Positions 1-33,308 of a stretch of DNA of 33,308 bases are shown piece after piece. The stretch covers positions 1 through 33,308 of the forward strand of contig JANXVW010000347.1 in the NCBI GenBank assembly GCA_025351455.1. The letters are read 5' to 3'. The stretch comes from Betaproteobacteria bacterium (GTDB taxonomy: Bacteria > Pseudomonadota > Gammaproteobacteria > Burkholderiales > JACQAP01). Position numbers and translations under genes: made by a program. Numbering within the stretch: the first letter of the stretch is position 1; each line of letters opens with the position of its first letter. The notes under the pieces are model-generated. The model saw nothing but the letters and a program-made list of their open reading frames with translations, did no database searches and was not told the origin of the DNA.

Positions 1-197
1 CGAAAATCGGTTTTAGACTTGCATGCGAGGAATCGTCGCGGCGACCTCCTCCTGATGCTGGCTGCTGGAAACCCGAACCGGTGACAGGAGCTGGTCGCTT
101 TTGTGCCCGGCTCGACCGTTGCTTTACAATCACCACCCTTAAACAAACCGCTCGACCGTTCTCAATTCCGTTACAACCACTCCTCGAGGCAGATTCC

Positions 198-1442
198 ATG
201 TATCAGCACATAAAAGTGCCGTCCACCGGCGAAAAAATCACAGTCAACAAGGATTTCTCGCTGAAAGTACCGGCCAATCCGATCATTCCTTTCATCGAGG
301 GCGACGGGACCGGCGTGGACATTACGCCAGTAATGCGCAAGGTCGTGGATTCGTCCGTCAATGTGGCCTATGGCGGCAAGCGCAAGATCGTCTGGATGGA
401 AATGTACGCCGGCGAGAAATCCTGCAAGGTCTACGGCGAGAACGTCTGGTTGCCGGACGAGACCCTTCTGGCCAGCAAGGAATTCGTGGTATCGATCAAG
501 GGCCCCCTCACAACGCCAGTTGGCGGCGGCATACGCTCGATCAACGTTGCATTGCGCCAAGAGCTGGACCTGTATGTCTGCTTGCGCCCGGTACGTTATT
601 TCAAGGGCGTGCCCAGCCCGCTCAAGCAGCCGGAAAAGACCGACATGGTGATTTTTCGCGAGAACTCGGAGGACATCTACGCCGGCATCGAATGGGCTGC
701 CGAGTCGGACAGTGCGCGCAAACTGATCGACTTCCTCATGAAGGAAATGGGCGTCAAGAAAATCCGCTTTCCGCACACGTCGGGGATCGGCATCAAGCCG
801 GTGTCGCGCGAAGGTACGGAACGTCTGGTTCGCAAGGCGATCCAGTATGCGATCGACAACAAGCGCCGCTCCGTGACCCTGGTGCACAAAGGCAACATCA
901 TGAAGTTCACCGAGGGTGCCTTCCGTGATTGGGGCTATGCGCTTGCCAAACGCGAGTTCGGCGCGGAGTTGATCGACGGCGGCCCATGGATGAAGCTGCC
1001 CGGCGGAATCATCATCAAGGATGTGATTGCCGACGCTTTCCTGCAGCAGATCCTGTTGCGTCCCGACGAGTACGACGTGATTGCAACTCTTAACCTGAAC
1101 GGCGATTACATCTCCGACGCCCTGGCCGCCCAGGTCGGCGGCATTGGCATCGCTCCCGGTGCGAATATGAGCGATTCCGTCGCGATGTTTGAGGCGACCC
1201 ACGGCACGGCGCCGAAGTACGCTGGCAAGGACTATGTCAATCCCGGTTCGCTGATCCTTTCGGCGGAGATGATGTTGCGCCACATGGGGTGGGTCGAAGC
1301 GGCGGACCTGATCGTCAAGGCGACGGAGGCGGCGATTCACGACAAAGTCGTTACCTATGATTTTGCCAGGTTGATGACCGGGGCGACCCAGGTTTCCTGC
1401 TCGGGGTTCGGCGACGCGATGATCGAACGCATGCGCGGCTGA
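198..1442 (+). CDS. icd: Isocitrate dehydrogenase (NADP-dependent)
   Basis: ORF 81-1442; likely start ATG at 198 ([14 protein letters not shown]...). Motifs [30 protein letters not shown] and [19 protein letters not shown] are typical of bacterial Icd. Confidence 0.97.
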
Positions 1443-1453
1443 ACTGAAGAAAC

Positions 1454-1484
1454 AAAAAGCCCGCGACGGCGTCGCGGGCTTCGA
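1454..1484. terminator. Rho-independent terminator-like hairpin between icd and the convergent csp gene
   Basis: aaaaAGCCCGCGACggcGTCGCGGGCTtcg: 10-bp perfect stem. A-tract on the left, so it could serve the minus-strand csp gene; only a weak T-run on the right. Confidence 0.75.
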
Positions 1485-1524
1485 ATATTCTGAATCGACT
1501 TGCGGATCTGGATCCGCTACGGTG

Positions 1525-1728
1525 TCAGGCTGCCTGTATGTTGGATGCCTGCTTGCCTTTGGGTCCCTGGGTGACCTCGAAACTCACCTTCTGGCCTTCC
1601 TTCAGCGTTTTGAAGCCGTTCATCTGGATCGCCGAAAAATGTGCAAACAGATCTTCGCTGCCGTCATCGGGCGTGATGAAACCATAGCCCTTTGCATCGT
1701 TGAACCACTTAACGGTACCGATTGCCAT
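1525..1728 (-). CDS. Cold-shock protein (CspA/CspD family)
   Basis: 67 aa, [34 protein letters not shown]...; RNP1/RNP2-like motifs KGYGFI and DLFAHF. Divergent from clpS, as cspD is in E. coli. Confidence 0.97.
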
Positions 1729-2020
1729 ACATCCCTTCCCCTGAAGTAAAACGCGGGCCGGACACCCGCCGATCGTTTGAGTTTCAAGTCCGCGTTATCG
1801 GCAAAACCGGTGCTGCGCTATCCTTGAAGCCAAACACCAGTTTGCTTTGTAGGTTATTTATTTTGGGAAGTCAAGTATGCCAAAACCGCGCAAGCGATTG
1901 TTGCAATGCAGTTTTAATCACTTCGCCGCGTCTCTTGGCAGGCACGCATTCTGCGCTTGTATTTTCCCCGTTTATCCGCAAAATTAGGTCTAAGTGAAAG
2001 CAGCGGAGCGAGACGAAGGC

Positions 2021-2325
2021 ATGGCAGCGGGAAATCGTGACAGCACGCTCCTGGAAGCCGAAAAAAGCAAGGTCAAACAGCCTCCGCTGTTCAAGGTCAT
2101 GCTGCTCAACGACGATTACACGCCCATGGACTTTGTCGTCGCAGTTCTGCAGACTTTCTTCTCGATGACCAGGGAACAGGCGACCCAGGTAATGCTCAAG
2201 GTTCACAGGGAAGGCATGGGCGTCTGCGGCGTGTATCCTAGGGACGTTGCGGCGACCAAAGTGGAACAGGTCATCGCATTTTCGAAACAGCATCAACATC
2301 CGCTTCAGTGCGTGATGGAGGAAAC

Positions 2326-2329
<4 letters not shown>
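2021..2329 (+). CDS. clpS: ATP-dependent Clp protease adaptor ClpS
   Basis: [25 protein letters not shown]...[12 protein letters not shown]-type ClpS core; immediately upstream of clpA. Likely start ATG at 2021. Confidence 0.96.
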
Positions 2330-4614
<2,285 letters not shown>

Positions 4615-4628
4615 ACTGCGCGGACAAG

Positions 4629-4662
4629 AAAAAGGCCGGACCACGGTGGTCCGGCCTTTTTT
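4629..4662 (+). terminator. Rho-independent terminator after clpA (possibly bidirectional)
   Basis: AAAAGGCCGGACCACGGTGGTCCGGCCTTTTTT: long perfect stem with T-tract and flanking A-tract. Confidence 0.92.
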
Positions 4663-4679
4663 ATTTGCAGTTCGCGCAA

Positions 4680-5519
4680 TCAGCTCGCGCGCGGCCGCGA
4701 AGGATCGGCGATCCACTCACTCCAGGAACCTGGGTAGAGCCGGCCTCCCGTCAGGCCGGCGATCTCCATTGCCAGCAGGTTGTGGCAGGCGGTCACGCCG
4801 GAACCGCATTGGCTCACGATTTTCTGTGGCGTTGCATTTCCGACGAATGGTTTGAAGTCCTCGCGCAACTGCGCCGGTGACTTGAAGAATCCTTGCGGTG
4901 TCAGGTTGTCCTTGAAGAAGCGGTTGCGCGCTCCTGGAATGTGGCCGCCCACCGGATCGATGGTTTCGTTGCGGCCGTGGAAGCGATCGTTGGCGCGCGC
5001 ATCGATCAGCACCATGTCGGGCGACTGCAGGTGTTCCTTAACGTATTGCGCATCCACCGGTGATTGCGCGATCGCCACAGTAAAATTCGCGGCCATTGGC
5101 GCGCGCACTTCAGTGGAGACCGCCTGTCCTGCAGCGAGCCAGGCCTGCCAGCCGCCATCGAGCACGGCCGCGTTTCGAAGTCCCGCCCAGCGCAACATCC
5201 ACCACAGGCGCGAAGCGTAGACGCCGCCGGCGTTGTCATAGCCGACCACCTGCTTGTCGTTGGACACGCCCATGCGCGCGAGCCAAGCGGCGAAAATTTT
5301 CGGATCGGGCAGGGGATGGCGCCCGTTGCGTCCCGTCAGCGGCGCGGCCAGGTCGCGATCGAGATGCGCGAACAAGGCGCTGGGAATGTGGGATTGCGCG
5401 TAGGCTTTGCTGCCGAATTCGGGATTGGCCAGGTCATGGCGGCAGTCGAATATCACGAATGCCGGATCGTCGAGGTGCTGCGCCAGCTCGGCGACGGAAA
5501 TCAGCGTGGTGTGGCTCAT
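4680..5519 (-). CDS. sseA: Sulfurtransferase, 3-mercaptopyruvate/thiosulfate type (two rhodanese domains)
   Basis: 279 aa; FDCRHDLANPEFGSKAYAQSHIPSALFAHLDRDL and active-site loop QCGSGVTACHN (CGSGVT). Confidence 0.92.
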   Translation of the reverse strand: MSHTTLISVAELAQHLDDPAFVIFDCRHDLANPEFGSKAYAQSHIPSALFAHLDRDLAAPLTGRNGRHPLPDPKIFAAWLARMGVSNDKQVVGYDNAGGVYASRLWWMLRWAGLRNAAVLDGGWQAWLAAGQAVSTEVRAPMAANFTVAIAQSPVDAQYVKEHLQSPDMVLIDARANDRFHGRNETIDPVGGHIPGARNRFFKDNLTPQGFFKSPAQLREDFKPFVGNATPQKIVSQCGSGVTACHNLLAMEIAGLTGGRLYPGSWSEWIADPSRPRAS

Positions 5520-5562
5520 TGGAATATTTGCCGCCAGAAACGGGTGTTTTCGATTCGGCCGC

Positions 5563-6666
5563 TTATAGACGCGACTGGATGCGCGCGCGCACGAATTCGT
5601 GGAAATGGATCATGCCGTCTTCCATTGGCGACTGGTACGGGCCGAATTCGTTGAGACCTTGCCGATAAAGCGCGCGCCGGCCCTCGGTCATGCGCACGCA
5701 GATTTCTTCATCTTCTTTCGCCGTCTCGACATAAGCCTGCTGCTCGGCCTCGACGAATTCGCGTTCGAACAGCACGATGTCTTCGGGGTAGTAAAACTCG
5801 ACGATGTTGGTACAGTGTTCCGGATCCTTCGGCAGGATGGTGCTGACAACCAACACGTTCGGATACCACTCGACCATTACGTTCGGGTAGTACGTCAGCC
5901 AGATCGCACCCTGTTTCGGCATCTCGCCGTTGTTGTAGCGCAGGACGGCCTCATGCCATTTCTCATAGGCGGCAGTGCCGGGCTTGCCGAGTGCCTGGTT
6001 GAGGCCGACGGTTTGCACGCTGTACCAGTCGCCGAATTCCCACTTGAGGTCATCCGCATTGACGAACTGGCCGAGTCCCGGATGGAAGGGGCCGACGTGG
6101 TAGTCCTCGAGATAGACTTCGATGAACGTCTTCCAGTTGACCGGGTACTCATGGGTCATCACGCGGTCAAGCATGTAGCCGGAAAAGTCGAGATCGGCGA
6201 GAACCCCCAGGCTGGCGAGGTCGCTCCTTGGGTTGCGCGGCCCGGCGAACTGCAGGCCATTCCATTCCTTCAACGCAGTTTTGCCCAGATCCAGACAGGG
6301 ATTGCCCGGGAAGTGCGGAGCGCCGAGCAACTTGCCGGACAGGTCGTAAGTCCAGCGATGCAACGGGCAGACGATGTTCTGCGTGTTGCCACGGCCCTTC
6401 AACATGATCGACTGGCGGTGGCGGCAAACGTTCGAAATCAACTCCACGCCGCTCTGGTTGCGCACCAGCACCTTGGCGTCATGCATCCAGTCGAGTGTGC
6501 GGTAGTCCCCCACTTCGGGAACCATGAGTTCGTGGCCCACGTAGCCCGGCCCGTTCGCGAACAGTAATTTCTGTTCGATTTCGGCAATGCGCGGGTCGAA
6601 ATACCAATCGATTGGCAGCTGGACCGGGGTGCGGGTCAGGGCGGAAACATTAGCCAGGTCGGTCAT
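5563..6666 (-). CDS. Rieske 2Fe-2S aromatic ring-hydroxylating oxygenase, alpha subunit
   Basis: Rieske motif CRHRQS...CPLHRW; mononuclear iron-site-like EDYHVGPFHPGL. Likely start MTDLANVS at 6666 rather than the ORF-track start at 6798. Confidence 0.9.
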   Translation of the reverse strand: MTDLANVSALTRTPVQLPIDWYFDPRIAEIEQKLLFANGPGYVGHELMVPEVGDYRTLDWMHDAKVLVRNQSGVELISNVCRHRQSIMLKGRGNTQNIVCPLHRWTYDLSGKLLGAPHFPGNPCLDLGKTALKEWNGLQFAGPRNPRSDLASLGVLADLDFSGYMLDRVMTHEYPVNWKTFIEVYLEDYHVGPFHPGLGQFVNADDLKWEFGDWYSVQTVGLNQALGKPGTAAYEKWHEAVLRYNNGEMPKQGAIWLTYYPNVMVEWYPNVLVVSTILPKDPEHCTNIVEFYYPEDIVLFEREFVEAEQQAYVETAKEDEEICVRMTEGRRALYRQGLNEFGPYQSPMEDGMIHFHEFVRARIQSRL

Positions 6667-6900
6667 AACCAGATGTCCCGTGAAGCGGAAAAAATAAAAA
6701 AACCGCCCCCGGCATAATGCACAAAATGGGGCGGAATTCCGAAGGCGATTCTCCCTTAAAACCCTACCCAACGCAACGTTTTCAGGGATAAAGCTCATTC
6801 ATATTCGCAACGTCCGCACATCGTTCGTTGACCGGGGTTCCGCGGATGGGCTATTTTTACGATCTTTCCCGACAAGCCGCGCTTCCCACAGCCGTCGCCC

Positions 6901-7146
6901 GTGACCAAATCCAAATCCAAATCCCAAGTCCCGCTATCCTTCGAAGCCGCGCTGGCTGAAATCGAGAACATTGTGGCCGCGATGGAAGCGGGGCACACAC
7001 CGCTCGAGCAATCCCTGACGGCATACAAGCGTGGCGCCGAACTGCTGCAGTATTGCCAGGCGCGACTCCAGGAGGCACAGCAGCAGGTCAAGATCCTCGA
7101 GGCCGGCACACTCAAGAATTTCGACGGTGACGACAGCACCGACTGA
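6901..7146 (+). CDS. xseB: Exodeoxyribonuclease VII small subunit
   Basis: GTG start; PLSFEAALAEIENIVAAMEAGHTPLEQSLTAYKRGAELLQYCQARLQEAQQQVKIL is a canonical XseB; upstream of ispA-dxs. Confidence 0.95.
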   Translation: MTKSKSKSQVPLSFEAALAEIENIVAAMEAGHTPLEQSLTAYKRGAELLQYCQARLQEAQQQVKILEAGTLKNFDGDDSTD

Positions 7147-8029
7147 TTTCCAGAGCTGGATGCTGAGCCGACAGGACCGCATCGAGAAGGCCCTGCATGC
7201 CATGCTGCCTGCGCCCGAGATTGCGCCACGGCGCCTGCATTCCGCCATGCGTTACGCCGTGCTCGGCGGCGGCAAGCGGGTGCGGCCACTTCTGGCCTAT
7301 GGTGCGGGCGAACTCGCGTCCGCGATTCCGGAGCGAATCGATTTCGTGGCGGCCGCCGTCGAGATGATCCACGCCTATTCACTGGTGCACGATGACATGC
7401 CAGAAATGGACGACGATGTCCTGCGCAGGGGCAGGCCGACCGTACACGTTGAATTCGACGAGGCCACTGCGCTTCTCGTCGGTGACAGCCTGCAGAGTCT
7501 GGCTTTTCAGATGCTGTCCGGGCACCGGCTGGCAGACGACCCGCGTCGGCAGGTGGAAATGATCGAAATGCTGGCGCGGGCCAGCGGGTCGCGCGGCATG
7601 GCCGGCGGACAGGCCATCGACCTGGAGTCAACTGCCAAGATGCTGACGGTCCCCGAACTGGAGTTCATGCATATCCACAAGACCGGCGCCCTGATTCGCG
7701 CTTCCGTGGCGCTGGGTGCCCGCTGCGGCGATGCGTTGACCGATGCGCAACTCGATCAGCTTGACCATTTCAGCAAGTTCATTGGCCTGGCTTTCCAGGT
7801 GGTGGATGATGTGCTCGATGCGGATTCGAGCACCGCGACGCTGGGCAAGACGGCGGGCAAGGATGCCAGCAACAACAAACCGACTTATGTAAGCGTACTG
7901 GGACTCGAACGGGCGCGTGCACTGGCGGAAGACCTGCGCGACGACGCTTTGCGCGCGCTGGATTGCCTGCCGGATAAAGGCGGCCATCTTCGACAGCTTG
8001 CCGATTTCATCGTGCTCCGGAAATTCTGA
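7127..8029 (+). CDS. ispA: Polyprenyl synthetase (farnesyl/geranyl diphosphate synthase)
   Basis: Aspartate-rich motifs [12 protein letters not shown] and [11 protein letters not shown]; probable GTG start at 7127 overlapping xseB (alternative ATG at 7160). Confidence 0.95.
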
Positions 8030-8073
8030 TTACTCAATACAAACCAACCCAGGCCGCGCCCGGTCCAACCTAC

Positions 8074-9915
8074 ATGTACGAATTGCTGAACACCATCCAG
8101 TCCCCCGCCGACCTGCGCGCGCTCGAGCGCAAGCAATTGCAGGAGGTCTCACGTCAGCTGCGCGAATTCCTCATCGAATCGGTCGCGCTCACCGGCGGAC
8201 ATCTGTCCTCCAACCTGGGCACGGTTGAACTCACGGTCGCGCTGCACTACGTGTTCAACACACCGGATGATCGCCTGGTGTGGGACGTGGGACACCAGAC
8301 CTATGCGCACAAGATCCTGACCGGTCGGCGCGAGCGCATGTCGACACTGCGCCAGCAAGGCGGTGTCGCCGGCTTCCCGCGCCGCGTGGAAAGCGAGTTC
8401 GACACCTTCGGCACGGCGCATTCGAGTACGTCGATCAGCGCGGCGCTGGGCATGGCGGTAGCCGCGCACATGAAGGGCGACGATCGCCGCGTGGTGGCCA
8501 TCATCGGCGACGGCGCCATGACCGCCGGCATGGCTTTCGAGGCGTTGAACAACGCCGGTGCGATGGATACCAACCTCCTTGTCGTGCTAAACGACAATGA
8601 CATGTCGATCTCGGAAAACGTCGGGGCGCTGAACAACTATCTCGCGCGTTTGATCTCGGGACGTTTTTATACGGCGGCATGGAAGACCGGCGAGAAAGTA
8701 CTGAAGGCGGTGCCGCCGGTGCTCGAGCTCGCCAAGCGCGCCGAGGAACACGTCAAGGGCATGGTCACGCCCGGCACACTGTTCGAGGAATTCGGTTTTA
8801 ACTACATCGGGCCGATCGACGGCCACAACATCGATGCGCTGGTGTCGACACTGACCAATCTGAGGAAACTGGAAGGTCCGCAATTCCTGCACGTGGTCAC
8901 GCGCAAGGGCAAAGGCTATGAAAAGGCCGAAGGCGACCCCATCCTGTATCACGGCGTCACGAAATTCGATCCCGGCGCGGGCATAATCGCGAAGCCGCCA
9001 GGCAAGCCGACTTACACCCAGGTCTTCGGCGACTGGCTGTGCGACATGGCGGCCCTGGATACGCGCCTGATCGGCATCACCCCGGCTATGCGCGAAGGGT
9101 CGGGCATGGTGCGTTTTTCACAGGAATATCCGGATCGGTATTTCGATGTTGGCATCGCCGAGCAGCATTCGCTGACATTTGCGGCGGGCCTGGCCTGCGA
9201 AGGAGCCAAGCCGGTCGTCGCGATCTATTCGACCTTCCTGCAGCGCGCTTACGACCAGCTTATTCACGACATCTGCATTCAGAACCTGCCAGTGCTGTTC
9301 GGCATTGACCGCGCCGGCCTGGTGGGCGCCGACGGCCCGACCCACGCGGGCAGCTTCGACCTGACTTATCTGCGCTGCCTGCCGAACATGATCGTCATGG
9401 CGCCGGCGGACGAGAACGAATGCCGGCAGATGCTCTGTACCGGGTTCCAGCTCGATGCGCCGGTTGCCGTGCGTTACCCGCGCGGCAGCGGGCCTGGAGT
9501 GGCCATCCAGAAAGACATGGCGGTTATGCCCCTGGGAAAGGGCGAGATACGGCGCCGGGGCAGCAAGGTGGCGATCCTGTCGTTCGGTGCGTTGCTCCAT
9601 TCCTGTCTGGAGGCTGGCGAAAAGCTGGGCGCCACGGTGGCGAACATGCGTTTTGTCAAACCCCTCGACGAAGAGCTGATCCGGGAACTTGCCCGCGACC
9701 ACGAGCACCTGGTAACCGTGGAAGAGAACACCATCCTGGGCGGTGCCGGCAGTGGCGTTCTGGAGGTCCTGGAGAAACAGGGGCTGCACAGACCGACCCT
9801 GCAACTCGGGTTGCCTGACCGGTTCATCGACCATGGCGATCCGGCAAAACTGCTGAAGGACTGCGGGCTGGATGCCGAGGGGCTCCGTCTATCCATTGTG
9901 CAATTTATTAGCTGA
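8074..9915 (+). CDS. dxs: 1-deoxy-D-xylulose-5-phosphate synthase
   Basis: 613 aa; [62 protein letters not shown] and [17 protein letters not shown] are typical Dxs. Confidence 0.97.
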
Positions 9916-9919
9916 CTAG

Positions 9920-9948
9920 TTTACTCGGGTATTCGCGGCGGCTATAAT
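9920..9948 (+). promoter_or_regulatory. Candidate sigma70-type promoter for folE2
   Basis: TTTACT (9920-9925), 17-nt spacer, TATAAT (9943-9948), 36 nt upstream of the folE2 ATG. Confidence 0.65.
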
Positions 9949-9984
9949 CGTCTCAACTTACCTCGCTCCAGAGGAGCACTGTTT

Positions 9985-10788
9985 ATGAATTCTCCGGATA
10001 GCTTCGCTATTCCAGACGTGCAGGGCTCGGCGGATACGCGCCGGCTTGCCATCGACAAGGTCGGCATCAAGGCCATTCGCCACCCGGTCCGCGTGGCGGA
10101 TCGCGACGGCGGCGTCCAGCACACCATTGCAACGTTCAACATGTACGTGGGGTTGCCGCACAATTTCAAGGGCACCCACATGTCGCGCTTCGTGGAGATC
10201 CTGAATTCCCACGAACGCGAGATCTCGGTCGAATCCTTCGAGACGATGCTGCGCGACATGGTCAAACGCCTCGAAGCCGAAGTCGGCCGTATCGAAATGA
10301 CTTTTCCGTATTTCATCAACAAGGCCGCCCCGGTTTCCGGCGTAAAAAGCCTGATGGACTACGAAATCACGTTTACCGGGGAAATTTCGAAAGAGGGCTA
10401 CTCGTTTTCGATGAAAGTCGTGGTGCCGGTGACCAGCCTGTGCCCGTGTTCGAAACGCATCTCCGAGTATGGCGCGCACAACCAGCGCTCGCACGTTACG
10501 ATCACCGCACGCACGAACACCCATGTCTGGATCGAAGAACTGGTGCGTGTTGCCGAGCAGGAAGCTTCCTGCGAGCTGTACGGCCTTCTGAAACGCCCGG
10601 ATGAGAAATACGTCACCGAGCGCGCTTACGATAATCCGAAGTTCGTGGAAGACCTGGTGCGTGATGTTGCCACGACGCTGAACCAGGACAAGCGCATCGA
10701 CAGTTACGTGGTGGAATCGGAGAACTTCGAATCCATCCACAACCATTCTGCTTACGCGTTGATTGAGAAGAACTCGAAAGCAGGTTAG
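9985..10788 (+). CDS. folE2: GTP cyclohydrolase IB (FolE2 family, COG1469)
   Basis: [34 protein letters not shown] and [29 protein letters not shown], including the family CPCSK motif. Confidence 0.94.
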
Positions 10789-10810
10789 GCGCGGGTTCCG
10801 GTGGAAACTG

Positions 10811-10837
10811 AAAGGGCCGCATTGCGGCCCTTTTTTT
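10811..10837 (+). terminator. Rho-independent terminator after folE2
   Basis: AAAGGGCCGCattGCGGCCCTTTTTTT: stem plus T7 tract. Confidence 0.93.
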
Positions 10838-10851
10838 GCGTCGCGGCCGGA

Positions 10852-11793
10852 TCAAACCGCCGGCCGGGCGCGGTACCAGTGGAGTGTGCGCCGTATCGAC
10901 TCATCCAGCGGCGTTGGCCGCGTGCCGAAGGTCGCTTCGAACCGGCTCGAATCCATGACAAAATCGCGTTCGAACTGGTAGAGCATTTCGCGCAATTCCC
11001 CGATGTTTTCGTCAAACCGCCCCATCAATGAAATGACGAAACGCGGGGCGGCGCTCATCTTCGCGGGTTTGCCGAGTTCGCCGTAGACTGTTTCCACGAA
11101 GCTGCGCGTCGAAGTCGCCGGGACGCTCGGCACATGCCAGGCCTTGCCCAACGCTTCGTCGTGCTCGCCCAGCGTAACCAGCGCCTTGCCGAAATTGTCG
11201 ATGAACGTGAAGGTATGCCGCCGGTCGCAATCCCCGATCACTTGCGCGGATTTTCCCGCCAGGGCGCGACCAAATACGCGGCTTCCCATCATGGCCGCGT
11301 CGGTGGCGAAAGGCCCGAAAAAATCCGAACCGCGTCCGATCGCGACACGCAGCTTGCCGGTGTTGTGCACGTTCATCAGCGATTGCGCGATGCCGGCGCG
11401 AATGCGGCCTTTCTTTGTCACGGCGATCAGCGGAAGATCCTCGGTCATCGGCCCGTCCACCGCGCCGTAAGCGTAGAGATTGTCGGCATAGACCAGCTTC
11501 GCGCCCGCGGACGACGCGCCCGCGACGATGCCCGCGGCAATCGACGGGAATTGCGTCCAGCGCGCATAGGGCAGGCCGATGCAGTGATAGACCACGGCCG
11601 CGCCTTCGCAGGCTTCGCGCGATTGCGCCGGGTCGGAGGCATCGATGCCGCCGACTTCCGTTTGCAGATCCTTGTCGAACCTGACCCGGCTGGACCGGTT
11701 GACCATGCGCACGTGCTTGCCGCGGCTGCGCAGTTCGCGCATGACCGCCAGTCCGAGCGGACCGGTGCCGAACACCACATGTAGTTCGCTCAC
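10852..11793 (-). CDS. NAD-dependent epimerase/dehydratase (extended SDR-like)
   Basis: VSELHVVFGTGPLGLAVMRELRSRGKHVRMVNRS: GxGxxG-type N-terminus. GTG start at 11793 overlaps the upstream stop (GTGA). The ORF-track start at 12024 adds spurious sequence. Confidence 0.8.
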   Translation of the reverse strand: MSELHVVFGTGPLGLAVMRELRSRGKHVRMVNRSSRVRFDKDLQTEVGGIDASDPAQSREACEGAAVVYHCIGLPYARWTQFPSIAAGIVAGASSAGAKLVYADNLYAYGAVDGPMTEDLPLIAVTKKGRIRAGIAQSLMNVHNTGKLRVAIGRGSDFFGPFATDAAMMGSRVFGRALAGKSAQVIGDCDRRHTFTFIDNFGKALVTLGEHDEALGKAWHVPSVPATSTRSFVETVYGELGKPAKMSAAPRFVISLMGRFDENIGELREMLYQFERDFVMDSSRFEATFGTRPTPLDESIRRTLHWYRARPAV

Positions 11794-12788
11794 AATGCGC
11801 GGATGGCGACCAGGTTGTCTTCTTCCCGCGCGGCCCCGAGCGGATTGCGCAGCGGGCGTCCGAACGGGGCTGCCTGGATCTCGAACACGTCCCCGACTTT
11901 GGTCTCGATCTTCTTCGTAAAGCTGCCGGTGGCGGCGCCGAAGAAATGCACATGCACGTCGCCGGGCTGGCGAAAGTCGCGATACTTGAAATGATGATGC
12001 TCGAGGTTGCCGATCGAGTGGCACATGTTATCTTCGCCGGAGAGCCAGTCTTCCGCCCAGATCTCCTTGCCGTCGCGCACCAGGCGCGCGCGTCCGGTTA
12101 CCGAGGCGGGCAACCCGCCGGTGAGCAGTTCCGGCCCGAACGAGCACTGGCGCAGCTTCGAATGCGCGAGGTAGAGATAATTCTGGCGCTCCATGACATG
12201 GTCGGCATACTCGTTGCCGAGCGCGAAGCCGACGCGCAGCACTTCGCCGCGATCGCCGATGACGTACAGGCCGACGATTTCCACTTCCTCACCGCCGTCG
12301 AGCGCATAGGCCGGCAGTTCGAGTTCTTTTTCCGGCGCAATCACGCAACGACCGTCGCCCTTGTAGAACCACTCCGGTGGGGTGCCGATTTTTCCGGCCA
12401 CCGGCTTGCCGCCTTCCACGCCCCACTTGAACATCTTCATCGAATCGGTCAGTTCCGATTCTTCCTTTTGCAGCTTCACATGCATGGAGTCGCGCGCGGC
12501 GGCGCTTCCGAGATGCGACAGCCCGGTGCCAGTAATCAGGCAGCGGTAAACGTCGGGATGGTCGAGCGGCGGCAACAGCCGTTTCTCGTCGATGACCTCG
12601 TCGTAGCTGACCGTTTCCGTGCCGATCCTGCTTCTGGTCAGGGCTTCAAGCGACGAATTGGTGCGCGCCGCGGCGAGCGCGAGATCGTAAGTGCAGTCAA
12701 CGCCCGCGAGCACACGCAGGGTTTTTCCATCGTCGGACGCGGCGACGCGGCGGGCGCCGGAACGGTCCGTAAATTGAACGAGCCTCAA
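11790..12788 (-). CDS. Fumarylacetoacetate hydrolase-fold family protein (AraD1-like)
   Basis: 332 aa; LITGTGLSHLGSAAARDSMH, GKIGTPPEWFYKGDG, EEVEIVGLYVIGDRGEVLRVGFALGNEYADHVMERQNYLYLAHSKLRQCSFGPE resembles FAH-fold AraD1-type proteins. Confidence 0.8.
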   Translation of the reverse strand: MRLVQFTDRSGARRVAASDDGKTLRVLAGVDCTYDLALAAARTNSSLEALTRSRIGTETVSYDEVIDEKRLLPPLDHPDVYRCLITGTGLSHLGSAAARDSMHVKLQKEESELTDSMKMFKWGVEGGKPVAGKIGTPPEWFYKGDGRCVIAPEKELELPAYALDGGEEVEIVGLYVIGDRGEVLRVGFALGNEYADHVMERQNYLYLAHSKLRQCSFGPELLTGGLPASVTGRARLVRDGKEIWAEDWLSGEDNMCHSIGNLEHHHFKYRDFRQPGDVHVHFFGAATGSFTKKIETKVGDVFEIQAAPFGRPLRNPLGAAREEDNLVAIRAL

Positions 12789-12924
12789 GATGCCTCCCTC
12801 TTTTAGGTTTTATGGGCCGTATTCCAGCGCCGGATAAGGGAATGTTACGACGAAATTGGCGGGGCCGGCGCGGCGTTGTGCAGGCGGGATCGGCGACCTA
12901 TACTGCGCCGATCGAGGAGAGACC

Positions 12925-13707
12925 ATGAAAGCAAAAACAAACGGCATCGAAATCAACTACACGATCGAGGGAGAAGGTCCATGGGTCGTGATGAGCCATT
13001 CGCTGGCCTGCGATCATTCCATGTGGGACGAACAGGCGCAGTTACTGAAGTCGCGCTATCGCGTGCTGCGCTTCGACACGCGCGGCCACGGCGGCAGCGA
13101 TGCGCCAGGGGGCGCCTATGCGCTGGACATGCTTGCCGACGATCTGCTCGGCCTGCTCGACGGACTCTCCATGGAAGCTCCGCACTTCATCGGCTTGTCC
13201 ATGGGCGGCATGATCGGCATGACTTTCGCACTTCGCCATCCCGGGCGATTCCGCAGCCTGGTGTTGTGCGATACGTCTAGCCGCATACCGCCGGAAGCCG
13301 GGTCGATCTGGGAAGGACGCATCAAGATCGCCGCCGAACAGGGCATGGAACCACTGGTGGAACCCACATTGCAACGCTGGTTCACCGAGCCGTTCTACAA
13401 GGCCAACAAGCCGATGATGGGGCGCGTGGGCCAGATGATCCGCAATACCAAACCGGCGGGCTACATCGGTTGCTGCAGGGCCATCCCGAAAATCGACTTG
13501 ACCGACCGACTAGGCGCGCTCAAATGCCCGGTACAGGTCATCGTCGGCGATCAGGACGTCGGGACGCCGGTCGCGATGTCGCGTGCGATCCACGAGGCGA
13601 TACCGGGTTCCGAACTGGTCGTGATTCCATCTGCGTCGCATTTGTCCAATCTCGAGCAGCCTGCAGCCTTCAACAAGGCCCTCGCAGGATTCCTCGATAA
13701 ACACTGA
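12925..13707 (+). CDS. Alpha/beta hydrolase, 3-oxoadipate enol-lactonase-like
   Basis: Nucleophile elbow GLSMGGM, RVLRFDTRGHGGSDAP, acid/His regions VGDQDVGTP and SASHLSNLEQP. PcaD-like. Confidence 0.85.
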   Translation: MKAKTNGIEINYTIEGEGPWVVMSHSLACDHSMWDEQAQLLKSRYRVLRFDTRGHGGSDAPGGAYALDMLADDLLGLLDGLSMEAPHFIGLSMGGMIGMTFALRHPGRFRSLVLCDTSSRIPPEAGSIWEGRIKIAAEQGMEPLVEPTLQRWFTEPFYKANKPMMGRVGQMIRNTKPAGYIGCCRAIPKIDLTDRLGALKCPVQVIVGDQDVGTPVAMSRAIHEAIPGSELVVIPSASHLSNLEQPAAFNKALAGFLDKH

Positions 13708-13757
13708 CCCGCTAGCAACCTGTTGCGCTAATTCGTGGGGCGAATCTCATCAGGTTT

Positions 13758-15176
13758 TCAGCCTCGAATTGGCGGAACAGGATGCTTGCCCAGCTCGATG
13801 ATCTCGCTGCCGCGCGGCATCGACCTGAAGTACTGCACGAGCATCTTGTAAATACCCGCATCGAACGGCTCATCCGCGCGGGCCTGCAGAATTTCCTGCA
13901 GATCCGCGTCGGCATCTGCGGAGCCGAGATAGCGCCAGCGATCCAGCACATGGATCTCGGTACGTCCGGTCGTTGCATCGTGTTCGCGGATGCCAATCGG
14001 TCCGGCATGCGGCCAGTCGCGCATGCGCAGCGCATGGAGCGCCTGCATCAGGCGCATCGAGTGCGCAATCGGGGATTCCGCGCCCACGCAAAGACCGCGG
14101 CAACGCTTGAGTTGATGGCCCAGGCAAGGTCCCGCGCCGGTCTGCAGGCCGGCGCCGATGTGACACAGGCCATGCTCGTCGGCGATCTTTCGCATTGCAT
14201 TGAGCGCCGTGCGCCGCGAGCGGAACATGCCGTGCAGTCGCGACATTTGCGCGACCTCCAGCCCCGCGGTGTCCACCGGCACCGGAATCGACGGGCCGTC
14301 GACCGGATCCCACTGCAAGGCCCAGAGCTCGTCATCCTGTCGCGGCTTGCTGTTGTGCAGCGGCTGCAATTTCTTCAGCCAGCGCATATGCCGGACCAGC
14401 ATGCCCAGCTCTCCCGTGGCCGCTTCCCATTCCACGCGCGCGATTTCCGTCGCCGTGCGCCATGCAGGCAGCCTGTCGCCGCTGAAATGCCACAGCACGC
14501 GTGCGCGAAGATTCGCGCTCTTGCCGACATGCAGCGCCACATTGTCCTGCGAGTAAAACGCATACACGCCAGGCGTTTCCGGAATGCGGTCGGGCAGATC
14601 GGCGGGCAGGCCGGGCGGCAGCTGCGGCTTTTTGAGCTGGTCCGCAACTGCCTTCTGGATTGCGGCGCTCTCGAGATCCCGGTGGATGAGCTGCGTGAAG
14701 TCCCACAACACGCGCGCGTCGGCCAGCGCGCGGTGCCGGCTCTCGCAGGAAAAGCCGTGACGCTCGATCAGGCTGTCAAGGTTGTGCCGTCGCTCCTGCG
14801 GATACAGGGAGCGCGAGAGCCGCACGGTGCACAGTACATCCGGCGCGTACTTCAATCCGACGCGGCGGAATTCATTCTGCAGGAAGCCATAGTCGAAACG
14901 CGCGTTATGCGCGACCAGCGTTTTTCCCGCCAGGCGTTCGAATAAGTCGCGGGCGAGGTCGCCGAAGGTCGGCGCGTCGGCCACCATGGCGTCGGTGATG
15001 CCGGTCAGCGACTCGATCATTGGCGAGATTGGTTGCTCCGGGTTCACCAGCGAACTCCACTCGCCGATCTGGCGGCCCTGATCGACTTCGACCAAGCCGA
15101 TCTCGGTGATGCGGTCCGAATGCGACGCCGCGCCGGTGGTTTCCAGGTCCAGGAAGACCAGCGCGCGATCAAGCAT
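13758..15176 (-). CDS. 3'-5' exonuclease (DnaQ/epsilon-like DEDDh) fused to a UvrC/Cho-like GIY-YIG domain
   Basis: N-terminal FLDLETTG, HNARFDYGFLQNEF, HRALADARVLWDF; C-terminal TPGVYAFYSQDNVALHVGKSANLRARVLWHF and UvrC/Cho-like GLCHIGAGLQTGAGPCLGHQLKRCRGLCVG. Confidence 0.88.
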   Translation of the reverse strand: MLDRALVFLDLETTGAASHSDRITEIGLVEVDQGRQIGEWSSLVNPEQPISPMIESLTGITDAMVADAPTFGDLARDLFERLAGKTLVAHNARFDYGFLQNEFRRVGLKYAPDVLCTVRLSRSLYPQERRHNLDSLIERHGFSCESRHRALADARVLWDFTQLIHRDLESAAIQKAVADQLKKPQLPPGLPADLPDRIPETPGVYAFYSQDNVALHVGKSANLRARVLWHFSGDRLPAWRTATEIARVEWEAATGELGMLVRHMRWLKKLQPLHNSKPRQDDELWALQWDPVDGPSIPVPVDTAGLEVAQMSRLHGMFRSRRTALNAMRKIADEHGLCHIGAGLQTGAGPCLGHQLKRCRGLCVGAESPIAHSMRLMQALHALRMRDWPHAGPIGIREHDATTGRTEIHVLDRWRYLGSADADADLQEILQARADEPFDAGIYKMLVQYFRSMPRGSEIIELGKHPVPPIRG

Positions 15177-15312
15177 GGCGGCAATGCAGGGTGTTTTTCA
15201 CAGGCGCTGATTCTAAGGCGTCCACGGTCTGGATGCTGCGAAGTCGGTCATTGGGCGGGGGCAACGGGCCGCCATCTGTATAATCCTGCAAAAAAATCAT
15301 CCGGGAGAGTCC

Positions 15313-15861
15313 ATGTCATCGCGCTGTTTGCCTTTGCTGCTGCTCGTCGTTGCCTTGCGGGCCTTCGCCCATTCGGAAGCCGAGGCGCCGGCGCTGGACA
15401 TTCTGGACTGCGAGCATCCACCCCGGAAACTGGTGCATGTTTTGCCGAAGCAGCTCGCCAAGGCCGCTACCGTGATCTGCACGCCTTCGGCACAGATGAT
15501 CGTCGCCGGTGACGGCTGGGCATGGCGCTTCCCGGGCAGTTATTTCGACCGGCCCTCGATTCCCGCCTATGCCCCGCTTGAATCGCGTCCCCAGGCCGGC
15601 GGCCGTTACTTCACGGGCTTCAAGGCGACGGAGCTCTCTGGCGCCGAAATCAAGACGCTGCACGACACGTTCGTTAAAACCCTGGTCACCTATCCCGACG
15701 CGCAACCACCCGCGCGCATCGTCAAACTCGTCGCCCGCAACGACCAGGGCCACCCGATGGACGCGTATTTCGGATTCAGGTCGCAGAGCGAAGGCTGGGT
15801 AGCCGTGTGCGCACCGGCCTGCGCACCGGAGTTCTTCTTCCTCATCAACCGCCAGGATTGA
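15313..15861 (+). CDS. Hypothetical secreted protein
   Basis: 182 aa with a signal-peptide-like start (MSSRCLPLLLLVVALRAFAHSEA). Directly upstream of the FAH-family gene. Confidence 0.65.
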   Translation: MSSRCLPLLLLVVALRAFAHSEAEAPALDILDCEHPPRKLVHVLPKQLAKAATVICTPSAQMIVAGDGWAWRFPGSYFDRPSIPAYAPLESRPQAGGRYFTGFKATELSGAEIKTLHDTFVKTLVTYPDAQPPARIVKLVARNDQGHPMDAYFGFRSQSEGWVAVCAPACAPEFFFLINRQD

Positions 15862-15874
15862 CCGGAGGCAGCAC

Positions 15875-17059
15875 ATGAAGTTCTCTTTGGAACAAGTTCT
15901 GCCCGCCGATGCGGAACAGGCCGTGCTCATCGGACGCGCCTGGATACCCGGGCGCAACGCCGGGCCGAGCCCCGTACTCGTCTCCGCGACAAAGGCCTGG
16001 GACCTTTCACGCGTCGTTCCCACCGTCAGCGAGTTGCTGAACCTGCAGGATCCGGTCAAGGTCGCGCGCGGTGCGGTGACAAGCGGCTGGGCGAAACCGG
16101 TAGGGGCAATCGCGGACCTGGTCGCCAATTCGCATACCGACCGCCGCGATGCCTCCATGCCTTATCTGCTCACGCCCTGCGACCTGCAGGCGCTGCGGGC
16201 CTGCGGCGTGACTTTCGTGTCCAGCATGATCGAGCGCGTCATCGAGGAGCACGCCAAGGGAGACCAGGACCAGGCCGATGAACTCCGCCGTTCCATCGGC
16301 GCGGAAATCGGCGCTGAGATCAAGACCGTCAAGCCGGGATCACCCGCAGCGAAGCGCGTCAAGGAATCACTGATCAAGCGCAATCTCTGGTCACAATACC
16401 TGGAAGTCGGCATCGGGCCGGATGCCGAGGTGTTCAACAAATCGCAGCCCATGTCCGCCGTCGGACTTGGCGCGGAAATCGGCGTGCGCGCGGATTCCTC
16501 CTGGAACAACCCCGAACCGGAAGTCGTCCTGGCGATCAACCGCGCAGGCCGTGTGGTCGGCGCCTCGCTCGGCAACGACGTCAACTTGCGCGATTTCGAG
16601 GGGCGCAGCGCCTTGCTGCTGGGCAAGGCCAAGGACAACAACGCCAGTTGCGCGATCGGCCCGTTCATCCGTCTGTTCGACGAGCACTACGGCATCGACG
16701 ACCTGCGCCGCACGCACATCAAGATCGAGATTACCGGTCCCGAAGGCTACAAACTCTCCGGTGAAAGCCACCTTGCCAACATCAGCCGCGATCCGCTGGA
16801 CCTCGCCGGGCAGGCGGTCAATCGCACGCACCAGTATCCGGACGGCACCATGCTGTTCCTCGGCACCCAGTTCGCGCCCGTGCAGGACCGCGACCAGCCG
16901 GGAAAGGGATTCACGCACAAGCTCCGTGACGTCGTGTCGATCCGCGCGGATTCGCTCGGCATGCTGATCAATCGCGTCAATCATTGCGACAAGGTTGCGC
17001 CCTGGACTTACGGCATTACGGACCTAATGCGCAATCTTGCTTCGCGGGGACTACTTTAG
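15875..17059 (+). CDS. Fumarylacetoacetate hydrolase family protein
   Basis: 394 aa; LGAEIGVRADSSWNNPEPEVVLAINRAGRVVGASLGNDVNLRDFEGRSALLLGKAKDNNASCAIGPFIRLFDE is a typical FAH-family core. Confidence 0.88.
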   Translation: MKFSLEQVLPADAEQAVLIGRAWIPGRNAGPSPVLVSATKAWDLSRVVPTVSELLNLQDPVKVARGAVTSGWAKPVGAIADLVANSHTDRRDASMPYLLTPCDLQALRACGVTFVSSMIERVIEEHAKGDQDQADELRRSIGAEIGAEIKTVKPGSPAAKRVKESLIKRNLWSQYLEVGIGPDAEVFNKSQPMSAVGLGAEIGVRADSSWNNPEPEVVLAINRAGRVVGASLGNDVNLRDFEGRSALLLGKAKDNNASCAIGPFIRLFDEHYGIDDLRRTHIKIEITGPEGYKLSGESHLANISRDPLDLAGQAVNRTHQYPDGTMLFLGTQFAPVQDRDQPGKGFTHKLRDVVSIRADSLGMLINRVNHCDKVAPWTYGITDLMRNLASRGLL

Positions 17060-17065
17060 CGCGGA

Positions 17066-17240
17066 CTAAGCCGTCACCACTGAGTCACAGAGAAAGAAAA
17101 TGCGTACGAACGGATAGTGGACATCGATCCGCATCGCCAACATTCATTCCGACGGATGATCGATCGATGACGGGTTTGAACATAATTTATGTTGTGCTTT
17201 TTTCCTTCCTGTGCCCTCTTTGCCTCTGTGGTGAAAATAT
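17066..17240. repeat. Imperfect inverted-repeat intergenic element (CACCACxGAG...CTCTGTGGTG type)
   Basis: Left end gtCACCACTGAGTCACAGAGAAAGAAAA; right end TTTTTTCCTTCCTGTGCCCTCTTTGCCTCTGTGGTGA, whose reverse complement starts TCACCACAGAGGCAAAGAGG. Lies between convergent genes. Confidence 0.6.
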
Positions 17241-17253
17241 TCAAGAAGGAAAG

Positions 17254-18111
17254 TTATAACCAGTCTTTCATCCAGCGGGCGTAATCATCGTTGCGCGTGA
17301 GGCGCTTCATGACTTCGTCGCTGGCTGCGGTATCGATCTTTTCCGGCGGTGTGCCTTCGCGCAATGCGCGCAGCGTGTCGTGCACGGCGCGCACCGCAGC
17401 GGCGAATGGCTGATGACCCTGCAGGCAGACGCGCACGCCACGTTGCGCGAGCAGTTCCCGATCCATGATTTCCTTGCCGGCGCCGCCGAGGATCAGCGGC
17501 AGCTTCACTTCGGCCGCAATGGCGGCCAGATCCGCGCGCGTCTTGACCCCCACCAGGAAGATCGCATCCACACCGGCCGCCGCGTAGGCCTTGGCGCGGG
17601 CAATAGTGTCGGCGATGGAGGTCATCGACGGCGCGCTGGTGCGTCCGGCAATGACCAGTCCCGCATCGCGGCGGGCGGCAACCGCCGCGCGCATTTTGCC
17701 CGCGCCTTCTTCGATGGAAATCAGGCGCGGCTTGCCGCCGCCAAAAGGCACAGGCAGGTCGGTATCTTCAATGGACAAGCCGGCCACGCCCGCCGTTTCA
17801 AGTTCCTCGAGGGTGCGCATGACGTTCAGGGCATTGCCGTAACCGTGGTCCGCGTCGCACAGCAGCGGCAGGTTGCCTGCGCGGCAGATGCGTTTCGCCT
17901 GTTCGGCGAATTCTGTTAGCGTCAGGACAATGAGATCCGGCGCGCCGAGCACCGTCATGGACGCGACGGAACCGGCGAACATGCCGACTTCGAAGCCGAG
18001 TTCTTCGGCTATGCGCGCGGAGATCGGGTCGAACACGGATCCGGGATAGACACATTTGTTGCCGGAAAGGATCGAGCGGAATTTTTCGCGGCGTGCCTGC
18101 CAACGCGACAT
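17254..18111 (-). CDS. Isocitrate lyase/PEP mutase family protein (oxaloacetate decarboxylase-like)
   Basis: KCVYPGSVFDPISARIAEELGFEVGMFAGSVASMTVLGAPD and LPLLCDADHGYGNALNVMRTLEELETAGVAGLSIEDT. Start at MSRWQARREK (18111). Confidence 0.9.
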   Translation of the reverse strand: MSRWQARREKFRSILSGNKCVYPGSVFDPISARIAEELGFEVGMFAGSVASMTVLGAPDLIVLTLTEFAEQAKRICRAGNLPLLCDADHGYGNALNVMRTLEELETAGVAGLSIEDTDLPVPFGGGKPRLISIEEGAGKMRAAVAARRDAGLVIAGRTSAPSMTSIADTIARAKAYAAAGVDAIFLVGVKTRADLAAIAAEVKLPLILGGAGKEIMDRELLAQRGVRVCLQGHQPFAAAVRAVHDTLRALREGTPPEKIDTAASDEVMKRLTRNDDYARWMKDWL

Positions 18112-18136
18112 GAGTAAATCATCCCTTGATGTGCTT

Positions 18137-19081
18137 CTACAGATTGTCCATGAATGCGGCCATGCGCCGACGCATTGCTGCATCAGGTAAACGCCCGATG
18201 CCCGCCATCATGTTGTCCACCAGATGCTGCGGCTTTCCGGTGGCCGGAATGACGCATGTCACTGCAGGATGGCTGAGGATGTACTTCAGGAAAAACTGGC
18301 CCCAGGACTTGCAGTCGAATTCCGCCGCCCACCCCGGCACTTCCTTGCCGCGCACGCGCGAGAACAGGCTCGCCTGGGCGAACGGCCGATTCACGATGAC
18401 TGCGACACCCGAGTCACGCGCAAGCGGCAGGATGCGTTCCTCGGCTTCGCGCTCGGCGATCGAGTAGTTGAACTGCGCGAATTCGAAATCCGACGTCTTG
18501 ATCAGGCGTTCCAGCTCGGCATAGGCGCCGGAATGGTAGTGCGTGATGCCGATGTAACGGATGCGCCCGGCGGCCTTCCACTGCTTTAACGTGGTCAGGT
18601 GGGTTTTCCAATCGAGCAGGTTGTGGATCTGCATGAGGTCCATGCGTTCGACTTTCATGCGCCGCAGGGATTCTTCCATCTGACGGATGCCGGCTTCGCG
18701 CCCGCTTGTCCAGACCTTGGTGGCCATGAACAACTGTCCGGTGATGCCGAGCTCGGTGGCAAGGTCGCCGACCACGGATTCGGACGGCCCGTACATCGGC
18801 GAGCTATCGACCAGCTTGCCGCCTTGCGCGATGAACTGGCGCAATACTTCTTTCAGCGGATCGCGATCCGCGGCGCCGCTGCCGACATTGAAGCTCTGAT
18901 AGGTGCCCAGGCCGACGACCGGCAGCATTTCGCCGCTCGCGGGAATCGCCCGTTTCAACATGGCCGGAGCCATCTTAGCGCTGGACCGGGTCGACATCGC
19001 CGACACGCTGGTCGCTGCCAGCGCCTGGAGCAGCCGGCGCCGCCGCAGATTGAAGAGCAGCGGATTGAAAAATGGATTCAT
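18137..19081 (-). CDS. Aldo/keto reductase family protein with Tat-like signal peptide
   Basis: NLRRRRLLQALAATSVSAMS twin-arginine-like leader; VVGLGTYQSFNVG, DSSPMYGPSESVVG, DLMQIHNLLDW are AKR motifs. Confidence 0.85.
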   Translation of the reverse strand: MNPFFNPLLFNLRRRRLLQALAATSVSAMSTRSSAKMAPAMLKRAIPASGEMLPVVGLGTYQSFNVGSGAADRDPLKEVLRQFIAQGGKLVDSSPMYGPSESVVGDLATELGITGQLFMATKVWTSGREAGIRQMEESLRRMKVERMDLMQIHNLLDWKTHLTTLKQWKAAGRIRYIGITHYHSGAYAELERLIKTSDFEFAQFNYSIAEREAEERILPLARDSGVAVIVNRPFAQASLFSRVRGKEVPGWAAEFDCKSWGQFFLKYILSHPAVTCVIPATGKPQHLVDNMMAGIGRLPDAAMRRRMAAFMDNL

Positions 19082-20384
19082 CGGGTCTCCTGATGGCTTC
19101 GTTTCTCCTGCGAATGTCATCCTGGGTTCGTCCCAGCATCCAGCCGGTGCCGGCCCATAGCAAGGCGATCGGCACGCCGATGAAGGCGATGCCGGAGAAA
19201 CCGAGTCCCAGCATCCTGAAGCCTTCGAACAGCCAACCGCTGGCCGCGTCGCCGGCGCGGAATACGACGGTGTCGATGATGTTCTTCGATTTATATTTTT
19301 CTTCGCGGTTCAGCACGGTGAACAGAATTTCGCGGGCGGGACGCGCGATCGCATATTCGCCTGCGCGGCGGATCACCTGGAACACGACCAGTACGGCCAG
19401 GGTCGGGAACAGGCCGATGACAAAGAAGCCGATTGCCCCGGCGAGCGGCAACAGGATCAGTGCGAGACCCACGCCAAAGCGACTGACCAGGCGCCCGACC
19501 ACGAACACCTGGCAGAACAAGGTCAGTGCATTGACAGCGAGATCAATCTTGGCGAACAGGGCCGTGCGCTCGCCCGGGGAAGGGATGTCGACGGCGATGA
19601 TGTTTGCCTGGTGAAAATACAGGAAAGTACCGAGCAGCGTGCCCAGCATGACGTAAATGCAGATACCGATCAGGTAAGGCGATTGGAGTGCCAGCGTGAC
19701 GCCCGAGAAAATGTTTCCGCCCAGCGGTTCTTCGACATTCTCGAGGGGAGAACGGCGTTCGGCTGGATTGCGTTTGGACCACTCAGCGAGGCGGTAGATG
19801 CAGATGACGCAAGCGCAGAGCAGGAGGGCGGACACCGGGAGCAGATTGGCGGGGCCGATCGAAGGTGCGAGCGTAGCGGTGACGAGCGGCCCGGCCAGCG
19901 CGCCGAGGCTGCCGCCCGCGGAGACGAAGCCGTAGAGCCGGCGCGCCTGTTCATTGCGAAACAGGTCCGCCATGAAACTCCAGAACACGGAGACGACGAA
20001 CAGGTTGAAGACGCTGACCCAGATAAAAAAGGCCTGGGCGATGCGCGCCGGCGCGATACCGGATTCCATCAACGCATAGAACACCACCAGGTTCGAGGCG
20101 AAGAACAGGTAGACGATCGGCAGCAGCTTGTGGCGGGGAAAGCGCGATGACGCCCATCCAAATAAGGGCACGGCGGCGAGCATTGCGATGAAAGTTGCGG
20201 TGAAGAGCCAGGACAATTTATCCACGCCGCCCTGGATGCCCATCTCGTCGCGCACCGGCCGCAGCACGTAGTAGCTGCACAGCAGGAAGAAGAAATACGC
20301 GAACGACCAGAACAGCGCGGTCATTTCTTCGCGGCGGACCTGCACCAGGCGATGCAGAAGTGGATGGGGGGCAGGGGAGCTCAT
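18975..20384 (-). CDS. MFS-type transporter, NTP/ADP-translocase-like
   Basis: 469 aa, multiple TM helices; ALFWSFAYFFFLLCSYYVLRPVRDEMGIQGGVDKLSWLFTATFIAML is typical of this family. Confidence 0.85.
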   Translation of the reverse strand: MSSPAPHPLLHRLVQVRREEMTALFWSFAYFFFLLCSYYVLRPVRDEMGIQGGVDKLSWLFTATFIAMLAAVPLFGWASSRFPRHKLLPIVYLFFASNLVVFYALMESGIAPARIAQAFFIWVSVFNLFVVSVFWSFMADLFRNEQARRLYGFVSAGGSLGALAGPLVTATLAPSIGPANLLPVSALLLCACVICIYRLAEWSKRNPAERRSPLENVEEPLGGNIFSGVTLALQSPYLIGICIYVMLGTLLGTFLYFHQANIIAVDIPSPGERTALFAKIDLAVNALTLFCQVFVVGRLVSRFGVGLALILLPLAGAIGFFVIGLFPTLAVLVVFQVIRRAGEYAIARPAREILFTVLNREEKYKSKNIIDTVVFRAGDAASGWLFEGFRMLGLGFSGIAFIGVPIALLWAGTGWMLGRTQDDIRRRNEAIRRPDESIFQSAALQSAAAPAAPGAGSDQRVGDVDPVQR

Positions 20385-20559
20385 GGGCTAGCGCATTGTA
20401 GCCATCCCGCGCTCGCTCGCGGCTGTCAAAAGCAGGGTTCGCCGCCCGCGGGAGATCCCCGCACGGCCCATATTTTTTTCACGCATCTTGCCCGCACGTT
20501 GAAGGTTATGCGCATTAAATCATTGCATTGTGGCTCAAGCCCGAGTGAAAGCGCCCGAC

Positions 20560-20619
20560 AGCTTCGACGTGACCACCGGTCCGAAGGGCAAGCAGGCTTC
20601 GAACATCCGGGGCGCGTAA
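20560..20619 (+). pseudogene. C-terminal remnant of a cold-shock protein gene
   Basis: In-frame [19 protein letters not shown] matches the C-terminus [19 protein letters not shown] of the intact csp at 1525-1728; no N-terminal RNP motifs upstream. Confidence 0.8.
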
Positions 20620-20638
20620 CTATCGCGCGCCCGGACGG

Positions 20639-20663
20639 AAAACCCGATTCGGCGGGTTTTTTG
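20639..20663 (+). terminator. Rho-independent terminator downstream of the csp remnant
   Basis: AAAACCCGattcggCGGGTTTTTT: stem with T-tract about 20 nt after the remnant stop codon. Confidence 0.8.
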
Positions 20664-20719
20664 TTGCCTGTGCCGGACTCGCCAATATAGAGTGCCGCTA
20701 ACTTCACGGGCCCAGAATA

Positions 20720-21931
20720 ATGCCGCTTTCCCTGCAGGATGTTCGCGACGCCGCGGCTGCCATTTCCGGCGCCGTTCTCAATACCGCCTGCCTGCTGTCA
20801 CGCACCCTGTCCGAAATTTCCGGTGCGCAAGTCCATTTGAAGTTCGAGAATCACCAGTTCACGGCGTCGTTCAAGGAGCGGGGGGCGCTCAACAAACTGC
20901 TATCGCTCGACGCTTCACAACGCCAGGCCGGCGTGATCGCCGTATCGGCGGGCAACCATGCCCAGGGTGTCGCCCATCACGCCAAGCGCCTGGGAATTCC
21001 CGCCGTCATCGTCATGCCGCGCTTTACCCCGAACGTCAAAGTCGAGCAGACCCGCGCCTTTGGCGCGGAAGTCATCCTGCACGGCGAGAATTTCGACGAA
21101 GCAAAGGCCCACGCCCTGCAGGTGATGGCGCAACGGCGGCTCACACTTGCCCACCCCTACGATGACGACAAGATCATGGCCGGGCAGGGCACGATTGCAC
21201 TGGAAATGCTCGATGCGCAACCCGACCTCGATGTTCTGATCGTGCCGGTCGGCGGCGGGGGCATGATTGCCGGCATGGCCAGTGCCGCCAAGGCGATCAG
21301 GCCTGGCATCGAAATCATCGGTGTGGAGACCGTGCGATTTCCGTCCATGTATGCCGCGTTGAAAGGATCGAAGCCGGAGTTCGGCAGCAACACGATCGCT
21401 GACGGCATTGCCGTCAAGGAGCCGGGCAGGCTGACGCTCGAAATCATTCGCAAACAAGTCGACGACATCGTGCTGGTCGATGAAGGCGACATCGAAGAAG
21501 CGATGCTGCTATTGCTGGAAATCGAGAAGACCGTCGTCGAAGGCGCGGGTGCGGCTGGCCTCGCGGGGTTGTTGCGCAACCGCGCCCGCTTTGCTGGAAA
21601 GAAAGTGGGCGTGGTGCTATCCGGCGGTAACATCGATCCGCTCACACTGGCCGACATCATCGAGCGCGGCATGGTCCGCGCCGGCCGCCTGACGCGCCTG
21701 CAGGTTCAATTGCGCGACCTGCCCGGCTCGTTGGCGAAAGTCACTGCGGCGCTGGCCGAAGCCAACGCCAACATCGAGGAAGTCCACCACGAACGTGCCT
21801 TTACGCATCTGCCCGTGCAATCCGCCGTGGTGGATTTCGTGCTGCAGACGCGCGGGCATGAGCATGTAAAGCAGATCATGGCGGTGTTGGAAGCCGCGGG
21901 GTTCAATACGCGGCTGCATAACAGCGAGTAG
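20720..21931 (+). CDS. Threonine ammonia-lyase (PLP-dependent, C-terminal ACT domain)
   Basis: KFENHQFTASFKERGALNKL (PLP lysine region), VPVGGGGMIAGMA, C-terminal ACT-like LQVQLRDLPGSLAKVTAALAEANANIEEVHHER. Confidence 0.93.
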   Translation: MPLSLQDVRDAAAAISGAVLNTACLLSRTLSEISGAQVHLKFENHQFTASFKERGALNKLLSLDASQRQAGVIAVSAGNHAQGVAHHAKRLGIPAVIVMPRFTPNVKVEQTRAFGAEVILHGENFDEAKAHALQVMAQRRLTLAHPYDDDKIMAGQGTIALEMLDAQPDLDVLIVPVGGGGMIAGMASAAKAIRPGIEIIGVETVRFPSMYAALKGSKPEFGSNTIADGIAVKEPGRLTLEIIRKQVDDIVLVDEGDIEEAMLLLLEIEKTVVEGAGAAGLAGLLRNRARFAGKKVGVVLSGGNIDPLTLADIIERGMVRAGRLTRLQVQLRDLPGSLAKVTAALAEANANIEEVHHERAFTHLPVQSAVVDFVLQTRGHEHVKQIMAVLEAAGFNTRLHNSE

Positions 21932-21953
21932 GGAAGAGGCGGGACGAAAGAGA

Positions 21954-22102
21954 GAGGACTCAGGACGCAGGACGCAGGACTCAGAGGAACCCAAATCCCG
22001 CAAATCGAATCTGCGGTAGTCGCATTTCGCATTGTCCCTTTACTCAGTCCTGAGTCCCACGTCCTGAGTCCTGCGTCCCGAGTCCTACGTCCCGAGTCCT
22101 GC
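21954..22102. repeat. Short tandem repeat arrays (AGGACTC/GAGTCCT units) forming a long inverted repeat
   Basis: Left array AGGACTCAGGACGCAGGACGCAGGACTCAG (21955-21984); right array CTCAGTCCTGAGTCCCACGTCCTGAGTCCTGCGTCCCGAGTCCTACGTCCCGAGTCCT (22043-22100), complementary in opposite orientation. Confidence 0.85.
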
Positions 22103-22113
22103 CCCATGCCTCC

Positions 22114-22707
22114 TCATTTTTCCAGCGCCCGATCCAGAAACTCCAACCGGTCCTGCCCCCAGAACAATTCATTCCGGTAAACGTAGGTCGGCGCGCCGAA
22201 GACCTGGCGAGCGATGGCTTCGTCGGTAAAGGATTCGAATCGTGCGGCCGTCTCCGGCGCCTTCGCCTGCTGGAGCAGTGCGCTGCTGTCCAGTCCCGCG
22301 GCGCGAATTGCGGCCACCACTTCGGCCTCGTCTGCCATGTTTTTCTCTTCCGCCCAGCAGCCGCGCAGCAATGCGGCGATCAGCGTCATGGCTTTGTCCA
22401 CATCGCCGGTCGCAATGATGGCAAGGGCGGCGAGTCTGGCGTCATAAGGAAAAAATTTCGGCTGGATGTTCAGCGGCACGCCGAGGTGCTTGCGCCAGCG
22501 TTCGAGTTCGACCAGGCGGTAAGCCTGCCGCTGCGGCGGGCGCTTGGTGACCGGCAGACCGCCCGAGAGCGGAAAAATCCGGCCATAGTCCACCGGCTTC
22601 GGCACGGCAGTCGCACCGTGCTTGCGCGCGATCTGCTGAAAGCGCGCATGGCCCAGGTAGGTCCATGGGGAAACCGGAGAAAAGTAGTAATCGATGATCT
22701 TTGCCAC
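22114..22707 (-). CDS. 2-hydroxychromene-2-carboxylate isomerase-like, DsbA-family protein
   Basis: VAKIIDYYFSPVSPWTYLGHARFQQIA... and FGAPTYVYRNELFWGQDRLEFLDRAL. GTG start at 22707 with AGGAG-type RBS (caagaggagttgccc). Confidence 0.87.
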   Translation of the reverse strand: MAKIIDYYFSPVSPWTYLGHARFQQIARKHGATAVPKPVDYGRIFPLSGGLPVTKRPPQRQAYRLVELERWRKHLGVPLNIQPKFFPYDARLAALAIIATGDVDKAMTLIAALLRGCWAEEKNMADEAEVVAAIRAAGLDSSALLQQAKAPETAARFESFTDEAIARQVFGAPTYVYRNELFWGQDRLEFLDRALEK

Positions 22708-22855
22708 GGGCAACTCCTCTTGATATCGTTGTAAGTGTTGGAGCGAAAGAGGCGGGAGTTTACCATCGCCATTCGCACAAGCTTTTGGGCTGCAGTGCAG
22801 CATGCTCTGCGGCGATCCGGTTGCTGGCGCGATATCTGAACGGAGGAGAACAACA

Positions 22856-23872
22856 ATGAAGTGGCTGCGAGTGTTCGCGGGTTCCGCGGTGCTGCTGTGC
22901 GCCTTTTCTGTTCGGGCGCAGGAAATCATGCTGAAAGTGCACCATCCGCTGCCGTCGACGTCGACCGCGCATCAGAAGGTGCTGGAACCATGGTGCGCGA
23001 AAATCACCGCCGAATCGAAGGGCCGCATCAAATGCCAGATCTATCCATCGATGCAACTTGGCGGCTCCGTGCCGCAGTTGTACGACCAGGTCAAGGACGG
23101 CGTGGTGGACGTCATCTGGACAGTCGCGGGCTATTCCGCGGGCCGCTTCCCTCTGGTGGAGGTTTTCGAGCTGCCGTTCTTCATGCATAGCGCCGAAACC
23201 TCGAGCAAGGCGCTGTGGGACTACGTGCAACAGTATGATGCGGACGAATTCAAGGATGTGCATCCGATCGCGTTTCACCTGCACGGCGGCGGCGTATTCC
23301 ACATGATCAAGAAGCCGATCGTGCATCGCGCCGACCTGAAGGGCATGAAGGTTCGCGCCCCCACGCGGCAGACGACGAAAATGCTGGCGGCGCTCGGCGC
23401 GACGCCGGTCGGCATGCCGGTCCCGCAGGTGCCGGAGGCGCTGCAGAAAGGCGTCATCGAAGGCACGATCCTGCCCTACGAAGTCATGCCGGCCCTGAAG
23501 ATCGACGAGCTGACCAAGTTTCACAGCGGCCCGGACGAATCGCAGCCGCTGATCTACAACTCGGTGTTCATCATCGCCATGAACAAGGCGAAGTACGAGT
23601 CGCTTCCGCCCGACCTGAAGAAGGTCATCGACGCCAACAGCGGTATCGGCTTGTCCGGTCAGATCGGCCGCTTGTTCGCTGAAGTCGAAGTTGCCAACAA
23701 AAAGAAAATCGGCGGCGTCACGAACGTGATAGCGAACGAGGAAATCGAGGAATGGAAAAAGGTTGTGCAACCGGTGACCGATGGCTGGGTTGCGGACGCG
23801 GATGCCAAGGGCGCAGACGGCAAGGCTTTACTCAAAGCCGCTCACGACCTGATCGCGAAATACGGCAAATAG
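22856..23872 (+). CDS. TRAP transporter substrate-binding protein (DctP family)
   Basis: Signal peptide MKWLRVFAGSAVLLCAFSVRAQ; KITAESKGRIKCQIYPSMQLGG, LKGMKVRAPTRQTTKMLAALGATPVGMPVPQVPEALQKGVIEG. Confidence 0.9.
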   Translation: MKWLRVFAGSAVLLCAFSVRAQEIMLKVHHPLPSTSTAHQKVLEPWCAKITAESKGRIKCQIYPSMQLGGSVPQLYDQVKDGVVDVIWTVAGYSAGRFPLVEVFELPFFMHSAETSSKALWDYVQQYDADEFKDVHPIAFHLHGGGVFHMIKKPIVHRADLKGMKVRAPTRQTTKMLAALGATPVGMPVPQVPEALQKGVIEGTILPYEVMPALKIDELTKFHSGPDESQPLIYNSVFIIAMNKAKYESLPPDLKKVIDANSGIGLSGQIGRLFAEVEVANKKKIGGVTNVIANEEIEEWKKVVQPVTDGWVADADAKGADGKALLKAAHDLIAKYGK

Positions 23873-23907
23873 CCCCTCTCTCCAGCAGAGGGTCGGGGAG
23901 AGGGGGC
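23873..23907. repeat. CCCCTCTC/GAGAGGGG hairpin element between convergent genes
   Basis: CCCCTCTCTCCAGCAGAGGGTCGGGGAGAGGGGGC: imperfect inverted repeat with no T-tract. Confidence 0.6.
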
Positions 23908-23910
23908 GCT

Positions 23911-25032
23911 TCAAGCATCGCCCCAGACCTCGCGGGCGGTCTCCACGACTAGGCGCAGTTTCGCGGCCTGGCTTTCGAGCGCGATGTCGTTGCCGTGCAC
24001 GGTGCTGGAAAATCCGCACTGCGGCGACAGGCAGAGTTGGTTCGCATCGACATGCTTCGACGCTTCGTCGATGCGCCGCTTGAGCAGATCCTTGGACTCC
24101 AGCTCACCTACCTTGGTGCTGACGAGTCCGAGCACGACGGTCTTTCCCTTCGGCACGAAACGCAGTGGCGCGAAGCTGCCCGAACGCGCATCGTCGTATT
24201 CCAGGAAATAACCGTCGACGGCCAGTTCGTTGAACAACACCGGCGCGACCGGTTCGTAGCTGCCCTCCGCGGCCCAGGCGCTGCGGAAATTGCCGCGGCA
24301 CAGATGCACGCATACGATCATGTCCGCAGGCCGGTCGGCAATCGCTGCGTTGATCAACCTGGCGTAGCGGCGCGGCAATTCGTCCGGATTGTCGCCGCGC
24401 TGGCGTGCGCCTTCGCGCATTTTCGGGTCGCACAGGTAGGCGAGGTTGGTGTCGTCCATTTGTACGTAACGGCAACCGGCATCGCTGAGTGATTTCAGTT
24501 CGGCGCGATAGCACTTCGCCACATCGTCGTAGAAAGCCGGATCGAGTTCCGGATAGGCCTCTTTGCTGATGGCGCCGCGGCCGCCGCGGAAATGCAGCAT
24601 GGTCGGCGAGGGGATGGTCACCTTCGGTGTCTGCCTTGTAACCGATTTGAGGAATTCGAAGTCGGCAAGCTGGATCGGGCGCACATGGCGCAGCGGACCG
24701 GTGACGTGCATGACCGGCGGGGAGAAATCCACATTGCCACCAGCGCTGCGGAAACTCACGGCGATGCCGCCCCTGGTCTCGACGCCCTGCAACTGTTCGA
24801 GGAAGTCGATGTGGAAATAAGTGCGGCGGAACTCGCCATCGGTAATGCCGTGCAGGCCGAGATCTTCCTGGAAGCGCACGACGTCGCGAATGGCCGTGTC
24901 CTCCACTTTGCGTAATCCGGCGCGCGACAGGTTGCCGTTCTTGTTCTGCTCGCGCGCAACGAGCAACGCCTTCGGGCGCAGGAAACTGCCGACATGGTCG
25001 GCCCGGAACGGCGGATTCGTTCGTGCGGCCAT
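23911..25032 (-). CDS. Cobalamin-independent methionine synthase C-terminal-domain-like protein (MetE-C/COG0620)
   Basis: FRADHVGSFLRPKALL, ITDGEFRRTYFHIDFLEQL, YVQMDDTNLAYLCD, VCVHLCRGNFRSAWAAEGSYEPVAPVLFNELAVDGYFLEYDDARSG, LCLSPQCGFSST. Start at 25032, not 25278. Confidence 0.88.
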   Translation of the reverse strand: MAARTNPPFRADHVGSFLRPKALLVAREQNKNGNLSRAGLRKVEDTAIRDVVRFQEDLGLHGITDGEFRRTYFHIDFLEQLQGVETRGGIAVSFRSAGGNVDFSPPVMHVTGPLRHVRPIQLADFEFLKSVTRQTPKVTIPSPTMLHFRGGRGAISKEAYPELDPAFYDDVAKCYRAELKSLSDAGCRYVQMDDTNLAYLCDPKMREGARQRGDNPDELPRRYARLINAAIADRPADMIVCVHLCRGNFRSAWAAEGSYEPVAPVLFNELAVDGYFLEYDDARSGSFAPLRFVPKGKTVVLGLVSTKVGELESKDLLKRRIDEASKHVDANQLCLSPQCGFSSTVHGNDIALESQAAKLRLVVETAREVWGDA

Positions 25033-25034
25033 GC

Positions 25035-26138
25035 TTACTTTATTCGCTCGAAGCGCTGCACGCGTTTTCCGGTGTCGACGTCGCCGGTAAAGATATTGCC
25101 GTGCGAATCGATCGCCATCGTATGCACCCAGTGGAACTGGCCGGCGTAACGGCCCTGCCGGCCGAAGGAACCGACTTCCTTGCCGGTTTCGCGCAGCAGG
25201 ATATGGATCTCGTTGTTGCTGCCGTCGCAGATGAACAGGTACTTCTGTTCCGGATCGGTGGAGAAGCCGATGTCCCACACGGAACCGACGAAGCGTGTGC
25301 CCGGTTCCAGCACGAACTCCCTCACGAAGCTGCCGTCCTTGCGGAACACCTGGTAGCGGTCATTGACCCGGTCGCAGACGTAGACCAGGCCGTCTTTCGA
25401 AATGCGTACGCAATGCACGGGATTGCGGAATTGCTTCGCGATCGGCGCATCGGGTTCGTACTTGCCGGGATCGGCATCCTCCGGCTTCGTGCCATATGCA
25501 CCCCAATGGCGCCGGTATTCGCCCGTTTTTGCATCGAACACGACGATGCGCTTGTTGCCGTAACCATCGGCCACATAGAGTTCCTGCGCCGCTTCATCGA
25601 CGATGGCCAGGGCAGGGCGGCCGAGGTAGCGTGTGCTGTTGCTGCCTTCGGTATGGCGCGCCTGGCCGATCTGCTTGATGAATTTTCCATCGCGCGTGAA
25701 TTCCAGCACCTGCGCGTCGTTCTCCTTGTCGTTGCCGGCCAGCCAGACGTGGTCGCTGGCATCGATATAAATGCCGTGTTCGCTGCGCGGCCAGTCATAG
25801 CCTTCGCCATCGCCGCCCCACGCTTGCAGCAGATTTCCTTCCGCATCGAATTCCATGACGGGGGGCGCGGGTTTGCAGCATTTCGACGTGGGCGGATCGG
25901 CCGCTGCGCCTTTCTCGTCGTCGGTCAGCGTGCGGGGCCGTTGATAGACCCAGACATGGTCATGGCGGTCCGTGGCGATGCCGCCGATCTGCCCGAGGAT
26001 CCAGTTGTTCGGCAACGGCTTCGGCCAATACGGATCGACGCGGAATTCGGGAACGCCTGCGGCCCGGGCGGGCGCAGTCATGACCAGGGCCAGAGCGGCC
26101 ATAGCGGCCATTGCGGCGACGCAGCGGATCGACTTCAT
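25035..26138 (-). CDS. Secreted NHL-repeat/six-bladed beta-propeller protein (peptidylglycine alpha-amidating lyase-like)
   Basis: Signal peptide MKSIRCVAAMAAMAALALVMTAPARA; repeated blade-like units (HGIYIDASDHVWLAGNDKENDAQVLEFTRDGKFIKQIG..., HWVHTMAIDSHGNIFTGDVDTGKRVQRF). Confidence 0.82.
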   Translation of the reverse strand: MKSIRCVAAMAAMAALALVMTAPARAAGVPEFRVDPYWPKPLPNNWILGQIGGIATDRHDHVWVYQRPRTLTDDEKGAAADPPTSKCCKPAPPVMEFDAEGNLLQAWGGDGEGYDWPRSEHGIYIDASDHVWLAGNDKENDAQVLEFTRDGKFIKQIGQARHTEGSNSTRYLGRPALAIVDEAAQELYVADGYGNKRIVVFDAKTGEYRRHWGAYGTKPEDADPGKYEPDAPIAKQFRNPVHCVRISKDGLVYVCDRVNDRYQVFRKDGSFVREFVLEPGTRFVGSVWDIGFSTDPEQKYLFICDGSNNEIHILLRETGKEVGSFGRQGRYAGQFHWVHTMAIDSHGNIFTGDVDTGKRVQRFERIK

Positions 26139-26477
26139 ATCTCCTCCCTCGTTGGGACAATCGGCGCCGGGCTCGTTGCCGAGTCGGCATTTCCCGTTTC
26201 ATATCTGGATTATGCCGATAAACGAAAGCGCGAGTGGATAACGCCCGGAATTAATAAAGGGCGGCGATCGCGGCTATTGCATCGCGCGAGGTCCTGGTGG
26301 GCTTGCACCTGCCAACGGCATGTCGCAAGATCGGGGCCTTGTAATTGTCGGGAGTGGGAAGACCGTACGCTACGGTCTCATGTCACCGGGTCGAAGCGTT
26401 GCCGAGGTTGACGCTGGCGAATCGGAACGGGCGCTGGTCGTCGCTCGCTACGGATACTGGGCAAGGGGGAGAACGCG

Positions 26478-28118
26478 ATGCCAGAAATTGGAAGCCTTTC
26501 CGACAAACAGGTGCGGCATTTCCGGCAGATTCTGTTGTGGCCTCTGCGACTGATGCCGATCCGGGCGGGGAGCCAGATTCAGAGGCACTGGGAACTGCTC
26601 GGGCAGTTCGGGGAAGACAATCTCTGGCAAGAGGTCGTCGACGAGTTTACCGGCGATCCAGGGCAGTTCCAGGAGCGCCATTACAACGAGTTCGTTACTT
26701 TCCTGCCCTACGTTCAGCGCTTCCTTTACGGCGAAAGCAGGGGAGCACGATCCGGCGACGAACGCAGCGCCTCGCTGATGCGCGTGTTTCGCCGTAGCGA
26801 TGTCGCCAGCGTACGCTTGACCGCCAGCCGCGAAGACAAGCCGCTCACCTTCCGTGTTGCGCACGTCGATCTGTATTTCTTTTTCGATATCGACGTCGTA
26901 CTGCTGAACGTGGAGATATACGCCGATGATCTGCCGCTCCATCAGGTACAGAATACGCTTTATCGTTTCGGCTGCGCCTATCCCGCCGGCTGGGACGAGC
27001 ACGGCCAGGGCCTGCACTGCATGCACCGCGTCGAGTGGCTGGGCGCCGATGGCAGTGTGCTGGCGGTGTCGGACTACGAGAAGCGGGAGAAATATTTGTC
27101 GTTCGTGTGCCGGCATCGGGCGCCGCACATCGCCGCACACTGGGAATTTTTGCTCAAACCCCTGGTGCTCGATCAATCCGAAGACAAAGGCGTGATCCGT
27201 TACCGGCAAATCGAGTACTACCGGCTGCCGGTGATGGGTTATCTGGCGCTGGACAACCCGCGCGCGCTGACTCGCACCGATTTCGTCCGCCTTGGGCTGA
27301 TCACATCGCCCGGAGCCGACGAATCGCTGCCTTATTCCGATCGCTACGTCGCGGGCTTCGAGGAAAGCTATTGTTACGACCGTTACTGGAGCGACGCATC
27401 CGACGGGCCGAACACGCGTTTCCTGGCCTGCGGCCATGCGCTGATTGTGGTCGGCGATGCCGGATCGAAACTGTTCGTCAGCCGCGAGACCGGCGTGCTG
27501 GCGCAATTCCGCCACCAGCATTTTCTGCTGTTCCTGATCGCACATTTTCACAAGGCCGCATTGCTGATGTTCTCCGACCGGCTGGTGGACGCACTCAACA
27601 AGCTCGATATCCACGATGCGGAGTCGGTAAAGAATTTCAAGCGCGTTATTCGCGAGAACTTCGAAATCTTCCTGCGCTTTACCCACCGCTACTGGTTCCA
27701 TGAGGTTTCCGATCACGCCCAGTCCAAGGCGTTGTTCCGCCTGTGCAGCCGGCACCTGGGCAGCGACGCGTTGTACCAGGAGGTCAAGCAGGAGATCAGC
27801 GACATGAGCCACTATCTCGATAGCGACAGCCTTCGCCGGCAGGCGAACACCGTGATCAGACTGACGGTGGTGACGACCTTCGGGCTGATCGGCACGGTCA
27901 CCACCGGCTTCCTTGGCATGAATCTGATCGCCGCCGCCGACCGGCCGCCTCTGGAAAAGCTGCTCTACTTCCTGATCTGCCTGATTCCCATTACCTGGCT
28001 GACCTTCTACAGCGTAGTCAAGTCGAAGCGACTATCGGAGTTCCTCGACGCGCTGTCCGACGAGCGCCTGCCGTTGAAGGCAAAAGGCGCCGCGCTGCTC
28101 AACGTGTGGCGCAAATAG
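26478..28118 (+). CDS. CorA-like (2-TM-GxN) family membrane protein, divergent
   Basis: 546 aa; long soluble N-terminus, helical C-terminus, then LTVVTTFGLIGTVTTGFLGMNLI (GMN motif at the end of TM1) and LLYFLICLIPITWLTFYSVVKSKRL (TM2). Confidence 0.72.
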   Translation: MPEIGSLSDKQVRHFRQILLWPLRLMPIRAGSQIQRHWELLGQFGEDNLWQEVVDEFTGDPGQFQERHYNEFVTFLPYVQRFLYGESRGARSGDERSASLMRVFRRSDVASVRLTASREDKPLTFRVAHVDLYFFFDIDVVLLNVEIYADDLPLHQVQNTLYRFGCAYPAGWDEHGQGLHCMHRVEWLGADGSVLAVSDYEKREKYLSFVCRHRAPHIAAHWEFLLKPLVLDQSEDKGVIRYRQIEYYRLPVMGYLALDNPRALTRTDFVRLGLITSPGADESLPYSDRYVAGFEESYCYDRYWSDASDGPNTRFLACGHALIVVGDAGSKLFVSRETGVLAQFRHQHFLLFLIAHFHKAALLMFSDRLVDALNKLDIHDAESVKNFKRVIRENFEIFLRFTHRYWFHEVSDHAQSKALFRLCSRHLGSDALYQEVKQEISDMSHYLDSDSLRRQANTVIRLTVVTTFGLIGTVTTGFLGMNLIAAADRPPLEKLLYFLICLIPITWLTFYSVVKSKRLSEFLDALSDERLPLKAKGAALLNVWRK

Positions 28119-28182
28119 CGCAAGGCCTGACAGGCTATTGGCGGCGATGCGGGATGACAGGATTGCGTCCGGAATGGGTCGA

Positions 28183-28779
28183 TCAGCGCAGACCGCCGCT
28201 TTCGATCATGGCCGACATCGGCTTCTTGCTGGCGAGCAGCCTGAATGCCGGCGAGCTTTCCACCGCTTGCAGGAAAGCGTCGACAGATTTCCAGTCGGTC
28301 GAGGCCGTGGAGAACGGGAGCAGTTCCGCCTGACCGCTCGGTTCGAACATCAATGTGATCCCTGCCAACAGGTCGGTTTCGCCTCCGGCGGCGTCCTTTG
28401 GGGTCACCTGCCTGAGCACGCTCAATTTGAAAGCCGTGGCGCAGCCTTCCGACCAGCCGCCATAGCGGAACACCAATGCGTCGGCAGACGGAGCGCCGCC
28501 GATCACATCGACCGGCGCGAAACGCAACCAGTCGACCATCAGCCTGACCATTTCATCTGCGCTCAAGTCGTTGGGCTCGACTTCGCGTTCGCGCATATAG
28601 CGCTGGAGTTGCGTAAGCAGGCCGTGCGAAGTCAGCACGCGGGTGCCCGCTAGAACGATCGGGTGCGCGGGGACATCCGCCGCGTTTCCGTTGACCAACG
28701 TCGAGGGAGGCTCTTCGGCGAACACGCAGGCCGAGGTCAGGAACAGGCACGAATAAAGCAACCGTTTCAACTTTTTCAT
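28183..28779 (-). CDS. Hypothetical secreted protein
   Basis: Likely start MKKLKRLLYSCLFLTSACVFAEEPP (signal peptide) at 28779. Confidence 0.65.
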   Translation of the reverse strand: MKKLKRLLYSCLFLTSACVFAEEPPSTLVNGNAADVPAHPIVLAGTRVLTSHGLLTQLQRYMREREVEPNDLSADEMVRLMVDWLRFAPVDVIGGAPSADALVFRYGGWSEGCATAFKLSVLRQVTPKDAAGGETDLLAGITLMFEPSGQAELLPFSTASTDWKSVDAFLQAVESSPAFRLLASKKPMSAMIESGGLR

Positions 28780-28810
28780 TGCGCGAGGTCGATGCAGTCG
28801 GTCCAGAGGC

Positions 28811-29449
28811 TCACGCCCTTTGCACGAGTTTTCTTCCGTGTTTGTGTTGTTCGCTGCAACCTGCCCGCTGCCGGTGCGGCGCAAGGAATTCCTCGTAAGT
28901 CGAAAAACCCTGCGGAAGCACGACTTTCGCCCGTGGCGTTTGCAGATTTTCCCGGTTGCTTTCCGTGCTTCTGTCGAACGCCTCGCACGCGGCGCCCTGA
29001 TAGCCCATGGCTTCGTAAGTAAATCCGATATCGAGATTCACGGTTGTCAGCGCATCGAAGCGTTTGTATTCTGCAAAAATGATCCGCGCTTTTTCGAAGT
29101 AGGCGATGGACTGCTCATAGCGCGTATCGAACCTGGCAGACTTGTCGAGGAATCCGTTTTGGCGATAATGCCCGGCCCATTTTCCCTCGACGGCGGCAGA
29201 CCGGAAGAAGAATCCATAAGTGCGGTAAGCACTGGCAAGGCCCAGTTGGTCGTGGTTTTTCTGGTAACTGCCGAGCGCCTGGCGGATGAGTTTTTCGGCG
29301 ATCACGGGGTTGTCCCGCCGCTCGAAGCGGTCGGTCGCGTCACGAAGGATGGCTGCCGGATTGGAAGTCGCAACGATTCCTACGCCGGCACAACCGGCAA
29401 AAACAGCGCAAAGCCCGCCCACCAATGACATAGTTAATAAAGCCCGCAT
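28811..29449 (-). CDS. Hypothetical lipoprotein with TPR-like helices
   Basis: MRALLTMSLVGGLCAVFAGCAGVG: lipobox FAGC; helical repeat-like AEKLIRQALGSYQKNHDQLGLASAYRTYGFFFRS... and YEQSIAYFEKARIIFAEYKRFDALTTVNLDIGFTYEAMG. Confidence 0.7.
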   Translation of the reverse strand: MRALLTMSLVGGLCAVFAGCAGVGIVATSNPAAILRDATDRFERRDNPVIAEKLIRQALGSYQKNHDQLGLASAYRTYGFFFRSAAVEGKWAGHYRQNGFLDKSARFDTRYEQSIAYFEKARIIFAEYKRFDALTTVNLDIGFTYEAMGYQGAACEAFDRSTESNRENLQTPRAKVVLPQGFSTYEEFLAPHRQRAGCSEQHKHGRKLVQRA

Positions 29450-29797
29450 CGTCGCCCTCCCTGGGCAGCACGGCGAAGCAAAACCGTTTCTCATAGTGCG
29501 CCTGTCGACTGCGCGGCGCAAGGCGGCGGCGCGGAAAAGCGCTGACCGTTACACGGGAGCGGTCACGCTGGGCGGGCTACTGTGGTGCTGTACCGCTCAC
29601 CATCACCGGCTGCTCGCGGTAGGCATTGGGGAACAGGCGGGCTTTCTGGCAGTTCTTGAGTCGATCCTGCCCTTTATGCGCTGACGCGTTGCTGAAAGTT
29701 CGTCAGATCCAATTGCCGAATTACCGGCACCTGATATTCCTGCAAGAACAGAGGGCTTTCGTGCGGACCCGAGTGCCGTCTTTTCGACATCCCCCTC

Positions 29798-29813
29798 TGG
29801 CATAGCCCATGCG
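29798..29813 (+). promoter_or_regulatory. Candidate sigma54 (-24/-12) promoter
   Basis: TGGCATAGCCCATGCG: GG-N10-GC spacing, TGGCA -24 element; -12 element ATGC is imperfect against TTGC. Confidence 0.35.
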
Positions 29814-29864
29814 ACATTCTGGTTGGGTTTTGCGTTTTGAGTGTCAACCTGACGGAGGTGTCCG

Positions 29865-30071
29865 ATGTCCAAGCGCTCGATCGATGATTCCTCGGCGCGC
29901 ATGAGGAAGCTGTGGCTGGCATGTGAGTATCCCGGTCGGATCGTACTTCGTGACATTGCCCGCTTGTCATGGAATCTCAAGCGCGCCTATGCCGCGCTCA
30001 CGGGCCGTAATCAGTCCTCCCCGAGCAAGGAGGAAAGCGAGAATCATTTGTGGGCTGAACGACGGGAATAG
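29865..30071 (+). CDS. Small hypothetical protein
   Basis: 68 aa (MSKRSIDDSSARMRKLWLACEYPGRIVLRD...); RBS-like GGAGG 8-12 nt before the ATG (gacggaggtgtccgATG). Confidence 0.45.
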   Translation: MSKRSIDDSSARMRKLWLACEYPGRIVLRDIARLSWNLKRAYAALTGRNQSSPSKEESENHLWAERRE

Positions 30072-30175
30072 GAATATCAGGATATGGCCCTGGGTTCTGA
30101 AACCTCCCAATCGTGACGGCGTAGCGGACGACGTTACCAGCAGACTTTGGTCGGGCAATGGCGCGGCAGCGGGGG

Positions 30176-30592
30176 TCAAGCATTTGGCGGTACGTCGCGT
30201 TTTGACAGATGCCCGCCGTACAGGGCGGCGGGCAGGGTAACGAAGAAGCCAACGATGTCGAACCAGAGCGGGGAGCTGCCTGACAGGAGTATCCCTATTG
30301 CAACGCCGGCAAGGCCAAGGGCGCCGGCGTTGAAGTACGGAAGCCTTTTTGCAAGCCGCGCGGCGAGGTAGCCACCAAGGATTGTCGTGAAGGTGCCAAA
30401 CGCGAGCGCAGACAATAAGAAACCGCTGCTCTGATTCAGGGCTTCGACCGCGGCCCGGGTTTGTTCGGGTGTCGTGTTCTCGCTGACCGATTGGCTCGCG
30501 AAAAAAATAGTCAAAATCATGCCGCCCAACGTGTCGAGTGCGAGCATGACAGCAAGAGAAATCAGCAGCGCTTTGGGGTTCACCCTGTTCAT
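30176..30592 (-). CDS. Hypothetical integral membrane protein (about 4 TM)
   Basis: 138 aa with hydrophobic segments ALLISLAVMLALDTLGGMILTIFF, FLLSALAFGTFTTILGGYLAARL, AGALGLAGVAIGILLSG, IVGFFVTLPAALYGG. Confidence 0.65.
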   Translation of the reverse strand: MNRVNPKALLISLAVMLALDTLGGMILTIFFASQSVSENTTPEQTRAAVEALNQSSGFLLSALAFGTFTTILGGYLAARLAKRLPYFNAGALGLAGVAIGILLSGSSPLWFDIVGFFVTLPAALYGGHLSKRDVPPNA

Positions 30593-30625
30593 GCTGGCGC
30601 ATTCTTTCGCAGCCTCGGCGTGACG

Positions 30626-30811
30626 TCACGCATACGGCGCCCCGTCCTGATGAACATATCGCCACTTCCCGTCCACGAGCAGCGCCTTGAGATCGTCATC
30701 CGGATACCTTCCTTCGTCTCCCGGCGGTCTGTCGCCGACTTCCAAGTAAACAACATCCTCTTCGTAGCGGATTCTCCCACACAGGCTGGTTGAGTACTTG
30801 TTTTCGAGCAC
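30626..30811 (-). CDS. Hypothetical small protein (possibly N-terminally truncated)
   Basis: GTG-started 61-aa ORF ...YEEDVVYLEVGDRPPGDEGRYPDDDLKALLVDGKWRYVHQDGAPYA. The frame stays open upstream to about 30950 but has no ATG. Confidence 0.4.
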   Translation of the reverse strand: MLENKYSTSLCGRIRYEEDVVYLEVGDRPPGDEGRYPDDDLKALLVDGKWRYVHQDGAPYA

Positions 30812-31025
30812 CCACCGAGCCCGAAGCGTTTCGTCGCCTCGAAGAGTTAGTGCAAGTCTGCCCGCATATATGTGGGTTGCCGCACAGAACGGACAGGGGC
30901 GCTCGTGCCAGAGTGGCGAATGACGGAAGGCAAAATGTCGAAGAGGCCCATTCGGATCCCATTAATGCCGATACGAATGAACGACAACGCGCTCTGCATG
31001 TTTCTTATCCAGGAAGGATTATCTT

Positions 31026-32555
31026 ATGCCTAACACCCCCCAGACAGAAATTGCCGTTAATCGCAATCAATTGCCGAAGTGCCTCACCGGCATCAAAGGC
31101 TTTGACGAAATTACGGAAGGCGGGCTTCCGAAAAACAGAGTCACGTTGATCTGCGGAAGCACCGGCACTGGAAAAACCCTTTTGGGGATTGATTTTTTAA
31201 TCAATGGTGCGATCAATTACGATGAGCCAGGGGTCTTCATGTCCTTTGAAGACACCGACGTCGAACTTTACAAAGACGTGGCTTCTCTCAACCTGGATTT
31301 AGAGGGGCTGGTCTTACAAAAAAAGATTCTGATCGACTATGTTCTGTTGGAGCGCCGGGATATTCAGGAGAAAGGCGAATTTAATCTTGAAGGATTATTC
31401 ATTCGCCTGGAAGTTGCAATTGATTCCATCGGCGCCAGACGCGTTGTTCTGGATTCCATTGAATCGCTTTTTGCGGGCGTCAGCGATGCCGGCATTCTTC
31501 GCCTGGAAGTAAAAAGACTTTTCCGGTGGTTTAAGGAAAAACAAGTCACCGCAGTCATTACGGGAGAGTTGAGGCAAGGCTCTTATACCCGTCATGGCCT
31601 GGAAGAATACATTTCAGATTGCATCATCCTCCTGGACAACAGGGTCCGGGAGCAAATTTCCACCCGCAGAATCCGTGTCATTAAATACCGGGGATCAAAT
31701 CATGGAACAAACGAATACCCCTTCGTCATCGACAAAGATGGACTTTCAGTCATTCCCATCACTTCTGCAGGGCTCGATCAACCCGGCACGCGCGAGAGAG
31801 TGTCGACAGGAATCCCATCACTGGATAAATTGTTCCAGGGTGGAGGTTATACCCGAGGCAGCACGATACTGGCTTCAGGTACCGCGGGCACCGGGAAAAC
31901 AAGCCTCGCGGCTGCATTCGCAGTGCAAAGTTGTAAACGCGGGGAGCGGTGTCTTTTCCTGTCCTATGAAGAGTCATCGGGGCAACTCGTTCAAAACATG
32001 AGTTCCATCGGTTTTCAGTTGGAACCAATGGTTAAAAAAGGATTGCTGAAGATTGTGTCTACCCGGCCTTCCTTTTTTGGTTTGGAAATGCATTTGCTCG
32101 ATTTATACAAGATCATTGCTGATTTCAAACCCAAAGCGGTGGTCATTGATCCCCTGACCAGTCTCATTGGGCAGGGAAACCAACTTGAAATTCAATCCAT
32201 GCTGACTCGCATGATTGATGCATTGAAATCCAGGGGCATCACCGGCTTTTTTACCAGTCTTGTTTCTTCAAACCAACAAAACGACACGAGCGGCGAAATC
32301 GGCGTCTCGTCGTTGATTGACACCTGGATCGTCGTCAGGGAATTGGAAGAAAACGAGGGTAGGCGGCGCATTCGTGGTACTTACATTGTCAAGTCTCGTG
32401 GCATGGGCCACTCCAGTGACGTCCACAAACTGATATTGAGTGATGATGGATTGCACTTAGAACCAATGGACATTCATGCCACTGCCGGCGCCGATCAGAA
32501 AAGGAAAATTGGTAAAAGTCCTTCTGTGAGCCGAAAATTAAGCAAAAAAAGCTGA
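31026..32555 (+). CDS. KaiC-like double-domain RecA-superfamily ATPase (circadian clock protein KaiC family)
   Basis: 509 aa; two Walker A motifs GSTGTGKT and GTAGTGKT; KaiC-type acidic pairs SFEDT and SYEES; C-terminal RGTYIVKSRGMGHSSDVHKLIL; RBS-like AGGAAGG upstream of the ATG. Confidence 0.93.
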   Translation: MPNTPQTEIAVNRNQLPKCLTGIKGFDEITEGGLPKNRVTLICGSTGTGKTLLGIDFLINGAINYDEPGVFMSFEDTDVELYKDVASLNLDLEGLVLQKKILIDYVLLERRDIQEKGEFNLEGLFIRLEVAIDSIGARRVVLDSIESLFAGVSDAGILRLEVKRLFRWFKEKQVTAVITGELRQGSYTRHGLEEYISDCIILLDNRVREQISTRRIRVIKYRGSNHGTNEYPFVIDKDGLSVIPITSAGLDQPGTRERVSTGIPSLDKLFQGGGYTRGSTILASGTAGTGKTSLAAAFAVQSCKRGERCLFLSYEESSGQLVQNMSSIGFQLEPMVKKGLLKIVSTRPSFFGLEMHLLDLYKIIADFKPKAVVIDPLTSLIGQGNQLEIQSMLTRMIDALKSRGITGFFTSLVSSNQQNDTSGEIGVSSLIDTWIVVRELEENEGRRRIRGTYIVKSRGMGHSSDVHKLILSDDGLHLEPMDIHATAGADQKRKIGKSPSVSRKLSKKS

Positions 32556-32570
32556 CGGTATCTGATGAAG

Positions 32571-32584
32571 GTCAGTCGACTGAC
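32571..32584. promoter_or_regulatory. 14-bp perfect palindrome between the kaiC-like and cheB-like genes
   Basis: GTCAGTCGACTGAC, ending 6 nt before the cheB-like ATG at 32591. Confidence 0.6.
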
Positions 32585-32590
32585 ATACTC

Positions 32591-33163
32591 ATGGATTCAA
32601 TTCATCCTACCTTCATAGTCGGCGTCGGCGGCTCAGCCGGAGCGCTTAACGCCTATAAGGCGCTCTTGGGCGCCCTGCCGTCCAATACAGGAATGGCCTT
32701 TGTCATTGTTTCCCATATTCACCCCACCGCGCATAGTTACCTATCTCAAATTCTGTCCCGCCAAACGAAAATGCCCGTCATGCTGGCTTCCAACGCGATG
32801 CCGATCTCGGCGAATCACGTCTACTTGACTCCTGCGGACTCCGATCTGACAGTTGAGGGCAATGCCTTCAAGGTCGTCTCTCCGCGCACCAGCAGGGGCA
32901 ATCAGATAGATATATTTTTTGTTTCTTTAGCGGCGGCGATCGGGGCGCGGGCGATCGGCATTATTTTCTCCGGGTATCAGGGCGACGGTACTGAAGGCTG
33001 CAAGCAGATCAAGGCAAAGGGAGGAATAACCTTTGCCCAGGACGAGTCTGCCGAGATAGACAGCATGCCTCGCCGCGCGGAGGCGGAAGGCTGTATTGAT
33101 TTTGTCCTGCCACCCGAAAAAATTGCAGATGAACTGCAAAGATTGGCTCTTCTCCGTAAGTAG
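32591..33163 (+). CDS. Stand-alone CheB-type protein-glutamate methylesterase domain
   Basis: 190 aa; nucleophile region GVGGSAGALNAYKALLGALP, His region VIVSHIHP, Asp region GIIFSGYQGDGTEG, C-terminal AEIDSMPRRAEAEGCIDFVLPPEKIADEL. No receiver domain; closest in style to CheB domains of CheB/CheR fusion proteins. Confidence 0.9.
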   Translation: MDSIHPTFIVGVGGSAGALNAYKALLGALPSNTGMAFVIVSHIHPTAHSYLSQILSRQTKMPVMLASNAMPISANHVYLTPADSDLTVEGNAFKVVSPRTSRGNQIDIFFVSLAAAIGARAIGIIFSGYQGDGTEGCKQIKAKGGITFAQDESAEIDSMPRRAEAEGCIDFVLPPEKIADELQRLALLRK

Positions 33164-33239
33164 ACCTGTGGCACCGCGACGTCTATAGATCCTTCGCAAT
33201 GTCGGGCTCTACCCGCACGTCCTCGGTCATGTGTGCCGC

Positions 33240-33308
33240 TTAATTTCGTTTTTTCGCTTGAACCCGGAAGACGCGGGCCGCGACGCCGTCGGGTGTCAAC
33301 GTCCTAGG
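33240..33308 (-). CDS. Possible C-terminus of a protein running off the right edge
   Basis: Minus-strand frame ...PRTLTPDGVAARVFRVQAKKRN* open from the window edge to a stop at 33240; only 22 codons visible. Confidence 0.25.
   Translation of the reverse strand, partial: PRTLTPDGVAARVFRVQAKKRN

Follow-up and report, generated by a model that had tools for sequence, protein, structure and literature searches.

The window analysed here is a stretch of 33,308 nucleotides (positions 1-33308 of contig C51) from a betaproteobacterial draft genome (3.94 Mb, 353 contigs, 98.8% complete). Near its right end, two genes follow each other on the forward strand: kaiC (31026..32555), which encodes a KaiC2-type double-domain ATPase of 509 residues (CI and CII), and cheB (32591..33163), which encodes a stand-alone CheB catalytic domain of 190 residues. 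An initial sequence-only reading had described this arrangement, and both open reading frames are indeed located at these positions, separated by an intergenic gap of 35 nt on the same strand (32556..32590). It is the spacing of the genes that suggests their co-transcription; no promoter-like site was predicted within the gap. Genome-wide searches placed neither CheR nor KaiB on this contig, in agreement with the earlier statement that neither is present in the window. Elsewhere in the window (26478-28118), a 546-residue protein shows only a sub-threshold match to the CorA transporter family (19.4 bits, cut-off 27).

Another contig of the same assembly, C258, overlaps positions 32989-33308 of the window (L156, 1-317) at 90.6% identity and thus presents a second version of the right end, derived either from a sibling strain within the metagenome-assembled genome (MAG) or from a second copy. 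Purifying selection on cheB is apparent from this sibling copy: in the cheB codons that the two contigs share, synonymous differences outnumber non-synonymous ones six to one. Beyond the overlap, C258 carries metabolic genes in convergent orientation (UxaA-like and of the enolase superfamily, as named by reading their translations), and this is probably what lies to the right of the window end. Hence a third gene of the module is not expected in that direction. The continuation shows none of the CheR, KaiB or kinase genes that the sequence-only reading had proposed to look for right of position 33308.

KaiC is the core of the best-understood protein clock and has few known partners, namely KaiA, KaiB and kinases of the SasA/CikA type. 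The window KaiC matches the Pfam KaiC/ATPase family in two stretches (357 bits) and the NCBIfam KaiC model PRK09302 with 627 bits against a cut-off of 408, and falls under the equivalog cut-off of the cyanobacterial circadian KaiC (TIGR02655; 307 against 546 bits). Its best-scoring relative among solved structures is KaiC-RS of Rhodobacter (Cereibacter) sphaeroides (8db3, 522 bits), which belongs to a KaiB-KaiC2 hourglass in which KaiB binds CI (8DB3, 8DBA, 8FWI, 8FWJ; PMC10076222). Like KaiC-RS, the window protein combines two KaiC domains with Walker A motifs (that of CI, the GSTGTGKT-L region at residues about 44-51, was read from the translation at 31161..31184 on the forward strand), two acidic pairs (E75/D76 and E315/E316) and two serine phosphosites, S428/S429, which align with S413/S414 of KaiC-RS. 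Two adjacent phospho-acceptor serines in CII define KaiC2 (PMC10076222, PMC5520375), and the serine pair is present in 18 of the 18 proteins of the CheB-linked KaiC clade delineated below. The surrounding segment (residues 418-439; 32277..32342, forward strand) is nearly identical in CheB-linked KaiCs across phyla and variable in KaiC2. Within it, E424 is invariant, and position 423, five residues before the first serine, is occupied in all 18 CheB-linked KaiCs by a glycine that replaces the usual threonine; the equivalent residue of cyanobacterial KaiC, T426, is important for dephosphorylation (PMC5520375).

Two further features set the window KaiC and its clade apart from KaiC-RS, which possesses a coiled coil and KaiB. 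First, the C-terminal coiled coil of KaiC2 is missing: only 31 residues extend beyond residue 478, and the tails throughout the CheB-linked clade comprise 26-56 residues compared with 84-112 in close relatives. Given that the coiled coil of KaiC-RS joins two hexamers and that its delta-coil form is a hexamer (PMC10076222), the coil-less window KaiC is expected to be hexameric. Second, the B-loop, the site at which KaiC binds KaiB and SasA (PMC12084410, PMC6378743), is altered. In its equivalent (residues 112-120, DIQEKGEFN; 31359..31385, forward strand), delimited by the B-loop range of the literature and not by individually numbered residues, the window KaiC carries E112D, Y119F and D120N relative to KaiB-linked KaiCs. 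The clearest of these changes is at position 120, which is aspartate in 57 of 58 other KaiCs and asparagine in all 18 CheB-linked ones. Three of 24 group-specific substitutions fall in the B-loop (P about 0.008, with positions treated as independent, as in all our substitution P values), and a denser cluster of seven, in a region that like all those other than the B-loop was picked after inspection, occupies residues 464-481 beside the missing coil.

As to the second protein, Pfam detects CheB_methylest alone (169 bits, residues 10-182), without a REC domain, which bears out its original description as a bare catalytic domain. Against the two NCBIfam models of chemotaxis CheB it scores 111 and 93 bits, below the respective cut-offs of 342 and 293. 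The AlphaFold model (pLDDT 94) superimposes on Thermotoga maritima CheB (3sft) at TM 0.86, and comparison with the chemotaxis CheBs 1CHD, 3SFT and 1A2O yields TM values of 0.82-0.86 at 24-26% identity (0.82-0.87 for solved CheB domains overall), so that the window protein shares the fold and the Ser/His/Asp triad of chemotaxis CheB and differs from it in lacking a receiver domain. The triad had been given as S15/H41/D131; S15 is correct, and the other two residues, each off by one, are H42 and D132. In the clade of 26 CheB domains to which the window protein belongs, S15 and D132 are invariant and H42 is retained in 24 members. Retention of the triad across such a divergent clade suggests selection on catalysis in most of its members.

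Several members of the CheB clade are fused to other domains, in no case (0 of 26) to CheR. In L024 the fusion partner is a histidine kinase (HisKA-HATPase), and the two members without H42 (Q in L021, N in L028) are fusions with CRP-type proteins: that of L028 contains complete cNMP-binding and HTH_Crp domains, and that of L021 contains the cNMP-binding domain and ends at a contig edge. Since both CheBs without the histidine are CRP-fused, and CheR was not found in the genome of either L021 or L028, the CheB domain in these fusions appears to work non-catalytically. These CheB-CRP proteins (L021, 8615-9499; L028, 9935-11287) are candidate KaiC-gated transcription factors. Yet another member (L032, 408-1823) carries a C-terminal extension of ~280 residues that matches no Pfam family; at first impression it resembled a receiver domain, which Pfam does not support.

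The conservation of the pair was assessed in a CheB-seeded scan of one genome per species for 84,980 species, which relied on short peptide patterns and therefore may miss members. The 80 loci returned show a sharp break: 25 (L013-L037) encode CheB domains with 62-71% identity to that of the window, followed by CheB domains at no more than 47%, mostly within long fused frames; a partial match of 59% (L048) lies too near a contig end to be scored. Among these 25 close relatives, to which the adjacency count applies, 24 are directly preceded by a KaiC open reading frame in the same orientation, at a distance of 3-107 nt; in one (L023), kaiC is interrupted by a stop codon or frameshift. Thus, the co-conservation that the sequence-only reading proposed to score is pronounced and spans hosts of seven phyla, named as Chloroflexota, Acidobacteriota, Pseudomonadota, Bacteroidota, Bdellovibrionota, Nitrospirota and Melainabacteria, although many carriers are MAGs, several from a single study, so that individual host names may be wrong. 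The KaiC-bearing carriers from named strains (L016, L036, L017, L022 and L029) are all Bacteroidota. The sole close CheB relative without a trace of KaiC (L034, 2155-2721) has as neighbors a response regulator and a large protein that contains CheB.

An all-against-all comparison of the neighbors revealed that, besides CheB, only the KaiC family is common to nearly all loci, and Pfam scans of 20 neighbor genes yielded no common theme. At some loci (L016, L018, L026, L029 and L031), the pair is flanked by genes for response regulators or kinases, as is the solitary CheB of L034. A larger operon can be rejected, given that the neighbors share no further family and signaling genes occur only at some loci.

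Sampling of individual phyla underscores how sparse the combination is. In a sample of 399 Pseudomonadota genomes, a close CheB relative was detected in no other genome, and KaiCs with 44-55% identity were present in nine genomes, none with CheB. Among 396 Bacteroidota genomes, 41 encode a KaiC at E below 1e-100, and only that of the seed L017 is of the CheB-linked type. Similarly, in 396 Acidobacteriota genomes the close CheB occurs only in the seed L021, the next matches being CheB-CheR fusions at 49-55%. Across the Pseudomonadota and Bacteroidota samples, the 58 other KaiC loci include, within flanks of about 1.5 kb, CheB in none and KaiB in 48.

In phylogenetic analysis, the 18 CheB-linked KaiCs that are long enough for inclusion form one clade (SH-aLRT 100) with a long stem. 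This clade joins the KaiB-linked KaiCs of the KaiC2 type, and a test of a nested against a sister position gave p-AU 0.39. Likewise, the 26 CheBs (from the window, the 24 KaiC-linked loci and the solitary L034) form one clade with support of 98. The KaiC and CheB distances are correlated (r 0.69, 0 of 5000 permutations), modestly so once near copies are removed (r 0.40, 101 of 5000 permutations). Furthermore, the GC content of the window genes (48% for kaiC, 54% for cheB) deviates from the 60.7% of positions 1-30600, and comparable differences between the module and its surroundings on the same contig are seen at L014 (46 versus 64%), L015 (47 versus 60%) and L028 (58 versus 69%). From this deviant composition, together with the scattered hosts, we infer that the pair moves horizontally and was acquired recently in the genome of the window. 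Phage or plasmid cargo was rejected as an explanation: no relative was detected among IMG/VR viral contigs and no copy with at least 60% identity among plasmids.

The gene content of the carriers speaks to the role of the pair. KaiB was not detected in 16 of 24 carrier genomes, was found in the other eight and in the genome of the window, and in no case lies within the KaiC-CheB pair. Chemoreceptor (MCP) domains score above the cut-off in only seven of the 24 carriers, and none was detected in the 98.8% complete genome of the window, a further difference from the setting of chemotaxis CheB. The completeness of the carrier genomes is unstated, so that each single absence is weak by itself; collectively, these patterns of KaiB and chemoreceptors make it unlikely that the pair serves classical chemotaxis.

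Besides the CheB-type pair, the genome of the window has a separate operon of the usual KaiB type: on contig C85 (L158, 3-3680), a fragment of KaiC is accompanied by two genes for KaiB and one for a PAS histidine kinase. On contig C10 (L157, 4821-8512), a third, highly divergent double-domain KaiC precedes a receiver-bearing histidine kinase, which also matches the PocR sensory domain weakly, and a response regulator. Operons of the C85 kind, in which KaiC is combined with KaiB and a PAS histidine kinase, are found in Pseudomonadota and Bacteroidota (L161, L163, L164 and L169) and share with the pair described here a leading KaiC gene and a small downstream partner on the same strand. They differ in that the partner is KaiB, followed by the PAS protein, without CheB, and the CheB-linked KaiCs form a clade separate from theirs. 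Judging by the part of PMC5847659 that cites them, archaeal KaiC-like signaling hubs embody a similar idea, namely that of linking a KaiC ATPase with components of two-component systems; these hubs are REC fusions of KaiC-like proteins, and a KaiC-CheB pairing was not found in that part of the source.

Taken together, these observations lead us to propose, with a probability that we put at roughly one half, that kaiC and cheB constitute a two-gene, horizontally moving signaling module in which a KaiC2-type ATPase and autokinase has a CheB domain as its partner. Because in gene order CheB sits where KaiB sits in the KaiB operons, it can be read as the replacement of KaiB, a domain that would take the functional place of KaiB beside a KaiC2-derived ATPase and act as both partner and output. 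Under this proposal, the KaiC hexamer would sense nucleotide or phosphorylation state through ATP hydrolysis by CI and CII and the predicted phosphorylation of S428/S429, possibly with a timing role, and the binding of CheB to KaiC would depend on that state. The output would usually be that of a competent esterase or deamidase acting on a protein other than a chemoreceptor, whereas in the fused CheBs the state of KaiC could be relayed to the attached histidine kinase or CRP-type regulator. The simplest reading is thus that CheB is the dedicated partner and output of KaiC, usually an enzymatic one. At L035, a natural in-frame read-through joins KaiC and CheB; its AlphaFold prediction with 24 rows (pLDDT 59, pTM 0.38) is uninformative with respect to the interface. 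Counting against the proposal are the solitary CheB of L034, the occurrence of KaiB in eight carriers and in the genome of the window, and the modest size of the distance correlation once near copies are removed.

A different possibility, which we regard as unlikely, is that CheB provides an additional methylesterase or deamidase in trans for host sensors of the CheB-CheR-PAS type, with KaiC merely gating its activity or expression. CheR was detected in 21 of 24 carriers, in many of them in long frames, the genome of the window encodes one CheB-CheR-PAS protein (contig C277), and by raw counts proteins of this type adjoin the pair or the solitary CheB at L016, L029 and L034 and lie upstream at L020; the intact triad in 24 of 26 CheBs is also consistent with such a role. 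Moreover, the nearest CheB sequences encountered outside the clade, at 49-55% in Acidobacteriota, belong to these fusions. However, the latter are single long CheR-fused proteins that already have a CheB of their own, whereas the KaiC-linked CheB is separate. Furthermore, CheR was undetected in three carriers, and the changes at the partner sites of KaiC would be left unexplained.

It appears rather improbable that CheB is in general a non-catalytic adaptor that relays the state of KaiC, its triad being largely an ancestral remnant. The fusions to a histidine kinase and to CRP-type proteins, and the loss of the catalytic histidine in both of the latter, would fit an adaptor, but the near-uniform preservation of the triad in so divergent a clade speaks for selection on catalysis in most members.

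The sequence-only reading had suggested that KaiC might be coupled to reversible carboxyl methylation or deamidation, which is conceivable. The specific version in which CheB demethylates or deamidates the KaiC ring itself, and so adds another layer of covalent control to that by serine phosphorylation, is a long shot in our estimation; candidate target sites would be the 418-439 segment with E424 or the rewritten face at 464-481.

Still more doubtful is the notion that the two genes are functionally unlinked passengers that travel jointly on a mobile segment. The foreign GC content in several hosts and the scattered distribution are compatible with joint travel, but plasmids and viral contigs show no carrier element, and the flanking genes are not common to the loci, which means that kaiC and cheB alone stay joined over divergence to 57-68% identity. 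Finally, although the window stops 145 nt past the CheB stop codon and the assembly is a fragmented MAG, the idea that cheB is a remnant of some larger CheB fusion, or an assembly error close to the edge of the contig, can be practically dismissed, given the 26-member clade with conserved starts and ends, the carriers from named strains and the overlapping C258 copy with the same stop; the CheB/CheR fragment raised in the sequence-only reading is contradicted by this intact clade, whose fusion partners are a histidine kinase and CRP-type proteins.

As far as the open-licence literature goes (subscription papers were outside the search), the KaiC-CheB pair is undescribed. What is new is the pairing of CheB with a KaiC2-related protein, the KaiC2 and CheB domains themselves being already known. 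If KaiB has been exchanged for an enzyme domain, the module would illustrate how new outputs can be connected to a clock ATPase, and the CheB domain would gain a role beyond chemoreceptor adaptation. Moreover, Flavipsychrobacter, Aequorivita and Mucilaginibacter offer small systems in culture for addressing the question whether KaiC2 proteins are timers or general energy-state switches.
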